Assembly: GCA_022769125.1 (NCBI GenBank)
Contig: JALEKN010000011.1
Coordinates: forward strand, 1-64,000
DNA length: 64,000 nucleotides
Origin: Agathobacter sp.
GTDB taxonomy: Bacteria > Bacillota > Clostridia > Lachnospirales > Lachnospiraceae
Direction of reading: 5' to 3'
Positions 1 through 64,000 of this stretch are shown piece by piece. The notes below the pieces were generated by a model. That model saw only the letters and a program-made list of their open reading frames with translations. It made no database searches and was not told the origin of the DNA. The position numbers and the translations under genes were made by a program. Each line of letters opens with the position of its first letter. The stretch's first letter is position 1.

Positions 1-2
1 GA

Positions 3-485
3 GAGTACATCAAGAAGATGGACTTTGATATGTTCTATGAGAAGGCATTGCCATATATCAGGGAAGTCATCACAAAGGATTACGACCTTAAGAAGATTGC
101 AAAGATGGTACAGTCCCGTATCGAGATCTTCCCGGATATCAAGGAGCATATCGACTTCTTTGAGAAACTTCCGGAGTACGACACGGCAATGTACACCCAT
201 AAGAAGATGAAGACTACCGCAGAGTCCTCCCTGGAGGTTCTGACAGATGTTCTTCCGATTCTTGAGGCGCAGGATGATTACAGCAATGACGCACTTTACG
301 CGGCGTTGTGCGATTATGTGGCAAAGAAGGAAGTGAAAAACGGCTATGTAATGTGGCCGATCCGTACCGCTGTTTCCGGTAAGCAGATGACACCGGGCGG
401 TGCAACAGAATTGATGGAGGTACTTGGAAAAGAGGAGACCATCGCTCGAATTAAGAAAGGTATTGAGCTCTTGTCAAGAGCCTAA
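3..485 (+). CDS. gltX: Glutamate--tRNA ligase, C-terminal part (cut by window edge)
   Basis: The last 160 residues of a class I glutamyl-tRNA synthetase, which charges tRNA-Glu in the cytoplasm. The catalytic Rossmann half lies outside the window. What remains is the helical anticodon-binding region. It ends with the family pattern MWPIRTAVSGKQMTPGGA followed by ELMEVLGKEET, which matches the C-terminus of GltX rather than GlnS. The frame is open from base 3 and stops with TAA at 483-485. The next gene starts 4 bases later, so the two are probably cotranscribed. Identification rests on the C-terminal motif only, but I am fairly sure of it. Confidence 0.9.
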   Translation, partial: EYIKKMDFDMFYEKALPYIREVITKDYDLKKIAKMVQSRIEIFPDIKEHIDFFEKLPEYDTAMYTHKKMKTTAESSLEVLTDVLPILEAQDDYSNDALYAALCDYVAKKEVKNGYVMWPIRTAVSGKQMTPGGATELMEVLGKEETIARIKKGIELLSRA

Positions 486-489
486 TTGC

Positions 490-2328
490 ATGCAGTATAA
501 CAATTCTCAGATTCAGGCAATCAATCATTTCAAAGGCCCGTGCATGGTGCTCGCTTCGGCGGGCACCGGCAAAACGGCTGTAATTACCAGACGAACGCAA
601 AAATTGATAACAGATCACGGCGTCAACCCATCCAATATTCTTGTCATCACGTTTACCAAGGCTGCAGCAACAGAGATGAAGCAGCGCTTTATGCAGATGA
701 TGCAGGAGGAACATACGCGGGTGACCTTTGGGACATTCCACGCTGTCTTTTTCATGGTGCTAAAGGTGGCATACCATTTTGATGCTTCCAATATTATCCC
801 CGAGGAGCAGAGATATCAGCTTATGCGCCAGATCGTCGCCTCACATCATCTTGATTATCGAGATGAAAATGAGTTCATTGGTAATCTGCTCGGAGAGATA
901 TCCAAGGTCAAAAACAACCGGATCGCATTGGATAATTATTATTCCAGCCAATGTGGGGAAGCGGTATTCCGGCAGATTTACAAAGAGTATGACCGGTATA
1001 TGAAGCAAAATCGGAGACTTGATTTTGATGATATGCTTTTGTATACTTATGAGCTGTTTGACCAGCGGCCGGACATTTTACAGGCATGGCAGAACAAATA
1101 TCGGTATATATTAATCGATGAATTTCAGGATATCAACCAGCTGCAATTTGATATCATTCGTATGCTTGCACAGCCGCAGAATAACCTGTTTGTCGTCGGG
1201 GATGATGACCAATCCATCTACCGGTTTCGTGGTTCCAAGCCGGAAATCATGTTAAAGTTTCCACAGGAGTACCCGGGCTGCGCCAGGATTCTTCTGGACA
1301 CCAATTACCGCTGTGACCAGAATATCGTGGATGGGGCGATGAACCTGATCTGCCATAATAAGGAGCGCTTTGAGAAAAAAATCCATGCTGCGAAGGGCGC
1401 GCAGGAGCCAATTCGTTATCTTTCCTTTAAAAATCAGAAGGAACAGAATCTGTTTCTGATCAAATCCATAGAGGATGTGGTAAAGGAGGGAGGCAGCTTC
1501 TCAGAATTTGCGGTATTGTTCCGCACAAACACACAGCCGAGACTTTTGATCGAACAGCTTATGGAATATAACATTCCGGTCCGGATGAAGGATCAGATCC
1601 CGAATATCTATGAGCATTGGATTGCCCGTGATATATTAACTTACATACGAATTGCCGCCGGAAGCAGAAAAAGAGCAGATTTTTTACAAATAATGAACCG
1701 ACCGAAGCGGTATATTGGAAGAGATTCCTTATGTGAACCGGAAGTTGCCTTTGATGAGTGGATCAAGATGTACGATGAACAGCCATGGATTGCGGATAGA
1801 ATCGAACATCTGGAATATGATCTTAAAATGATAAAAACCATGAATCCATTTGCAGCAATTAATTATATACGCAGGGGAATTGGGTACGAAGAGTATCTTC
1901 GGGAGTATGCGCAGTACCGTAATATCAGTCCGGATGATCTGATCGATATATTGGATGAACTGCAGGAGAGTGCAAGAGGATATAAAAGCTACACGGAATG
2001 GATAGAACATATTACAACTTATACGCAGGAAATGAAAATACTTGCAGCGAAGCGGCAGCAGGCGAAAGATGCAGTAACACTTGCAACGTTCCACAGCTCG
2101 AAAGGCTTAGAGTTTGACCAGGTGTTTCTGATAGATGTTAATGAGGATGTCATTCCTTATAAGAAAGCAGTGCTGGATAAGGACATTGAGGAGGAACGTC
2201 GCCTTTTTTATGTTGGAATGACAAGGGCAAGAAAGCGGCTGTATGTCTGTTCGGTAGCATCAATGCGAGACGAGGATATGCAGGCTTCGCGTTTTGTGGA
2301 GGAGTCAAAGAGCGGCAGGAAAATTTAG
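490..2328 (+). CDS. UvrD/PcrA-like superfamily 1 DNA helicase
   Basis: A 612-residue ATP-dependent 3'-5' helicase of the UvrD/Rep/PcrA group, acting in DNA repair or replication restart. Seen: Walker A ASAGTGKT at residues 22-29, DEAD-like motif LIDEFQD near 207, GDDDQSIYRFRG near 237, FHSSKGLEF near 533 and YVGMTRARKRL near 574. At 612 residues it is shorter than true PcrA (about 730), so it may be a paralogue, as is common in Lachnospiraceae. ATG 490 is chosen because the family N-terminus NNSQIQAI follows at once. The frame is also open upstream to TTG 424 inside gltX. No strong ribosome site precedes 490, so translation may be coupled to gltX. Confidence 0.88.
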   Translation: MQYNNSQIQAINHFKGPCMVLASAGTGKTAVITRRTQKLITDHGVNPSNILVITFTKAAATEMKQRFMQMMQEEHTRVTFGTFHAVFFMVLKVAYHFDASNIIPEEQRYQLMRQIVASHHLDYRDENEFIGNLLGEISKVKNNRIALDNYYSSQCGEAVFRQIYKEYDRYMKQNRRLDFDDMLLYTYELFDQRPDILQAWQNKYRYILIDEFQDINQLQFDIIRMLAQPQNNLFVVGDDDQSIYRFRGSKPEIMLKFPQEYPGCARILLDTNYRCDQNIVDGAMNLICHNKERFEKKIHAAKGAQEPIRYLSFKNQKEQNLFLIKSIEDVVKEGGSFSEFAVLFRTNTQPRLLIEQLMEYNIPVRMKDQIPNIYEHWIARDILTYIRIAAGSRKRADFLQIMNRPKRYIGRDSLCEPEVAFDEWIKMYDEQPWIADRIEHLEYDLKMIKTMNPFAAINYIRRGIGYEEYLREYAQYRNISPDDLIDILDELQESARGYKSYTEWIEHITTYTQEMKILAAKRQQAKDAVTLATFHSSKGLEFDQVFLIDVNEDVIPYKKAVLDKDIEEERRLFYVGMTRARKRLYVCSVASMRDEDMQASRFVEESKSGRKI

Positions 2329-2364
2329 TCACAGGTGTGCAATGCTGTCAGATTTCTGTAAACA

Positions 2365-2394
2365 AAAAGGATGTGCATTTGGCACATCCTTTTG
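2365..2394. terminator. Bidirectional terminator between helicase and DUF1292 gene
   Basis: A perfect 12-bp inverted repeat, AAAAGGATGTGC (2365-2376) and GCACATCCTTTT (2382-2393), with a 5-nt loop. It carries a T tract on either strand. It lies between two convergent genes and can serve both. Confidence 0.85.
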
Positions 2395-2439
2395 CTTTGA
2401 CACAACTGTGTACGCAGGAGCTTTGAAAAGGCTCTTTGA

Positions 2440-2763
2440 TCAGTCATCCATGCTGTCGAACAGGTCATCGTCAAGCAACTCATCAAAACGATCGGCTACA
2501 GCTTCATATTCTTCGGTGTCCTCGATAAACTCCACGGAAGGAAGTCCTTCTTCATCCTCAAAATAGCGGTAGATATAGACATCGCCGTTGGCATTGTCGT
2601 TACCATTCTTATCGAGTGGCATCAGTGCAATGTAATCCTGCTTGTCCATATCAAAAATTGTTAAGATACGGCATTCCACCTCGCCGTCATCCAGATCTAA
2701 AGTGACACGGATGTCATCCATTTCGTCTTCGGTAACCGGTGTGGCTTTTTCATTCTTATTCAT
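2440..2763 (-). CDS. DUF1292 family protein
   Basis: A 107-residue, very acidic soluble protein of the DUF1292 family, which is common in Firmicutes and has no established biochemical role. The core, with patterns such as CRILTIFDMDKQDYIALMPL and VYIYRYFED, is the usual DUF1292 beta-rich region. A long Asp/Glu-rich tail follows. The start at 2763 is chosen because GAGGAGAG lies just upstream on the minus strand; the longer frame to 2829 adds non-family residues. It is transcribed alone, with a promoter at 2828-2856 and a terminator at 2365-2394. In many Clostridia a DUF1292 gene sits near ruvX and an Fur-type gene, but not here. Confidence 0.82.
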   Translation of the reverse strand: MNKNEKATPVTEDEMDDIRVTLDLDDGEVECRILTIFDMDKQDYIALMPLDKNGNDNANGDVYIYRYFEDEEGLPSVEFIEDTEEYEAVADRFDELLDDDLFDSMDD

Positions 2764-2790
2764 AGGCTCTCCTCTGTCAGGTAGTAGATT

Positions 2791-2814
2791 GCCGATATCC
2801 GTTTGAATATCGGC
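2791..2814 (-). repeat. Palindrome in the 5' leader of the DUF1292 gene
   Basis: GCCGATAT (2791-2798) and ATATCGGC (2807-2814) form a perfect 8-bp inverted repeat with an 8-nt loop. It lies between the minus-strand promoter (2828-2856) and the start codon at 2763. It could be an RNA hairpin or an operator; the sequence does not decide. Confidence 0.5.
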
Positions 2815-2827
2815 TGATATGCATATC

Positions 2828-2856
2828 ATTATAAAAACATCCTTTCATAAAGTCAA
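2828..2856 (-). promoter_or_regulatory. Sigma-A type promoter for the DUF1292 gene
   Basis: On the minus strand, TTGACT (plus coordinates 2851-2856) is followed by exactly 17 bp and TATAAT (2828-2833). This is a near-consensus vegetative promoter reading towards the gene that starts at 2763. Confidence 0.75.
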
Positions 2857-2870
2857 ATGCATTTACGGTA

Positions 2871-2899
2871 TATACAAAAAACAGAAAAAAAGATATAAT
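2871..2899 (+). promoter_or_regulatory. Probable promoter for the GH13-like gene
   Basis: TATACA (2871-2876), a 17-bp spacer and a perfect TATAAT (2894-2899). Transcription would start near 2906 and leave a leader of about 90 nt before the start codon at 2998. It is divergent from the DUF1292 promoter. Confidence 0.6.
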
Positions 2900-2997
2900 A
2901 CATATAGGTGTGCCTGTGGATTCGAGCCCCGATGATTGGACGGAGCACTGCGGGAACGGTAGAAAGAGGCATCGATTGGTTGCAGGCTGGAGGAAGA

Positions 2998-4869
2998 ATG
3001 AAATATACAGTAAAAGAAGGCAATTACAGAGATATGGGAGCGACCGTATTGGGCAAAACATCGGTTGTTTTTACATTTTGTGGAGAGAAAGAAGACATCT
3101 GTTATGTTGTTTTGGTGGATCGGGGCACGAAAGAGTCCGTAAAGATCCCGGTTCCTGATGAATACTGCATGGGTTCATTGCGTTCGATTACTGTCGAGAT
3201 AAGTGGACCGGAACAGTATCTGTATGAATATGAAATCAATGGAAAATCCTTCCTCGATCCTTATGCGAGGGCAATTGTCGGACGCGAAATATGGAATGAC
3301 GGAAAACGGGCAGATTGTGATTATAAAGTCTACGGTGCGATCGTGGCAGAAGTAAGCGGTATGAATAAGGACGATTACTGCCCTGAGATACCAAGATCTA
3401 AGATGGTTATGTATAAGTTACATGTTCGGGGCTTTTCTATGGATGGCGGTTCTTCCAGAAGACTAGCGGGTACATTTGGGGCTGTCGAAGAGAGGCTGGA
3501 TTATCTGAAAGATCTCGGCGTGACGACGGTGGAACTCATGCCAATCTATGAGTTTGAGGAAATGCCGGTTCCAAAGCCAAAGGAGATGCCGGAGTATCTT
3601 ACCTGGGAGAAAAAGGAGAGTGACCTTATAAAGCCGGAGCAGGATGAATTGCCGGAAAATGCAAAAATCAATTTCTGGGGATATGAACCGGGCAATTATT
3701 TCGCGGTAAAAGCATCTTATGCAAAGCAGCCGCAAAAAGCTGCACAGGAGTTTAAGCATCTGGTTGAGGCTATGCACAGCCGTGGAATGGAATGTGTGAT
3801 GGAAATGTATTTTCCGCAGACGGAGAACCACAATCTGATTCTGGATGCTTTAAGATACTGGGTCAGAAGATTCCGTGTCGATGGATTTCATCTGTTGGGA
3901 GGCAATCTTCCGATGACTGCGATCATGCAGGATACACTGCTTAGCAGAACGAAGATCTTTTACATGGATTTTGATGCGACCGTTATCGACCCGGAAAAGA
4001 AATATAAAAACCTGTACGTGTACAAGGAAGAATATCAGTATCCGGCGCGCAAGATCTTAAACCATATCAATGCGGATATGACAGAGTTTATAAACCAGCA
4101 GAAGAAGCAGGGACAACAGCTTGGATATATTAATTATATCAGCAGCAATAATGGTTTCACGCTGGCAGATGTATTTATGTACAATGACAGGCATAATGAG
4201 GATAATGGTGAGAATAATGCAGATGGGGATGCCTGGAATTTCAGTAATAATTATGGAGTGGAGGGACCTACGCGGCGGAGATATGTAAGCCAGATACGTC
4301 AGAAACAGTGGAGAAATGCCATCCTGATGCTTTTTCTGGCTCAGGGAGTTCCTCTTGTGTGGAGTGGAGATGAGATCCAGAACTCACAAAAAGGAAACAA
4401 TAATGCATACTGTCAGGACAATCCTATCGGCTGGGTAAATTGGAAGAAAGAAAAGCTGCATCAAAAGGACGTAGAGTTCGTAAAAGCAGTATGTACATTC
4501 CGGAAAGAACATACTGTTTTGTCACAGGATGCTCCGTTTCATTTTTCAGATTACAAAACACTCGGATTCCCGGATGTCTCTTATCATGGGGAAAATGCCT
4601 GGATCTGCGGATTTGATCTTGGCAAGATGAATCTTGGAATGATGTATTGCGGCGCATATGCCAAGGAAGAAGAGGATGTATATATCGCATATAATTTCTA
4701 TTCGGCTGTCTCGTCTCTTGCGTTGCCCAAACTTGATAAGAAGAAAAAGTGGTATCTGGTAATCGATAGTGCAAATGACAGTAATCCGGTATGCGGGGCT
4801 ACACTTGCAAAGAATCAACAGATGGTTGCATTGCAGCCACAATCAATATGCGTTTTGGTAGGAAAATAA
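2998..4869 (+). CDS. GH13 (glycogen-debranching-like) protein lacking catalytic residues
   Basis: A 623-residue protein with GlgX/pullulanase-like architecture: an N-terminal beta-sandwich (about 1-130), a TIM barrel, and a C-terminal beta domain. The frame of the fold is clear from YKLHVRGFSMD, NFWGYEPGNYFAV, GFTLADVFMYNDRHN and VPLVWSGDE. The active site is not conserved. Region II, normally VDGFRFD, is VDGFHLL, so the nucleophile Asp is Leu300. Region IV, normally HDGFTL, is N384-N385-GFTL. Region I, normally DVVYNH, reads EMYFP. Ribosome site GGAGGAAG precedes ATG 2998. I infer a pseudoenzyme, perhaps a glycan-binding or regulatory protein of glycogen metabolism. It is followed after 3 bp by the DUF5662 gene. 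Confidence 0.85.
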   Translation: MKYTVKEGNYRDMGATVLGKTSVVFTFCGEKEDICYVVLVDRGTKESVKIPVPDEYCMGSLRSITVEISGPEQYLYEYEINGKSFLDPYARAIVGREIWNDGKRADCDYKVYGAIVAEVSGMNKDDYCPEIPRSKMVMYKLHVRGFSMDGGSSRRLAGTFGAVEERLDYLKDLGVTTVELMPIYEFEEMPVPKPKEMPEYLTWEKKESDLIKPEQDELPENAKINFWGYEPGNYFAVKASYAKQPQKAAQEFKHLVEAMHSRGMECVMEMYFPQTENHNLILDALRYWVRRFRVDGFHLLGGNLPMTAIMQDTLLSRTKIFYMDFDATVIDPEKKYKNLYVYKEEYQYPARKILNHINADMTEFINQQKKQGQQLGYINYISSNNGFTLADVFMYNDRHNEDNGENNADGDAWNFSNNYGVEGPTRRRYVSQIRQKQWRNAILMLFLAQGVPLVWSGDEIQNSQKGNNNAYCQDNPIGWVNWKKEKLHQKDVEFVKAVCTFRKEHTVLSQDAPFHFSDYKTLGFPDVSYHGENAWICGFDLGKMNLGMMYCGAYAKEEEDVYIAYNFYSAVSSLALPKLDKKKKWYLVIDSANDSNPVCGATLAKNQQMVALQPQSICVLVGK

Positions 4870-4872
4870 TTT

Positions 4873-5469
4873 ATGAAAGCTTGGAAACATTTTTGTACAA
4901 TTACAAAACATAAGAATCTTGTGTTAGCAGGGTGTTTTAAGGTCGGACTGTATAAGCAGGGGCTGCTTCACGATCTGTCAAAGTACGGGCCGACGGAGTT
5001 TCTTGTCGGGGCCAAGTATTACAGAGGGTATATGAGCCCTAATAATGTGGAACGTGCCGAGACGGGCGTGTCTACTGCATGGCTGCACCATAAGGGCAGG
5101 AACAAACATCATCTGGAATATTGGGTGGATTATGCAGCGGCAGACGGAAAGGATGCGGAATCGCATAAGGGTATGTGTGGCATGAAGATGCCAATCCGCT
5201 ATGTAGCAGAGATGTTTATCGATCGCCTGAGTGCATCAAAAAACTATAAAGGCGATCAGTATAATGACAACTGCCCGCTGGAGTATTACGAGAGAGGAAA
5301 AGGAGCTTACCTGATTCACCCGGATACAGAGGCATTACTTGTCTATCTGCTTACAATGCTTGCAAAGAGAGGGGAGAAGGAAACATTTTCATTCATCAAA
5401 TACGAACTCTTAAAAGGCAAGATCCCATACGAAAAAGAGGAATTGGACAAACGAAGAGCTGCTCTTTAG
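4873..5469 (+). CDS. DUF5662 family protein
   Basis: A 198-residue soluble protein of the DUF5662 family, function unknown. It is rich in conserved His and Asp: LLHDLSKYGPTEF near 34-46, and HHKGRNKHHLEYW near 73-85. These resemble the metal-binding clusters of HD-type hydrolases, so a metal-dependent phosphohydrolase is possible but unproven. It starts 3 bp after the GH13-like gene and probably shares its transcript. A terminator follows at 5476-5503. Confidence 0.8.
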   Translation: MKAWKHFCTITKHKNLVLAGCFKVGLYKQGLLHDLSKYGPTEFLVGAKYYRGYMSPNNVERAETGVSTAWLHHKGRNKHHLEYWVDYAAADGKDAESHKGMCGMKMPIRYVAEMFIDRLSASKNYKGDQYNDNCPLEYYERGKGAYLIHPDTEALLVYLLTMLAKRGEKETFSFIKYELLKGKIPYEKEELDKRRAAL

Positions 5470-5475
5470 AATAGT

Positions 5476-5503
5476 AAGAGATGCGGGGGCGCCTCTCTTT
5501 TTT
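5476..5503 (+). terminator. Terminator after DUF5662 gene
   Basis: AAGAGA (5476-5481) pairs with TCTCTT (5494-5499), and inside it GCG pairs with CGC around a GGGG loop with one mismatch. A run of six T residues follows. Confidence 0.65.
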
Positions 5504-5595
5504 CTTTTGCTTTAGATGTCCTATTTTGCTGGGAAAAGCACTTAATCTGCCAAAGTTTCATAGAATATAGAAAGCGGCAGGGTCGGTGCATCCAT

Positions 5596-6216
5596 ATGAT
5601 ATTTCAAACGCCATTATCTCCGGAAGAAGAGAGAGAATGCCTGATTAAGATGAAAAATGGGGACCAGATGGCTAAAGATGAACTGATATTGCATAATATG
5701 CGTCTGGTTGCCCATGTGGCAAAACGGTATGGCACTTCGGAGGAGGAGATGGATGATCTGTTGTCAATTGGAACAGTCGGTCTGATTAAGGCTGTCAATA
5801 CATTTAAGGCAGATTTTGGCAGTCGTTTTGCTACCTATGCAATACGCTGCATTGACAATGAAATGTTGATGCATTTTCGGGGAAAAAGAAAGACGCGCGG
5901 AGAAGTTTCTTTGTTTGAACCAATCGGAACGGACAAAGAGGGAAATCAGATCCATTTGTTCGATATTTTGGAAACCGCAGATGAAGATGTGGCAGTTGAA
6001 CTAGAAAAGAAAAATCAGATAGAGCAGCTTATGAGCCATATGAAAACTTTGCTAAACGAACGGGAGTACCTGATTATCACAAAACGCTATGGTCTGTTGG
6101 GGGAGGAAGAAAAGACGCAGCGGGAGATAGCACATGAAATTGGAATCTCGAGATCTTACGTGTCACGGATCGAAAAACATGCGCTCGAAAAATTAAAAAA
6201 ATTTTTGATGAAATAG
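5596..6216 (+). CDS. sigK: RNA polymerase sigma factor of the SigK/SigE sporulation type
   Basis: A 206-residue sigma-70 family factor. Seen: region 2 with LRLVAH-like NMRLVAHVAKRYG and DDLLSIGTVGLIKAVNTF, then RFATYAIRCIDNEMLM, a SigK-like stretch EPIGTDKEGNQIHLFDIL, and a region 4 helix-turn-helix REIAHEIGISRSYVSRIEK. The match is best to SigK, the late mother-cell sporulation factor. The gene is whole; there is no skin-type interruption. No obvious membrane pro-sequence is visible at the N-terminus (IFQTPLSPEEERE), so processing is uncertain. Ribosome site AGGGTCGG is weak. It has its own terminator at 6222-6262. Confidence 0.85.
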   Translation: MIFQTPLSPEEERECLIKMKNGDQMAKDELILHNMRLVAHVAKRYGTSEEEMDDLLSIGTVGLIKAVNTFKADFGSRFATYAIRCIDNEMLMHFRGKRKTRGEVSLFEPIGTDKEGNQIHLFDILETADEDVAVELEKKNQIEQLMSHMKTLLNEREYLIITKRYGLLGEEEKTQREIAHEIGISRSYVSRIEKHALEKLKKFLMK

Positions 6217-6221
6217 ACTAG

Positions 6222-6262
6222 AAAAAGATGAATTTTATGGTAAAATAAATTCATCTTTTTTA
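6222..6262 (+). terminator. Terminator after sigK-like gene
   Basis: AAAAAGATGAATTT (from 6222) pairs with AAATTCATCTTTTT (6247-6260) and ends in a T run. This is a strong A/T-rich intrinsic terminator directly after the stop codon at 6216. Confidence 0.8.
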
Positions 6263-6311
6263 TCTTTGCATATTTCTATGCATTTTCCCAGAAAATCGGA
6301 ACAGGAGTATT

Positions 6312-7844
6312 ATGTACAGTAAAATAAGAACAGCTTTACTCAGCGGAATCAGTGGGATTGAGGTCTGGGTGGAGGCTGATGTAAGTCAGGGACTTCCTAT
6401 GTTCGAAATGGTCGGAAATCTTGGACCAGAGGTGAAGGAAGCGCGTGAGCGCGTAAAAACAGCATTGCACAATTGCGGCATCCTTTTGCCACCGAAACGG
6501 ATCACAGTAAATCTGTCGCCCGGTAATATGCGCAAGAGTGGAACCGGATTTGACCTTGCAATTGCAGTGGCGCTGCTTGCTGCACTTGGCTTTGTCGAGG
6601 AGGAAGCCTGCAAGGGGATACTCTTTATCGGCGAATTGAATTTAAATGGGAGTCTGCTCCCGGTAAATGGAATTCTTCCGATTGTGTGCGATGCGAAGGA
6701 ACAGGGAATTCAACGTGTAGCAGTTCCGGCCGGCTGCTATAAAGAAGCTATGCTTGTGCATGGAGTTGAAGTGTTTGCGTTCTCCAATATCAAAGAGGTG
6801 ATTTCTTTTCTAAAAGGGGAAATGAAATATAAGAATCCTACATATTATATAGAAGAAAAACGGACAAGTGAGCACCGCAAAGATTTCTCAGAGGTAAATG
6901 GACAAAAGTTGCTCAGAAGGGCGGCGGAGGTCGCAGCTGCCGGAATGCACAATATGCTGATGATAGGCCCGCCGGGAGCCGGAAAAACCATGATTTCAGA
7001 GCGTATGGCAACGATTCTGCCGCCACTTGGCGAGTATGAGATGCTTGAGGTGTCAAAAGTGTACAGCGTTTGCGGAAAGCTGGCTAAAACCCAGGAACTG
7101 ATAAGAGAGCGTCCGTTCCGGAACCCACACCATACAGTTACCGGAATTGGTTTGTCCGGAGGCGGAGCAAACCCAATGCCGGGAGAAATTTCGCTGGCTC
7201 ACACCGGTGTGCTGTTTTTGGACGAATTTCCGGAATTTCAAAAGCAGGCAATCGAGGTGCTCCGACAGCCGATGGAAGATCATGCAATCTCTCTTGTACG
7301 CGGAAACCACTCTGTGGTGTATCCGGCAGGTTTTCTGCTGCTTGCGGCGATGAATCCTTGCAACTGTGGGTATTATCCGGATATGCAAAAATGCCGGTGT
7401 ACAGCATCCGGGAGGAACCGTTATTATCAGAAGATATCAAGACCGATCCTGGACCGGATTGACATTTGTGTGGAAGCAGCTCCACTTAGTTATGAGGAAC
7501 TTGTAGCTACGAAGAAAAATGAATCTTCCGAGACAATCAGATCCCGTGTGGTTGCATGTCAACAGATACAAAGAAGGCGTTATGAGGGCGAAGCATTTAT
7601 ACATAACAGCCGGATTCCGGCTTCGAAGATTAAATTGTATTGTGGGCTGGGGCAACAGGAAGAGGCATTTATGGAGAAAATATTTGAAAAAGAGCAGCTT
7701 ACAGGAAGAAGTTTTCACAAAATCCTGCGGGTGGCACGCACAATCGCAGATCTTGAGGAACAGGATAATATTCAGCTGCGCCATCTGAAGGAAGCGGTAT
7801 GTTACCGGAGCATCAGTGAACGATATTGGGGAGGGGCAGAATGA
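6312..7844 (+). CDS. comM: ComM/YifB family Mg-chelatase-like AAA+ protein
   Basis: A 510-residue AAA+ ATPase. In other bacteria ComM is a hexameric helicase promoting branch migration during natural transformation. Seen: the N-terminal ChlI-like domain (MVGNLGPEVKEARERVK, LSPGNMRKSGTGFDL), Walker A GPPGAGKT near residue 220, Walker B VLFLDEFPEF near 300, the sensor region AAMNPCNCGYYP, and the C-terminal Mg-chelatase domain. Length is typical. It overlaps dprA by 4 bp (ATGA), so the two are translationally coupled. Both act on incoming single-stranded DNA, so the pair suggests a retained, perhaps recombinational, DNA-uptake function. Start ATG 6312 has ribosome site ACAGGAG. Confidence 0.93.
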   Translation: MYSKIRTALLSGISGIEVWVEADVSQGLPMFEMVGNLGPEVKEARERVKTALHNCGILLPPKRITVNLSPGNMRKSGTGFDLAIAVALLAALGFVEEEACKGILFIGELNLNGSLLPVNGILPIVCDAKEQGIQRVAVPAGCYKEAMLVHGVEVFAFSNIKEVISFLKGEMKYKNPTYYIEEKRTSEHRKDFSEVNGQKLLRRAAEVAAAGMHNMLMIGPPGAGKTMISERMATILPPLGEYEMLEVSKVYSVCGKLAKTQELIRERPFRNPHHTVTGIGLSGGGANPMPGEISLAHTGVLFLDEFPEFQKQAIEVLRQPMEDHAISLVRGNHSVVYPAGFLLLAAMNPCNCGYYPDMQKCRCTASGRNRYYQKISRPILDRIDICVEAAPLSYEELVATKKNESSETIRSRVVACQQIQRRRYEGEAFIHNSRIPASKIKLYCGLGQQEEAFMEKIFEKEQLTGRSFHKILRVARTIADLEEQDNIQLRHLKEAVCYRSISERYWGGAE

Positions 7845-8920
7845 AATATGCATATTGGCTTGATAATATACCGGGGATATCAAGGGGGAAAATCTTCCGG
7901 ATACTGGATCAGGTTGCCACACCTGCTGAATTGTTTGAAACTTCGCCTGATACAATCCGAAAGCTTGAAGGAATTACACAGGAAGATGCATGCAACATTA
8001 TAGAGAGCAAAAAAACAGACAATCCGGATGAAATGTTTGCAAAGCTTTCCGCACAGGGAATTTCGTTTGTCAGTTACCTGGACAAAGATTATCCATCAAA
8101 GCTTCGCAATATAGCAGATCCTCCGTTTGCACTATATTATATCGGAAATCTGCCGGATGAACATCGGTATACAGTTGCAATTGTCGGGGCAAGAGGAAGA
8201 TCCGCATATGGCATGGAGATAACCCAGAAACTTGCGCAGGAGCTTGCAAAAGGGCAGGTACAGGTTGTCAGCGGGATGGCAAGAGGCGTGGATGGCGATG
8301 CACATAAAGGCTGTTTAAAAGAGGGGGGTGCAACCTATGCGGTACTTGGCTGCGGGGTAGATCATTGTTATCCCGCAGAACATCGCTATCTGTACGAACA
8401 GATCCCGGTAAATGGGGGCGTACTGTCGGAATATCCACCGAAAACAATGCCACTTGCGCGTCTGTTTCCTGCGCGTAACCGCATCATTTCCGGACTCAGC
8501 GACTGTGTGGTTGTGACTGAGGCCCGGAAAAAGAGCGGTTCGCTTATAACTGCGGATTATGCAATGGAGCAGGGAAAGGATGTCTATGTTGTTCCGGGAC
8601 GGATTACGGATAACTTAAGTAAAGGATGCAACACCTTAATCAGGCAGGGTGCTGGAATTATTTTGGACATTGAGGATTTTATGAGGGAATTGTCAATTCA
8701 TGCTTCTCCGGACTGTGTGCAAATGGACTTTCGAAAAAATTTACTTGAAAAAGACGAATGCTTGGTGTATAGTTTACTCGATTTTTGTCCGACATCTGTC
8801 GGAACAATTTTAGAAAAAACGACGTTCCCGTTATTGGAACTTCTTGAATTGTTAGAGCGCATGGAGCATAAGGGACTGATTGCGGAAATTGCGCCAAATT
8901 ATTACGTTCAAAGCTTATAG
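7841..8920 (+). CDS. dprA: DNA-processing protein DprA (Smf)
   Basis: A 359-residue DprA. It binds single-stranded DNA in the cytoplasm and loads RecA during transformation. Seen: an N-terminal helix-hairpin-helix/SAM-like part (about 1-70), then the Rossmann core with VAIVGARGRSAYG, VSGMARGVDGDAHKG, AVLGCGVDHCYP, FPARNRIISGLSD and a C-terminal winged-helix segment (about 300-359). The start at 7841 lies within the stop of comM (ATGA overlap), preceded by GGAGGGGC; the frame is open a little further upstream. topA follows 28 bp later, as in B. subtilis (smf-topA). Confidence 0.94.
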   Translation: MKYAYWLDNIPGISRGKIFRILDQVATPAELFETSPDTIRKLEGITQEDACNIIESKKTDNPDEMFAKLSAQGISFVSYLDKDYPSKLRNIADPPFALYYIGNLPDEHRYTVAIVGARGRSAYGMEITQKLAQELAKGQVQVVSGMARGVDGDAHKGCLKEGGATYAVLGCGVDHCYPAEHRYLYEQIPVNGGVLSEYPPKTMPLARLFPARNRIISGLSDCVVVTEARKKSGSLITADYAMEQGKDVYVVPGRITDNLSKGCNTLIRQGAGIILDIEDFMRELSIHASPDCVQMDFRKNLLEKDECLVYSLLDFCPTSVGTILEKTTFPLLELLELLERMEHKGLIAEIAPNYYVQSL

Positions 8921-8948
8921 AACCGGATAAATATAAGGAGTACATCTT

Positions 8949-11015
8949 ATGGCAAAATATCTTGTGATTGTGGAATCGCCTGCAAAAGTGAAAACCATTA
9001 AGAAATTTTTGGGGAAAAACTATGAAGTTGTAGCTTCAAACGGACATATTCGGGATCTGCCGAAAAGTCAGCTTGGCATTGATGTAGAGCATGATTTTGA
9101 ACCGAAATATATTACAATCCGAGGAAAAGGTGATATTCTTGCAATGCTTCGCAAAGAGGTTAAAAAAGCGGATAAGATATATCTTGCAACGGACCCTGAC
9201 CGCGAAGGAGAAGCGATTTCATGGCATCTCAGCCAGGCTTTAAAGCTTGATGGCAAGAATGTTTCGCGTATCAGCTTTAATGAAATCACACAGAATGCTG
9301 TAAAAGCATCCTTAAAAAATCCAAGAGAAATTGACATGGATCTTGTCGATGCACAGCAGGCAAGACGTGCACTTGACCGTATGGTAGGATATCGTATCAG
9401 TCCGCTTCTGTGGGCAAAGGTTAAGAGAGGATTAAGCGCAGGCCGTGTACAGTCGGTTGCACTTAGAATTGTCTGTGATAGAGAGGAAGAGATTAATGCA
9501 TTTATTCCGGAGGAATATTGGAGCTTGGACGCGTCTCTTTCTATCAAGGGTGAGAAGAAACCGGTTCTTGCAAAACTTTACGGCAAGAAAGATGACAAGA
9601 TAGCCATTGCGTCTTCCGAGGAGATGGATGGTGTCCTTGCGGAGCTAAAAAATAAAGAGTTTCGCGTTCTGGACGTAAAAAAAAGCGAGCGTACCAAAAA
9701 AGCACCGCTTCCGTTTACAACAAGTACATTGCAGCAGGAAGCGTCAAAGGCACTTAATTTTCCGATTTCAAAAACAATGCGGATTGCGCAGCAGCTATAT
9801 GAAGGTGTTGATATAAAAGGACAGGGAACGATCGGTCTTATCACTTACCTGCGAACTGATTCCATCCGTATTTCAGATGAAGCACAGGAAGCAGCAGCAA
9901 CGTTTATTCATGCTGCCTATGGTGACAACTATTTATCCGGGGGAAGGACCAGAAAAGAGAGTGGTGTCAAGATTCAGGATGCGCATGAGGCAATCCGGCC
10001 TTCTGATATCAACAGAACCCCTTCCGAATTGAAAGAATCTTTGAGCCGGGACCAGTTCAGGCTGTATCAGCTGATCTGGAAACGCTTTGCTGCGAGCCAG
10101 ATGGCAAATGCTCTTTATGAAACCACAACGGTCAATATAGGGGCCGGGGATTACCGGTTTCGTGTGTCCACTTCAAAAGTTGCCTTTGATGGTTTTATGA
10201 GTGTATATGTGGAAGCAGACGATGAAAAAGAAGAATCAAATGTTTTGCTGAATACGATCGACGAGAACACGCAGCTGACATTAAATGAACTTGAACCGAA
10301 ACAGCACTTTACACAGCCGCCGTCACACTACACGGAGGCCTCACTTGTCAAGGTGCTTGAGGAACTCGGAATTGGTCGTCCGAGTACTTATTCTCCAACA
10401 ATCACAACAATCCTTGCAAGAAGGTATATCATCAAGGAAAACAAAAATCTATATGTGACAGAAATCGGAGAAGTGGTCAACTCCATTATGAAGGAATCAT
10501 TTCCGACAATCGTGGATGAACATTTTACAGCCAATATGGAATCATTGCTTGATGGGGTTGCAGAGGGAAAAGTAAATTGGAAGACAGTAATTGCTAATTT
10601 CTATCCGGATCTGGATGCTGCAGTTAAGGCGGCTGAAAAGGAATTGGAAAAAGTTACGATTGCGGATGAAGTCTCTGATGAAATCTGTGAGGAATGCGGA
10701 CGTCACATGGTGATCAAATACGGACCGCATGGAAAGTTTCTTGCATGTCCGGGATTCCCTGAGTGCCGCAATACGAAGCCGTATTTTGAAAAGATTGGTG
10801 TTGCCTGCCCGAAGTGTGGAAAGGATATTGTGCTGAAAAAGACACGAAAAGGACGTAAATATTATGGATGTATTGATAATCCAAACTGCGATTTTATGAG
10901 CTGGGGCAGACCGGTTGCAAAGAAATGTCCAAGATGTGGTGGCTATATGGTCGTAAAGGGAAATAAATATGCCTGCGCGGATGAAAAATGCGGTTATATT
11001 ATGGACCAGGAGTAA
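8949..11015 (+). CDS. topA: DNA topoisomerase I (type IA)
   Basis: A 688-residue type IA topoisomerase that relaxes negative supercoils. Seen: Toprim domain beginning VIVESPAKVKTIKKFLG with ATDPDREGEAISWHL, the core with the active-site tyrosine at Tyr300 in LITYLRTDS, and HEAIRPSD. Three C-terminal four-cysteine zinc ribbons start with CEECGRHM, CPKCGKDI and CPRCGGYM. Length and domain order are typical of Firmicutes TopA. Ribosome site AAGGAG precedes ATG 8949. It is the last gene of the comM-dprA-topA group; the codY promoter begins about 50 bp after its stop. Confidence 0.97.
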   Translation: MAKYLVIVESPAKVKTIKKFLGKNYEVVASNGHIRDLPKSQLGIDVEHDFEPKYITIRGKGDILAMLRKEVKKADKIYLATDPDREGEAISWHLSQALKLDGKNVSRISFNEITQNAVKASLKNPREIDMDLVDAQQARRALDRMVGYRISPLLWAKVKRGLSAGRVQSVALRIVCDREEEINAFIPEEYWSLDASLSIKGEKKPVLAKLYGKKDDKIAIASSEEMDGVLAELKNKEFRVLDVKKSERTKKAPLPFTTSTLQQEASKALNFPISKTMRIAQQLYEGVDIKGQGTIGLITYLRTDSIRISDEAQEAAATFIHAAYGDNYLSGGRTRKESGVKIQDAHEAIRPSDINRTPSELKESLSRDQFRLYQLIWKRFAASQMANALYETTTVNIGAGDYRFRVSTSKVAFDGFMSVYVEADDEKEESNVLLNTIDENTQLTLNELEPKQHFTQPPSHYTEASLVKVLEELGIGRPSTYSPTITTILARRYIIKENKNLYVTEIGEVVNSIMKESFPTIVDEHFTANMESLLDGVAEGKVNWKTVIANFYPDLDAAVKAAEKELEKVTIADEVSDEICEECGRHMVIKYGPHGKFLACPGFPECRNTKPYFEKIGVACPKCGKDIVLKKTRKGRKYYGCIDNPNCDFMSWGRPVAKKCPRCGGYMVVKGNKYACADEKCGYIMDQE

Positions 11016-11063
11016 CGAATTTTCCCAAAACAAAAATAGTTACTGAATAGTCATATTTTTACA

Positions 11064-11092
11064 TTGAATTGTCAGAAAAAAGGTGCTACAAT
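11064..11092 (+). promoter_or_regulatory. codY promoter
   Basis: TTGAAT (11064-11069), a 17-bp spacer and TACAAT (11087-11092), with the start codon 35 bp further on. A CodY box lies inside the spacer (11067-11081). Confidence 0.65.
11067..11081 (+). promoter_or_regulatory. CodY box in the codY promoter
   Basis: AATTGTCAGAAAAAA matches the published CodY consensus AATTTTCWGAAAATT at 12 of 15 positions. It overlaps the -35 element and spacer, so bound CodY would block RNA polymerase. This implies negative autoregulation. A second, weaker match (11 of 15) is at 11018-11032, just after the topA stop. Confidence 0.6.
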
Positions 11093-11127
11093 CTTTTTAG
11101 TGTATTATTTTTGTATGGGGAGGCTAT

Positions 11128-11916
11128 ATGAGCGTTCAATTATTGGATAAGACCCGTAAGATTAACAAGCTCCTTCACAACAACAGTTCGTCGAAGGTGG
11201 TATTTAATGACATATGTGAGGTAATGACAGAGATTCTTGATTCGGATATCCTTGTCATCAGCAAAAAGGGAAAGGTTCTCGGCTCTAGTGTCTGCAAGAG
11301 CGTGGATGAGATCAAAGAGCTCCTTGTTGACGAGGTTGGCGGCTATATCGATCCGATGTTAAACGAACGATTGCTTGGCATTCTTTCTACCAAGGAGAAT
11401 GTCAATCTGGAGACTCTTGGATTTGGTGAGGAGTCGCGCAGATACCGCGCTATCATCACTCCGATTGATATTGCAGGAGAACGTCTTGGCACATTGTTCG
11501 AATACCGGAGTGAGAATGAATACAATATTGATGATATTATTCTTACCGAATATGGAACAACGGTTGTCGGACTTGAGATGATGCGCTCCGTGAATGAGGA
11601 GAGTGCTGAGGAGGCGAGAAAACAGCAGATCGTACAATCTGCAATCAGCACGTTGTCATACTCAGAACTTGAGGCGATCATCCATATTTTTGATGAACTC
11701 GACGGAACGGAGGGTATCCTGGTTGCCAGCAAGATTGCGGATCGTGTCGGAATTACGAGATCAGTTATTGTAAATGCACTCCGTAAATTCGAGAGCGCAG
11801 GTGTGATCGAATCAAGATCTTCCGGCATGAAGGGAACTTATATCAAAGTTGTCAACGATGTCGTGTTTGATGAAATAGAAGATATCAAGCGCCGGAACAA
11901 ATTTAAAACCAAATAA
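11128..11916 (+). CDS. codY: GTP- and branched-chain amino acid-sensing repressor CodY
   Basis: A 262-residue CodY, the global nutritional regulator of low-GC Gram-positives. Seen: an N-terminal GAF-type ligand domain (about 1-155), a linker helix, and a C-terminal winged helix with SKIADRVGITRSVIVNALRK and FESAGVIESRSSGMKGTY. Length matches the family (about 259). Ribosome site GGGGAGG precedes ATG 11128. It has its own promoter and terminator (11941-11975), so it is monocistronic here. The next locus is the flagellar operon; in B. subtilis codY also lies directly upstream of flgB and CodY represses the fla/che promoter. Confidence 0.96.
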   Translation: MSVQLLDKTRKINKLLHNNSSSKVVFNDICEVMTEILDSDILVISKKGKVLGSSVCKSVDEIKELLVDEVGGYIDPMLNERLLGILSTKENVNLETLGFGEESRRYRAIITPIDIAGERLGTLFEYRSENEYNIDDIILTEYGTTVVGLEMMRSVNEESAEEARKQQIVQSAISTLSYSELEAIIHIFDELDGTEGILVASKIADRVGITRSVIVNALRKFESAGVIESRSSGMKGTYIKVVNDVVFDEIEDIKRRNKFKTK

Positions 11917-11940
11917 GATACCAATGGATGGTACAAGAAT

Positions 11941-11975
11941 AAAAGGACTTATAGGAATATAGGTCCTTTTTGTTT
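11941..11975 (+). terminator. codY terminator
   Basis: AAAAGGAC (11941-11948) pairs with GTCCTTTT (11963-11970) and is followed by TGTTTTG. It separates codY from the flagellar operon. Confidence 0.7.
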
Positions 11976-12091
11976 TGCATGGAAAGATGACAGACAAAAC
12001 GCAGAATGACAGGATTGTACGGTAAACGACAAGATAGGGTATATCTAGTATCTAAAATTTGGGAAAAACACAACATTTTGTAAAAAACTGC

Positions 12092-12119
12092 TTGTGTTTT
12101 TTATGAGATAACATATAAT
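12092..12119 (+). promoter_or_regulatory. Probable promoter of the fla/che operon
   Basis: TTGTGT (12092-12097), a 16-bp spacer and a perfect TATAAT (12114-12119), 40 bp before the flgB start. The -35 is weak, which fits an activated or repressed promoter. Two A/T-rich sequences with 10 of 15 matches to the CodY consensus lie just upstream (12055-12069 and 12074-12088). No sigma-28 type promoter was seen. Confidence 0.5.
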
Positions 12120-12159
12120 AAATATGATAGAGTACTTAGGTGTATTAGAAGGAGGCTAT

Positions 12160-12549
12160 ATGATTTCGACAAGTGCATTTGATTATATCAATGTTTTGGA
12201 TAAGGCCGCGGACGCTAGCTGGACGCGTGAGAGCCTGATCACAAACAATATCGCTAATGTGAACACGCCGAATTATAAGCGCCGTGATCTTGACTTTGAG
12301 AGTGTGCTGAATGAACAGCTCGGCAGCTGTAAGCATGAATCACTAGATGCCAAGATGCACACGGTGGATCTTAGCCAGCTGAACCCGATGATATATACTG
12401 ACCACGCCAGCCTGTCCTACCGGCTGGATGGCAATAATGTGGATATTGATACGGAGGAAGCAGAGCTTGCTTCGGAGCAGATCAAATATCAGGCCCTTAC
12501 CACTAGTATTTCCAAAGAATTTTCACGGATGAAGTCAGTGATAAGCTAA
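12160..12549 (+). CDS. flgB: Flagellar basal-body rod protein FlgB
   Basis: A 129-residue proximal rod subunit. The family signature NNIANVNTPNYKRRD sits near residues 27-41 and the C-terminal helix ends in ISKEFSRMKSVIS, both of which pack in the coiled rod. Start ATG 12160 is chosen over an upstream in-frame ATG (12124) because GAAGGAGG lies directly before it. First gene of the fla/che operon; flgC follows 42 bp later. Confidence 0.95.
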   Translation: MISTSAFDYINVLDKAADASWTRESLITNNIANVNTPNYKRRDLDFESVLNEQLGSCKHESLDAKMHTVDLSQLNPMIYTDHASLSYRLDGNNVDIDTEEAELASEQIKYQALTTSISKEFSRMKSVIS

Positions 12550-12591
12550 GAGAGGTTAATGTGACAAAGATACAGATGAGGAGGAAAGAAC

Positions 12592-13032
12592 ATGAGTTTA
12601 TTTCAGTCTTTTGATATCAGTGCTTCCGGCATGACTGCTGAACGTTTCCGGACAGATATTATCGCAGAGAATATTGCTAATGTTAATACGACAAACCGGG
12701 GAGACGGACAGCCATACAGACGCAAGGTTGTCACTTTTGAACAGAGAACGGTCACTCCGTTTTCCAAGTATTTTAACGAATCACGTAATCCCCATGTCGG
12801 TAACGGTGTCAAGGTAAATACTGTTACGGAGGACTATGCAACGGATTTTACAGCAACCTATGATCCGTCAAACCCGGATGCGGATGCAAATGGATATGTT
12901 TACTATCCAAATGTAAATACAGTTACTGAGATGACAAACCTGATTGATTCAACACGTGCTTTTGAGGCAAACGCGACTGCGTTTGATGCAAGCAAATCAA
13001 TGGCACAGGCAGGACTGTCTATTGGACAGTAG
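12592..13032 (+). CDS. flgC: Flagellar basal-body rod protein FlgC
   Basis: A 146-residue proximal rod subunit. Seen: N-terminal FDISASGMTAERFR and the rod signature AENIANVNTTN, then the C-terminal FEANATAFDASKSM helix. Length is typical. Ribosome site AGGAGGAAAG. It lies between flgB and fliE as in most Firmicutes. FlgB, FlgC and FliE together join the MS ring to the distal rod. Confidence 0.96.
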   Translation: MSLFQSFDISASGMTAERFRTDIIAENIANVNTTNRGDGQPYRRKVVTFEQRTVTPFSKYFNESRNPHVGNGVKVNTVTEDYATDFTATYDPSNPDADANGYVYYPNVNTVTEMTNLIDSTRAFEANATAFDASKSMAQAGLSIGQ

Positions 13033-13057
13033 GATACATAAGAGGAGATAAGTACGC

Positions 13058-13369
13058 ATGGATATCAGTATGTTATCCGGAATCAATTCCGATTACTTAA
13101 CTACATACGCAAAACAAAATTCGCTGGTGAACACAACGGACGATTCCTTTGGCTCCGTTCTTTCTTCCATGCTTAATTCCATTGATGAGACAAATGACCT
13201 TCAGAATGCTGCGGAACAGGCGGAAATCCAGTTTGCACTCGGAAAATCGAGCAATACACACGATCTTCTGATTGCGGAATCCAAGGCGGAGGTTGCCTTG
13301 CAGTACACGGTTGCTGTGCGGGATAAGATCATCGAAGGCTACAAAGAACTGATGCAGATGCAGATTTAA
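13058..13369 (+). CDS. fliE: Flagellar hook-basal body protein FliE
   Basis: A 103-residue FliE, the adaptor between the MS ring (FliF) and the rod. Seen: the C-terminal family pattern IAESKAEVALQYTVAVRDKI and the tail YKELMQMQI. Ribosome site GAGGAGATAAG. The N-terminal half is variable, as expected. Confidence 0.94.
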   Translation: MDISMLSGINSDYLTTYAKQNSLVNTTDDSFGSVLSSMLNSIDETNDLQNAAEQAEIQFALGKSSNTHDLLIAESKAEVALQYTVAVRDKIIEGYKELMQMQI

Positions 13370-13392
13370 TAGAGAAAAAGGGGTAGTTTACT

Positions 13393-14997
13393 ATGCCAGA
13401 GCAACTGAAGAAAATCATCGACCGCGTGGTCGCATGGTGGAAAAAATTTAATAATAAGCAGAGGGCATTGTGGATCAGCATAACAGCAATCATCCTGCTC
13501 TCACTTGGAATCCTGGCGTATGTTGTCTCCAGACCGACGATGGTTGAATTATATGACGCCGAGAGTCTTTCCGAGGCGTCGAAGATCAGTACCTTGTTGC
13601 AGGACAATGGAATCAGCTTTGAAACGCAGAATGGCGGACGTAATTTCTATGTAGATTCCAAGGATCAGGTAACGGCGAGTTATCTTCTGGCTTCCAATGA
13701 TTACCCATCCGTTCCGTATTCTATTACGAATGTTACAGATACCGGATTCTCAACAACGGAAGCAAACTCCAGACGACTTTGGATCGACTATCTGGAGAAA
13801 AAATTCGCTTCTGATCTGTCACAGTTTAACGGCATCGAGTCGGCCGCTGTAACAATTACCCTGCCGGAGGATGACGGAACGATTCTTTCAGGGGATGAGG
13901 AAGGAACGGCCGCTGTTTCATTGGTGCTTAGTTCTTCTATTTCTGAGGAGCAGGCATATGGTATCGCAAGACTTGTGGCAACCCAGCTTGGAAATAAATC
14001 TACAGAGGGAATTACGATCCTAGACCAGGATATGAATATCATCTATTCCGGCGAGGATACGAACTCACTTTCCTCTGTGATCAGCTCACAGCTTACCAAT
14101 ACGCAGAAGCAGACGCAGTGGATGGAGTCCCAGGTAAAAAAGGCACTTGCTTCCACCTATGCCAACATTGATGTGTCCGCCCATCTGGCGATTGACTATT
14201 CGCAGAAGGACCAGACGAAGCATGAGTTCTATGCGCCGGACGGACAGACGAATGGAATGATCGGCTCCCAGAGTTCATATTCTGCGGAGGCGAACAACTA
14301 CGATGGAAGCATTCCGGGAACGGATACAAATGACGACACTCCGGAATATATGATCGATACCAACGGGACCAGCAACTATACTGTGGATGATGTGGACACC
14401 ACCTATCAGAACAATGAGCTGATCGAACAGATAAAGGATCAGGGTGGCACAATTGACGCGGCAAACTCATCGGTATCTGTTGTCGGAACCCGCTATGTCA
14501 CTTATACGGAGGCACAGCTTCAGGCTGCAGGAGAACTTGACAATGTTACTTATGAAGAGTATCAGCAGCTTCACAGTGATCCGACTGAGGAGACTGTCGA
14601 TACGTCATTTATTTCTGTGATCTCAAATGCAACCGGGATTCCGGCCTCTGCAATCACATTTAAGAGTTATGTACAGCCGATCTATACGGTAGATGCTTCG
14701 AACGGACGGTCAATGTCTGATATTTTACAGATCGTGCTTGCAGTATTGATCTTTGCGTTACTTGGATATGTGGTATTCCGCAGCACGAGAAAACAGCCGG
14801 ATGTGGAGATGGAACCGGAACTTTCTGTTGAGACACTTCTTGAGTCTACACAGATGTCGCCGGAGGATGAAGCACTTGAAAACATCGGTTACTCAGAAAA
14901 GTCCGAGACGAGACTGCTCATCGAAAAATTTGTGGATGAAAATCCGGAAGCCGCTGCACTGTTATTACGCAACTGGTTAAATGATGATTGGGAGTAA
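13393..14997 (+). CDS. fliF: Flagellar MS-ring protein FliF
   Basis: A 534-residue inner-membrane ring protein. Seen: an N-terminal transmembrane helix (about 28-48), the YscJ/FliF ring-building domain (about 50-225), an acidic Ser/Thr/Asp-rich extracellular loop, a second transmembrane helix (about 438-458), and a short cytoplasmic tail ending in LLRNWLNDDWE, which is the FliG-binding sequence. The family signature SRRLWIDYLEKKFA is present. fliG starts 6 bp after the stop, consistent with assembly of the FliF-FliG complex from one transcript. Confidence 0.97.
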   Translation: MPEQLKKIIDRVVAWWKKFNNKQRALWISITAIILLSLGILAYVVSRPTMVELYDAESLSEASKISTLLQDNGISFETQNGGRNFYVDSKDQVTASYLLASNDYPSVPYSITNVTDTGFSTTEANSRRLWIDYLEKKFASDLSQFNGIESAAVTITLPEDDGTILSGDEEGTAAVSLVLSSSISEEQAYGIARLVATQLGNKSTEGITILDQDMNIIYSGEDTNSLSSVISSQLTNTQKQTQWMESQVKKALASTYANIDVSAHLAIDYSQKDQTKHEFYAPDGQTNGMIGSQSSYSAEANNYDGSIPGTDTNDDTPEYMIDTNGTSNYTVDDVDTTYQNNELIEQIKDQGGTIDAANSSVSVVGTRYVTYTEAQLQAAGELDNVTYEEYQQLHSDPTEETVDTSFISVISNATGIPASAITFKSYVQPIYTVDASNGRSMSDILQIVLAVLIFALLGYVVFRSTRKQPDVEMEPELSVETLLESTQMSPEDEALENIGYSEKSETRLLIEKFVDENPEAAALLLRNWLNDDWE

Positions 14998-15003
14998 GCT
15001 ATT

Positions 15004-16017
15004 GTGAGTAATAATCAGGAAAATTACAGTGGGGTGCAAAAGGCTGCGATTCTGTTAATTACATTGGGACCAGAGAAGGCAGCTTCCATCTTTAAGCATC
15101 TCAAGGAAGAGGAAATTGAAGAACTGACGCTGGAAATTGCAAATACCAGAAGCGTTTCTGCACAGACGAAGGAAGATATCCTGAATGAATTCTACCAGGT
15201 ATGTCTTGCACAGCAATATATTGCAGAGGGCGGTATCGGTTATGCCAAAGAACTTTTGGAAAAGGCACTTGGAGAGGACAAGGCCCAGAATGTCATTGCC
15301 AAGCTTACAGCATCCTTACAGGTACGTCCGTTTGAATTTGTCCGCAAGACCGAACCGAGCCAGCTGTTAAACTTTATTCAGGATGAACATCCGCAGACAA
15401 TTGCGATGATCCTGTCGTATCTGCCATCTAGCCAGGCTTCTATGGTCATCGGAGCCCTGCCGCCGGAAAAGCAGGCAGATGTTGCAAAACGTATCGCAAA
15501 GATGGACCGTACTTCGCCGGATGTCATCAAGGAGGTCGAGAGAGTATTGGAGAGAAAGCTGGCTTCCCTTGTAAATCAGGACTACACAATTGTCGGTGGC
15601 GTGGACGCAATCGTAGATATTTTAAACAGTGTCGACCGTGGAACCGAGAAGCATATTATGGAATCTCTTGAGATTGAAGAGCCAGAGCTTGCAGACGAAA
15701 TCCGCAAGAAGATGTTTGTATTCGAGGATATTCTTCTCCTCGACGATCGTGCAATTCAGAGAGTGCTGCGTGATGTGGACAATGCAGATCTTGAATTGGC
15801 ATTAAAGAGCACGGGCGAGGAAGTACAGAATGCGGTATTCCGCAATCTTTCCAAGCGTCTTGCAGCAATGATAAAAGAGGATATGGATTTCATGGGCCCG
15901 GTTCGTATGAAAGACGTTGAAGAGGCACAGCAAAAGATCGTCAGCGTGATCCGAAAGCTTGAGGATGCCGGAGAAATCGTAATTTCCCGTGGCGGAGGTG
16001 ACGATATTGTCGTCTAA
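15004..16017 (+). CDS. fliG: Flagellar motor switch protein FliG
   Basis: A 337-residue switch subunit that couples stator torque to the rotor. Seen: N-terminal FliF-binding domain with KAAILLITLGPEKAASIFKH, the middle domain with the EHPQTIAMILSYL motif, and the C-terminal torque domain with FEDILLLDDRAIQRVLRDVD, which holds the charged residues contacting MotA. The start is GTG at 15004 with GGGAG upstream. The gene overlaps fliH by 11 bp. Confidence 0.97.
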   Translation: MSNNQENYSGVQKAAILLITLGPEKAASIFKHLKEEEIEELTLEIANTRSVSAQTKEDILNEFYQVCLAQQYIAEGGIGYAKELLEKALGEDKAQNVIAKLTASLQVRPFEFVRKTEPSQLLNFIQDEHPQTIAMILSYLPSSQASMVIGALPPEKQADVAKRIAKMDRTSPDVIKEVERVLERKLASLVNQDYTIVGGVDAIVDILNSVDRGTEKHIMESLEIEEPELADEIRKKMFVFEDILLLDDRAIQRVLRDVDNADLELALKSTGEEVQNAVFRNLSKRLAAMIKEDMDFMGPVRMKDVEEAQQKIVSVIRKLEDAGEIVISRGGGDDIVV

Positions 16018-16822
16018 TCTTTTGAAACAACAGTATGGATATAATGAGCAGGCCGGGGCCAGAATCATCAACTCTAATCAGAGGATGGAAGAACGGATGC
16101 GGGAGCTTGCCCGCATTTATCGGACTGTGGAGGATGAGGCGAATGTGCCGGCGCCGGATGCAGGCTTTGTGGAAGGCGTTCTTGCGGAAGAGGTTACACA
16201 GGAGCCGGAGGTTGATACTGAAGCACTTCTTGCAGAAGCACAGGCACAGGCGGAAGGAATTATCGAAGAAGCAAGAAACCGTGCAGATCAGATACTAAAT
16301 GATGCGAACGAAAAAGCGCAGACTTTGTATGAGAATCAGAAACAGGCGGGGTATGATGCCGGAAGTGCATTGGCAAAGGAACAGCTGGAACAACAGCTGA
16401 CAAGCCAGCAGGAACAGTTTCAGACAAAATGTCAGGAACTTGAAGCTGATTACCGCCAAAAGCAAGATAATATGGAAACAGATCTTGTGGATGCAATCAT
16501 TCAGGTGTTTGACAAGGTGTTTCATATCCAGTTTGAAGGCAAGAAGGATATACTACTGTACCTGATTAAAAATACGCTTGGTTCTATTGATGCCGGTAAG
16601 CATTTTAGGATTCTTGTTTCAGAGGCAAATTGGCAATATGTGGATGAGCATCTGGACGAATTGCGGGAAGAACTTGGCAGCGATGTGACAATCGAGACAG
16701 CGAGAAACCGGACAATGGGTGACACAGAGTGCAGGATAGAGACAGATTTTGGAGTATATGACTGCAGTATGGATTTGGAATTGGATGCGTTATGTCGTGA
16801 TATCCGGTCACTTTGCAGTTAA
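16007..16822 (+). CDS. fliH: Flagellar export ATPase regulator FliH
   Basis: A 271-residue FliH, the peripheral stalk that holds FliI at the export gate. It has a long Ala/Glu/Gln-rich coiled coil (about 60-150), the usual FliH build, and a C-terminal FliI-binding region ending MGDTECRIETDFGVYDCSMD. The TTG at 16007 is preferred as start because GGAGGTGA lies 6 bases before it, inside fliG. Upstream in-frame GTGs at 15989 and 15998 are less well placed. The 11-bp overlap with fliG suggests coupled translation. Confidence 0.9.
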   Translation: MSSNLLKQQYGYNEQAGARIINSNQRMEERMRELARIYRTVEDEANVPAPDAGFVEGVLAEEVTQEPEVDTEALLAEAQAQAEGIIEEARNRADQILNDANEKAQTLYENQKQAGYDAGSALAKEQLEQQLTSQQEQFQTKCQELEADYRQKQDNMETDLVDAIIQVFDKVFHIQFEGKKDILLYLIKNTLGSIDAGKHFRILVSEANWQYVDEHLDELREELGSDVTIETARNRTMGDTECRIETDFGVYDCSMDLELDALCRDIRSLCS

Positions 16823-16843
16823 GGACAGAGCTTGGAGATATAG

Positions 16844-18157
16844 GTGATTAAGGAAGCTGAAAAATATTTACAACTGATGGACCGCACTTACTATAAGGCT
16901 TATGGCAAAGTTGTAAAAGTGGTTGGACTTACAATTGAATCAATAGGACCGGAAGCACGGCTGAATGATCTTTGCAGGATTTATCTGGATCAGGAACGCA
17001 GTAATTTTGTCATGGCTGAAGTGGTTGGCTTTCATGATTCAAAGCTGATTCTTATGCCGGTTGACAGCGTGGATGGTGTTGGAGTTGGATGTACTGTGGA
17101 GAGCACGGGACATCCATTATCTGTTTTGGTGGGGGATGAAATCTTAGGCCATACTTTGGATGGCATTGGAAGACCAACGGATGGACTTGAAATCTGTTCA
17201 AACATAGAGTATCCGGTTGAGGCAATGCCACCGGATCCGATGGCACGTAAAATTATCAGTGAGGTTCTTCCGCTTGGAGTTAAGGCAGTGGATGGACTGA
17301 TCACAGTCGGAAAAGGACAGCGTATCGGAGTGTTTGCGGGTTCAGGAGTTGGCAAAAGTACACTTATGGGTATGTTTGCCAGAAATACAAAAGCAGATAT
17401 CAATGTGATCGCACTGATCGGAGAGCGAGGACGTGAGGTGCGTGAATTTATTGAGCGGGATTTGGGACCGGAAGGAATGGCTCGCTCTGTTGTAGTGGTT
17501 GCAACTTCAGATAAGCCGGCGTTGATCCGTAATAAAGCTGCAAAAACTGCGACTGCGATTGCGGAATATTTCCGTGATCAGGGAAAGGACGTTCTTCTTA
17601 TGATGGACTCTTTGACCCGTTTTTCGATGGCTCAAAGAGAAATTGGATTGGCCTCCGGAGAGCCTCCGGTAACAAGGGGATATCCACCAAGTGTATATTC
17701 GGAGATGCCAAAGCTGTTAGAGCGCGCCGGCACATCTGACAGAGGATCTATTACAGGTTTATACACAGTTCTGGTAGACGGCGATGATATGAATGAACCG
17801 ATCACCGATACCGCAAGAGGTATTCTGGATGGACATATTGTTTTGGATCGTAAGCTGGGGCAGAAAAACCATTATCCTGCAATTGACGTTTTACAGAGTA
17901 TTTCCCGTGTTATGAGCGCAATTGCAACGCCGGAACACAAAAAGCTTGCAGGAAAACTGAAAAATGTGCTCGCAACTTATAATGAGGCCGAGGATCTGAT
18001 CAATATAGGTGCTTACAAAAGCGGATCCAACCCGGATATTGATTATGCGATTAAGAAAATCAAGCAGGTAAATGGCTTTTTGTGCCAGGAAACAGATGAA
18101 AAATTCCTGTTTGATGAGGAGATTGCTTTACTAGAGCAGCTTTTTGCAGAGGGATAG
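16844..18157 (+). CDS. fliI: Flagellum-specific export ATPase FliI
   Basis: A 437-residue F1-beta-like ATPase that powers unfolding and export of flagellar subunits. Seen: Walker A GSGVGKST near 166, IGERGREVREFI near 189, Walker B VLLMMDSLTRFSMAQREIG near 245, and SVYSEMPKLLERAG. Length matches the family. The start is GTG 16844 with TTGGAGATA upstream. It lies between its partners fliH and fliJ. Confidence 0.97.
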   Translation: MIKEAEKYLQLMDRTYYKAYGKVVKVVGLTIESIGPEARLNDLCRIYLDQERSNFVMAEVVGFHDSKLILMPVDSVDGVGVGCTVESTGHPLSVLVGDEILGHTLDGIGRPTDGLEICSNIEYPVEAMPPDPMARKIISEVLPLGVKAVDGLITVGKGQRIGVFAGSGVGKSTLMGMFARNTKADINVIALIGERGREVREFIERDLGPEGMARSVVVVATSDKPALIRNKAAKTATAIAEYFRDQGKDVLLMMDSLTRFSMAQREIGLASGEPPVTRGYPPSVYSEMPKLLERAGTSDRGSITGLYTVLVDGDDMNEPITDTARGILDGHIVLDRKLGQKNHYPAIDVLQSISRVMSAIATPEHKKLAGKLKNVLATYNEAEDLINIGAYKSGSNPDIDYAIKKIKQVNGFLCQETDEKFLFDEEIALLEQLFAEG

Positions 18158-18179
18158 ATAAGATGGAGGTAGGCAGGCT

Positions 18180-18623
18180 GTGGCTAAATTTAAATACCGG
18201 ATGCAGAACATTCTGGATATCAAGCTGAAACTTGAAAGCCAGGCAAAGGTTGCCTACGGAATTGCTGAACAGGAATACCGTTCGCAGCAGCAGAAATTGC
18301 AGGAGCTGATGGTGCGCAGAATGCACTATGAAAAACAACTGAAGGAATTAATGAACGGTGTGATGGATATAAAGGAGATCAACCATACAAAAGGCGCCGT
18401 GGATTCCATGAAGGTGCTTGTACGCCGCCAGATGATGGAGGTGCATCGGGCAGAGAAAGAACTTGAAAAAGCCAGAAATGAATTGAATGAGATTATGCAG
18501 GACCGCAAAATGCATGAGAAATTGAGGGAAAAGGCATTTGCCCAATTTCAGCAGGAATTGCTGGCAGAAGAGGGAAAAGCAATAGATGGATTGGTGAGTT
18601 ATACCTATAACGCCAATAAGTAA
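18180..18623 (+). CDS. fliJ: Flagellar export chaperone FliJ
   Basis: A 147-residue protein that is almost entirely coiled coil (heptads from about 8 to 130), beginning AKFKYRMQNILDIKLKLE as in FliJ. FliJ is the central stalk of the export ATPase and escorts chaperones. The start is GTG 18180 with GGAGG 9 bases upstream. Position after fliI supports the call, since FliJ sequences are weakly conserved. Confidence 0.92.
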   Translation: MAKFKYRMQNILDIKLKLESQAKVAYGIAEQEYRSQQQKLQELMVRRMHYEKQLKELMNGVMDIKEINHTKGAVDSMKVLVRRQMMEVHRAEKELEKARNELNEIMQDRKMHEKLREKAFAQFQQELLAEEGKAIDGLVSYTYNANK

Positions 18624-18643
18624 GTATATGAGGGAGAGTAAGT

Positions 18644-19441
18644 ATGCCGGGCAAGAAAAAACTGGAAGACAAGAACAACACAAAGCCGAAAAAAGAAGAG
18701 ATTGACAACGAGGAATACGAGCAGGAAAAATTTGGAAGTAAAGTACTTTTAGCTGTTGTGACACTGCTTATTGTGCTGATCTGGCTGGGAATCATTGCCC
18801 TGCTTATAAAAATGGATGTTGGGGGATTTGGTTCTTCCGTGCTGTACCCGGTGCTAAAGGATGTGCCTTATATCAACAAGATCCTGCCGGAAAATGAGAA
18901 TACCACAAGTGAAGAGGTCGATACGCAGTACAGGTTTTCTTCCATGGATGAGGCGGTTGACCGTATTAAGGAGCTGGAGCTTATGCTTGCTGACAGCCAG
19001 CAGGACAGCAATGACAAACAGGCACAGATTGATGATTTGCAGAGTGAGAATCAGGAACTGCAGCAATACAAGGATGAACAGGCTGATTTTGAGTTATTAA
19101 AAGAAAAATTCTATGAAGAGGTTGTTTTTGGCGACAATGCGCCCGATATAGAAGAATATAAGACTTACTACGAAAGCATTGATCCTGCGAACGCAGAAGT
19201 CTTATATAAACAGGTAGTAGAACAAACTACCTATAATAGTCAGATGGATGACTACGTTCGTACCTATTCTTCGATGAAAGCCAAAAACGCTGCTGCAATC
19301 TTTGATACAATGACGGATAATCTGCAGCTTGTGGCAGACATCCTTGACAATATGGATGCACAGTCGAGAGCAGATATTCTTGCGGCAATGAATCAGGATA
19401 CTGCGGCAAAGATTACGGAGATATTGGAACCGCAACGTTAA
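18644..19441 (+). CDS. MotE/YlxF-like flagellar operon protein
   Basis: A 265-residue protein with a charged cytoplasmic N-terminus, one transmembrane helix (about 34-55), a long coiled coil (about 100-155), and a C-terminal MgtE-N-like domain with KNAAAIFDTM and ILDNMDAQSRADILAAMN. This is the MotE/YlxF layout; in B. subtilis ylxF also lies between fliJ and fliK. MotE acts as a chaperone for a stator-associated protein in some species; in this organism its role is inferred only from family and position. Confidence 0.85.
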   Translation: MPGKKKLEDKNNTKPKKEEIDNEEYEQEKFGSKVLLAVVTLLIVLIWLGIIALLIKMDVGGFGSSVLYPVLKDVPYINKILPENENTTSEEVDTQYRFSSMDEAVDRIKELELMLADSQQDSNDKQAQIDDLQSENQELQQYKDEQADFELLKEKFYEEVVFGDNAPDIEEYKTYYESIDPANAEVLYKQVVEQTTYNSQMDDYVRTYSSMKAKNAAAIFDTMTDNLQLVADILDNMDAQSRADILAAMNQDTAAKITEILEPQR

Positions 19442-19476
19442 GTCCTCCAAATAAAGAAGAAAGGAGGAATCACAGG

Positions 19477-20940
19477 ATGGATATCACACAGATCAAGCTG
19501 CCGGACATGACAGCATCGGGAACGGAACTTAAGGCGGAAAGCACCGCAGGCACACAAAGAACGCAGGCGACAACATCTTTTGCTGACTGTCTGCAGTCGC
19601 AGGAGTCTTCGACTAAGAATCTGCAGACCGTGGAGACATCCGACAGTGACAGCACACAGACAGACTCTTATGACCGTTACCGCTACAAGAACAAAAATGT
19701 AGATATGGCAAAAGATACCGACACTTCTGATAAGGCATCGGCGGCAAAAGATAAAGCCGATCAGCTTGCAAAGGATGTGATCAAGAGCGTAAGTAATAAT
19801 CTTGGGGTGGACGAGGAAAAAGTGACAGAAGCGATGGAAATGCTGGGTCTTACTGCGCTTGATCTTTTGAACCCGCAGAATCTTGTGCAGCTTTCCAAAG
19901 AACTTACCGGAGCTGTGGATGACGCCGGACTTTTACTGAATGCGGACTTCAAACAACTTTTGTCCGATGTGGCAGCACTTGGCAATTCGTTTGCTGAAGA
20001 GACCGGAGTAAGCGTTGAAATGATCGCACAGATAACAGAAGAATCGCCGGAACTTATGGTAACTGCTGAGACAGACAGTGGAGTGCTACAGGCGGAAACT
20101 GTTGCAAATGATGTGACGACAGACACAAATGCAGCCTTGAGCGCATTGGATGTGGATAAAAATGCGGATACAGCAACAGCAGATGCAACTGCAACAGATG
20201 CAGCAACAACAGATGCGGCCGTAGTGGATGCAGAACTGGAAAATCCCAAAGAAATGGCAGATAATCCGGATCAATCCTCGGATGAATCAGCAGACAGCGG
20301 CCTACAGCCGGGCGTAACTGTGGAACCGGTGATGAGACGCCAAAATGATTCTGCTGCGTCTGGAATGAAAAATGGACAGTTTGCGAATCAGCTTGCAAAT
20401 GCAGTAAATGAAGCAATGCCTGAGATTGATGCAGCCGGTGAGATACCACAGACAGAGACCTATACTTCCGTGGATGCGGTGGATGTGATCAATCAGATTG
20501 TGGAGCGTGTGCGTATCAGTCAGGGAACCGATACAACAACGATCGAGATGCAGCTTAATCCGGAGAACCTTGGAAAAATCTACCTGAATATTTCCAGCCG
20601 TGAGGGCGCTGTACATGCACAGCTGTATGCACAGAATGAGGACGTAAAGATTGCACTTGAGGCACAGATCGCTACACTGACGGAAAATCTTAATCAGGCC
20701 GGCGTCAAGGTGGAAGCGGTGGAAATCGCGGTTGCCACGCATGAATTTGAGAGAAATCTGGAGCAGAATGCCGGAAGTGGCGAAGAACAGCAGGAAGAGG
20801 CGCAAGAGAAAAACCAGACATCACGAAGGAGCCTTCGCATGGATGGATTCGACGATCCGGACCTGACGCTTTCGGACGAGGAGGCACTGATCGCTCAGAT
20901 GATGAAAGACAACGGCAATTCGGTAGACTTTACCGCATAG
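19477..20940 (+). CDS. fliK: Flagellar hook-length control protein FliK
   Basis: A 487-residue exported molecular ruler. The N-terminal two thirds is low-complexity and rich in Ala, Thr, Asp and Gln, with a near-repetitive Ala/Thr/Asp stretch coded at about 20159-20220. The C-terminal Flg_hook domain (about 340-440) has the conserved MQLNPENLGKIYLNISS and LTENLNQAGVKVEAVEI. Ribosome site AAAGGAGG. It is followed 11 bp later by flgD, whose product caps the growing hook that FliK measures. Confidence 0.94.
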   Translation: MDITQIKLPDMTASGTELKAESTAGTQRTQATTSFADCLQSQESSTKNLQTVETSDSDSTQTDSYDRYRYKNKNVDMAKDTDTSDKASAAKDKADQLAKDVIKSVSNNLGVDEEKVTEAMEMLGLTALDLLNPQNLVQLSKELTGAVDDAGLLLNADFKQLLSDVAALGNSFAEETGVSVEMIAQITEESPELMVTAETDSGVLQAETVANDVTTDTNAALSALDVDKNADTATADATATDAATTDAAVVDAELENPKEMADNPDQSSDESADSGLQPGVTVEPVMRRQNDSAASGMKNGQFANQLANAVNEAMPEIDAAGEIPQTETYTSVDAVDVINQIVERVRISQGTDTTTIEMQLNPENLGKIYLNISSREGAVHAQLYAQNEDVKIALEAQIATLTENLNQAGVKVEAVEIAVATHEFERNLEQNAGSGEEQQEEAQEKNQTSRRSLRMDGFDDPDLTLSDEEALIAQMMKDNGNSVDFTA

Positions 20941-20951
20941 GAGGAGATAAA

Positions 20952-21665
20952 ATGGCAATAACAGCAAAGGTTGAAGATGGAAAGCTGAATTATAATTATA
21001 CGGATTCCGGCAAAAAGACTGCAAGCAATGATATGGGTTATGACCAGTTTTTACAGCTTTTGTGTGCAGAGATGCAGTATCAGGATCCACTTGAACCAAC
21101 GAGTAACACAGATTATGTCGCACAGCTTGCAACATTTTCGCAGCTTGAAGCAACCCTTGGACTTCAGACAACACAGGATAACAATTTTGCGAGCACACTT
21201 GTCGGCAAAGAAGTTATCTTGGCAGAGACGGATAATTCAGGCAATACCAAGTATGTAACAGGAACTGTCGATTATGTAATGTATGAAAACGGCACACCGT
21301 ATCTGTCTGTAAACAACAAACTATATCCATTTTCTGATCTTGATACGATCGCAGAAAACGGATATTATGAGGCAGCCACATTGTCAAAAACTTTTTCGAC
21401 AATGGTTGCAACACTGCCAAGCAAGGACAAGATTACTGCAGATTATGAGGGCGCGGTGAAAGAAGTTCGCGAGCTCTATGACGGAATGACTGATTATCAG
21501 AAGAAGTTCGTGGATTCGGATGCGCTCACAACACTTGAAACACTTGAGAAGAAGATCAAGGAACTGATCGATGCAAAGAATTCTGCAGATGCAGGCAGCA
21601 CTTCGGGTTCGGAAGATACTTCTGGAACAACCGATGCAGATGATGTGACCGATAAGACGGAATAG
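20952..21665 (+). CDS. flgD: Flagellar hook-capping protein FlgD with an extra C-terminal helical segment
   Basis: A 237-residue hook-assembly scaffold. The N-terminal FlgD signature is clear: MGYDQFLQLLCAEMQYQDPL, then TDYVAQLATFSQLE. A beta-rich part follows (about 80-140). Residues 166-210 are different from classical FlgD: a predicted helical hairpin with VRELYDGMTDYQKKFV and ALTTLETLEKKIKEL. It resembles short helical modules repeated in surface proteins of gut Firmicutes. The tail is Ser/Thr/Asp-rich and disordered. Ribosome site AGGAGGAGA. Confidence 0.92.
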   Translation: MAITAKVEDGKLNYNYTDSGKKTASNDMGYDQFLQLLCAEMQYQDPLEPTSNTDYVAQLATFSQLEATLGLQTTQDNNFASTLVGKEVILAETDNSGNTKYVTGTVDYVMYENGTPYLSVNNKLYPFSDLDTIAENGYYEAATLSKTFSTMVATLPSKDKITADYEGAVKEVRELYDGMTDYQKKFVDSDALTTLETLEKKIKELIDAKNSADAGSTSGSEDTSGTTDADDVTDKTE

Positions 21666-21707
21666 GTACAAGCGTAAGATTGGGACAGACAAAAAGAGGA
21701 TATGCGT

Positions 21708-22112
21708 ATGAACAACATCGGCGGCCAGTTCACATCCATTGAACAGATTACCGGCCAATATTTTTCTGCAAAATCTGTTAATAATTCCAAAGCAAACACC
21801 GATATATCTTTTGAGGATGTTTTGAACCAGAAAAAAGCACAGCTTGAGGAATCGGATTCCTCGGTACGCTTTTCAAAGCATGCTTCGATGCGTTTGCAGG
21901 ATCGGAATATCAATCTGACAGATGCACAGAATGTGCGGCTGCAACATGGAGTGGAACAGGCGGACAAAAAAGGAATTCAGGAATCACTTGTTTTGATTGA
22001 TTCGCTGGCATTTATCGTAAATGTTCCGAGCCGGACTGTCGTGACGGCTATGGACCAGACGGAAACAACAGAAAACGTATTCACAAATATTGACGGAGCG
22101 GTTATTATGTAA
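21708..22112 (+). CDS. Flagellar operon protein (TIGR02530-like)
   Basis: A 134-residue protein of the conserved flagellar operon protein group found between flgD and flgE in many Firmicutes. Seen: VRFSKHASMRLQDRNINLTD, then LVLIDSLAFIVNVPSRTVVTA, the two conserved parts of that group. Its role is not established; hook assembly is likely from position. ATG 21708 is preferred over ATG 21702 because AGAGGA ends at 21700, giving a normal spacing only for 21708. Confidence 0.85.
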   Translation: MNNIGGQFTSIEQITGQYFSAKSVNNSKANTDISFEDVLNQKKAQLEESDSSVRFSKHASMRLQDRNINLTDAQNVRLQHGVEQADKKGIQESLVLIDSLAFIVNVPSRTVVTAMDQTETTENVFTNIDGAVIM

Positions 22113-22113
22113 A

Positions 22114-22171
22114 GCCGGACCTTATGGAGGTTTTTCATTCCCGACTGACAGAAGGAATGATATAAGCCGGC
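22114..22171 (+). promoter_or_regulatory. Two-tier hairpin in the flgE leader
   Basis: GCCGG (22114-22118) and CTTAT (22121-22125) pair with ATAAG (22162-22166) and CCGGC (22167-22171). Inside these, TCATTCC (22135-22141) pairs with GGAATGA (22154-22160). A GGAGG at 22126-22130 lies within the structure with no start codon near it. The true flgE ribosome site (22181-22185) lies just after the hairpin. No T run follows, so it is not a terminator. A role in translation or mRNA processing of flgE is inferred. Confidence 0.6.
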
Positions 22172-22196
22172 CGTCAACAAGGAGGTCAATTGTACT

Positions 22197-23618
22197 ATGA
22201 TGAGATCAATGTACTCTGCTGTGTCAGGTCTTAAGACACATCAGACAAGAATGGACGTTATCGGTAATAATATTGCCAACGTCAACACAGAAGGTTTTAA
22301 ATCTTCTAACGTAACTTTCAGTGAATTGATGTACCAGACGACATCAAAGGCAACATCCGGAAGCGGAGCCAATGGTATCGGTGGTGTCAATGCCAAACAG
22401 ATTGGTCTTGGCGTTTCTACAGGAACGACAACCATCAACATTACAGGGGCCGGATCTGCAGAGACAACCGGCAATCCGTTCGACTTAAAGCTGACAGACA
22501 GCCAGACAACAAATTTCTTTGTTGTAAGCGATGGAACAAACACGATGTTCACCAGGGCTGGATCGTTTTATGTAGATGGTAACGGATATCTTTGTATGAG
22601 TTCCACAGGATACAAATTGATGGGATGGCAGGTTGACCAGACAACCGGAGATATCCGTAAGGACACAGTATCATCTTTACAGATTATGTCCGCTGCAAAT
22701 CAGACCTCTCCACCGGAGGCAACCACATTGGCTTATGTATCAGGAATTCTTGATAAGAATGATAAGGACGTGGCAACGGATGATGGTTATGTTCTTAACC
22801 TTACATTTTTTGATGATTTGGGATATTCCTATACAGCGAAGTTTGCGGTTAATGAAGTGATGAATAATGGTACAAGGGTGGATGGAGCGTATTCAATTTC
22901 GCTTTCCGATATCCTGGATACGAACGGCGCATCCATTATGTATGATGAAAACGGCAATCTTCTCGCAGGAGTCAACCCTGCTGCAATATTCACACCGACA
23001 ACGATCAACTATAACACCAGCGATGGTACATTTGCAGGAGTTGCGGGAAATGCGGCAAACACAACCTTGAATCTGACACTTTCCCATTCCGCCGCTTTTA
23101 ATACCGGCGGCCCTGATGCGAACGGAATCTATGACAGCCAGTTTAAGGATATTACGATTGACTTCTCAAGCAGCTTAAATTACAACAATGGAGGAACTTC
23201 TACCTTCGCTGCAACAAGAGGCGATGAGGCAAATGGTGATGGTGCTGGAAAGAAGGTTGGAGCGCTGATCGGTCTTACGGTTAATAGTGACGGACGTATT
23301 TATGGAAGCTATGATAATGGTAACACAACGCTTCTATGCCAGATTGCATGTGCGCAGTTCGCAAATGCATCCGGTCTTGAGAAAGTCGGAGAAAACTGTT
23401 ATAAGACAACGTTGAACTCCGGTGATTTTGATGGCGTAGGTGTCGAAATTTCCGCGGACGGAAGTTCGATTTCAACAGGAGAACTTGAAATGTCAAACGT
23501 TGATCTTTCTTCTGAATTTACAGGAATGATCGTTACACAGAGAGGATTCCAGGCGAATTCAAGAGTTATTACAACCTCAGACACTTTACTTGAGGAACTG
23601 ATCAATCTGAAACGTTAA
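22197..23618 (+). CDS. flgE: Flagellar hook protein FlgE
   Basis: A 473-residue hook subunit. Seen: N-terminal SMYSAVSGLKTHQTRMDVIG and NNIANVNTEGFKSSN, the flg_bb_rod motif, then beta-rich hook domains, and C-terminal LSSEFTGMIVTQRGFQANSR with the final coiled helix. ATG 22197 is followed by a second ATG; GGAGG at 22181-22185 serves either. A strong terminator comes right after the stop, so flgE is the last gene of the first part of the operon. Confidence 0.95.
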   Translation: MMRSMYSAVSGLKTHQTRMDVIGNNIANVNTEGFKSSNVTFSELMYQTTSKATSGSGANGIGGVNAKQIGLGVSTGTTTINITGAGSAETTGNPFDLKLTDSQTTNFFVVSDGTNTMFTRAGSFYVDGNGYLCMSSTGYKLMGWQVDQTTGDIRKDTVSSLQIMSAANQTSPPEATTLAYVSGILDKNDKDVATDDGYVLNLTFFDDLGYSYTAKFAVNEVMNNGTRVDGAYSISLSDILDTNGASIMYDENGNLLAGVNPAAIFTPTTINYNTSDGTFAGVAGNAANTTLNLTLSHSAAFNTGGPDANGIYDSQFKDITIDFSSSLNYNNGGTSTFAATRGDEANGDGAGKKVGALIGLTVNSDGRIYGSYDNGNTTLLCQIACAQFANASGLEKVGENCYKTTLNSGDFDGVGVEISADGSSISTGELEMSNVDLSSEFTGMIVTQRGFQANSRVITTSDTLLEELINLKR

Positions 23619-23639
23619 TTGAAACTGATAAAATCCTAA

Positions 23640-23676
23640 AGGGGGAATGAATGATTTCATTCCCCCTAATTTTTTC
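23640..23676 (+). terminator. Strong intrinsic terminator between flgE and motA
   Basis: GGGGGAATGAA (23641-23651) pairs with TTCATTCCCCC (23656-23666) with a 4-nt loop, followed by AATTTTTTC. It splits the fla/che locus into two units unless read through. The 110 bp between it and motA contains a weak stem (23739-23762) and no clear promoter. Confidence 0.85.
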
Positions 23677-23786
23677 TTTTTTCAACAAAAAGTGAGTAGA
23701 CAATCGGGCGAAAGTTTAGTAAAATCATTTAAAAGGGCTTTTATGGCATTTTGCGCCTAAAATCATATATACGGAAGGTGAATGAA

Positions 23787-24578
23787 TTGGATATTGCAAC
23801 CCTCATAGGCTTTATACTTGGCTTAGCTATGCTTGTTTACGGTATCATTTCAAACGGTGGTACAATAGCATTTAAATATTTTATTGATGTAGCATCTGTT
23901 GTTATTACAATCGGAGGTTCTATCAGTGGTACGCTCGCTTGTAATAAGCTTCCGGACTTTATTAATGGATTAAAGTCAATTAAATTTGCTTTCAAAGATC
24001 CGGCTCTTGAACCGGCAGATACAATCAAGTCGATCATTGAACTGTCGAACGTCGGTCGTAAGGAAGGACTGCTTGCCCTGGAGGAGGCTGCGAACGGAAT
24101 CGAAGATGAATTCCTGAAGAAGGGAATCATGCTTGTGGTTGACGGCACAGATCCGGATCTGGTCAGAGGAATCCTGGAGACGGATGTTGATTGCCTGGAG
24201 GCAAGACACAAGAAAGTAATCGGGTTCTGGGAGAAATGGGCTGAACTTGGTCCTGCATGGGGAATGATCGGTACATTGGTAGGACTTGTTATCATGCTTT
24301 ACAACATGGAAGATGCATCGGCAATCGGACCGGCAATGGCGGTTGCCCTTTTGACTACGTTATATGGTTCTTTGATTGCAAACTGGCTGTGCAATCCGGT
24401 CGCTGCAACCTTGAAGGACAACAGTGATCGGGAGATCACCATTCGAAACATTACCATCGAAGGACTTCTTTCTATTCAGGCAGGCGAAAATCCGCGTGTT
24501 ATCGAAGAAAAGTTAAAATCATTCCTTTCACCAAGTGCGAGAAGTGCCTTTGGAACGGATGCGGGAGGTGAGGAGTAG
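23787..24578 (+). CDS. motA: Flagellar stator protein MotA
   Basis: A 263-residue stator channel subunit with four transmembrane helices (about 2-22, 30-50, 145-165, 180-200). Seen: VDGTDPDLVRGILETDVDCL, WAELGPAWGMIGTLVGLV and ALLTTLYGSLIANWLCNPVA, the conserved proton or sodium channel region. TTG 23787 is chosen as start because GGAAGGTG lies 7 bases before it and family proteins start here. An in-frame GTG at 23778 is possible. The stop overlaps the GTG of motB by one base. Confidence 0.95.
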   Translation: MDIATLIGFILGLAMLVYGIISNGGTIAFKYFIDVASVVITIGGSISGTLACNKLPDFINGLKSIKFAFKDPALEPADTIKSIIELSNVGRKEGLLALEEAANGIEDEFLKKGIMLVVDGTDPDLVRGILETDVDCLEARHKKVIGFWEKWAELGPAWGMIGTLVGLVIMLYNMEDASAIGPAMAVALLTTLYGSLIANWLCNPVAATLKDNSDREITIRNITIEGLLSIQAGENPRVIEEKLKSFLSPSARSAFGTDAGGEE

Positions 24579-25390
24579 TGGCAAAAAAGAGACCGGAAGA
24601 TCCACCAAAGGGTTCTCCTGCGTGGATGTCTACTTTTTCGGATCTTATGAATCTGCTCCTTTGCTTCTTTGTTTTACTTTACTCTATGTCTACAGTAGAT
24701 GCGGATAAGTTTCAGCAGGTGATTGCTTCTTTACAGAGCAACATGAGTATTTTGCCGGCGGGCGGAGCAAGCATTGGAGAAGGAGAGATGATCTCCTCCG
24801 GTGTACGTCAGTTGGAGTTCTTGGACTCCTATTATAAGGATTTATCTAATTCAAAGAGCGAGGATGATTCGGAGGGCAGTAAGAATTCGGTATATGAAGC
24901 GTATCATGAGCAGGAACTGTCTGAATCGGAGCAGATGGCACAAGAAATTCAGGAGCAGGTAGATAATGCAGGAATACAGAATCTTGTTGAAGTGGAATTT
25001 ACAGCAGAATATGTTCAGCTTTCACTAAGCGGAGCCATATTGTTTGATTCAGGAAAGGCAGATATCCTGACGGATGCATATCCGATCGTTGATAAGATCT
25101 GTGCGATTCTTGAGGGGTATGCTTCGAATGTGATTGAAGTAGAGGGGCACACGGACAATGTTCCGATGACTTCTAAGACTTACGCGGACAATGATGTCCT
25201 TTCGATGTTCAGAGCCCTTACGGTTGCAAATTATATTCGCGATAATACGTCGATCGAACCGTCCCATGTGAAGTCATCAGGACGTGGCGAATATTGCCCG
25301 ATTGCTGACAATTCGACAGCGGAAGGACGAGCGAGAAACCGTAGAGTTGAGATCAAGATTTTTAATTCCTACAATTCGGATACGGATTAG
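24578..25390 (+). CDS. motB: Flagellar stator protein MotB
   Basis: A 270-residue stator subunit. One N-terminal transmembrane helix (about 20-40) contains FSDLMNLLLCFFVLLYSM with the ion-binding Asp. The C-terminal OmpA-like peptidoglycan-binding domain (about 145-265) has IEVEGHTDNVPM and GRARNRRVEIKI. The start is GTG 24578, overlapping the motA stop by one base, so the MotA:MotB ratio may be set by coupling. motAB are usually outside the main fla/che operon in Bacillus. Confidence 0.96.
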   Translation: MAKKRPEDPPKGSPAWMSTFSDLMNLLLCFFVLLYSMSTVDADKFQQVIASLQSNMSILPAGGASIGEGEMISSGVRQLEFLDSYYKDLSNSKSEDDSEGSKNSVYEAYHEQELSESEQMAQEIQEQVDNAGIQNLVEVEFTAEYVQLSLSGAILFDSGKADILTDAYPIVDKICAILEGYASNVIEVEGHTDNVPMTSKTYADNDVLSMFRALTVANYIRDNTSIEPSHVKSSGRGEYCPIADNSTAEGRARNRRVEIKIFNSYNSDTD

Positions 25391-25405
25391 TGGAGAGGAG
25401 TATTC

Positions 25406-25924
25406 ATGAAAAAGAATTTGATTTCTGTAATTATTCTGGCACTTACGTTTGCAAACTTTGTGCTTACAGCGTTGCTTATTTTTACGGTGTTGCCGGAAAC
25501 GAAAAAGGCAAATGAGATGATCACATCTGTATGCAGTGCGATTGATCTGGAATTGAACAGCGGAGCGGCAACAGGGCTTTCCAATCTGCCAATCGATCAG
25601 ATTGTTACATATTCTGTCAATGGCGGGGAAAGCATTCATACCAATTTGAAATCGTCAGATGGCAAGAATCATTATGTGGTAGTTACGGTTACTTTATCGT
25701 TGAATAACCAAAGCGATAATTATGCCAAGTATTCACCGAAAATTCTCAGCGAGAAGGATTCCATCATTCAGGATGATATCATCCAGATCCTTGGCTCTTA
25801 TTCAATCGATGAATTTAACGACAGTGTGTCCGATGCAAAGGCGCAGATCCTAAGTGATATGCAGAATATGTTCGGACCGGATTATGTGGTCGGGGTTAAT
25901 TTCTCCGGACTGACAACAGACTAA
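25406..25924 (+). CDS. fliL: Flagellar basal body-associated protein FliL
   Basis: A 172-residue membrane protein with one N-terminal transmembrane helix (about 6-28) and an extracytoplasmic FliL domain with YVVVTVTLSLNN and ending GVNFSGLTTD. FliL rings surround the stator and modulate torque. Ribosome site GAGAGGAG. It lies between motB and fliM, matching a stator-associated role. FliL is weakly conserved; position strengthens the call. Confidence 0.85.
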   Translation: MKKNLISVIILALTFANFVLTALLIFTVLPETKKANEMITSVCSAIDLELNSGAATGLSNLPIDQIVTYSVNGGESIHTNLKSSDGKNHYVVVTVTLSLNNQSDNYAKYSPKILSEKDSIIQDDIIQILGSYSIDEFNDSVSDAKAQILSDMQNMFGPDYVVGVNFSGLTTD

Positions 25925-25971
25925 AATGCGGATTCCTATTGCTGGAATTGTGACTAGGTGGTGAGTATTCG

Positions 25972-26952
25972 ATGGGTGACGTTTTATCTCAAAATGAGAT
26001 AGATAGTTTGCTTGCAGCATTAAGCAGCGGCGAACTAGATGTGGATGAAATAAAAGACACAAAAGAAAAACATGTAAAAGATTATGACTTCGCGCGCCCA
26101 TCCAAATTTTCGAAGGAACATTTAAGGACGTTAGAGATTGTTTTTGAACATTACGGACGGCTTCTTTCGACAAACTTTCCGGTTTATCTTCGTAAATCAG
26201 TCCAGGTCGAGGTAATGAACTCGGAAGCGGTAACGTATTCGGAATTTTCGAATGCACTTTCCAATCCGGTTCTTCTGGGAATTGTCAATTTTGCACCACT
26301 ACAGGGTAATATTATTATTGAGATGGCTTCGAATCTAGGCTACGCGATTGTGGATCGTATGCTGGGAGGACAGGGTGAGACACTTGATAAGGTGCGTGAT
26401 TTCTCAGAGATTGAATTATTGATTATTGAACGTATTTTTGTTGTGTGTGTGAATCTGTTACATGAACCGTGGGCGAATGTGGTTGATATTCACCCGCATC
26501 TGGAACGTATTGAGACGAATTCACAGTATGCACAGATTATTTCTCCAAGTGAGATGATTGCAATTGTTACAATGAATATCCGGATTGGCAATGTTGAGGG
26601 ATTGATGAATATCTGCCTGCCGTATATCACACTTGAAGATGTTATTGACAAATTAAATACCAAATATTGGTATTCGAATATGCAGAATCAGGATGAGACC
26701 AATTATTCCGAGGCGATAGAGGCTTTGATCCAGAGGGCACAGATTCCAATTAAGGCGGTTCTTGGAAACAGCACAATTTCGGTCAGCGATTTTGCAGGAC
26801 TTCAGACCGGCGATATCATTAAGCTGGATCGGCGGGTAGATGAAGAATTGGATGTTTATGTAGGCAACATTCGGAAATTTACTGCCTTACCTGGTGCTGC
26901 AGGTGATGATTATGCAGTCAGAATTACTTCGGTAATTAGAGAGGAGCAATAA
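25972..26952 (+). CDS. fliM: Flagellar motor switch protein FliM
   Basis: A 326-residue C-ring subunit. The N-terminal LSQNEIDSLL (residues 5-14) is the CheY-P docking peptide. The middle CheC-like domain has YDFARPSKFSKEHLRTLE and the torque-coupling GGQGE region, and the C-terminal SpoA domain ends near 326. fliY follows after 4 bp. Together with FliG and FliY it forms the switch. Confidence 0.96.
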   Translation: MGDVLSQNEIDSLLAALSSGELDVDEIKDTKEKHVKDYDFARPSKFSKEHLRTLEIVFEHYGRLLSTNFPVYLRKSVQVEVMNSEAVTYSEFSNALSNPVLLGIVNFAPLQGNIIIEMASNLGYAIVDRMLGGQGETLDKVRDFSEIELLIIERIFVVCVNLLHEPWANVVDIHPHLERIETNSQYAQIISPSEMIAIVTMNIRIGNVEGLMNICLPYITLEDVIDKLNTKYWYSNMQNQDETNYSEAIEALIQRAQIPIKAVLGNSTISVSDFAGLQTGDIIKLDRRVDEELDVYVGNIRKFTALPGAAGDDYAVRITSVIREEQ

Positions 26953-26956
26953 AGGT

Positions 26957-28135
26957 ATGGATGGAAATTTATCGCAGGAAGAAATAAATGCGCTGCTAAA
27001 CAATCCGGGAACGTCTGAGGGAAAACCAACGCTTACAGAGGCGGAAAAAGACGCGATTGGGGAGATCGCGAATATCAGTATGGGTACTGCGGCAACAACC
27101 TTATTTGCCCTTGTTAACCGCAGGGTTGAAATTTCTACACCTGTTGTTTCACTTACAACATGGGAGGAAATGACCCGTAAGTATGAAAAGCCATGCGTAT
27201 TTATCCGTATCGCATATACTGTCGGCTTGGATGGAAGCAACATTCTTGTCCTCAAGGAAAAGGATGTTAAAATTATTACGGATCTTATGATGGGTGGAGA
27301 CGGAACCGATACTGACGGAGAACTAGGGGAACTTCACTTGAGTGCAATCAGTGAGGCGATGAACCAGATGATGGGTTCATCCGCAACATCATTATCTTCC
27401 ATGCTTAACAGAACTATTGATATCAGTCCGCCAATTGCTGACATTGTTGATTTAAAAGATAATATCAACGAAAAAGAGATTGATGAATTCCTGACAGGGG
27501 AATTTGTAAAAATTTCTTTTAGAATGGAAATCGGGGATATTGTCGACAGTGAGATTATGCAGTTATATCCTGTTTCTTTTGCAAAGGAAATGTGTGAGGG
27601 TGTTTCGCGTAACATGGAAATGGATAGTAACAGTGTGAAAGAGGAGATGGCTGCGCCAACACCGGCACCGACACCTGCTACATCTGCACCACAGGGCGAT
27701 GGACAGCCAATGATGGGACAACAGATGATGAACCAGCAGATGATGGGTCAGCCGATGATGAGTCGGCCGATGATGGGTCAGCCGATGATGGGACAACCAA
27801 TGATGGGGCAACAAATGATGGGACAACCGGTAAATGTGCAGCCGGCACAGTTCCAGCCGTTCAATGGCGGTGCCATGGGAGCGTTCCAACCGGAAAACAT
27901 TGATCTCATTATGGATGTACCGCTTGAGGTGACAGTAGAGCTTGGGCGTACACAGAAATCGATTTCTGATATATTGGAATTTGGCCCGGGAAAGATTATT
28001 GAGCTGAATAAAATTGCTGGGGAACCGATTGATGTCCTCGTCAATGGAAAGTATGTTGCAAAAGGCGAGGTTGTAGTTATTGAAGAAAGTTTTGGTGTTC
28101 GTATCACAGAAATCGTCAATAACGGAAAACAGTAG
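26957..28135 (+). CDS. fliY: Flagellar motor switch phosphatase FliY (FliN/CheC fusion)
   Basis: A 392-residue switch protein of the Gram-positive type. An N-terminal CheY-P docking-like peptide LSQEEINALL (residues 5-14) is followed by a CheC-type phosphatase domain (about 20-215) with two motifs, EIANISMGTAATTL near 34 and AISEAMNQMMGSSATSL near 130. A Met/Gln/Pro linker is built of eight five-residue repeats coded by 27710-27829. The C-terminal SpoA/FliN domain (about 310-392) follows. FliY hydrolyses CheY-P at the motor. cheY itself, which follows fliY in B. subtilis, is missing here. Confidence 0.95.
   Translation: MDGNLSQEEINALLNNPGTSEGKPTLTEAEKDAIGEIANISMGTAATTLFALVNRRVEISTPVVSLTTWEEMTRKYEKPCVFIRIAYTVGLDGSNILVLKEKDVKIITDLMMGGDGTDTDGELGELHLSAISEAMNQMMGSSATSLSSMLNRTIDISPPIADIVDLKDNINEKEIDEFLTGEFVKISFRMEIGDIVDSEIMQLYPVSFAKEMCEGVSRNMEMDSNSVKEEMAAPTPAPTPATSAPQGDGQPMMGQQMMNQQMMGQPMMSRPMMGQPMMGQPMMGQQMMGQPVNVQPAQFQPFNGGAMGAFQPENIDLIMDVPLEVTVELGRTQKSISDILEFGPGKIIELNKIAGEPIDVLVNGKYVAKGEVVVIEESFGVRITEIVNNGKQ
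27710..27829 (+). repeat. Eight-copy 15-bp minisatellite inside fliY
   Basis: Eight tandem 15-bp units, each starting ATGATG, the commonest being ATGATGGGTCAGCCG. Each encodes Met-Met-Gly-Gln-Pro or a near variant. The unit is a multiple of three, so copy changes alter linker length without a frameshift. Confidence 0.92.
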
Positions 28136-28149
28136 TTACAGAGGAAACA

Positions 28150-28521
28150 ATGAATATTTTACTTACTTCTACTTTGGAGAGTTTTGGTCAGCTTATATGG
28201 GTTCTTTTGATCTTCGTTTTTGTGCTTGCGCTGACGTACTATGTTACCCGCTGGATCGGCGGATACCAAAAGACTCATTTTTGCGGAAAGAACTTAAAGA
28301 TGATTGAGACAATGCGCATCGGTAATAATAAGATGATCAGCATTGTACGTGCCGGCAGCAAATATCTTGTCGTTGCAGTTGGCAAGGATGAGATGCAGCT
28401 TCTTGCAGAACTCTCACAGGATGAGATACAGGAAGCCACAGCCGAAATGCCGGATACGCAGGAGAACTTTCAGAGCATTCTGAATAATCTTAAAGATAAA
28501 CTACCAAAGAAACAGGGATAA
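28150..28521 (+). CDS. fliO: Flagellar biosynthetic protein FliO
   Basis: A 123-residue membrane protein with one transmembrane helix (about 12-35) and a small cytoplasmic domain with the FliO pattern LKMIETMRIGNNKMISIVRAG. FliO helps assemble the FliP ring of the export gate. It sits directly before fliP (1 bp gap), which supports the call, since FliO is poorly conserved. Confidence 0.88.
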   Translation: MNILLTSTLESFGQLIWVLLIFVFVLALTYYVTRWIGGYQKTHFCGKNLKMIETMRIGNNKMISIVRAGSKYLVVAVGKDEMQLLAELSQDEIQEATAEMPDTQENFQSILNNLKDKLPKKQG

Positions 28522-28522
28522 T

Positions 28523-29383
28523 ATGAAAAGCAGATTAAAGCATCAATATTGCAGGCTTACGTTTGGTTTTGCCTGCATCATTCTTATTATAACGGTATTT
28601 TTGAGTCTGTGCCATCCGGTGCGTGCAAATGCGGCGAGCATGGATCCGGACAGTATTGCGGATCTTCAGAATACACAGCAACCGGAAAAGGCTGATGCAT
28701 CAACGGATTCAACGGATGGATTTTCCATCAATTACAATAACAGCTCAGGATCCGTATCAACGCCAATCCGAATGCTTTTGGTATTGACAATTCTTTCACT
28801 TGCTCCGTCACTTCTTATCATGTTGACGAGTTACACGAGAATTGTGATTGTGTTACATTTTGTGAGGACTGCGATTGGAACACAATCGGCTCCGCCCAAT
28901 CAGGTGTTGATCGGTCTGGCACTGTTTCTGACATTTTTTATTATGTGGCCAACGTTTCAGGAAATCAACACAGTGGCAATCCAGCCGCTGGATCAGGGAA
29001 CGATCACGCAGACTGAGGCACTTAAAGCAGCTGAACAGCCAATCCGTGAATTTATGTATGGTCAGACTATGCGTAAAGATGTCGCTTTATTTATTGACAT
29101 ATCGGGTGGAGACAGTTCCGATTATGAGGACTATGATGATGTCCCATTTACCACGCTTGTTCCTGCGTTTATTTTGAGTGAGCTGCGCACTGCATTTATC
29201 ATCGGATTTATGATCTATATTCCGTTTATTGTTATTGATATGGTTGTTTCATCTGTTCTTATGTCGATGGGTATGATGATGCTGCCGCCGACAACGATTT
29301 CGTTACCGTTTAAGATATTGCTTTTTGTATTGGCTGATGGCTGGGACCTTGTAATAAAGAGCCTGGTTGAGACGTTTTATTGA
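28523..29383 (+). CDS. fliP: Flagellar export gate protein FliP
   Basis: A 286-residue membrane protein. An N-terminal signal-like segment (about 1-39, ending RANAAS) is cleaved in other FliPs. Four transmembrane helices follow. Seen: LLIMLTSYTRIVIVLHFVR, the family signature, and GMMMLPPTTISLPFKILLF. FliP, FliQ and FliR form the core export channel, and their genes follow in that order. Confidence 0.96.
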   Translation: MKSRLKHQYCRLTFGFACIILIITVFLSLCHPVRANAASMDPDSIADLQNTQQPEKADASTDSTDGFSINYNNSSGSVSTPIRMLLVLTILSLAPSLLIMLTSYTRIVIVLHFVRTAIGTQSAPPNQVLIGLALFLTFFIMWPTFQEINTVAIQPLDQGTITQTEALKAAEQPIREFMYGQTMRKDVALFIDISGGDSSDYEDYDDVPFTTLVPAFILSELRTAFIIGFMIYIPFIVIDMVVSSVLMSMGMMMLPPTTISLPFKILLFVLADGWDLVIKSLVETFY

Positions 29384-29397
29384 TGGAGTGATTACAT

Positions 29398-29679
29398 ATG
29401 ATTACAGAAGGTGCAGTACTTGATATTGCCAGACAGGCAATCTATACAATAATAATTACATCAGCGCCATTATTGCTTGTCTCACTGATTGTCGGGTTGA
29501 TTGTCAGTATTTTCCAGACAGTTACATCGATTCAGGAACAGACACTTACATTTGTTCCAAAGATTCTTGCTGTGTTTGTCACACTTATGATCTGTGGTTC
29601 CTGGCTTTTGAATAAGCTGTCCGGTTTTATGGTGACGCTTTGGTCGAACTTTAGTTATTATCTTAGTTTGGGAAATTGA
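29398..29679 (+). CDS. fliQ: Flagellar export gate protein FliQ
   Basis: A 93-residue protein with two transmembrane helices (about 15-40 and 53-75). The conserved FQTVTSIQEQTLTFVPKI lies between them. Typical length. It lies between fliP and fliR, 6 bp before fliR. Confidence 0.95.
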   Translation: MITEGAVLDIARQAIYTIIITSAPLLLVSLIVGLIVSIFQTVTSIQEQTLTFVPKILAVFVTLMICGSWLLNKLSGFMVTLWSNFSYYLSLGN

Positions 29680-29685
29680 TAGAGC

Positions 29686-30465
29686 ATGGTTGATGTGACA
29701 TTTTCATTGGACAATTTTGAATATTTGCTGTTGATATTGGTGCGAATTTCTTCATTTGTCTACACTGCCCCGGTATTTGGGCATTCTGCAGTACCCGGAC
29801 GGATAAAGATTGGGTTGTCTTTTTTTGTTTCGCTGCTGCTTTACAATGTAGTTCCGCATCCTCAGTTGGACTATGTGGGGGTTGTGGGATATGCAGTCTG
29901 TGTGCTGCAGGAGGGAATTACAGGGCTGATTATCGGGTTTGCGGCCAATATCTGTAATTCTATTCTTTTATTTGCAGGTAATATTATAGACATGGATATT
30001 GGTTTGTCGATGGCAACGGAATTTAACCCGGATATGGCTACGGAGTCCACCATAAGCGGCGATTTCTATTATTATATTGTACTGCTTTTACTGATGATTT
30101 CGGATATGCATACGTATGTGCTTCGGGCGGCATGTGATTCTTTTTATGTGATTCCGATTGGTGGAACCGTTTTTCATTGGGACGGTCTTCTTGCGGCAAT
30201 GACGAAATATATGCTGGATCTGTGCATTATCGGATTCCGTATTTTTCTTCCGGTGTTTGCCTGCATTATGGTTTTGAATTGTATTCTTGGTATTATGGCA
30301 AAGGTTGCTCCGCAGATGAATATGTTTGCAGTCGGTGTGCAGCTTAAGTTATTGGTTGGACTTGCAGCAATCTTCCTGACAATATTTTTGATGCCGAATA
30401 TTGCTAATTTCATATTCCGGGAGATTAAGACGATGGTAGGTATGGTCATTGAAAGCATGCATTAA
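29686..30465 (+). CDS. fliR: Flagellar export gate protein FliR
   Basis: A 259-residue protein with about six transmembrane helices. Seen: RISSFVYTAPVFGHSAVPGR near the N-terminus, then LQEGITGLIIGFAANI and PQMNMFAVGVQLKLLVGL, the FliR signatures. The ribosome site before ATG 29686 is weak. The stop lies inside the upstream part of the flhB reading frame, so the two are probably coupled; fliR-flhB fusions are known in some clostridia. Confidence 0.94.
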   Translation: MVDVTFSLDNFEYLLLILVRISSFVYTAPVFGHSAVPGRIKIGLSFFVSLLLYNVVPHPQLDYVGVVGYAVCVLQEGITGLIIGFAANICNSILLFAGNIIDMDIGLSMATEFNPDMATESTISGDFYYYIVLLLLMISDMHTYVLRAACDSFYVIPIGGTVFHWDGLLAAMTKYMLDLCIIGFRIFLPVFACIMVLNCILGIMAKVAPQMNMFAVGVQLKLLVGLAAIFLTIFLMPNIANFIFREIKTMVGMVIESMH

Positions 30466-31594
30466 TGAGTTGACAGAAGAAAAATACATATTGCGTTATA
30501 ATCTTCAATGGTTCGCGCAGGATGGGGAAGGTGGAGAGAAAACTGAACCGGCAACCCAGAAAAAATTGGATGATGCGAGAAAAGAGGGTAAAGTCGCAAA
30601 GAGCAAGGAGCTTACCTCTGCGTTTATGCTGATCGTGCTCTTTCTGATCTTAAAGATTTTTGTCTCCTATATCGGAGATAATCTTGTCAATGTTTTTTCG
30701 ATTGTCTACAACCGGATTGCGGGGTATGTCAACCCCGGCGAGATTGGGTTTACTAGTCAGGCGGTTTCAGCGTTTACACTGCAGATGCTGATACAGATTC
30801 TGCTTAGTGTATGGCCGTTTTTTTTGATCGGTGTGGTGATCGCAATTTTGGTCAGCATTGTGCAGGTTGGCTGGAAGGTGTCTGCAAAACCGATGGAGCC
30901 AAAGTTGAGCAAGTTTAATCCAATCAATGGATTTAAGCGTATTTTTTCCAAGGAATCCCTGTTTAATCTTGTCATGGCAATTATTAAGATCGTTCTGATC
31001 GGGTTGATCGCGTATTTTTCTGTGAGAGACAAGGCAAATGATCTGTTTGTTTTGTATGAAATTTCCCTTAATCAGGCAATTTCACTTGTTGGGGAGATTA
31101 TTCTGGATACCGGTCTTAAGATCAGTATCGTGTACCTGATTGTTGGATTGGCGGATTTTATTTATCAGAAGCGTAAATTCAACGAAGATATGAAGATGAC
31201 CAAACAGGAAGTAAAAGACGAGTATAAGAATACAGAAGGAGATCCTCAGATCAAGGGAAGACAGCGCAGAAAAATGCAGGAAGTTTCCCAGCGCCGGATG
31301 ATGCAGGATGTTCCCAAAGCAGATGTGGTAATTACGAACCCTACGCATTTTGCGGTGGCTCTTAAATATGATGCTGACACAGCAAAGGCTCCGGTTCTTC
31401 TCGCAAAAGGAGAGGATTATCTCGCCTTAAAAATCAAAGAGATTGCGAAAGAAAATCATGTCGAGATTGTGGAGAACAAACCGCTGGCGCGAATGATTTA
31501 TCATAATGTTGATATTGGTTCGGAGATTCCTCCGGAACTGTATCAGGCGGTTGCGGAAGTGCTCGCGACCGTATATCGGATGAAGAATAGGTGA
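30449..31594 (+). CDS. flhB: Flagellar export switch protein FlhB
   Basis: Up to 381 residues. FlhB controls the switch from rod/hook to filament substrates. Seen: N-terminal EKTEPATQKKLDDARKEGKV, four transmembrane helices, the linker region, and the autocleavage motif NPTH within VVITNPTHFAVALKY. The start is uncertain. The frame is open from TTG 30449, inside fliR; TTG 30470 and TTG 30491 are also possible. Family similarity begins at about 30491 (RYNLQWFAQ), and no candidate has a strong ribosome site. Confidence 0.93.
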   Translation: MKACINELTEEKYILRYNLQWFAQDGEGGEKTEPATQKKLDDARKEGKVAKSKELTSAFMLIVLFLILKIFVSYIGDNLVNVFSIVYNRIAGYVNPGEIGFTSQAVSAFTLQMLIQILLSVWPFFLIGVVIAILVSIVQVGWKVSAKPMEPKLSKFNPINGFKRIFSKESLFNLVMAIIKIVLIGLIAYFSVRDKANDLFVLYEISLNQAISLVGEIILDTGLKISIVYLIVGLADFIYQKRKFNEDMKMTKQEVKDEYKNTEGDPQIKGRQRRKMQEVSQRRMMQDVPKADVVITNPTHFAVALKYDADTAKAPVLLAKGEDYLALKIKEIAKENHVEIVENKPLARMIYHNVDIGSEIPPELYQAVAEVLATVYRMKNR

Positions 31595-31631
31595 TCCGAA
31601 TGTTACAAAATAAGAAAGGAGGGCAACCGGT

Positions 31632-33677
31632 ATGAATTTTTCTGTAAAAAAAGAAGATCTTGGTGTGGGCGCATATCTGCTTGCGGCCGTTATATTCTTT
31701 ATCGTGCCGATTCCATCATTCCTGCTGGATATCATGCTTGCCCTCAATCTTTCCATTGCACTTATTATTCTCTTTAATGTGCTCTATGCAAAAGAAGTGC
31801 TCGATATGTCGTTTTTCCCGACGCTGCTTTTGTTTACAACAATTTTTCGTATTTCACTGAATGTTTCTTCCACACGACTGATCCTTACCACAGGTAATCC
31901 GGGTAATGTGGTCACAACCTTTGGTGGTTTCGTAGGTGGTGGAGATCTTGTTATCGGTGCGATCGTCTTTATCGTCCTTGTACTTATTCAGTTTATCGTT
32001 ATCAACAAAGGCTCTGAACGAGTATCAGAGGTAACAGCACGATTCACATTGGATGCTATGCCGGGTAAACAGATGGCAATTGATGCAGATCTGAATACCG
32101 GTGCCATCACAGACAAGGAAGCCCAGGAACGACGGGAAAAGCTGCAGAAGGAAGCAAGCTTTTTCGGTTCCATGGATGGTGCTACCAAGTATGTTAAGGG
32201 AGATGCAACTGCAGGTCTGATCATTACTTTTATCAACCTGATCGGTGGTACGGTAATGGGCATGATGAATCAGGGATTAGACGCAATGTCGGCTCTGCAA
32301 CAGTATGGTATTCTTACCATCGGTGACGGACTCGTGTCTCAGATACCATCTCTTTTGATTTCTCTTTCCACTGGTATTCTTGTTACAAAGGGATCAAATG
32401 AAGCGGACTTTAGCGGAGTGCTGGTCAAACAGCTTTTTGGGGTGCCAAAAGTTTTATATCTTGTTGGCGTTGTATTGATCTTCTTTGGAGTCGCGACACC
32501 ACTTAATACACTGCTGTTCCTTGCATTTGGCCTTGTTTTTATCATTTCGGGCCGTTCAATGTCAAAGAGCATCGGAGAGGAGAGCATCGAGGAGGAAGTG
32601 CAACAGCAGGAGACAGAAGCGGAGGAAATCCGCAAACCGGAGAATGTTGTTTCTCTTTTGCAGGTTGATCCGATTGAACTTGAATTTGGCTATGGTATTA
32701 TTCCACTTGCAGACGTTAACCAGGGCGGTGACCTTCTGGATCGTGTGGTTATGATCCGCAGGCAGATTGCGTTAGAGCTTGGTACGGTTGTGCCAATCAT
32801 ACGTTTGCGTGATAATATTCAGCTTAATCCGAATCAGTATATTATCAAGATCAAAGGAATCCAGGTAACAGAGGGTGAAATTCTTTTTGACCACTATATG
32901 GCAATGAACCCGGGGTATGTGGAAGAGGAAATTACCGGTATTCCGACATTCGAACCATCGTTCCATCTGCCGGCAATCTGGATCACGGAGAGCCAGAGAG
33001 AGAGAGCAGAGAGCTTGGGATATACGGTTGTTGATCCACCGTCTATTATTGCAACCCATCTGACAGAGGTTATCCGAAGTCATATTGCAGAGCTTCTGAC
33101 AAGACAGGATGTGCAGAATCTTGTCAACAACTTAAAGGAAAGCAATCCGGTATTGGTGGACGAACTTACGCCAAAGCTTCTCGGTCTTGGCGAGATCCAG
33201 AAGGTATTACAGAATCTTTTGGAGGAAGGAATCTCTATCCGGGACCTGCTTACAATCTTTGAGACACTTGCAGATCATGCTCAGACAACAAGAGATACGG
33301 ATGTTCTTACTGAGTATACAAGGCAGGCACTTAAGAGGGCTATTTCCAACAAGTATTTCCCTGCCAATGAAACAACAAGCGTTGTGACACTTGATCCGAA
33401 GATAGAACAGGAAATTATGGCATCTGTGAAACAGACGGAACAGGGAGCTTACCTTACACTCGATCCGGAGCGAACCAAAAAGATCATGGCATCCGTCGAA
33501 ACCGAGATCGGCAAGCTGGAAAATCTTGGAAAGAGTGCGATTATCATTACTTCTCCAATCGTGCGTATGTACTTTAAAAAACTGACAGAGGATTATTTTA
33601 AAGATCTGATTGTTGTATCTTATAATGAAGTAGATTCCAATGTGGAACTGCAATCAGTAGGGATGGTGACTGCATAA
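31632..33677 (+). CDS. flhA: Flagellar export gate protein FlhA
   Basis: A 681-residue protein. Eight predicted transmembrane helices in the N-terminal half, with the FHIPEP-family signature RISLNVSSTRLILT and the loop SEVTARFTLDAMPGKQMAID. The C-terminal cytoplasmic domain (about 350-681) docks substrate-chaperone complexes. Ribosome site AAAGGAGGGC. The flhF start codon follows the stop with no gap. Confidence 0.97.
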   Translation: MNFSVKKEDLGVGAYLLAAVIFFIVPIPSFLLDIMLALNLSIALIILFNVLYAKEVLDMSFFPTLLLFTTIFRISLNVSSTRLILTTGNPGNVVTTFGGFVGGGDLVIGAIVFIVLVLIQFIVINKGSERVSEVTARFTLDAMPGKQMAIDADLNTGAITDKEAQERREKLQKEASFFGSMDGATKYVKGDATAGLIITFINLIGGTVMGMMNQGLDAMSALQQYGILTIGDGLVSQIPSLLISLSTGILVTKGSNEADFSGVLVKQLFGVPKVLYLVGVVLIFFGVATPLNTLLFLAFGLVFIISGRSMSKSIGEESIEEEVQQQETEAEEIRKPENVVSLLQVDPIELEFGYGIIPLADVNQGGDLLDRVVMIRRQIALELGTVVPIIRLRDNIQLNPNQYIIKIKGIQVTEGEILFDHYMAMNPGYVEEEITGIPTFEPSFHLPAIWITESQRERAESLGYTVVDPPSIIATHLTEVIRSHIAELLTRQDVQNLVNNLKESNPVLVDELTPKLLGLGEIQKVLQNLLEEGISIRDLLTIFETLADHAQTTRDTDVLTEYTRQALKRAISNKYFPANETTSVVTLDPKIEQEIMASVKQTEQGAYLTLDPERTKKIMASVETEIGKLENLGKSAIIITSPIVRMYFKKLTEDYFKDLIVVSYNEVDSNVELQSVGMVTA

Positions 33678-34940
33678 ATGACAATCAACAAATTTCAGGG
33701 AAAAACAAAAGAAGAAGCAATTGAAAAGGCAAAGCAGGAGATGGGACCTGGGGCTGTGATCATGAATGTAAAGGAGATCAAGCCCAAGGGAATTTTTGCT
33801 GCGTTTAAAAGTTCTACATATGAGGCAACGGCTGCTTTGGAGGAAAAGGATCATGTGGTAAGCTCTTTTTCCGCATTGCAGAGTCCTCAGAAGCTTCATG
33901 ATAATATCAATGTAGCGGCAGATGAAAAAATTGAGATTCCAAAGGCTGTTCGAACTCCGGAAATCGAACGTCCGGTGGCAGACCCCAGAAAAAATACATC
34001 TTCACACACCGAGCGGACTGTGAATGAATCACAGGAACTAGAGGAACGGGCAATTGGCAAGAGGTTGGATGATTTGTCCAATATGCTGGAGGAAAAACTA
34101 GGAGTAGGACCGAAAGAAGAAAACAAAGAGAAAACAACGAGCTCGGAAGAACTTGATTTTGTCCGGATCATTTATCGTACCCTGTTAAACAATGAAGTGA
34201 ATGAGCGCTATGCAAACCAGATAATTGATGAGGTTGAACGATTTATACGTCCCGGCAACAGCGTGGATACGATCCTTGCAAATGTCTATCAGAAACTGAT
34301 ATTAAAGCTTGGACGCCCGAATACGATCGAGACCGGAAAAGGGAAGGCACGGGTTATCTTTTTTATTGGACCGACAGGAGTCGGGAAGACAACCACGATT
34401 GCCAAAATTGCTTCCAAATACAAGATGGAGTCAAATCAGAAAGTGGCTTTTATTACGGCAGATACATATCGTATTGCAGCTACAGAACAGCTTCGGGTGT
34501 ATGCGAATATATTGGATGCACCAATGTCGATTGTATACTCTCCGGATGAGTTAAATTCCGCAGTGGCAAAGCTGATGGACTATGACCTTATTTTTGTGGA
34601 TACGGCAGGGTTTTCCCATAAGAATGAGACACAGCGCGAGGATATGAAGAAACTGATAGGCGGTCTGGCACCGGAATATGACAAAGAGGTTTATCTTGTG
34701 CTGAGTGCCACGACAAAATATCAGGATCTATTGGAGATTGTTGATATCTATCATGAGATCAGCGAGTTTAAGCTGATTTTCACAAAACTGGATGAGACAA
34801 CGGCGTATGGAAATATTTTAAATGTCAAACTGTATTCCGGTGCGGATCTGTCATATGTGACAAACGGGCAGAATGTTCCGGCAGATCTTGAAGTGTTCCA
34901 TACACAAAAGATTGTAAAACAGTTATTGGGAGGCCGATAA
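33678..34940 (+). CDS. flhF: Flagellar placement GTPase FlhF
   Basis: A 420-residue SRP-type GTPase that fixes where flagella are built. A variable, charged B domain (about 50-160) precedes the NG domain, with G1 GPTGVGKTTTIAK near 233-245, TADTYRIAATEQL, and IFVDTAGFSHKN near 308. Its start touches the flhA stop. It is followed 4 bp later by flhG, its activating partner. Confidence 0.96.
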   Translation: MTINKFQGKTKEEAIEKAKQEMGPGAVIMNVKEIKPKGIFAAFKSSTYEATAALEEKDHVVSSFSALQSPQKLHDNINVAADEKIEIPKAVRTPEIERPVADPRKNTSSHTERTVNESQELEERAIGKRLDDLSNMLEEKLGVGPKEENKEKTTSSEELDFVRIIYRTLLNNEVNERYANQIIDEVERFIRPGNSVDTILANVYQKLILKLGRPNTIETGKGKARVIFFIGPTGVGKTTTIAKIASKYKMESNQKVAFITADTYRIAATEQLRVYANILDAPMSIVYSPDELNSAVAKLMDYDLIFVDTAGFSHKNETQREDMKKLIGGLAPEYDKEVYLVLSATTKYQDLLEIVDIYHEISEFKLIFTKLDETTAYGNILNVKLYSGADLSYVTNGQNVPADLEVFHTQKIVKQLLGGR

Positions 34941-34944
34941 TAGC

Positions 34945-35823
34945 ATGGATCAGGCAGAACAGCTTAGAAATGTTATCAAATTAAGAAATCAGAATAATAT
35001 GCAGACTGCCCGTGTGATTACCGTGACCAGTGGAAAAGGCGGTGTCGGAAAGAGCAATATGACCGTCAATCTTGCAATTCAGCTTCAAAAAGCGGGCAAG
35101 CGTGTGATTATATTTGATGCGGATTTTGGACTTGCAAATATCGAGGTTATGTTTGGAACAATTCCAAAGTACAATCTTTCCGATTTAATCTATCAGGGGA
35201 AGAATATCCGTGATATAATTACAAAAGGACCATTGGATATTGGATTTATCTCGGGTGGATCCGGTGTAATCGGATTGAATAATCTTTATATGGAACAGAT
35301 ACAGTATCTGGTCAAGTCATTGGGCGAACTGAATGAACTTGCAGATGTGATACTGATTGACACTGGAGCGGGAATCTCGGATCAGGTACTTGAGTTTGTT
35401 ATGGCAAGTCCGGAAGTCCTTTTAGTTACAACACCGGAACCGAGCTCATTGACAGATGCGTATTCTTTATTGAAAGCACTGTACAGAAATCCGAATTTTG
35501 TGGCAAACGGAACGACGATTCATGTGGTTGCCAACAAGGTCATTTCCAATGAGGAAGGATATGCCGTATACGAAAAGCTTAATTACGTTGTTGAGCAGTT
35601 TTTACATGGTTCATTGGATTACCTTGGAATGGTTCCGCAGGACAGTGCATTGGAGCGCTCTGTGCGTTCCCAGAAGCCGGTTTCACTTAATGTGCCGAAT
35701 TCGCCGTCTGCAAGAGCTTTTGAAGTACTTGCCGGCAATCTGCTGGATGGAACCCATAATCAGATACAGATCCGTTGGGGAATATCCCAGATGTTTTCCA
35801 ATTTTTGGAGTAGAAAAGGATAG
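34945..35823 (+). CDS. flhG: Flagellar number regulator FlhG (MinD-like ATPase)
   Basis: A 292-residue MinD/ParA-type ATPase that limits flagellar number. Residues 2-8, DQAEQLR, match the FlhF-activating DQAxxLR peptide. The deviant Walker A TSGKGGVGKSNMTVNLA lies near 28-44, then DADFGLANIEVMFG and ADVILIDTGAGI. The C-terminal end should carry the membrane-binding helix (QMFSNFWSRK). The Gram-positive arrangement flhF-flhG is conserved. Confidence 0.95.
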   Translation: MDQAEQLRNVIKLRNQNNMQTARVITVTSGKGGVGKSNMTVNLAIQLQKAGKRVIIFDADFGLANIEVMFGTIPKYNLSDLIYQGKNIRDIITKGPLDIGFISGGSGVIGLNNLYMEQIQYLVKSLGELNELADVILIDTGAGISDQVLEFVMASPEVLLVTTPEPSSLTDAYSLLKALYRNPNFVANGTTIHVVANKVISNEEGYAVYEKLNYVVEQFLHGSLDYLGMVPQDSALERSVRSQKPVSLNVPNSPSARAFEVLAGNLLDGTHNQIQIRWGISQMFSNFWSRKG

Positions 35824-35832
35824 AGGAAATAT

Positions 35833-36585
35833 ATGCTTTTGAATGAATTGACACAGCTTGGAGATAAAATCGACATTCAGCTTATTCAGCAGCTTCAAAT
35901 GCAGGAGAGTGGTGAAATCGTTGAGGGCGATGTCCGAACCTACAAGAGCTGTCTGTTTGATTACATATCGGATACAGAGATTGAAATCGCTATGCCGACA
36001 GAGAATGGGCGTATGGTTCTATTCCAGATCGGACTGCGGTGCAAAATGCTTTTCTATTCGAAGAAAGGTCTGTTTACCTGCAGTGCTGTTGTGCAGAAAA
36101 GATACAAAAAAGATAATCTTTTTGTGCTTGCGATGCAGCTTACATCGGAACCGGTTAAGCTTCAAAGAAGAGAATTTTTCCGGATTGACTGCATTTTAGA
36201 TATGCGTTATATTCCGATTACACCGGAAATCGCAAAACTTGAGACGACAGAACAGCTTTTTGCAGAAATTCAAAAGCCGGAGTATATTGATTGTTATGAG
36301 AAAAGTACGATGCTTGATCTAAGCGGTGGAGGCTTGAGATTTCAGACAGGCCGTCGCTTGGATGTGGGAACATATCAGGTGTCGGAAATTCGCTTGAACA
36401 ATGAACGGATGGATCAGACGTTTTATCTGGTTACAAAAATCATATCGTGCGAGCAGATGCAAAACGATATGGAACGATATATCTGCCGTGGACAGTTCTT
36501 TTTTAAAAACTTGCGTGACAGGGAAAATATTGTACGGTTCGTATTTGACGAAGAGCGGAGAATCCGCAGAAAAGAGACAAGATAA
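35833..36585 (+). CDS. PilZ-domain flagellar brake protein (YcgR/YpfA-like)
   Basis: A 250-residue protein with an N-terminal YcgR-type domain (about 1-105) and a C-terminal PilZ domain. The c-di-GMP-binding motifs are present: QRREFFR (an RxxxR box) near residues 115-121 and DLSGGGLRF near 163-171. By analogy with YcgR and YpfA it binds c-di-GMP and slows the motor. It lies between flhG and cheB, 2 bp before cheB, so it is cotranscribed with both motor and chemotaxis genes. B. subtilis has no PilZ gene at this place. Confidence 0.9.
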   Translation: MLLNELTQLGDKIDIQLIQQLQMQESGEIVEGDVRTYKSCLFDYISDTEIEIAMPTENGRMVLFQIGLRCKMLFYSKKGLFTCSAVVQKRYKKDNLFVLAMQLTSEPVKLQRREFFRIDCILDMRYIPITPEIAKLETTEQLFAEIQKPEYIDCYEKSTMLDLSGGGLRFQTGRRLDVGTYQVSEIRLNNERMDQTFYLVTKIISCEQMQNDMERYICRGQFFFKNLRDRENIVRFVFDEERRIRRKETR

Positions 36586-36587
36586 AT

Positions 36588-37667
36588 ATGGCAAAAAATA
36601 TTTTGGTTGTCGATGACTCTGCACTCATGAGAAGAGTTATCTGTGATATAATCAACTCAGATAGTAATTTTCAGGCGACGGATTACTGCAGGGATGGGCT
36701 TGAGGCTTATGAAAAACTAAAGACAAAAGCATATGACGCCGTGATTTTGGATGTTAACATGCCAAGGATGGACGGCCTGCAATTGCTGGAGCAGTTACAA
36801 AAGGACAATATCAAAGCAAATGTCATCATGGTCAGTACACTTACCACACGGGATGCAGAAGTGACGATCATGGCATTGGAGCGCGGTGCACTTGATTTTG
36901 TGGCGAAGCCAACCAATATCATAGAGGCAAAGGGAGAAGATTTTAAACAGAGACTTCTTTCTGTTTTGATATCTGTGTTCAAGACGAAAAATTATGTGTC
37001 CACAAAAAACAGCAGGGCGGAGACTGTTCCTGCCGCAGCAGGAAAGGTAATGCCTTCCGTAAAACGGATGCCTTCAGGAAAAGCCAAGAATAAACTGGTA
37101 GCACTTGCGTGCTCTACAGGGGGCCCGAAGGCTTTGCAGGATGTGATACCGTATCTGGACAAAAATCTGGATGCTCCGATGGTATTGGTACAACATATGC
37201 CTGCCGGATTTACGAAGTCGATGGCTGACCGGCTCAACGAGATCAGTCCGATTGCAGTTTCGGAGGCGGTGGATGGTGAACGTCTTGAAAAGGGACATGT
37301 CTATATTGCACCCGGAGGCAGACATATGGAGGTCCGGGCGCAGGCAGATGGTTCACATCGGATTGTACTTAATGATATGCCAGCAATTGGCGGATTGAAA
37401 CCATGCGCGAATGTAATGTATGATTCTTTATCCAATTGTGGGTATGATGAGATTGTCTGTGTTGTCCTTACAGGAATGGGTGCAGATGGTACAAATGGAA
37501 TTCTTTCCCTGTGCCAGCACAAACCGGTGTATGTGATTGCGCAGAATGCAGAAACATGTGTTGTATATGGAATGCCGAAGACGATTGCGGAAACCGGAAT
37601 TGTGGATGAAATTGTTCCTCTTAAAAAAGTCGCTGAGTCAATAAACAAGAATGTGGGGGTAAGATGA
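36588..37667 (+). CDS. cheB: Chemotaxis response regulator / methylesterase CheB
   Basis: A 359-residue two-domain protein. The receiver domain (about 1-125) has acidic D9-D10, phosphoacceptor D55 and K near 106. The C-terminal methylesterase has its catalytic Ser in ACSTGGPKAL, His in LVQHMPAGFT, and Asp in VVLTGMGADGTNG. It removes methyl or amide groups from chemoreceptors. cheA starts 1 bp after its stop. No cheR is present in the window. Confidence 0.96.
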   Translation: MAKNILVVDDSALMRRVICDIINSDSNFQATDYCRDGLEAYEKLKTKAYDAVILDVNMPRMDGLQLLEQLQKDNIKANVIMVSTLTTRDAEVTIMALERGALDFVAKPTNIIEAKGEDFKQRLLSVLISVFKTKNYVSTKNSRAETVPAAAGKVMPSVKRMPSGKAKNKLVALACSTGGPKALQDVIPYLDKNLDAPMVLVQHMPAGFTKSMADRLNEISPIAVSEAVDGERLEKGHVYIAPGGRHMEVRAQADGSHRIVLNDMPAIGGLKPCANVMYDSLSNCGYDEIVCVVLTGMGADGTNGILSLCQHKPVYVIAQNAETCVVYGMPKTIAETGIVDEIVPLKKVAESINKNVGVR

Positions 37668-37668
37668 A

Positions 37669-39774
37669 ATGGATGTAAGTCAGTATCTCGAGATATTTAT
37701 CGATGAAAGTGCAGAACATTTGCAGAATTTAAGTGATTGTATTATGACACTTGAGAATGAACCGAATAACAAGGACACCATCAATGAAGTGTTCCGTGCA
37801 GCACACTCCTTAAAGGGAATGGCTGGTACGATGGGATTTAAGCGTATGCAGCATTTGACACATGACATGGAGAATGTGTTCCAGGAGGTGCGTAGCGACA
37901 AAATCAAGGTGGACAGCTCAATGATCGATCTGCTGTTTGAGTGCCTTGATGCAATTGAAAAATATCTTGATAATATTAAGGCAACGTCAGACGAGGGTAC
38001 GGAAGATAATGAACTTATTATCAAGTCCTTGAATGATTTCATTGCAAAGGCAAATGGACAGCCGACAGAACAGACATCACAACAGCCGGCTGCGGAGGTT
38101 GAGGCACCAAAGTCAGAAGAAAAGACTGAGGAACCGGCTGCACAGGAAGCAAAATACGCAAATTTTGATCTGAACAACCATGAACTTGCTGATATTGCTT
38201 CAGCAAGAGAATCCGGTTGCCAGATTTATGGTATTACAGTTTATGTACAAAAGGAATGCCTCTTAAAGGCAGCACGTGCATTCCTTGTCTTCCGCGCAGT
38301 GGAAGAACTTGGACATATTGTAGCGTACAGACCGAGCTCACAGGATATTGAAGATGAAAAGTTTGAACTTGATTTCAGCTTCTACATTGCATCAACAGAG
38401 AGCCTGGACAAGATTATTGCTGCTGCAAAGAATGTTTCTGAAATCGAAAACGTTCTAGGAGGCGTAATCGAGGATACCAAGCCGGAGGAGACAAAGGCGG
38501 AGGATCCAAATGTGGCATCACCTACTGAAAAAACTGCTACGGAAAAAGCACCGGCAGAAAAGAAAGTTGCGGCTCCTGCCGCAGGTGCCAAGAAGCAGAC
38601 TCCTGCCAAGGCTGCAACAAGCAGAACTGTCCGTGTTGATATCGAAAAACTTGATGCGCTTATGAATCAGGTTTCCGAGCTTATAATTGCAAAAAATGCC
38701 CTTGTATCCATGAGTTCTTCTGAAAATGAAGAGTCTAACAGACAGGGATTCCATGACCAGATTGAATACTTAGAGCAGATTACAACGAGTCTTCATGAAT
38801 CTGTAATGAAGGTTCGAATGGTTCCAATTGAGACTGTTACCCAGAAGTACCCACGTATGATCCGTGATCTCGCACGTACACTCAACAAGAAAATGGAACT
38901 TGTCATGACCGGTGAAGATACGGAACTTGATCGTACCGTTGTTGATCAGATTGGTGATCCGTTACAGCATCTGCTTCGTAATTCTGCAGATCATGGACTT
39001 GAAAGCGCTGAACTTCGAGCACAGAGAGGAAAGCCGGAAATCGGTACAATTTTCTTACATGCTTATCAGGAGGGGAATAATGTTATCATTCAGGTAGGAG
39101 ATGATGGTAACGGTATTGATGTGGAAGCGGTTAAGAGAAAAGCGGTTGAGCGCAATATCATTACAATGGAGCAGGCTGAATCAATGTCCCAGAAGGAGGC
39201 ACTTGCGATTCTGTTTATGCCGAGCTTCTCTATGGCAAACAAGATCACGGACATCTCCGGAAGAGGAGTTGGTCTTGATGTTGTAAAATCCAACATCGAG
39301 CAGCTTGGCGGAGATGTTGAAGTTAGCACAAAGCTTGGCGAGGGTTCTACCTTTACAGTAAGACTTCCGCTTACACTTGCAATTATTCAGGCCCTCATGG
39401 TTGAAGTGCGTGATGAAAAGTATGCTATTGCACTTGGATCGATTGCAAATATCGAAAGTATTCCGGTCAAGGATATCAAGTATGTTCAGGCCAAAGAAGT
39501 TATTCACTTAAGAGGTAACGTTATACCGCTTATCCGTCTTGATCAGCTTTTGGACATTGAACCGAGAGAGGAAGAGCCGGAAGAACTGACCGTTGTTATT
39601 GTTAAGAGAGGGGATAGCCAGGCCGGACTCGTTGTAGATAATCTGATGGGACAGCAGGAAATTGTTATCAAGTCTCTTGGCAAATACATCAATGGCAATA
39701 AGCTTATCAGTGGAGCGACAATTCTTGGCGATGGCGAGATCGCGTTGATTCTTGACACAAACACATTGGTGTAA
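37669..39774 (+). CDS. cheA: Chemotaxis histidine kinase CheA
   Basis: A 701-residue kinase with all domains: P1 Hpt with the phosphorylated His46 in AAHSLKGMAGTMGF; P2 response-regulator docking (about 165-260); an Ala/Lys/Pro linker; P3 dimerisation; P4 ATPase with N box LLRNSADHGLE and GDDGNGID and SGRGVGLDVVKSNI; and P5 CheW-like (about 565-701). It phosphorylates CheY and CheB. A P2 domain implies a CheY exists elsewhere in the genome. Confidence 0.97.
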   Translation: MDVSQYLEIFIDESAEHLQNLSDCIMTLENEPNNKDTINEVFRAAHSLKGMAGTMGFKRMQHLTHDMENVFQEVRSDKIKVDSSMIDLLFECLDAIEKYLDNIKATSDEGTEDNELIIKSLNDFIAKANGQPTEQTSQQPAAEVEAPKSEEKTEEPAAQEAKYANFDLNNHELADIASARESGCQIYGITVYVQKECLLKAARAFLVFRAVEELGHIVAYRPSSQDIEDEKFELDFSFYIASTESLDKIIAAAKNVSEIENVLGGVIEDTKPEETKAEDPNVASPTEKTATEKAPAEKKVAAPAAGAKKQTPAKAATSRTVRVDIEKLDALMNQVSELIIAKNALVSMSSSENEESNRQGFHDQIEYLEQITTSLHESVMKVRMVPIETVTQKYPRMIRDLARTLNKKMELVMTGEDTELDRTVVDQIGDPLQHLLRNSADHGLESAELRAQRGKPEIGTIFLHAYQEGNNVIIQVGDDGNGIDVEAVKRKAVERNIITMEQAESMSQKEALAILFMPSFSMANKITDISGRGVGLDVVKSNIEQLGGDVEVSTKLGEGSTFTVRLPLTLAIIQALMVEVRDEKYAIALGSIANIESIPVKDIKYVQAKEVIHLRGNVIPLIRLDQLLDIEPREEEPEELTVVIVKRGDSQAGLVVDNLMGQQEIVIKSLGKYINGNKLISGATILGDGEIALILDTNTLV

Positions 39775-39783
39775 TGGGGGTGA

Positions 39784-40257
39784 ATGAAGATGGCTGAAAA
39801 GAGTATTGAGACAACAGACAGCGTTACAAAGCAGTATATTGTGGTTCAGATCGGAAATGAAAAGTACGGTATGGACATTGGATATGTAGATAATATCATC
39901 CGCATGCAGAAGTTTACACGTGTGCCGAAGGCACAGTCCTATTTTATGGGAATCATTAATCTTCGCGGCGAGATTGTTTCAGTAATGAGCGTGCGCAAGA
40001 AGATGGGACTGGAAGATGATGTCTTTACCAATGCATCGCGTATCATTATTTTGAAAATCGAGGAAAAAGGACTTATCGGTGTGATCGTTGATGAGGTGTG
40101 TGAAGTAGTAACGCTCAACGACAGCGAGATCGAACCGGTTGCCCAGAGCGCGAAGAATGGTAAGGAATTGTTCATCAACGGCATTGGAAAGAAGGGTGAC
40201 ACGCTTATTTCACTCTTTGAAATTGGTGCAATTGTTGAGGAAAAAGATAATAATTGA
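39784..40257 (+). CDS. cheW: Chemotaxis coupling protein CheW
   Basis: A 157-residue CheW that links receptors to CheA. Seen: KQYIVVQIGNEKYGMDIGYV, FMGIINLRGEIVSVMSVRKK and LIGVIVDEVCEVVTLND. ATG 39784 or ATG 39790 may start translation; GGGGG at 39776-39780 fits 39790 better by spacing. A perfect 14-bp hairpin follows the stop (40262-40294). Confidence 0.95.
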   Translation: MKMAEKSIETTDSVTKQYIVVQIGNEKYGMDIGYVDNIIRMQKFTRVPKAQSYFMGIINLRGEIVSVMSVRKKMGLEDDVFTNASRIIILKIEEKGLIGVIVDEVCEVVTLNDSEIEPVAQSAKNGKELFINGIGKKGDTLISLFEIGAIVEEKDNN

Positions 40258-40261
40258 GATG

Positions 40262-40294
40262 TATATATAGTGAGGTCATGCCTCACTATATATA
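40262..40294 (+). repeat. Perfect 14-bp inverted repeat between cheW and cheC
   Basis: TATATATAGTGAGG (40262-40275) and CCTCACTATATATA (40281-40294) are exact complements around a 5-nt loop. No T run follows, so it is not a standard terminator. The cheC ribosome site GGAGGT begins 7 bases later. An mRNA-processing site or operator is possible. Confidence 0.85.
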
Positions 40295-40309
40295 GTTTAT
40301 GGAGGTATC

Positions 40310-40930
40310 ATGGGCAATTTTACATTGGATCAAATCAATGAGATGTATATAGATGTCCTTAGAGAAATTGGTAATATCGGTGCAGGCAATGCAACCACGG
40401 CAATCGCCACGATGCTCAACTCGAAGATCAACATGAATGTTCCAAAAGTTGAACTGATGGATGCGTCGAAGCTCGGAAGCGCAATTTGTCCGGAAGATGA
40501 GATTATTGTTGGAATTTTTCTTGAAGTTTCACAGGATATCACCGGAAGCATGATGTTTCTGATGAAGCTTGATTCCGCACATTATCTTGCAGATAAGCTT
40601 ATGGGAACCCACAAAGAGCCGGACGAACCATTTGATGAAATGGAATTGTCAGCACTAAAGGAAATAGGTAATATTATTACAGCATCCTACCTGACAGCAC
40701 TTTCAAACATGACGAACCTGACGATTGCACCATCTATTCCATATGTTTCTGTTGATATGGCTGGAGCAATACTTAGTGTTCCTGCGATCATGTTCGGGCA
40801 GTATGGGGATAATGCATTGTTAATTGAAACAGAATTCGGGGATGACACGATGATAAATGGCTATTTTATTTTAATGCCTGAGCAGGATTCTTATGCAACA
40901 ATCTTGTCATCACTTGGTATTCAGATGTAG
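40310..40930 (+). CDS. cheC: CheY-P phosphatase CheC
   Basis: A 206-residue CheC with both phosphatase helices: LREIGNIGAGNATTAIA near 18-34 and LKEIGNIITASYLTALS near 114-130, each with the catalytic Glu and Asn. CheC dephosphorylates CheY-P and binds CheD in the adaptation system of Gram-positives. GGAGGT precedes ATG 40310. cheD follows 24 bp later. Confidence 0.96.
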   Translation: MGNFTLDQINEMYIDVLREIGNIGAGNATTAIATMLNSKINMNVPKVELMDASKLGSAICPEDEIIVGIFLEVSQDITGSMMFLMKLDSAHYLADKLMGTHKEPDEPFDEMELSALKEIGNIITASYLTALSNMTNLTIAPSIPYVSVDMAGAILSVPAIMFGQYGDNALLIETEFGDDTMINGYFILMPEQDSYATILSSLGIQM

Positions 40931-40954
40931 AATGGACGCAGGAAGAGACGCAAT

Positions 40955-41440
40955 ATGGGAAACGTGATTAAGGTGGGGATGGCTGATCTGAAAATCGCCA
41001 AGAGCCCGGATGTTCTGATTACTTTAGGACTTGGCTCCTGTATCGGATTGGTACTATACGACCCGGTAACAAAAATTGGTGGTATGCTGCATTATATGCT
41101 GCCGGATAGTACGAAATTGAAGAATAATACAAATATTGCAAAATTTGGAGATACGGGAACGGCGGAACTGCTGAAGCAGATGACTGCTGCAGGCGCTAAC
41201 CGCAGACGTCTGGTCGCCAAAATCGCGGGTGGAGCCTGCATGTTTGAGGTGAGCGGACTGTCCTCTGTGGGTAATGTCGGCGCAAGAAATATTGAAGAAG
41301 CAAAATATCTTTTGAAGGAATTGCAGATTCCACTTATTGCAGAGGATACGGGACTTAATTACGGACGTACAGTTGAATTAAATTGTGAGAACGGTGATTA
41401 TACCATTAAGGCAGTTGGGAAGGAAATCAAGGTAATATAG
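40955..41440 (+). CDS. cheD: Chemoreceptor glutamine deamidase CheD
   Basis: A 161-residue CheD. Catalytic Cys29 in LGLGSCIGLVLYD and His46 in GGMLHYMLP are present, and the conserved Thr lies shortly after. CheD deamidates receptor glutamines and partners with CheC. Length and position after cheC are typical. Confidence 0.96.
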   Translation: MGNVIKVGMADLKIAKSPDVLITLGLGSCIGLVLYDPVTKIGGMLHYMLPDSTKLKNNTNIAKFGDTGTAELLKQMTAAGANRRRLVAKIAGGACMFEVSGLSSVGNVGARNIEEAKYLLKELQIPLIAEDTGLNYGRTVELNCENGDYTIKAVGKEIKVI

Positions 41441-41442
41441 CC

Positions 41443-41706
41443 ATGAAAACACATTATATTCCCGCGATTGTAATGCTGGCTGCGGGAGTGATTGACAGCG
41501 TTTTTGCACTTTTACATCACATGGATCTTCTGGATTATCTGAAACAGCTGCTGTTTGTACTGATCCTTTTTTTGATGATCGGCAATATTTTGAAGATGAT
41601 TCTGGATTTCGGAATCAAAAAAATGGCAGACAAGGAAGAACCGGAGGAGGAAGCATCAGAAGAAGAAACCATGGAAAATATTGATGCAGCGGAGAAAGAA
41701 GAATAA
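41443..41706 (+). CDS. Small two-helix membrane protein of unknown function
   Basis: An 87-residue protein starting 2 bp after the cheD stop. Two predicted transmembrane helices (about 6-24 and 33-56) are followed by a very acidic tail (EEPEEEASEEETMEN). No family is recognised. Placement between cheD and sigD suggests a motility-related role, perhaps at the membrane, but nothing in the sequence says what. The start ATG 41443 has no strong ribosome site, so translation is probably coupled to cheD. Confidence 0.75.
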   Translation: MKTHYIPAIVMLAAGVIDSVFALLHHMDLLDYLKQLLFVLILFLMIGNILKMILDFGIKKMADKEEPEEEASEEETMENIDAAEKEE

Positions 41707-41723
41707 AGTTGGGGCGGATTTAG

Positions 41724-42494
41724 ATGAAAGCAGTCGATACGGACAAACTTTGGAAAGAGTACCAAAAGAAACCGACACCGGAACTGAGAGAACAGCTCAT
41801 CATTGCATATTCACAGCTGGTAAAGCTTGTGGCAGGCAGGCTCAGTATGTATCTGGGCTATAATGTCGAGTATGAGGATCTGGTAAGCTACGGGATTTTT
41901 GGCCTTATAGATGCAATTGACAAATTTAATATGGAAAAGAATGTCAAGTTTGAGACGTATGCAAGTCTTCGTATCCGCGGGGCAATATTGGATCAGATCC
42001 GCAAAATGGATTGGATCCCGCGTACTGTCCGGCAAAGGCAGCGAAAGATAGATGAGGCAATTAAGAATGTCGAGATGCGTACGGGGCGAAATGCATCTGA
42101 TGAGGAGATTGCTGCAGAACTCGGAGTGTCTGAAGAGGAGCTTGGCAATTGGCAGTCGCAGCTGAAGGTTACAAATGTTGTATCTTTGAATGAATTTGAA
42201 GAACAGGGAGTCGGACCGGAACCGGTCATGGATGCAACACATAATTCGCATTTCGCAAGACCGGAGGATGTGGTTGAGGAAGCCGAGCTGAAAGAGAAAC
42301 TAACGGAATCGCTGGCTCTTTTGACTGAGAAGGAGAGAAAAGTCATTGAGTTATATTATTATGAGGATCTGACTTTGAAGGAGATAAGCAGGGTTCTTGA
42401 GGTATCGGAGTCCAGAGTGTCGCAGCTTCACACGAAGGCTTTACTTAAGATGCGCAAAAAGCTCGGAAGCTATATGAATATTCTGGTAGAATAA
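41724..42494 (+). CDS. sigD: Flagellar/motility sigma factor (sigma-28, SigD/FliA)
   Basis: A 256-residue sigma factor of the FliA/SigD group that transcribes flagellin and late motility genes. Seen: region 2 with DLVSYGIFGLIDAIDKFN and KFETYASLRIRGAILDQIRK then DWIPRTVRQRQRK, region 3, and region 4 LTLKEISRVLEVSESRVSQL. Being late in a very long operon, its level depends on read-through from flgB or motA, as in B. subtilis. No anti-sigma factor FlgM gene lies in the window. Confidence 0.96.
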   Translation: MKAVDTDKLWKEYQKKPTPELREQLIIAYSQLVKLVAGRLSMYLGYNVEYEDLVSYGIFGLIDAIDKFNMEKNVKFETYASLRIRGAILDQIRKMDWIPRTVRQRQRKIDEAIKNVEMRTGRNASDEEIAAELGVSEEELGNWQSQLKVTNVVSLNEFEEQGVGPEPVMDATHNSHFARPEDVVEEAELKEKLTESLALLTEKERKVIELYYYEDLTLKEISRVLEVSESRVSQLHTKALLKMRKKLGSYMNILVE

Positions 42495-42505
42495 AATGGG
42501 AGTAA

Positions 42506-44107
42506 ATGGGGATGGCAAATCAATATTTTCGATTGATTTTCCGTGATGGACAGGCGTTTTTGCATTTTTATCCGCCGGTGGATGGCGGAGAGGTTCTTGA
42601 TATAAAGGAAGTAACTTTGTATCTGGAACAGAAGAATTACAAAAACTATGAGCTGAAAAGCCTGTATGCTGCGATGCAGTGCAAGGATAAAGAAAGCGAA
42701 GTTCATATAGGTCCGTGGGACGGAATTGAGGTAAGTGAAATGATGGATGTTTCCATCAGTGCAGATAAGATGGAGGTTATCTGCCGCTTTTATCCGCCTT
42801 CCGATGGAGGAAGAATGCTGAATGCCAGAGATATTGTTGAATCACTGGCATTTCGTAAAATAAAATATGGAATGGATCAGATGGCTGTTTACAATTTTCT
42901 GCAAAAGAGAGAGTATTGTAAAAACCTTGTGTTTGTACGTGGAACCCTGCCGGTTCATGGAAAAGATGCGGCGATAGAGTATTTCTTCAATACGAGCAGG
43001 GATCTGAAGCCAAAGCATAACGAGGATGGGAGTGTCAATTATAAGGAACTGAACACGATAAGCCATGTCGAGAAGGGACAGCTTCTTGCAAGGCTTATTC
43101 CGGCAGATCCGGGAACACCAGGAAAGAATGTTATGGGTGAGATGGTTAAGCCACGGACTGTAAAAACACTTCACTTATCCTATGGAGCAAATATTGAGAT
43201 AAATGATGATAAGACCGAACTGTATTCAAAGGTAAATGGTCATGCATCTTTATATGATGACAAAGTGTTTGTATCGGATGTATATGAGGTACCGGCGGAT
43301 GTGGATAATTCCACAGGAAATATTGATTACGCTGGTAATGTTTTGGTACATGGCAATGTCAAATCAGGATTTTCCATTCATGCTTCCGGCGATATTATCG
43401 TGGAAGGCGTTGTGGAGGGCGCAGAGCTTTATGCAGATGGTCAGATTGTTGTCAAACTTGGTGTTCACGGCATGTATAAGGGTGTTTTCTACGCAGGGAA
43501 TCATCTGATTGCAAAATACATTGAGGGGGCTACAGTTACTTCGGGCGGTTATGTTGAAGCGGAAACCATTATAAATAGTGATGTTTCGGCTGCTAATTCG
43601 ATTGTAGTTCACGGAAGGAAGGGCCTGATTGCGGGTGGAGTAATACGTGCAGGTGAATACATAGAAGCGGATAATATTGGATCTGAAATGGGAACTGCTA
43701 CAGTTCTTGAGGTTGGAGTTAAACCAGAAGAAAAAGCACGTTACATGGAACTTTCCAAAGAGAAAACTTCACTGACAAAGGATATGGAAGATAATAAGAT
43801 TATCCTTGATAATTACAGTTCCATTTTAAAAAAGGGTGAGCGCATTCCGAAGGATAAGCTTGCGTATATGCAGAAGCTTGCAACCGAATACAAGGAGCAG
43901 CTTACAAGATATGAAGAAGTAGCAGATGAAATGCGTGTGATTCATGAAAATATGGAAGCGTCAAGCGGTGCATATGTTCAAGTGAACCGCAACGTATTTG
44001 CAGGGGTTTCAATTGCTATTTCGGATCTTTCTTACAATGTCAAAGAAAAACGTAGTTATTGCCGGTTTAAAAAAGAAGATGGACAAATTAAAGCTTGTGC
44101 GATGTAA
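42506..44107 (+). CDS. FapA-like (DUF342) protein
   Basis: A 533-residue DUF342/FapA family protein. An N-terminal domain has two copies of a pattern ending YPPVDGG and YPPSDGG. A central beta-helix-like stretch (about 230-395) is rich in short Gly/Val/Ala repeats, such as NIDYAGNVLVHGNV and GDIIVEGVVEGAELYADGQ. A C-terminal coiled coil (about 410-480) follows. FapA affects flagellar placement in Vibrio; related proteins are common in clostridial flagellar loci. ATG 42512 may be the true start by ribosome-site spacing. Confidence 0.85.
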   Translation: MGMANQYFRLIFRDGQAFLHFYPPVDGGEVLDIKEVTLYLEQKNYKNYELKSLYAAMQCKDKESEVHIGPWDGIEVSEMMDVSISADKMEVICRFYPPSDGGRMLNARDIVESLAFRKIKYGMDQMAVYNFLQKREYCKNLVFVRGTLPVHGKDAAIEYFFNTSRDLKPKHNEDGSVNYKELNTISHVEKGQLLARLIPADPGTPGKNVMGEMVKPRTVKTLHLSYGANIEINDDKTELYSKVNGHASLYDDKVFVSDVYEVPADVDNSTGNIDYAGNVLVHGNVKSGFSIHASGDIIVEGVVEGAELYADGQIVVKLGVHGMYKGVFYAGNHLIAKYIEGATVTSGGYVEAETIINSDVSAANSIVVHGRKGLIAGGVIRAGEYIEADNIGSEMGTATVLEVGVKPEEKARYMELSKEKTSLTKDMEDNKIILDNYSSILKKGERIPKDKLAYMQKLATEYKEQLTRYEEVADEMRVIHENMEASSGAYVQVNRNVFAGVSIAISDLSYNVKEKRSYCRFKKEDGQIKACAM

Positions 44108-44119
44108 AGTGGAGGAAGA

Positions 44120-44443
44120 ATGTCAATAAGACCAATTGATTTTAACGGAATGATACAAAGAACAGAGGATGTTGGCAACATGAAACATCAGGAAGACGCT
44201 AAACCTCTTGTAGATCAGCAGAACATACAGACGCAGGTTGCGCAGAAAGAGTCTGCTGCAATGCATCAGGTCAAAGCGAAGGAGGACAGCGCAGGAACTG
44301 AGAATCATGCGGATGCAAGAGAAGAAGGCCATGGGCTGTATCAGATGGGAAATACGAGAAAGAAATCAAAACAGGAGGAAAAGCAACAGCCCGATCGTGT
44401 GATAAAGAAGAACACAATCGGTAATTTTGATATTAAAATATAG
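44120..44443 (+). CDS. Small hydrophilic protein of the flagellar locus, function unknown
   Basis: A 107-residue, charged, probably largely disordered protein, rich in Gln, Glu, Lys and Asp. It begins SIRPIDFNGMIQR and ends in KKNTIGNFDIKI. I recall similar short proteins in clostridial flagellar loci but know no function. Ribosome site GGAGGAAG. It lies between the fapA-like and swrB-like genes. It could be a partner or substrate of either. Confidence 0.78.
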   Translation: MSIRPIDFNGMIQRTEDVGNMKHQEDAKPLVDQQNIQTQVAQKESAAMHQVKAKEDSAGTENHADAREEGHGLYQMGNTRKKSKQEEKQQPDRVIKKNTIGNFDIKI

Positions 44444-44454
44444 GGGATAAAGAC

Positions 44455-45117
44455 GTGACAGGAATTGAAATTGTACTTATTGTAATAGGAATTGTTTTTT
44501 TGCTTGGCAGTTTTATGGTCAAGGACCGCCTTTTACAAAAGGACCTGGATCAGATTTCGAAACTGAGTGAAGACGAAATCCGCATGATCATTCAAAAGAA
44601 GATGGGGGATGCCGATGCAAAAGTGGAAGAGTCAATTGAAAACAAGATGGACGATGCTCTTGAACTTTCAGAACGAGCAATGGAAAAAATTTCCAACGAA
44701 AAAATCATGGCAATCAGCGAATACTCGGATACGGTCCTTGATGCGATAGACAAATCACACAACGAGATCATGTTTTTGTACAGCATGCTAAATGATAAGC
44801 ATAAGGAACTGACTGATCTTGCTGGAGAACTCTCGAATTTTTCTGCACAGATGAGGGCAACAGAAAACGCAGCTTTGCAAAAGCTTGCAGATGTCGCGGA
44901 AAAATTGGAGGAGGATGTGAAAGTACCACAGGATGTTGATTCTGAAAAGGTACTTGTAGAGGCGGTAAAACAGCAGACCGGTGATGAGGAACGCAATCAT
45001 AATGAGGACATCCTTTTCTTACATGGAATGGGAAAGTCGGATGTGGAAATTGCAAAGCAGCTTGGACTTGGACTCGGGGAAGTAAAGCTGGTAATTGGAT
45101 TGTTTAAAGAGGAATAA
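44455..45117 (+). CDS. SwrB-like membrane-anchored coiled-coil protein
   Basis: A 220-residue protein with an N-terminal transmembrane helix (about 3-22), a long coiled coil (about 28-165), and a C-terminal helix-turn-helix-like segment MGKSDVEIAKQLGLGLGEVK. It occupies the exact place of swrB in B. subtilis, between sigD and rpsB, and shares its layout. SwrB promotes flagellar export-gate assembly there. Direct similarity is weak to the eye, so the name is by layout and position. The start is GTG 44455. Confidence 0.7.
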   Translation: MTGIEIVLIVIGIVFLLGSFMVKDRLLQKDLDQISKLSEDEIRMIIQKKMGDADAKVEESIENKMDDALELSERAMEKISNEKIMAISEYSDTVLDAIDKSHNEIMFLYSMLNDKHKELTDLAGELSNFSAQMRATENAALQKLADVAEKLEEDVKVPQDVDSEKVLVEAVKQQTGDEERNHNEDILFLHGMGKSDVEIAKQLGLGLGEVKLVIGLFKEE

Positions 45118-45121
45118 TAGA

Positions 45122-45745
45122 GTGAGATTGAAATACTATTTAAGAGGCCTTGGGCTGGGAATTATATTTTGCACACTTTTTTTTATGATATCAATTCAGC
45201 TGCATGGCGGGATTATGACGGACGAACGCGTGATTGTCCGCGCAAAAGAGCTCGGAATGGTTATTCCAGAGGAGAAGGAGCCAGATACACAGACCCCTGA
45301 AACGGAAAGCGCACAGCCGGAAGACGTAACAATCCAAGACGATGCGGTGCAGGACAATGCGCAGCCGGAAGATATTGTGCAAAATGATGCGGCGCAGGAT
45401 GATATACAGCAGGGAGAGGAAACAGAACACGCAGAAGATACGACTCAAAATGAAAGCATTTCCGGTGATGCGCAACAGGATAATGCGTTGCAGGAAGAAG
45501 ATGTCATATTTACGGTGGCTGACGGCGAAGTATGCAGGACCGCTGCTGAAAAGCTGGTTGCTTGTGGTTTGATTTCAGATGTTGATTCGTTCAGGCAGTA
45601 TATGAAAGAGAAAGACTATGATGGGCTGATCCGGGAGGGAACATACCGGATTCCGGTCGGCGCAGATACGGACACTATTGCCAAAATCATCACTGCACAG
45701 GTACCGGAAGCGGTGGTTGAAGAGAATGCAGCAGATCCCGAATAA
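45122..45745 (+). CDS. Membrane protein with an MltG-type LysM-like domain, no catalytic domain
   Basis: A 207-residue protein: an N-terminal transmembrane helix (about 10-28), a low-complexity Asp/Gln/Glu linker with near-repeats (VQDNAQPED, VQNDAAQDD), and a C-terminal domain (about 130-200). That domain has IREGTYRIPVGADTDTIAKI, resembling the LysM-like N-terminal domain of the lytic transglycosylase MltG. The MltG catalytic domain is absent. GTG 45122 is chosen because AGAGGA lies 8 bases upstream. It is the last gene before the rpsB promoter. Confidence 0.72.
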   Translation: MRLKYYLRGLGLGIIFCTLFFMISIQLHGGIMTDERVIVRAKELGMVIPEEKEPDTQTPETESAQPEDVTIQDDAVQDNAQPEDIVQNDAAQDDIQQGEETEHAEDTTQNESISGDAQQDNALQEEDVIFTVADGEVCRTAAEKLVACGLISDVDSFRQYMKEKDYDGLIREGTYRIPVGADTDTIAKIITAQVPEAVVEENAADPE

Positions 45746-45760
45746 AATTAAATAAAATGC

Positions 45761-45798
45761 TTGCAGCAGAGCCTTTGGTATGATATAATTCCAAAGGC
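45761..45798 (+). promoter_or_regulatory. rpsB promoter embedded in a palindrome
   Basis: TTGCAG (45761-45766), a 17-bp spacer and TATAAT (45784-45789) with an upstream TG make a strong vegetative promoter. Its -10 box lies in the loop of a perfect inverted repeat: GCCTTTGG (45771-45778) and CCAAAGGC (45791-45798). In RNA from the upstream operon this repeat, followed by TTTAAAT, could act as a weak terminator. Confidence 0.75.
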
Positions 45799-45905
45799 TT
45801 TAAATAAATAAGCACATGTGTGGAAGGTGCCGGTGCCGGATATACGCTTGTCCGGTGGCAACTAAATTGGAAGCACATGGAAGAAAAACAACCAAACGGA
45901 GGTAA
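45799..45905 (+). ncRNA. Structured rpsB leader (possible S2 autoregulatory site)
   Basis: The rpsB leader of about 110 nt has a stem made of CCGGA and TCCGG, and outside it TGCC and GGCA, at about 45828-45865. Two copies of AGCACATG flank this structure. Ribosomal protein S2 represses rpsB-tsf through leaders in other bacteria; whether this leader does so is inference. Confidence 0.35.
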
Positions 45906-45910
45906 AGAAA

Positions 45911-46654
45911 ATGAGCGTAATTTCAATGAAACAGTTACTTGAGGCAGGTGTTCATTTCGGACATCAGACAAGAAGATGGAACCCTAAGATGGCTCCATAC
46001 ATCTACACTGAGCGTAACGGTATCTACATCATTGACTTACAGAAGTCAGTTGGCAAGGTAGACGAGGCTTATGATGCAATTTCTGATATTGCAGCACAGG
46101 GCGGAACAATTCTTTTTGTTGGTACCAAGAAGCAGGCTCAGGATGCAATCAAGTCTGAGGCAGAGCGTTGCGGTATGTACTATGTAAACGAGAGATGGTT
46201 AGGTGGTATGCTTACCAACTTCCGTACTATCCAGAGCCGTATTGCAAGATTAAAAGAGATTGAGACAATGGCTACTGATGGAACATTCGAAGTTCTTCCA
46301 AAGAAGGAAGTTGCCCAGTTACAGAAAGAATGGGATAAGCTTGAGAAGAACATTGGTGGTATCAAGGAAATGAAGAAGATTCCGGATGCTATCTTTGTTG
46401 TAGATCCTAAGAAGGAGCACATCTGCATTCAGGAAGCACAGGCTCTTGGTATTACATTGATCGGTATCGCTGATACTAACTGTGATCCGGATGAACTTGA
46501 TTATGTTATCCCGGGAAATGACGATGCAATTCGTGCTGTTAAGCTTATCGTTTCCAAGATGGCTGATGCAGTTATCGAAGCTAAGCAGGGTGCAGAGGAA
46601 GTTGTTTCTGCAGAGGAAGCAGACGTTGCAGAAGAGGCTCCGGTAGAGGAGTAA
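45911..46654 (+). CDS. rpsB: 30S ribosomal protein S2
   Basis: A 247-residue S2. Seen: [36 protein letters not shown], and [20 protein letters not shown]. The acidic C-terminal tail is typical. Ribosome site ACGGAGGTAA. Codon use changes to highly expressed type compared with the flagellar genes. tsf follows 19 bp later as in most bacteria. Confidence 0.98.
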
Positions 46655-46673
46655 TTTTAGGAGGATAATTAGA

Positions 46674-47600
46674 ATGGCTATTACAGCAGCTATGGTAAAA
46701 GAACTGCGTGAAATGACCGGCGCAGGCATGATGGATTGCAAAAAGGCATTAAACGAGACAAATGGCAATATGGATGAGGCTGTTGAGTTCCTTAGAAAGA
46801 ACGGACAGGCAAAGGCCGAGAAGAAAGCCAGCCGTATCGCAGCAGAAGGTATTGCTCGTGCAGCAATCGAAGGCAACACAGCCGTTGTTGTAGAGGTTAA
46901 CTCTGAGACTGACTTCGTTGCAAAGAACGAGATGTTCCAGAATTTCGTTGAGAGCGTTGCAAAGCAGGCACTTGCTTCTTCTTTGAATGGTGGCAAGGAT
47001 GGCGAGGATGTTGAGGCATTGCTTGCTGAGAACTATGTGGCTGATGCTTCAAAGACCGTTAAGGACGAGCTGGTTGAGAAGACTGCTACCATCGGTGAGA
47101 AACTTTCTGTACGTCGTTTTGAGAAAGTTACCGGAGACCTTGTTGTTTCTTATATTCACGGCGGTGGAAGAATTGGTGTTCTTGTTGCAGCAAACGGCGC
47201 ATCTGATGATGCAGCAAAGGAAGCTCTTACCAATATCGCAATGCAGATCGCTGCATTGAATCCGATGTACATTTCCGACAAAGACGTTGAGCAGTCTTAT
47301 ATTGACCATGAGACAGAGATCATCAAGGCTCAGATCGATGCAGATCCAAAGGAGAGCGCTAAGCCGGAAAATGTTAAGGCAGGAATGGTTAAGGGACGTA
47401 TCAACAAGCAGTTAAAGGATGTTGTTTTGTTAGATCAGGTATATGTTAAGGCTGAGGACGGAAAGCAGTCTGTTGCCAACTATCTTGCATCAGTAAACAA
47501 GGACCTTACCGTTGTTAAATTCGTTCGTTTTGAAGTGGGCGAAGGAATAGAGAAGAAGAACGAAGATTTTGCAGCTGAAGTAGCAGCACAGCTTGCTTAA
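46674..47600 (+). CDS. tsf: Elongation factor Ts
   Basis: A 308-residue EF-Ts, the nucleotide exchange factor for EF-Tu. Seen: VKELREMTGAGMMDCKKAL in the N-terminal UBA-like domain and NSETDFVAKNEMFQNF in the core. Ribosome site AGGAGG. A terminator at 47632-47668 ends the rpsB-tsf unit. Confidence 0.98.
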   Translation: MAITAAMVKELREMTGAGMMDCKKALNETNGNMDEAVEFLRKNGQAKAEKKASRIAAEGIARAAIEGNTAVVVEVNSETDFVAKNEMFQNFVESVAKQALASSLNGGKDGEDVEALLAENYVADASKTVKDELVEKTATIGEKLSVRRFEKVTGDLVVSYIHGGGRIGVLVAANGASDDAAKEALTNIAMQIAALNPMYISDKDVEQSYIDHETEIIKAQIDADPKESAKPENVKAGMVKGRINKQLKDVVLLDQVYVKAEDGKQSVANYLASVNKDLTVVKFVRFEVGEGIEKKNEDFAAEVAAQLA

Positions 47601-47631
47601 TTTGCAGATCTGACGTTGACTTGGAAATTGA

Positions 47632-47668
47632 CCCTTGTATTCATCGACTTGAATACAAGGGTTTTTCT
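47632..47668 (+). terminator. tsf terminator
   Basis: CCCTTGTATTC (47632-47642) pairs perfectly with GAATACAAGGG (47651-47661) across an 8-nt loop, followed by TTTTTC. Confidence 0.92.
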
Positions 47669-47712
47669 TTTGCTTTATGCGCAATTACTTTCGGGTGTGA
47701 ACCTGAAAGTTC

Positions 47713-47740
47713 TTTACAACATGACAAAATGTGATAGAAT
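47713..47740 (+). promoter_or_regulatory. Promoter of the deacetylase-bactofilin-pyrH unit
   Basis: TTTACA (47713-47718), a 16-bp spacer and TAGAAT (47735-47740) with a TGTG just upstream. The start codon follows at 47774. Confidence 0.6.
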
Positions 47741-47773
47741 ATATAAAGGATATTGCGTGTTGGAGGAAGGTAC

Positions 47774-48757
47774 ATGAGTACAGTAGATGAAGAGGCACTG
47801 GAGTTACAGCGTCAAAGAAGAAAACGTGTCAACCGCATGAAGAATATTATTGTTTTGACAATTGCGGTCTGGATGCTGGGCTCTTTTTTGGCAGTTATTA
47901 TTTTATCCGTGTGTCTTGGAAAGCTGAATCACAGAGTTCATGTACTTGAAAAAGCTTATCTGGCACAGACAGCTGCCTCGGCAGAGCAAACGGAGCAACC
48001 CGATCCGGTGATAACACCGTCGCAGGAAGAGGAGTCCGAGACATCACTGGATATGGAGGAAACACCTGATTATTCCGGTGTCGTTCGAGGAATAGATACG
48101 GACGATAATATGGCGGCAGAGGGAGATACACATTATGTATATCTGACTTTTGATTGTGTGCCGGGAAAGAATACAGATGCAATTTTAGATGTGCTTGATT
48201 CGTATCAGCTAAAGGCAACCTTTTTCGTGAGCGGAAAGGTTAATGAAGAATATTATGAGACGCTGAATCGTATTGTAAGTGAAGGCCATACACTTGGAAT
48301 GCATTCATATTCCAACCAATATAGCACTATTTATGCATCTACCGATGCATTTTCTCGTGACTTGACACAGATATCTGATTTCCTGTATGATGTGACCGGT
48401 GTTCGAAGTGATTATTACCGGTTTCCGGGTGGCAGCAGCAATGAAATCAGTAATGTTGATATGGCAGAGTTTGTACATATTTTGAATAGCAACAAGATCT
48501 CTTATTTTGATTGGAATGTGTCTGCGGGAGATGCAGCGTCCAATTATTCGGCTGAGGATGTAGTTGCAAATGTTACCGATGGCGTCAGACAATATAAGAC
48601 CTCTGTGGTTTTACTACATGATGCACCGGATAAGTCAACAACGGTAGAAGCGCTTACACCGCTGATCGATGAATTGCGGGCTATGGATGCGCAGATATTG
48701 CCGATTGATGAGAATACAACACTGATTCAGTATATCAAAGCTGACAGTGTAGAATAA
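47774..48757 (+). CDS. Polysaccharide deacetylase-like (NodB) protein with degenerate metal site
   Basis: A 327-residue membrane-anchored protein: a basic N-terminus, a transmembrane helix (about 24-48), an acidic linker, and a NodB domain (about 115-320). The fold is clear from LTFDCVPGKNT, KATFFVSGKV, YYRFPGGS, FDWNVSAGD and VVLLHDAP. Two of three metal ligands are changed. The canonical TFDD has Cys128 instead of the second Asp, and the canonical HSxSH has Asn181 instead of the second His. I infer that it is inactive or uses altered chemistry. GGAGGAAGG precedes ATG 47774; the bactofilin gene follows 14 bp later. Confidence 0.85.
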   Translation: MSTVDEEALELQRQRRKRVNRMKNIIVLTIAVWMLGSFLAVIILSVCLGKLNHRVHVLEKAYLAQTAASAEQTEQPDPVITPSQEEESETSLDMEETPDYSGVVRGIDTDDNMAAEGDTHYVYLTFDCVPGKNTDAILDVLDSYQLKATFFVSGKVNEEYYETLNRIVSEGHTLGMHSYSNQYSTIYASTDAFSRDLTQISDFLYDVTGVRSDYYRFPGGSSNEISNVDMAEFVHILNSNKISYFDWNVSAGDAASNYSAEDVVANVTDGVRQYKTSVVLLHDAPDKSTTVEALTPLIDELRAMDAQILPIDENTTLIQYIKADSVE

Positions 48758-48771
48758 ACGGAGGAATAGAA

Positions 48772-49569
48772 ATGGGACTTTTTAAAGACTTTAAGGATGA
48801 TTTCTCACAGGCTGTCAATGAGTTAGTTCCGGGTGGAGAGAAGCTTCCGGAAACTGATAAGGAAGACAATCTTGTCGTTGACACTATGAGCAAAGAAGTA
48901 GATGTACAATCTGAGCTTTCCAAGCTGGACGGCTTGTTAGAGAATGCATCAGCAAATACAATTGAGGAGACACTTCCACCTGTTCAGGAAGAGAAGAAAG
49001 CAGCAACTGTATTTCCGACATTTAAAAGAGAAACCGAAAAGGAGACAAATAGAATGGATACACCAAATATGGAAACAATCACTCCGGCTACACCAGTCAG
49101 AACTGCACCGGCCCAGGTATCAGAGGAAGTCTCTGTTATCACTGCAACCACAACACTTACCGGTGATTTACAGTCTGCAGGTTCATTTGATATTCAGGGA
49201 ACTATCAACGGAAATGTATCTTGCAACGGTAAGATTACCGTGACAGGAACGATTAACGGAAATAGCAGTGCTTCTGAAGTTTTTGCTGATGTTGCAAAAA
49301 TCGAGGGCGAAATTGTCTCCACCGGAACCGTCAAAATTGGTACAGGATCTGTTATCATTGGCAACATTACAGCTACATCTGCTGTAATCGCCGGTGCTGT
49401 AAAGGGTGATATTGATGTTCAGGGACCTGTTGTAGTGGATACATCCGCTGTGATTATGGGCAATATTAAGTCCCGTTCTGTCCAGATTAACAATGGGGCA
49501 GTTATTGAGGGATTCTGTTCTCAGTGCTATGCTGACATTGATGTACAGGGATTATTTGAAGGTAGATAA
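48772..49569 (+). CDS. Bactofilin family cytoskeletal protein
   Basis: A 265-residue protein. The C-terminal half (about 122-265) is the bactofilin (DUF583) right-handed beta-helix, with repeats such as FDIQGTINGNVSCNGKITV and AVIAGAVKGDIDVQGPVVV. The N-terminal half is an acidic, Thr/Glu-rich tail of about 120 residues, longer than usual. Bactofilins polymerise without nucleotide and recruit cell-wall enzymes. It is cotranscribed with the deacetylase-like gene upstream and, probably, pyrH downstream. Confidence 0.92.
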   Translation: MGLFKDFKDDFSQAVNELVPGGEKLPETDKEDNLVVDTMSKEVDVQSELSKLDGLLENASANTIEETLPPVQEEKKAATVFPTFKRETEKETNRMDTPNMETITPATPVRTAPAQVSEEVSVITATTTLTGDLQSAGSFDIQGTINGNVSCNGKITVTGTINGNSSASEVFADVAKIEGEIVSTGTVKIGTGSVIIGNITATSAVIAGAVKGDIDVQGPVVVDTSAVIMGNIKSRSVQINNGAVIEGFCSQCYADIDVQGLFEGR

Positions 49570-49587
49570 ACAGAAAGGAATAGTCTT

Positions 49588-50283
49588 ATGAAACGTATTT
49601 TATTGAAATTAAGCGGAGAAGCCTTGGCTGGTGAAAAACATCACGGCTTTGATGAGGCTACGGTCACGGTTGTCGCAAAGCAGGTAAAGCAGCTAGTGGA
49701 TCAGGGAACCGAAGTTGGAATCGTAATTGGTGGTGGCAACTTCTGGCGAGGAAGAACTAGTGAGACGATTGACCGTACGAAGGCAGACCAGATCGGAATG
49801 CTTGCAACGGTAATGAACTGTATTTACGTTTCAGAGATTTTCCGCTCTGTCGGTATGATGACACAGGTATTGACACCGTTTGAGTGTGGATCAATGACAA
49901 AGTTATTTTCAAAGGATCGCGCAAACAAATATTTTGCACATAATATGGTCGTATTTTTCGCAGGTGGAACCGGACATCCGTATTTTTCAACAGATACGGC
50001 AACTGTACTTCGAGCTATCGAGATCGAGGCAGACGGTATCTTTCTGGCTAAGGCGATTGATGGAGTGTACGACAGCGATCCGAAGGTTAATCCGAATGCA
50101 AAGCGTTATGATGAAATCTCTATTGAGGACGTCATTGCACAGAAGCTTGCAGTTGTGGATATGACTGCTTCCATCATGTGTATGGAAAACAAGATGCCGA
50201 TGTATGTGTTTGCTTTGAATGAAGAGAATAGTATTGTAAATGCAGTAAGCGGCCAATTTAACGGAACCGTTGTTACGGTATAA
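49588..50283 (+). CDS. pyrH: UMP kinase
   Basis: A 231-residue amino-acid-kinase-fold enzyme that phosphorylates UMP to UDP. Seen: RILLKLSGEALAG, IVIGGGNFWRGRTSE and ATVMNCIYV, then DGVYDSDPKVNPNAKRYDEI. Length and motifs are typical. frr follows 15 bp later. Confidence 0.98.
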   Translation: MKRILLKLSGEALAGEKHHGFDEATVTVVAKQVKQLVDQGTEVGIVIGGGNFWRGRTSETIDRTKADQIGMLATVMNCIYVSEIFRSVGMMTQVLTPFECGSMTKLFSKDRANKYFAHNMVVFFAGGTGHPYFSTDTATVLRAIEIEADGIFLAKAIDGVYDSDPKVNPNAKRYDEISIEDVIAQKLAVVDMTASIMCMENKMPMYVFALNEENSIVNAVSGQFNGTVVTV

Positions 50284-50298
50284 TAGGGAGGATTCATA

Positions 50299-50853
50299 AT
50301 GGACCAGAGATTGAATGAATGTCAGGATAAAATGGAAAAGTCACTGAACAACCTCGAAGAGGAATTTGCGGGAATCCGCGCAGGACGTGCGAATCCGCAT
50401 GTGCTTGACAAGATCCGCGTAGATTATTACGGTACACCTTCTCCGTTGCAGAGTGTTGCCAACGTCAGTGTTCCGGAGGCAAGAATGATTCAGATTCAGC
50501 CATGGGAAGCATCACTTGTAAAGGAGATTGAGAAGGCTATCATGACTTCGGATATTGGCATCAATCCGACGAATGATGGTAAGGTAATCCGTCTTGTATT
50601 TCCGGAGCTTACGGAGGAAAGACGTAAGGAACTTGCAAAGGATGTAAAGAAAAAGGGCGAGAATGCAAAGGTTGCCGTACGTAATATAAGACGTGATGCA
50701 ATGGATCACTTCAAAAAGGTCGGAAAGGCTGAAGACATATCCGAGGATGAGATCAAGGATCTTGAGGATGGAATCCAGAAGCTGACTGATCAGTTCGTTG
50801 CAAAGATTGACAAGGCAATCGAAGCAAAGACAAAGGAAATCCTTACGGTTTAA
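50299..50853 (+). CDS. frr: Ribosome recycling factor
   Basis: A 184-residue RRF that splits post-termination ribosomes with EF-G. Seen: IRAGRANPHVLDKIRVDYYG near 25-44, then RLVFPELTEERRKELAKDVK and the ending AKTKEILTV. Ribosome site GGGAGG. A perfect 9-bp hairpin lies between it and uppS (50872-50896). Confidence 0.98.
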   Translation: MDQRLNECQDKMEKSLNNLEEEFAGIRAGRANPHVLDKIRVDYYGTPSPLQSVANVSVPEARMIQIQPWEASLVKEIEKAIMTSDIGINPTNDGKVIRLVFPELTEERRKELAKDVKKKGENAKVAVRNIRRDAMDHFKKVGKAEDISEDEIKDLEDGIQKLTDQFVAKIDKAIEAKTKEILTV

Positions 50854-50871
50854 TTTTGGAAATTTTAGGGG

Positions 50872-50896
50872 GAGGACATGACATTGGCATGTCCTC
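50872..50896 (+). terminator. Hairpin between frr and uppS (possible weak terminator)
   Basis: GAGGACATG (50872-50880) and CATGTCCTC (50888-50896) pair perfectly with a 7-nt loop, followed by TTTGTTG. The T run is poor, so partial termination or mRNA processing is more likely than full termination. Confidence 0.5.
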
Positions 50897-50922
50897 TTTG
50901 TTGCATGGAGAGCGAGATTAAA

Positions 50923-51633
50923 ATGAAAATACCACAGCATGTTGCAATTATTTTGGATGGTAATGGAAGATGGGCAAAGAGCAAAGGAATGCCTCGCAAT
51001 TATGGGCATACTGTAGGTGCGAAGAATGTCGAAACGGTATGTCAGGCCGCAGATGAGCTTGGCATTAAATATCTGACGTTGTATGCGTTTTCAACGGAAA
51101 ACTGGAATCGGCCGAAGAGTGAAGTTGATGCGTTGATGAAACTTTTGGAAAGTTATCTGAAGAACTGTATCAAGACAGCAGAAAAGAATCATATGCGTGT
51201 CCGTGTAATCGGAGATACGACAAGACTTGGAGAAGCGTTTCAAAAACGGATCGCAGAGCTTGAGACTGCATCAGCTTCTAACACAGGGTTAAATCTTACC
51301 ATTGCAATCAATTATGGAAGCCGCGATGAAATGATGCGCGCAATGCGTCGTATGATGGAGGATTACAAGGCTGGAAATATTTCCATGGATATGGTTGATG
51401 AAAAGCTTTTTTCCGGATATCTGGACACGAAAGATATTCCGGATCCTGATCTTTTGATCCGCACAAGCGGAGAACAAAGGTTATCAAATTATCTGCTCTG
51501 GCAGCTTGCATACAGTGAATTTTACTTTACGGATGTTCCATGGCCGGATTTTCACAAAAAGGAATTAGAATTGGCTATTGGGGCGTATAATAAACGTGAC
51601 AGACGTTATGGCGGCATAAAGGAAGAGGAGTAG
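50923..51633 (+). CDS. uppS: Isoprenyl (undecaprenyl) diphosphate synthase
   Basis: A 236-residue cis-prenyltransferase that makes undecaprenyl diphosphate, the lipid carrier for peptidoglycan. Seen: VAIILDGNGRWAKSKG with the catalytic Asp, then LTLYAFSTENWNRP and RTSGEQRLSNYLLWQLAYSE. ATG 50923 is preferred: GGAGAG lies 10 bases upstream and family proteins start at this point. The frame is open further upstream through the hairpin. cdsA follows 9 bp after the stop. Confidence 0.97.
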   Translation: MKIPQHVAIILDGNGRWAKSKGMPRNYGHTVGAKNVETVCQAADELGIKYLTLYAFSTENWNRPKSEVDALMKLLESYLKNCIKTAEKNHMRVRVIGDTTRLGEAFQKRIAELETASASNTGLNLTIAINYGSRDEMMRAMRRMMEDYKAGNISMDMVDEKLFSGYLDTKDIPDPDLLIRTSGEQRLSNYLLWQLAYSEFYFTDVPWPDFHKKELELAIGAYNKRDRRYGGIKEEE

Positions 51634-51642
51634 GAGAAATAT

Positions 51643-52449
51643 ATGTTTAAAACGAGACTGATCAGTGGAATTGTTCTGGTTATATTGGCGATTGCATGTA
51701 TACTTGCTGGAGGCAATATACTTCTTGGAGTTACGGCAGCTATCTCTGTAATTGGAATGTTTGAACTATACCGTGTATTCCGGTTTGAAAAATCAATCCT
51801 TGCAGGGGCATGTTATGTTGCGGCGGTCTTATATTATATAAATCTTGCTGCCGGATTTGTCGATGATGTCATGGTTCTCATACTTGGGCTTCTTATTGTA
51901 CTTATGTTTATCTATGTGTTTGCCTATCCGAAATATCGTGCAAAACAGGTAATGGCAGCTTTTTTTGGAATATTCTATGTTGCGGTCATGTTATCTTATA
52001 TCTATCAGATTCGTGGACTTAACAACGGCGAGTATCTGGCATTTTTGATTTTTATCTGCTCCTGGGGATGTGATACCTGCGCTTATTGTGTCGGAAAGCT
52101 TATCGGAAAACACAAGATGTCGCCAAAACTCTCACCGAAAAAGTCTGTGGAGGGCGGTATTGGAGGTGTGGCCGGAACAGCTCTTCTTGCAGCACTATAT
52201 TGTGTTGCATTTCGCAATCCGATGAATATCAGTGGAAAAGAAATTGCAATTATTGCTGTGATTGCTGCTATTGCAGGGATGATCTCTATGGTTGGGGATT
52301 TGACAGCAAGTGCGATTAAACGCAATTATGATATTAAGGATTACGGGCATCTGATTCCGGGACATGGCGGTATTCTGGACCGTTTTGACAGTATGATCAT
52401 AACAGCTCCGATTATCTACTATCTTGCTCTGCATTTTCTGGCAGTATAA
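51643..52449 (+). CDS. cdsA: Phosphatidate cytidylyltransferase
   Basis: A 268-residue membrane enzyme that makes CDP-diacylglycerol from phosphatidate and CTP. About eight transmembrane helices. The C-terminal signature SAIKRNYDIKDYGHLIPGHG followed by GILDRFDSM is intact. It sits in the conserved uppS-cdsA-dxr-rseP order. Confidence 0.96.
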   Translation: MFKTRLISGIVLVILAIACILAGGNILLGVTAAISVIGMFELYRVFRFEKSILAGACYVAAVLYYINLAAGFVDDVMVLILGLLIVLMFIYVFAYPKYRAKQVMAAFFGIFYVAVMLSYIYQIRGLNNGEYLAFLIFICSWGCDTCAYCVGKLIGKHKMSPKLSPKKSVEGGIGGVAGTALLAALYCVAFRNPMNISGKEIAIIAVIAAIAGMISMVGDLTASAIKRNYDIKDYGHLIPGHGGILDRFDSMIITAPIIYYLALHFLAV

Positions 52450-52502
52450 CAGTTCTGGCACTTTAAATATTTTCAATCATGCAGGCAACAGGAGGAACAA
52501 AA

Positions 52503-53645
52503 ATGAAGAAGGTTGCGATACTTGGTTCGACAGGATCAATCGGAACGCAGACACTTGAAGTAATCGATGAACATAAGGACATAGAGGTTGTTGCTCTGGC
52601 GTGTGGACGCAATATCAGCCTTATGGAACAACAGATAAGAAAATTTAAGCCAAAGCTCGTAAGTGTATGGAGCAAAGAAGATGCGGCAGCACTTAAGACT
52701 GCAGTAGCAGATCTGTATGTGCAGGTAGTGTATGGCATGGAGGGACTTCTTGAGATTGCGACAATGCCGCAGATGGATATTCTTGTCACTGCAATCGTCG
52801 GAATGCTTGGAATTCGCCCAACGATCGCGGCAATCAAAGCCGGAAAAACCATCGCACTTGCAAACAAGGAAACCCTTGTTACAGCAGGACATATTATCAT
52901 GCCGCTTGCAAAGGAATGCAATGTTCCGATCCTGCCGGTTGATAGTGAGCATAGTGCGATTTTTCAATCATTAAACGGAGAACGAAATAATAAGATCGCA
53001 AAGATTCTTCTAACCGCTTCAGGAGGACCATTCCGTGGCAGGACAATCGACCAGCTTAAGGACATTCAGGTTGAAGATGCCTTAAAGCATCCGAATTGGG
53101 AGATGGGAAGGAAGATTACAATTGATTCTTCCACACTTGTAAATAAAGGCCTTGAAGTTATGGAAGCCAAATGGTTGTTTGATGTTACATTGGATCAGAT
53201 TCAGGTGGTCGTACATCCGCAGAGCGTGATTCATTCGGCTGTAGAGTATGAGGATGGCGCTGTCATCGCACAGCTTGGAACGCCAGATATGCGTCTGCCG
53301 ATCCAATACGCGCTCTACTATCCGAACCGCAGAAGCTTAAGTGGAAAACGGCTGGATCTGTTTGAACTTGGCCAGCTTACATTCGAACGACCGGATACAG
53401 AGACTTTCCGTGGACTTTCGCTTGCGTATCGCGCGATGGAACGAGGGGGGAATATCCCAACCGCATTCAATGCTGCAAATGAAAAGGCAGTGGCCATGTT
53501 CTTAAATCATAAGATAGGATACCTTGATATTATAGATATTATCGAGGCATCTATGGAGCAGTGTGCATTTAAAGAGAATCCGGATGTAAATGAGATTCTT
53601 GCAACAGAACAGGAAGTATATGATTTTATAGATAGCAGGTGGTAA
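52503..53645 (+). CDS. dxr: 1-deoxy-D-xylulose 5-phosphate reductoisomerase
   Basis: A 380-residue enzyme that converts DXP to MEP with NADPH, in the non-mevalonate isoprenoid pathway. Seen: NADPH-binding ILGSTGSIGTQTLEVI, ANKETLVTAG, metal-binding PVDSEHSAIFQ, and LLTASGGPFRG. AGGAGGAAC precedes ATG 52503, so the upstream in-frame ATG at 52479 is not used. ispG, from the same pathway, lies two genes downstream. Confidence 0.97.
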   Translation: MKKVAILGSTGSIGTQTLEVIDEHKDIEVVALACGRNISLMEQQIRKFKPKLVSVWSKEDAAALKTAVADLYVQVVYGMEGLLEIATMPQMDILVTAIVGMLGIRPTIAAIKAGKTIALANKETLVTAGHIIMPLAKECNVPILPVDSEHSAIFQSLNGERNNKIAKILLTASGGPFRGRTIDQLKDIQVEDALKHPNWEMGRKITIDSSTLVNKGLEVMEAKWLFDVTLDQIQVVVHPQSVIHSAVEYEDGAVIAQLGTPDMRLPIQYALYYPNRRSLSGKRLDLFELGQLTFERPDTETFRGLSLAYRAMERGGNIPTAFNAANEKAVAMFLNHKIGYLDIIDIIEASMEQCAFKENPDVNEILATEQEVYDFIDSRW

Positions 53646-53646
53646 T

Positions 53647-54684
53647 TTGAAAATTATAATCGCAATTCTCATTTTTAGTATCATAATTATTTTTCATGAA
53701 CTTGGTCATTTTTTGCTTGCAAAGGCAAACGGAATCCAGGTAAATGAATTTTCTTTGGGACTTGGGCCTACAATTATTGGATTCACCAAAGGGGAGACGA
53801 AATATTCCCTGAAGTTGCTTCCGTTTGGGGGAGCCTGCATGATGGAGGGAGAGGATGACAGCTCGGACAATCCGCGCGCATTTCCAAATAAATCAGTTTG
53901 GGCGAGAATGAGTGTAGTGTTTGCAGGGCCGTTTTTTAACTTTATCATGGCATTTGTTTTCGCATTTATTATCATCTGCTGTGTGGGATATGACGCCCCT
54001 GTTATCAATGATGTTATTGACGGATATGCTGCGCAGGAGGCCGGGATGCAGGGCGGAGATACAATCGTCAAGTTAAATGGATTTCATGTACATTTTTACC
54101 GGGAAGTAAGCTCGTATTCCACCTTTCATTATGGGGAGCCGGTCGAGGTAACCTATGAACGTGACGGACAGACTTACACGACAACGCTGACACCGAAGCT
54201 TGACGAGGAGAGTGGAAGATATTTGTATGGCTTTATCGGAAACAGTACTTATGTCAAGGGAAATATCGCAGAAAATGCTTTAAACGCACTCTATGAAGTA
54301 CGATTCTGGATTTACAACACGATACAGAGCCTAAAAATGCTATTTACAGGAGGGGCATCTGTCAACGACCTGTCGGGCCCGGTTGGTATCGTAAAGAATA
54401 TGGGAGATGTCTATGAGGAGACCGTCGCAAGCAGCGGATATTTCTATGCATTCCTTAATATGCTTTATTGGGGCGTATTGCTGTCTGCAAACCTTGGTGT
54501 AATGAACCTGTTGCCGCTTCCGGCACTCGATGGAGGAAGACTGGTGTTTTTGATCGTGGAAGCCATCCGCGGAAAGCGTGTTGACCCGGAGAAGGAGGGA
54601 TATGTTAACCTTATTGGTCTGGCACTTCTTCTATTATTGATGTTTGTTGTGATGTTTAATGATATCCGCAAGTTATTTATCTGA
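53647..54684 (+). CDS. rseP: Site-2 intramembrane metalloprotease RseP/RasP
   Basis: A 345-residue zinc protease in the membrane. HELGH at residues 17-21 gives the zinc-binding HExxH. A PDZ domain (about 120-200) contains AAQEAGMQGGDTIVKLNG. NLLPLPALDGGRLVFLI near the C-terminus carries the third ligand Asp. It cleaves membrane anti-sigma factors and signal-peptide remnants. The start is TTG 53647, only 1 bp after the dxr stop, with AGGTGG upstream. The stop overlaps the first ATG of ispG. Confidence 0.95.
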   Translation: MKIIIAILIFSIIIIFHELGHFLLAKANGIQVNEFSLGLGPTIIGFTKGETKYSLKLLPFGGACMMEGEDDSSDNPRAFPNKSVWARMSVVFAGPFFNFIMAFVFAFIIICCVGYDAPVINDVIDGYAAQEAGMQGGDTIVKLNGFHVHFYREVSSYSTFHYGEPVEVTYERDGQTYTTTLTPKLDEESGRYLYGFIGNSTYVKGNIAENALNALYEVRFWIYNTIQSLKMLFTGGASVNDLSGPVGIVKNMGDVYEETVASSGYFYAFLNMLYWGVLLSANLGVMNLLPLPALDGGRLVFLIVEAIRGKRVDPEKEGYVNLIGLALLLLLMFVVMFNDIRKLFI

Positions 54685-55766
54685 TGTATGACAGGAGTAT
54701 GAAGGTGGAAATGACAAGAAAGAATACAAAAGAGGTATATATCGGAAACCGCGTCATTGGAGGTGGCAATCCGATTCTAATCCAATCCATGACAAATACA
54801 AAGACGGAGAACGTGGCTGCAACTGTTGAGCAGATACATAAGCTTACTGCAGCCGGCTGTGATATTATCCGTTGTGCGGTTCCGACAATGGAAGCAGCGA
54901 CGGCACTTGGCGAGATCAAGAAGCAGATAGGGATTCCGCTTGTTGCAGACATCCATTTTGATTACAGGCTGGCGATTGCTGCTATGGAAAATGGTGCAGA
55001 TAAGATTCGAATCAATCCGGGAAACATCGGAAGTGTTGAGCACGTAAAGGCGGTGGTTGATGTTGCAAAGGAGCGGAATATTCCAATCCGCGTGGGGGTA
55101 AACAGTGGATCTTTAGAAAAGAATCTTGTGGAGAAGTACCACGGTGTAACAGCAGAAGGAATTGTGGAAAGCGCTCTTGATAAGGTACATCTGATCGAGG
55201 ATATGGGCTATGATAATCTTGTAATCAGCATCAAGTCCTCAGATGTTCTCATGTGTGTAAGGGCTCATGAACTGATTGCGGAAAAGACGGATCATCCGCT
55301 CCATGTTGGTATTACAGAAGCGGGTACACTTATTAGTGGGAACATCAAGTCTGCCATCGGACTTGGACTTATTTTAAGTCAGGGAATCGGCGATACCATC
55401 CGCGTATCTTTGACCGGAGACCCGAGTGAGGAGATCAAGTCTGCAAAGCTGATCCTTCGTACACTTGGTATCCGCAAAGGTGGTGTGGAGGTGGTATCCT
55501 GCCCGACCTGCGGAAGAACGCAGATTGATCTGATTTCACTCGCAAATCAGGTAGAGACTTTGGTGGCCGGATATCCGCTCGATATTAAGGTGGCTGTCAT
55601 GGGCTGTGTGGTAAATGGACCAGGAGAGGCAAAAGAGGCGGACTTAGGCATCGCAGGAGGAATCGGAGAGGGACTTATCATCAAACATGGAGAGGTCTTT
55701 AAGAAGGTGCCGGAGGCAGAACTTTTGCCGGCGCTTCGCTATGAATTGGATCATTGGGGTGAGTAA
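54684..55766 (+). CDS. ispG: 4-hydroxy-3-methylbut-2-enyl-diphosphate synthase
   Basis: Up to 360 residues. IspG reduces MEcPP to HMBPP using a 4Fe-4S cluster. Seen: GGNPILIQSMTNTKTENVAA in the TIM barrel, KIRINPGNIG, and the C-terminal cluster cysteines in SCPTCGRTQIDL and VMGCVVNGPGEAKEADLG. The start is uncertain. ATG 54684 overlaps the rseP stop, while GTG 54705 and ATG 54711 are better placed after AGGAG (54693-54697). It replaces proS, which lies at this spot in B. subtilis. Confidence 0.95.
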   Translation: MYDRSMKVEMTRKNTKEVYIGNRVIGGGNPILIQSMTNTKTENVAATVEQIHKLTAAGCDIIRCAVPTMEAATALGEIKKQIGIPLVADIHFDYRLAIAAMENGADKIRINPGNIGSVEHVKAVVDVAKERNIPIRVGVNSGSLEKNLVEKYHGVTAEGIVESALDKVHLIEDMGYDNLVISIKSSDVLMCVRAHELIAEKTDHPLHVGITEAGTLISGNIKSAIGLGLILSQGIGDTIRVSLTGDPSEEIKSAKLILRTLGIRKGGVEVVSCPTCGRTQIDLISLANQVETLVAGYPLDIKVAVMGCVVNGPGEAKEADLGIAGGIGEGLIIKHGEVFKKVPEAELLPALRYELDHWGE

Positions 55767-55768
55767 TT

Positions 55769-58700
55769 ATGTCAAAGGCATTTGCGGAAGTATTTCCAAC
55801 GCTTAAGCTTGACGAAGAATTAAAAAGATTGTTGGATACCGCTGAGGTAACCAAGATAAGTGCGAATCATGATCACAGTCATATTCGCATTTATTTGCTT
55901 GCAGAAAGACTGATCTTTAAAAGTAAAATATGGAAACTTGAAGAGGAAATCAAGAGCCAGATATTTGCAAATCAGAATGTTGCGGTCAAGATTATTGAAA
56001 AATTCCGCCTTTCAGAACAATATAACGCAAAAACATTAACAGAAATCTATTTCGATAGTGTACTTGAGGAGCTTTATGCATATAGTGTCCTTGAGTATAA
56101 TCTGCTTCGCACGGCGAAAAAGGAGTTTGATAAGCCGAATCACCTGATCCTTACCTTGGAGAAAACAATTATTGCAAAAACACGCACAAACGAGCTTCTG
56201 GAGTTTTTGGAGAAGATCTACTGTGAGCGCTGCGGTATGGATTTGATCATTCAGGTGGAGTATTCCGAACCGGCAGAAAGCAAATACCGGCAGAATGCTG
56301 AGAAGCAAATTCGACTTGAGGTGCAACAGATCGTAGAACGCACCGGGATGGCGTTAAAGCGCAACGCAGAGGGCGGTGAAAATGGCGTAGAAAATGCGGA
56401 TAAAGCACAAGATGAGCTGCTTGTTGCTCCGGAGAACACAACGAATAGTGTAGAATCGAAAGCATCAAAAGCAAAATCTGGTGAAGGAAAAGCTGCAAAA
56501 GAGAAACCGAAGTTTGAAAAAAAAGGCGAATTCCGTCGCAAATTCGAGCGCGATTCCATGAAAAAGTCCGACAATCCGGATGTAATCTACGGAAGAGATT
56601 TTGAGGATGAGAGCATCGATATTGCAAAGATTGACGGACCGATCGGCGAGGTGGCGATCCGCGGCAAGATTCTTACGGTTGAAACACGCGAGATACGGAA
56701 TGAGAGAACTATTGTTATCTTTTCCATTACAGACTTTACCGACACGATGGTGGTTAAAGTATTTTCACATAATGAGCAGCTGGATGATCTGCTTTCCGGA
56801 ATCAAGCCGGGAGCATTTGTCCGCTTAAAGGGTATTGCAACGATTGATAAGTTTGACAGTGACCTGACGATCGGATCAATCATCGGAATCAAAAAAATTC
56901 CGGATTTTACATCAATCCGAATGGATACCGCTCCGGAAAAGCGAGTGGAACTGCATTGCCATAATAAGATGAGTGATATGGACGGAGTATCGGATGTTAA
57001 GGATATCGTAAAACGTGCCATGAAATGGGGGCATAAGGCAATCGCAATTACCGACCACGGCGACGTGCAGGCATTTACAGACGCAAATCATGTAGTAGAG
57101 GGTGTGGACAATTTCAAGCTGATCTATGGAGTTGAGGCATATCTGGTTGATGATTTAAAGGACATTGTGACAAACTGCAAGGGGCAGTCGCTTGACGATA
57201 AATATGTTGTCTTTGATATTGAAACAACGGGATTCAGTCCGAAGGTAAATAAGATTATTGAAATTGGAGCAGTCAAGGTAGAGAACGGAGCAATCACAGA
57301 CAAATTTTCAACCTTTGTAAATCCTCAGGTACCGATTCCGTTCCGCATTGAGGAACTGACCTCCATCAAAGATGATATGGTAGTCGGATATCCAACGATT
57401 GATGTGATCCTTCCGCAATTTGTGGAATTCTGTAAAGACTGTATTATGGTTGCACATAATGCGGATTTTGATATGAGCTTCATTTTAAAAAATTGTGAGG
57501 AACTTGGAATTGACTTTGCGCCGACTTACGTGGATACGGTAGCGTTGGCCCGCATTCTGTTACCATCCCTGAATCGTTTTAAGCTCGATACGGTTGCCAA
57601 GGCGGTCGGTGTGTCTTTGGAAAATCATCATCGCGCGGTTGATGATGCAGGGTGTACGGCAGAAATTTTTGTGAAATTTATACCAATGTTAAAAGACCGG
57701 GGCGCAAATACACTTGCTGAGGTCAATAAACTTGCAAATGCATCGGCGGAGAACATCAAGAAGATGCCTACTTACCATGCAATCATTCTTGCAACCTGTG
57801 ATCAGGGAAGGACGAATCTGTACCATCTGATCTCATTGTCGCATATCAAGTACTATCATAGAAGACCACGTATTCCAAAGAGTGAGTTCTTAAAATACCG
57901 CAATGGTCTTTTGATCGGATCGGCCTGCGAGGCGGGAGAACTTTACCGCGCAATCTTAAACGGCAGGGGAGATGAGGAAATAGCGCGACTAGTTGATTTC
58001 TATGATTATCTGGAAATACAGCCGCTTGGCAACAATGCATTTATGATCCGGGATGAGGAGTCCCCAATCGCTGATGACAATGACCTGATTGACATCAACA
58101 AAAAAATTGTTTCGCTTGGAGAGCAATTCCATAAGCCTGTTGTTGCGACCTGTGATGTGCATTTTCTTGATCCGGAGGATGAAATCTACCGGAGAATCAT
58201 CATGGCAGGAAAGGGCTTTGATGATGCAGATCAGCAGGCACCGCTTTTCCTTCGAACAACGGAGGAAATGTTAAAGGAGTTTGAGTATCTTGGTTCAGCA
58301 AAGGCAGAGGAGGTTGTCATAACAAATACAAACATGATCGCGGATATGTGTGAGCGAATTTCACCGGTCCGTCCGGATAAATGTCCGCCGGTTATCGAGA
58401 ATTCAGATCAGATGCTGCGCGATATCTGTTACAACAAGGCTCATAAGATGTACGGAGATGAACTCCCTTCCGTTGTAAAAGAACGACTTGACCGTGAACT
58501 AAACTCTATCATCGGTAATGGCTACGCGGTTATGTATATCATTGCACAGAAATTGGTATGGAAGTCGAATGAGGATGGTTATCTGGTTGGATCGCGAGGA
58601 TCTGTCGGAAGTTCCTTTGCGGCAACAATGGCCGGTATCACGGAAGTTAACCCACTTCATGCGCATTATCTTTGCACCAATTGTAAGTACAGTGATTTCG

Positions 58701-60295
58701 ACTCGGAGCTTGTGCAGTCATATTCCGGGCGCGGCGGCTGTGATATGCCGGATGCCATCTGTCCGAAGTGCGGAAGACCGCTTTCAAAGGAAGGGTTTGA
58801 CATTCCATTTGAGACATTCCTTGGATTTAAAGGAAATAAAGAGCCGGATATAGACCTGAATTTCTCAGGAGAATATCAGAGTAAGGCGCATAAGTACACG
58901 GAGGTTATCTTCGGGGAAGGGCAGACCTTTAAGGCCGGTACGATCGGTACGCTTGCGGATAAAACAGCATATGGATATGTAAAGAATTACTTTGAAGAGC
59001 GTGGTGTACATAAAAGAAGCTGTGAAATCGACCGGATTGCTGCAGGCTGTGTTGGAATCCATCGAACGACCGGACAGCATCCGGGTGGTATCGTTGTTCT
59101 TCCGGTGGGGGAGGATATTGATACATTTACTCCCGTACAGCGACCGGCAAATGATATGACGGTTGATATTACAACCACACACTTTGATTACCATTCCATT
59201 GACCATAACCTTTTGAAGCTTGATATTCTCGGACACGATGATCCGACCATGATCCGAATGCTTCAGGACCTTACCGGTGTTGATCCAACGCAGATTCCAC
59301 TTGATGACCAGGCAGTTATGTCACTGTTTCAGAATACTTCTGCACTTGGTATCAAACCGGAAGATATCGGAGGATGCAAATTGGGAGCACTGGGAATTCC
59401 GGAGTTTGGTACCGATTTCGCGATGGGCATGTTAATTGACACCCAGCCGAAGGAGTTCTCCGATCTGATCCGTATCGCCGGACTTTCCCATGGAACGGAT
59501 GTATGGTTAGGCAACGCACAGACATTGATCCAAGAGGGGACGGCAACAATTTCCACTGCAATCTGTACGCGAGATGACATCATGATCTACCTGATCAGTA
59601 TGGGACTTGATTCCGAGGAATCCTTTAAGATCATGGAGGCTGTCCGAAAGGGTACGGTCGCCAAGAAAAAATGTGACAAGTGGCCTGAGTGGAAGGCTGA
59701 TATGATCGCGCACGGCGTTCCGGATTGGTATATCTGGTCCTGCGAGAAAATCAAGTACATGTTCCCGAAGGCACATGCTGCGGCATACGTTATGATGGCG
59801 TGGCGCATCGCGTATTGTAAAGTCTTTTATCCGCTTGCATACTATGCAGCTTTTTTCTCCATTCGTGCAACCGGATTCAGTTATGAACTGATGTGCCAGG
59901 GAAAAGAGCGGTTGAACAATTACCTTGATGAATATAAAAAGATGGAAAATCCGTCCAAGAAGGATCAGGATACGATCCGTGACATGCGTATTGTACAGGA
60001 GATGTATGCGCGTGGTTTTGATTTTATGCCGATCGATGTATATCGGGCACAGCCACATCGTTTTCAGATTATCGACGGGAAGCTGATGCCATCCTTCAAC
60101 AGCATCGATGGTCTTGGTGACAATGCCGCAATTGCAATCGCGGAGGCTGCAAAGGATGGCCCATTTTTATCGAAAGATGATTTCAGGGAACGAACCAAGG
60201 TGTCCAAGAACGTCACCGATCTGATGGCAGACCTTGGGTTACTTGGTGATATTCCGGAGTCGAACCAGCTGTCGCTGTTTGATTTTGGGGCGTAG
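55769..60295 (+). CDS. polC: DNA polymerase III alpha subunit, Gram-positive type
   Basis: A 1508-residue replicative polymerase. In order: N-terminal domain (about 1-200); an OB fold (about 280-390); a PHP domain with ELHCHNKMSDMDG and AITDHGDVQAF, split by a proofreading exonuclease (about 470-640) with VVFDIETTGFSP, VAHNADFDM and HRAVDDAGC; then the polymerase core with PDIDLNFSGEYQ and a four-Cys zinc site around CTNCKYSD and CPKCGRPL. The C-terminus ends NQLSLFDFGA, a clamp-binding QLSLF motif. A Lys/Glu-rich linker (about 205-265) is long. It ends 9 bp from a convergent gene. Confidence 0.98.
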   Translation: MSKAFAEVFPTLKLDEELKRLLDTAEVTKISANHDHSHIRIYLLAERLIFKSKIWKLEEEIKSQIFANQNVAVKIIEKFRLSEQYNAKTLTEIYFDSVLEELYAYSVLEYNLLRTAKKEFDKPNHLILTLEKTIIAKTRTNELLEFLEKIYCERCGMDLIIQVEYSEPAESKYRQNAEKQIRLEVQQIVERTGMALKRNAEGGENGVENADKAQDELLVAPENTTNSVESKASKAKSGEGKAAKEKPKFEKKGEFRRKFERDSMKKSDNPDVIYGRDFEDESIDIAKIDGPIGEVAIRGKILTVETREIRNERTIVIFSITDFTDTMVVKVFSHNEQLDDLLSGIKPGAFVRLKGIATIDKFDSDLTIGSIIGIKKIPDFTSIRMDTAPEKRVELHCHNKMSDMDGVSDVKDIVKRAMKWGHKAIAITDHGDVQAFTDANHVVEGVDNFKLIYGVEAYLVDDLKDIVTNCKGQSLDDKYVVFDIETTGFSPKVNKIIEIGAVKVENGAITDKFSTFVNPQVPIPFRIEELTSIKDDMVVGYPTIDVILPQFVEFCKDCIMVAHNADFDMSFILKNCEELGIDFAPTYVDTVALARILLPSLNRFKLDTVAKAVGVSLENHHRAVDDAGCTAEIFVKFIPMLKDRGANTLAEVNKLANASAENIKKMPTYHAIILATCDQGRTNLYHLISLSHIKYYHRRPRIPKSEFLKYRNGLLIGSACEAGELYRAILNGRGDEEIARLVDFYDYLEIQPLGNNAFMIRDEESPIADDNDLIDINKKIVSLGEQFHKPVVATCDVHFLDPEDEIYRRIIMAGKGFDDADQQAPLFLRTTEEMLKEFEYLGSAKAEEVVITNTNMIADMCERISPVRPDKCPPVIENSDQMLRDICYNKAHKMYGDELPSVVKERLDRELNSIIGNGYAVMYIIAQKLVWKSNEDGYLVGSRGSVGSSFAATMAGITEVNPLHAHYLCTNCKYSDFDSELVQSYSGRGGCDMPDAICPKCGRPLSKEGFDIPFETFLGFKGNKEPDIDLNFSGEYQSKAHKYTEVIFGEGQTFKAGTIGTLADKTAYGYVKNYFEERGVHKRSCEIDRIAAGCVGIHRTTGQHPGGIVVLPVGEDIDTFTPVQRPANDMTVDITTTHFDYHSIDHNLLKLDILGHDDPTMIRMLQDLTGVDPTQIPLDDQAVMSLFQNTSALGIKPEDIGGCKLGALGIPEFGTDFAMGMLIDTQPKEFSDLIRIAGLSHGTDVWLGNAQTLIQEGTATISTAICTRDDIMIYLISMGLDSEESFKIMEAVRKGTVAKKKCDKWPEWKADMIAHGVPDWYIWSCEKIKYMFPKAHAAAYVMMAWRIAYCKVFYPLAYYAAFFSIRATGFSYELMCQGKERLNNYLDEYKKMENPSKKDQDTIRDMRIVQEMYARGFDFMPIDVYRAQPHRFQIIDGKLMPSFNSIDGLGDNAAIAIAEAAKDGPFLSKDDFRERTKVSKNVTDLMADLGLLGDIPESNQLSLFDFGA

Positions 60296-60304
60296 GCGGG
60301 ATAA

Positions 60305-61330
60305 CTACTTTTTATCCTCGATCCGTCCCGGAGAAAAGCGGGTTAGTTCACCTGGATTTGAGGTAGGTGTGTAGTATACCTGTCCGGTAAAATAATCGGT
60401 AAAGTAAATATAGTAGCTCGTGACATTGATACAGCTGTATGTTCCGAGCGCAAGTTCCCTTGCATTGCTGCCGTCATTTTTGATCATGCACAGTGCAGGG
60501 GATTCTTTGTCATAGCGCTGATAGTAGATGTAACTGCCATAGACATTGTAAGTATCAATGCTGTCTGTTGTCAGGACTGTTGGATTGCCGGTGTGTATGT
60601 TTGTATGGACAAGAGCGTTGTTCTGATCTACATCCAGATAATAGGCATTACCATCACCGGAAACCGTCGGTTTATAGCTGTTGCAGCTATAAACCTGATA
60701 TGTACTGTCGGTGGCTGTGTCATATATCCAGATACTTCCATCCGTTGACATATTGTTGTAGTAGAAATACTGTCCATCGCTGCTGCAGGTAAACTGGTAA
60801 GTATCGGAAAGCTTTGTCCGCTCTGTACCATCTATTTTTATCTTATACAATGTGGTTGCGGTTTCGGTATCGTAGTGCAGATAGTAGATATAGTTTCCAA
60901 TCAGTGAGGCATACAGGCATGGATCGGGATCGAGAACGGTTACATGGGAATCCTTGCGATCTAGGCGGCACAGGCTGTTGTTGTGAAATGAAAAAAAATT
61001 GTGCCCGGCTGCAGAAAGATCGTTATCCCGGACATAATAGACATAATGACTGTCGGCATTTATGTACATTACGGTGTCATTACAGAGCTTTTTGAGATTG
61101 CCGCCATTGGCATCCATTGAATAAAGCCGGTTTTCATCATCCGGATTTGCAAAAAAGACAACGCCGTTATTTTCGCAGAATAATCCTGCATTGTACAGAT
61201 TGCCTGCGGTGTTGCCATTGATATAATTCGTGTTAAAAATAATACGGCTGCTGAAATGCTTGTACACAAAAAGCCCGGTACAGCCGAGAAAAATAAGCAC
61301 AATAAGTGCCCGGATCATAAATTTACGCAT
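60305..61330 (-). CDS. DUF5050 beta-propeller protein, membrane-anchored or secreted
   Basis: A 341-residue protein with an N-terminal signal anchor (about 7-23) and then repeated beta-strand units of the type YIYYLHYDTETATTLYKI, GQYFYYNNMSTDGSIWIYD and SYIYYQRYDKESPALCMI. These are typical of DUF5050 propellers of clostridia. Very rich in Tyr. Function unknown; extracellular binding is likely. GGAGGAAAC precedes its ATG at 61330. The gene converges on polC with 9 bp between stops and no visible terminator, and diverges from pheA. Confidence 0.85.
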   Translation of the reverse strand: MRKFMIRALIVLIFLGCTGLFVYKHFSSRIIFNTNYINGNTAGNLYNAGLFCENNGVVFFANPDDENRLYSMDANGGNLKKLCNDTVMYINADSHYVYYVRDNDLSAAGHNFFSFHNNSLCRLDRKDSHVTVLDPDPCLYASLIGNYIYYLHYDTETATTLYKIKIDGTERTKLSDTYQFTCSSDGQYFYYNNMSTDGSIWIYDTATDSTYQVYSCNSYKPTVSGDGNAYYLDVDQNNALVHTNIHTGNPTVLTTDSIDTYNVYGSYIYYQRYDKESPALCMIKNDGSNARELALGTYSCINVTSYYIYFTDYFTGQVYYTPTSNPGELTRFSPGRIEDKK

Positions 61331-61350
61331 AATGTTTCCTCCTGATTTGT

Positions 61351-61379
61351 ATTATATATTTTACAAGCATTTCACGCAA
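61351..61379 (-). promoter_or_regulatory. Promoter of the DUF5050 gene
   Basis: On the minus strand TTGCGT (61374-61379) is followed by 17 bp and TATAAT (61351-61356). The start codon lies 21 bp further on. Confidence 0.65.
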
Positions 61380-61386
61380 GGCAGTC

Positions 61387-61415
61387 TTGCCATTCCAGCG
61401 GTTTTATACTATATT
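61387..61415 (+). promoter_or_regulatory. Promoter of pheA
   Basis: TTGCCA (61387-61392), a 17-bp spacer and TATATT (61410-61415). Its -35 box lies 7 bp from that of the divergent DUF5050 promoter, so one bound regulator could affect both. No T-box or leader peptide is visible in the short leader. Confidence 0.55.
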
Positions 61416-61470
61416 TTTATTAAGACAAACGGCGGATGAAAACACCGCAAAAACAACAGATGGAGTGATT

Positions 61471-62601
61471 ATGAAGGACTTACTCGAACTAAGAAACGAA
61501 ATTGACAAGATCGACAACCAGATCGTAGAGCTTTACGAGAAGCGCATGGAAGTGGCAGAGGGTGTTGCACAGTATAAGATCGCAAACCACAAGCCGGTAT
61601 TTGACAGGGAGCGCGAGCACCAGAAGCTGATGACACTTTCTGCGAAAGCGCATTCGGATTTTAACAGAAATGGCATCCGGGAACTGTTCGACCAGATCAT
61701 GGCGATGAGCCGTAAGAAGCAATACCAGCTTTTGAGTGAAAATGGTATCCGGGAAGAAATCGGCTTTACTCCGGTAGACGAGCTGGATTTTGAGAATGCA
61801 CGTATCGTCTTTCAAGGTGTGGAGGGTGCTTACAGTGAGCAGGCAATGAAAGAATATTTCGGCAGCCACTGTGACAACTATCATGTGGATACGTGGAAAG
61901 ATGCAATGGAAGCGATAAAGAATGGAGAGGCAGATTATGCTGTTCTTCCAATTGAAAATTCCTCCGCAGGAATTGTATCCGAGAATTATGATCTTATGGT
62001 TGCCTACGACAATTACATTGTAGGAGAGCAGATTATACCGATTGAGCATGCACTGCTAGGACTTCCAACAGCCAATTTGTCGGATATCTGCACCGTATAT
62101 TCCCATCCGCAGGCACTTATGCAGTGTGGAGAGTATTTTGAGGAACACCGCGGCTGGGAGAAGATCAGCTTGAAAAATACTGCCATGGCAGCCAAGAAAG
62201 TCAAAGATGACGGCATTGCTTCACAGGCGGCAATCGCAAGTAAAATTACCGCGGATATTTATGGGTTAAAGGTACTTGAGAACGCAATCCAGGACAATAA
62301 GAACAACAAGACACGCTTTATCATTGTGACAGGTAAGAAGATATACCGTCAGAAAGCTGCAAAGATGAGTATCTGTTTTGAGATTCCTCACGAAAGCGGT
62401 TCTCTGTATCGTATGCTCTCACATTTTATCTACAACAATCTAAATATGACGAATATCCAGTCCCGGCCGATTGGGGACCGCAATTGGGAATATCGCTTTT
62501 TCGTAGACTTCGAGGGTACCTTTGAAGATACCGCAGTACAGAATGCACTGCGCGGGCTTCGCGAGGAGACCACCTACCTCAAAATCCTCGGAACCTACTA
62601 A
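61471..62601 (+). CDS. pheA: Bifunctional chorismate mutase / prephenate dehydratase
   Basis: A 376-residue enzyme of phenylalanine synthesis. The N-terminal AroQ chorismate mutase (about 1-90) begins LLELRNEIDKIDNQIVELY. The prephenate dehydratase domain (about 108-290) has VFQGVEGAYSEQAMKEYFG, VLPIENSSAGIVSENYDLM and NKTRFIIV, with the catalytic Thr-Arg-Phe. The C-terminal ACT domain (about 300-376) with CFEIPHESGSLYRML binds phenylalanine for feedback control. ATG 61471 has GGAGTG upstream; the longer open frame to 61387 lies in the promoter. Confidence 0.97.
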   Translation: MKDLLELRNEIDKIDNQIVELYEKRMEVAEGVAQYKIANHKPVFDREREHQKLMTLSAKAHSDFNRNGIRELFDQIMAMSRKKQYQLLSENGIREEIGFTPVDELDFENARIVFQGVEGAYSEQAMKEYFGSHCDNYHVDTWKDAMEAIKNGEADYAVLPIENSSAGIVSENYDLMVAYDNYIVGEQIIPIEHALLGLPTANLSDICTVYSHPQALMQCGEYFEEHRGWEKISLKNTAMAAKKVKDDGIASQAAIASKITADIYGLKVLENAIQDNKNNKTRFIIVTGKKIYRQKAAKMSICFEIPHESGSLYRMLSHFIYNNLNMTNIQSRPIGDRNWEYRFFVDFEGTFEDTAVQNALRGLREETTYLKILGTY

Positions 62602-62614
62602 TCATACAATCACA

Positions 62615-63170
62615 AGTCACAGCCACTTGGTTTATCGGCATTCTGCCATCAGACTTTTTTAGATTTTTGCGTGTACCGCTTGGAGACAAAAACGATTCCA
62701 CAAGAATTGTAGAGATTCTTTTCAACCATTCCGGCGGTGATAGGGTTATGTCTTATATCAGCTTTGACACTCCCAGCCCGACTGTCCGTGGCAGAAAGAC
62801 TTGCACTCAAACTTTTTAGTTTTTCTAGGCGGGCGTTTTTGTGAAGTTGATATTAGAGCATGCCCTTCAAAACTCGCTTTTTATGTTTTCTATATAGCAA
62901 CAAAGTTAGCTCAAACAGATGAAGGGCATGCTCACATTTCCCAAAAGCCGCCCGCAAGAAGAACACAAAAGTTCTCGAATTACAAGTCTTTCTGTCGCGA
63001 ACCGCCGGGCGGGAGTGCTCAAACTTATAGAAGACAGAACTTATAAATAAACCGCCGGATGGTTGGATTAGAATTTCACAATTTGCAGTGGTGTTTTTGG
63101 TTCAAGCGGTATACACAAAAATGGGTAAAATGTGATGAGGCAGAATGTGGCTTAAGTGTTGTGGCTGGCG
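62615..63170. repeat. Giant imperfect inverted repeat (fold-back element)
   Basis: Nearly the whole 601-bp gap between pheA and the Ppx-like gene is one long imperfect palindrome centred near 62894. Matching blocks (left / right arm) are: CATTCTGCC 62639-62647 / 63139-63147; a 20-nt block with two mismatches 62663-62682 / 63103-63122; CAACCAT(T)CCGGCGGT 62723-62738 / 63051-63065; a TTTGA(G)CACTCCC block 62763-62774 / 63011-63023; CAGAAAGACTTG 62792-62803 / 62983-62994; GCGGGCG 62829-62835 / 62949-62955; and GAGCATGCCCTTCA 62856-62869 / 62920-62933. The order of blocks is kept and spacings differ by only a few bases. The central loop is about 50 nt. No transposase is encoded, and an 81-codon open frame (62801-63046) across it is not convincing. 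It may be a MITE-like fold-back element or a very long RNA hairpin. Confidence 0.9.
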
Positions 63171-63202
63171 AATGAATATTATGCACAAAAGGAGATGGTA
63201 TT

Positions 63203-64000
63203 ATGGCAATTCCGATGTTTGCGGCAATTTATATAGGGTCTTACGAGGTCAGCCTCAAGATATTTGAGATTTCGTCCAAGAAGAAAATTCATGAAGTGGA
63301 TTATATCCGGAGCCGGTTGGATCTCGGACGGGATGTGTATCAGAAGGGCGCAATCGGCTATGAACGTGTGGATGAATTATGCGAAATCCTTGGAGAATTT
63401 TCTTCAATTATGGCTGGTTATAAGGTGACAGAGCATGAAGTGTATGCATCAGCGGTGCTTCGCGATTCATCCAATGAGCTGTTTGTGGTGCATCAGGTAT
63501 TTTTGCGCACAGGATTTATGATCAAGGTCATCAGCAATTCCGAATACCGTTTTATCGGGTATAAGTCCATTGCTGCAAGGGAACCGTTTGAGGAAATGAT
63601 CCAGACATCAGCTGCCGTAGTGGATATCGGAGGCTCAGGCATCCAGATCACTACATTTGAGAAAGGACAGCTTCAGACGACACAGCACCTGGAGATGGGA
63701 ACCGTTCGTCTGCGTGAGCTGCTTAATAAGCGGGGGCAGGCTCTCCAGCTGTACGAGACGCAGATCGAGGAGTACGTCAACAAGAAGCTGGAGGTATTCC
63801 GCGCACTGTATGTGGAGTCCGGAGTTGACTATGTGATCTTTATGAGCGATTACTGCGAGGAGCTGATCGCACATATTGATAAGAAACATACCGAGGGTAA
63901 CGTGGTGAAGGCAGAGCGCTTTATCAAGTACATCGAGAAGCTGCAAAAGAAGAGTGTGGAAGAAATCTGCATGGAGTTAAACCTTGCGAATGCAAAGGAT
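63203..64000 (+). CDS. Ppx/GppA-type exopolyphosphatase-like protein, N-terminal part (cut by window edge)
   Basis: The first 266 residues of an actin-fold Ppx/GppA family protein. These cleave polyphosphate or pppGpp. Seen: the phosphate-1 region AAIYIGSYEVSLKIFEIS, a SNSEYRF segment at the place of the family's catalytic Glu, and the phosphate-2 region AAVVDIGGSGIQITTF. The first loop has Tyr10 where the family normally has Asp (IDIGS), which may weaken catalysis. The segment VDYIRSRLDLGRDVY is like clostridial members. AAAGGAG precedes ATG 63203. The frame is still open at base 64000. Confidence 0.85.
   Translation, partial: MAIPMFAAIYIGSYEVSLKIFEISSKKKIHEVDYIRSRLDLGRDVYQKGAIGYERVDELCEILGEFSSIMAGYKVTEHEVYASAVLRDSSNELFVVHQVFLRTGFMIKVISNSEYRFIGYKSIAAREPFEEMIQTSAAVVDIGGSGIQITTFEKGQLQTTQHLEMGTVRLRELLNKRGQALQLYETQIEEYVNKKLEVFRALYVESGVDYVIFMSDYCEELIAHIDKKHTEGNVVKAERFIKYIEKLQKKSVEEICMELNLANAKD

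Follow-up and report, generated by a model that had tools for sequence, protein, structure and literature searches.

The gap between pheA and a Ppx/GppA phosphatase gene of Agathobacter sp. holds one long imperfect DNA hairpin, which is probably a non-autonomous, MITE-like mobile element whose arms template each other. It is a non-coding dispersed element and not one conserved RNA gene. The hairpin is a MITE in the broad sense; unusual are the hairpin body over the full length, the concerted arms and the fixed unpaired bases at the apex. The window is the whole stretch of 64,000 nucleotides that was analysed (contig JALEKN010000011.1, positions 1 to 64,000), and its genome is named G000 in the following. 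These features were assigned:

61468..62601, plus strand: pheA (chorismate mutase / prephenate dehydratase; Pfam CM_2 and PDT), upstream neighbour
62607..63174, no strand: complete imperfect hairpin, a single copy of the dispersed element including both outer arms (fold, genome matches, empty sites)
62607..62687, no strand: left outer arm, paired to the right one and unlike other copies in sequence (fold, flank comparison)
62688..63098, plus strand: core common to other copies of the genome, mostly 70-80% identity (blastn, alignment A1)
62829..62956, plus strand: apical domain kept across genera (covariance models R1 and R3)
62870..62918, plus strand: apical motif AAACTCGC..GCTCAAACAG, conserved bases flanking a variable apical stretch
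63099..63174, no strand: right outer arm (fold, flank comparison)
63203..64000, plus strand: Ppx/GppA phosphatase gene (Pfam Ppx-GppA), downstream neighbour, extends past the window end

Fold, insertion and copies of the hairpin

A sequence-only reading had described an imperfect palindrome of about 550 bp with a loop of about 50 nt in the pheA-ppx gap. This was confirmed. The 581 nt folded gave one rod with -258.2 kcal/mol, and none of 100 dinucleotide shuffles was as good (mean -146.8, sd 6.4; z -17). The 218 pairs, 20 of them G.T, extend from the outermost pair 62607/63174 to 62869/62920, the innermost of the main stem, inside which a loop of 50 nt remains. Both perfect blocks named before were located, the one of 14 bp at 62856-62869/62920-62933 and the one of 12 bp within the inverted-repeat pair I2 (62773-62803/62983-63013). 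That the arms match over their full length holds for the pairing; it does not hold for the arms as uniform units, which consist of the common core (about 62688-63098) and copy-specific outer arms. No Pfam match was found in the hairpin, and its largest ORF has 81 aa, so that a transposase would not fit in it.

The pheA stop codon lies at 62599-62601 and the Ppx/GppA start at 63203. Hence, the gap has 601 nt, of which 33 nt are left after subtraction of the hairpin. Among 17 genus relatives, ppx follows pheA immediately in five, at a distance of about 35 nt or less, and lies about 1.3 kb from it in seven; no ppx was recognised near pheA in the other five. These positions refer to a motif that precedes the start by a few codons. 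In a set of 80 named loci, which possibly overlaps with the 17 relatives, the genes are adjacent with similarly short gaps at five, and ppx was unrecognised at 75. Agathobacter sp. RGIG8619 and Roseburia porci (74% each) are among the named relatives that PheA ranked best. Since the gaps of the relatives with adjacent genes measure about 35 nt or less, the whole hairpin arrived by insertion. The outer arms are thus part of what was inserted and do not derive from older DNA at the flanks. Upstream of pheA a DUF5050 gene lies on the minus strand (60305-61330). In two of the relatives with about 1.3 kb between pheA and ppx (L035, L045) the intervening ORF carries STKNLILYK near its start.

In the G000 assembly (2.75 Mb, 68 contigs, 93% complete) 36 blastn matches of the hairpin were detected, itself and its own inverted arm counted. 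Most of the longer matches span the core 62688-63098 at 70-80% identity. Full-length cores were present at 17 of the 27 loci inspected (alignment A1); at several others, among the copies listed, the centre is gone and both arms are kept. The many dispersed copies, together with the empty sites in relatives, bear out the fold-back MITE that had been one option of the earlier reading. Another option, two inverted copies of one dispersed repeat, fails as the copies are whole hairpins. The many copies and empty sites show that the element inserts between genes. In 59 other genomes, 35 of the same genus, blastn gave no match at E 0.001 when up to 10 candidates were scored in each. Plasmid and phage collections also gave no blastn match to the hairpin, nor did the phages to one relative. 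A truncated copy elsewhere in G000 (L027, near 49.8 kb of contig C7) adjoins a tandem array, the units of which contain, by eye, GGTGATGGCTAAG..ATAGCCATCACATGAAAATCGC.

The apical motif in other genomes

The apex motif AAACTCGC..GCTCARACAG ties the window hairpin to multicopy long hairpins of other Lachnospirales. The family is dispersed among Lachnospiraceae that live in the gut. The conserved unpaired bases of the apex are AAACTCGC, GCTCARACAG and a TATTA bulge. With the covariance model R1 of the apex, matches were detected in 7 of 60 genomes of the genus, the own genome included, and up to 25 in one genome. Model R3, built from seven genomes, matched 11 of 397 family genomes (again including the own) and 10 of 334 genera; both scans were run with strict filters, by which weak matches are lost. 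When a gap of 3-33 was allowed, 21 of 295 genomes of the order contained the exact motif, eight of them with 7-29 matches, and the reversed motif gave three matches altogether. When 15 motif places on 14 stretches were folded in context, 51-189 pairs enclosed the motif (raw fold counts). The motif was present on 44 viral stretches. R3 clearly backs one of these, L317, which lies at the end of a contig, and one more marginally; L309 resembles a member in its fold.

Across the apex, 45 aligned sequences, of which 44 are distinct, contained 410 two-sided changes at 94.4% pairing, read from an alignment fitted to its own model. Under the same fitting, the covariation score was 0.891, against 0.221 for shuffled and 0.10-0.16 for slid columns. 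For alignment A5 a stricter cut-off was used, and rows of the opposite strand and L074 were excluded.

Concerted change of the arms

Within G000, the 133 stem pairs of alignment A1 were compared copy against copy. Watson-Crick double changes (1679) exceeded single changes (1085), and the ratio of 1.55 fell to 0.07-0.17 when the partner columns were slid. Relative G681, with a largest contig of 4.1 Mb, showed 107 double and 88 single changes among the ten copies of its main subfamily, three copies of a second subfamily being left out. When arms were dealt to other copies (500 rearrangements), double changes dropped to 16.5 (maximum 28) and single changes rose to 250. Moreover, single copies of G681 carry an insertion in both arms, of 15 nt in L367 and of 2 nt in L369. 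Such paired insertions are poorly explained by independent compensating mutations and thus indicate copying from arm to arm. In a further relative, G007, two kinds of spacer stand left and right in some copies and right and left in others (by eye, 12 copies with two distinguishable spacers), as is expected from recombination or template switching between the arms.

From the two-armed changes and two-armed insertions we infer that the DNA may fold during replication, repair or transposition, whereupon a polymerase or mismatch repair would rewrite one arm from the other. Arms that template each other co-evolve for this reason, and stay Watson-Crick paired as the copies diverge. Passages of PMC8604942 describe template switching as a process that homogenises the arms of inverted repeats and inverts spacers, and in part of PMC8794818 it is proposed to create and maintain hairpins, the strongest evidence for the latter being called circumstantial there. 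Multi-base compensatory changes without intermediates and spacer inversion are common to these accounts and to the hairpins described here. As far as the same passages go, the process was inferred for RNA genes and for coding repeats of yeast, in contrast to the repeated occurrence within one mobile family in this work.

The alternative is a functional structured RNA, with the copies as RNA genes or UTR elements and the paired changes as selected compensatory mutations. The very strong covariation of the apex (0.891 against 0.221 shuffled) would fit such an RNA, and so would the unpaired bases AAACTCGC/GCTCARACAG and the TATTA bulge, which are kept across genera. The earlier reading had also taken differences that preserve G-U pairing as a hint of RNA selection. 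This hint was not upheld: where wobble was not favoured in deriving the pairs, A.C mismatches were about as frequent as G.U. In 23 copies the counts were 94 G.U and 83 A.C for the outer arms and 88 and 120 for the cores; eight consensus or single-copy hairpins of several genomes gave 35 and 36. The cross-genus apex without two irregular pairs comprised 994 Watson-Crick cells, 8 G.U and 10 A.C, in contrast to 47 G.U and 11 A.C with these two pairs counted. One-sided changes of A1 under the RNAalifold structure, which is based on RNA energies, amounted to 50 G.U and 35 A.C, and single changes of G681 tilted the opposite way (16 to 35). In most measures there is thus no wobble bias.

The orientation of neighbouring genes relative to the core was not biased over the 27 loci of G000 either (mechanical ORFs: ++ 9, -- 9, -+ 4, +- 4, one unresolved). 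Furthermore, both arms are altered together, up to the 15-nt insertion, and the presence among genomes is sporadic. Rfam gave no match in the window at the gathering threshold; the six weak matches below the cut-off in 62500-63300 are far under it. One conserved copy with compensatory changes had been named before as the mark of an RNA. Paired changes are abundant here, yet they are spread across many mobile copies and often comprise several bases at once. A functional RNA is therefore improbable, set back above all by the near-equal G.U and A.C counts and the lack of orientation bias. These two results and the two-armed changes indicate that pairing is kept at the DNA level, most likely through copying from arm to arm and not through RNA selection. 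Pairing per se is no evidence of a functional RNA.

Homogenisation of the arms would not reach every position. Certain bulges and the apical internal loop seem to escape it and are conserved across genera. As simple homogenisation does not leave conserved bulges, the fold is likely under some selection. The bulges and the loop probably carry a signal in sequence or structure, most likely for a mobilising protein.

Long stems may keep their perfect pairing through gradual compensation or through copying of one arm onto the other in a single step. With dozens of paralogous hairpins per genome and multi-base changes in both arms, the two can be tested directly against each other. In addition, the covariation was far above the shuffled and slid controls although the wobble and orientation tests favour DNA; hence, screens for covariation might list repeats of this kind as RNA genes.

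Ends of the element and comparison with known systems

Beyond the core, the flanks pair within their own copy in all 23 G000 copies with both ends (scores 25-66), the remaining 4 of the 27 loci lacking one end. Flanks swapped between copies scored 5.4 on average (506 pairs, 95th percentile 13, maximum 31), and in 8 of the 23 copies, including the window copy with 26, the own score does not exceed this maximum. The outer sequences are unlike between copies, with weak common traces in some.

Seven young copies of relative G010 have cores with 87-94% identity and outermost segments that are mostly dissimilar. In five of them the two ends of one copy match over 27-36 nt, two copies with no mismatch and two with one, whereas L064 has three in 33. 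The ends of the remaining two are alike over just 16 nt with one mismatch (score 13), and cross-copy scores range from 6 to 19, some of them above this value. One end segment each of L071 and L086 was searched in the G010 assembly (83% complete) and matched only itself and its own other arm; additional matches of L071 were a 26-nt fold-back overlapping the query and one of 20 nt at chance level (E 2.4). The right arms of L064, L071 and L076 contain about 80 bp with two small hairpins at the same place, which could have been inserted there as a nested element or could be ancestral and missing from the other four copies through loss. In L080, TCAAATACATTTGC and TCAAATAAATTTGC flank the paired ends and form, by eye, a possible imperfect direct repeat.

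Paired, copy-specific flanks raised the question of an inverted duplication of target DNA at insertion. For the window this was rejected, because the gaps of about 35 nt in relatives are too small for a target-derived arm. For the G010 ends, whose counterpart in genome G009 has no match across the intergenic stretch, target DNA may have been duplicated. The hairpin might also be regenerated at each move, in that a folded single strand has its second arm and ends re-synthesised on the first, in a rolling-hairpin-like manner, and a protein would read the conserved bulges of this strand. If so, each new copy would receive fresh, copy-specific and closely paired ends. We consider this rather unlikely. 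To our knowledge, no hairpin-copying mode of transposition is known in bacteria.

The copies of G007 terminate in terminator-like hairpins, and the same hairpins stand free at 4 of 12 further places examined in this genome (L138, L140, L144 and L145, lone hairpins whose stem GGGCTGTCGCAAAT recurs at the ends of the long elements). This would agree with insertion into pre-existing hairpins such as terminators, by which the unique paired ends would be stems of the target. However, the longest perfect stem in the window, one 64-kb stretch of G000, has 14 bp (loops up to 150); stems of 13 or 14 bp number five, the 14-bp block of the hairpin included. The empty pheA-ppx gaps are also too short for a target hairpin, and such an origin of the ends is very improbable.

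In G681 the elements end in TCAAACTTCCCACTTGG, which gave 136 matches at up to 2 mismatches and none for the reversed control. Among them are elements of about 295 bp as well as pairs of only about 48 bp. Two of the latter (C1, 3599376-3599423 and 4005094-4005141) consist of the two terminal repeats alone, and one of these (L399) has the direct repeat TATCTAAA at its ends. Target site duplications (TSD) of 7-10 bp were found in this branch: of 27 elements that had both ends within the loci retrieved (a single right end enters this count twice), nine had terminal direct repeats with scores of 7 or more, seven of these at nearly equal offsets. In the control with swapped flanks, 3.7% of 702 reached this score (binomial P 3e-7). 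Examples are AATAAATGA, TTATACTAA and TTATTTAC.

Neither the window copy nor eight G007 copies with recognisable termini showed a TSD. Target duplications, earlier proposed as a check for a MITE, were seen in one relative and not in these copies. The TSD evidence is confined to G681, which the apical motif and the architecture tie to the window copy. No stretch of transposase size was seen by eye between TCAAACTTCCCACTTGG ends of G681 among the matches listed (about 100 of 136). Movement is presumably brought about by a transposase supplied in trans.

A tentative possibility is that one DNA strand of the element, folded on itself, is the form that moves or acts, as with the attC sites of integrons, and that a structure-reading protein selects Watson-Crick stems and fixed bulges. 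Stems almost exclusively of Watson-Crick pairs, unpaired bases conserved over very different stem sequences and the lack of target duplications in the eight G007 copies speak for it, but the duplications of G681 better fit a double-strand insertion of the DDE type by a putative enzyme.

Our preferred reading remains the MITE-like element with arms that would be copied from each other. Like the bacterial MITEs of the Correia/NEMIS, ERIC and RUP class, as they are described in part of PMC2229807, the hairpins are non-coding, mostly intergenic, dispersed and stem-loop forming, and in the G681 branch they also share the terminal repeats and the TSD. The known elements in that part measure 100-200 bp, in contrast to about 300 to 600 bp or more here. 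Different are also the pairing of the arms over the full length with a conserved apical internal loop, and the subterminal sequence, copy-specific yet equal in both arms. The PATEs of Haloquadratum (palindrome-associated transposable elements), in the passages of PMC3119063 concerned, are likewise mobile repeats that lack a transposase, contain palindromes and have short derivatives made of the termini only. They are described there without terminal inverted repeats or target duplication, whereas the G681 branch has both. REP/REPIN/BIME sequences with RAYT, to the extent that their partial descriptions allow a comparison, are also palindromic with many copies, to which the short 48-bp forms of G681 compare; our hairpins are much longer and, in G681, have TSD. 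No description of this long-hairpin family was found in the open-licence PMC literature.

Integron attC sites have variable stems with conserved extrahelical bases. Both traits recur in the hairpins, which are far longer and for which no integrase or cassette array was seen. An integron-like array was considered for contig C2 of relative G631 and rejected, as ordinary chromosomal genes surround the motif copies (10 ORFs of the first 20 kb scanned). On this contig at least 11 motif-bearing hairpins lie within 45 kb (L352, L353, L354). Two of them, at 11748 and 15810 of L353, have nearly identical arms at a distance of 4 kb.
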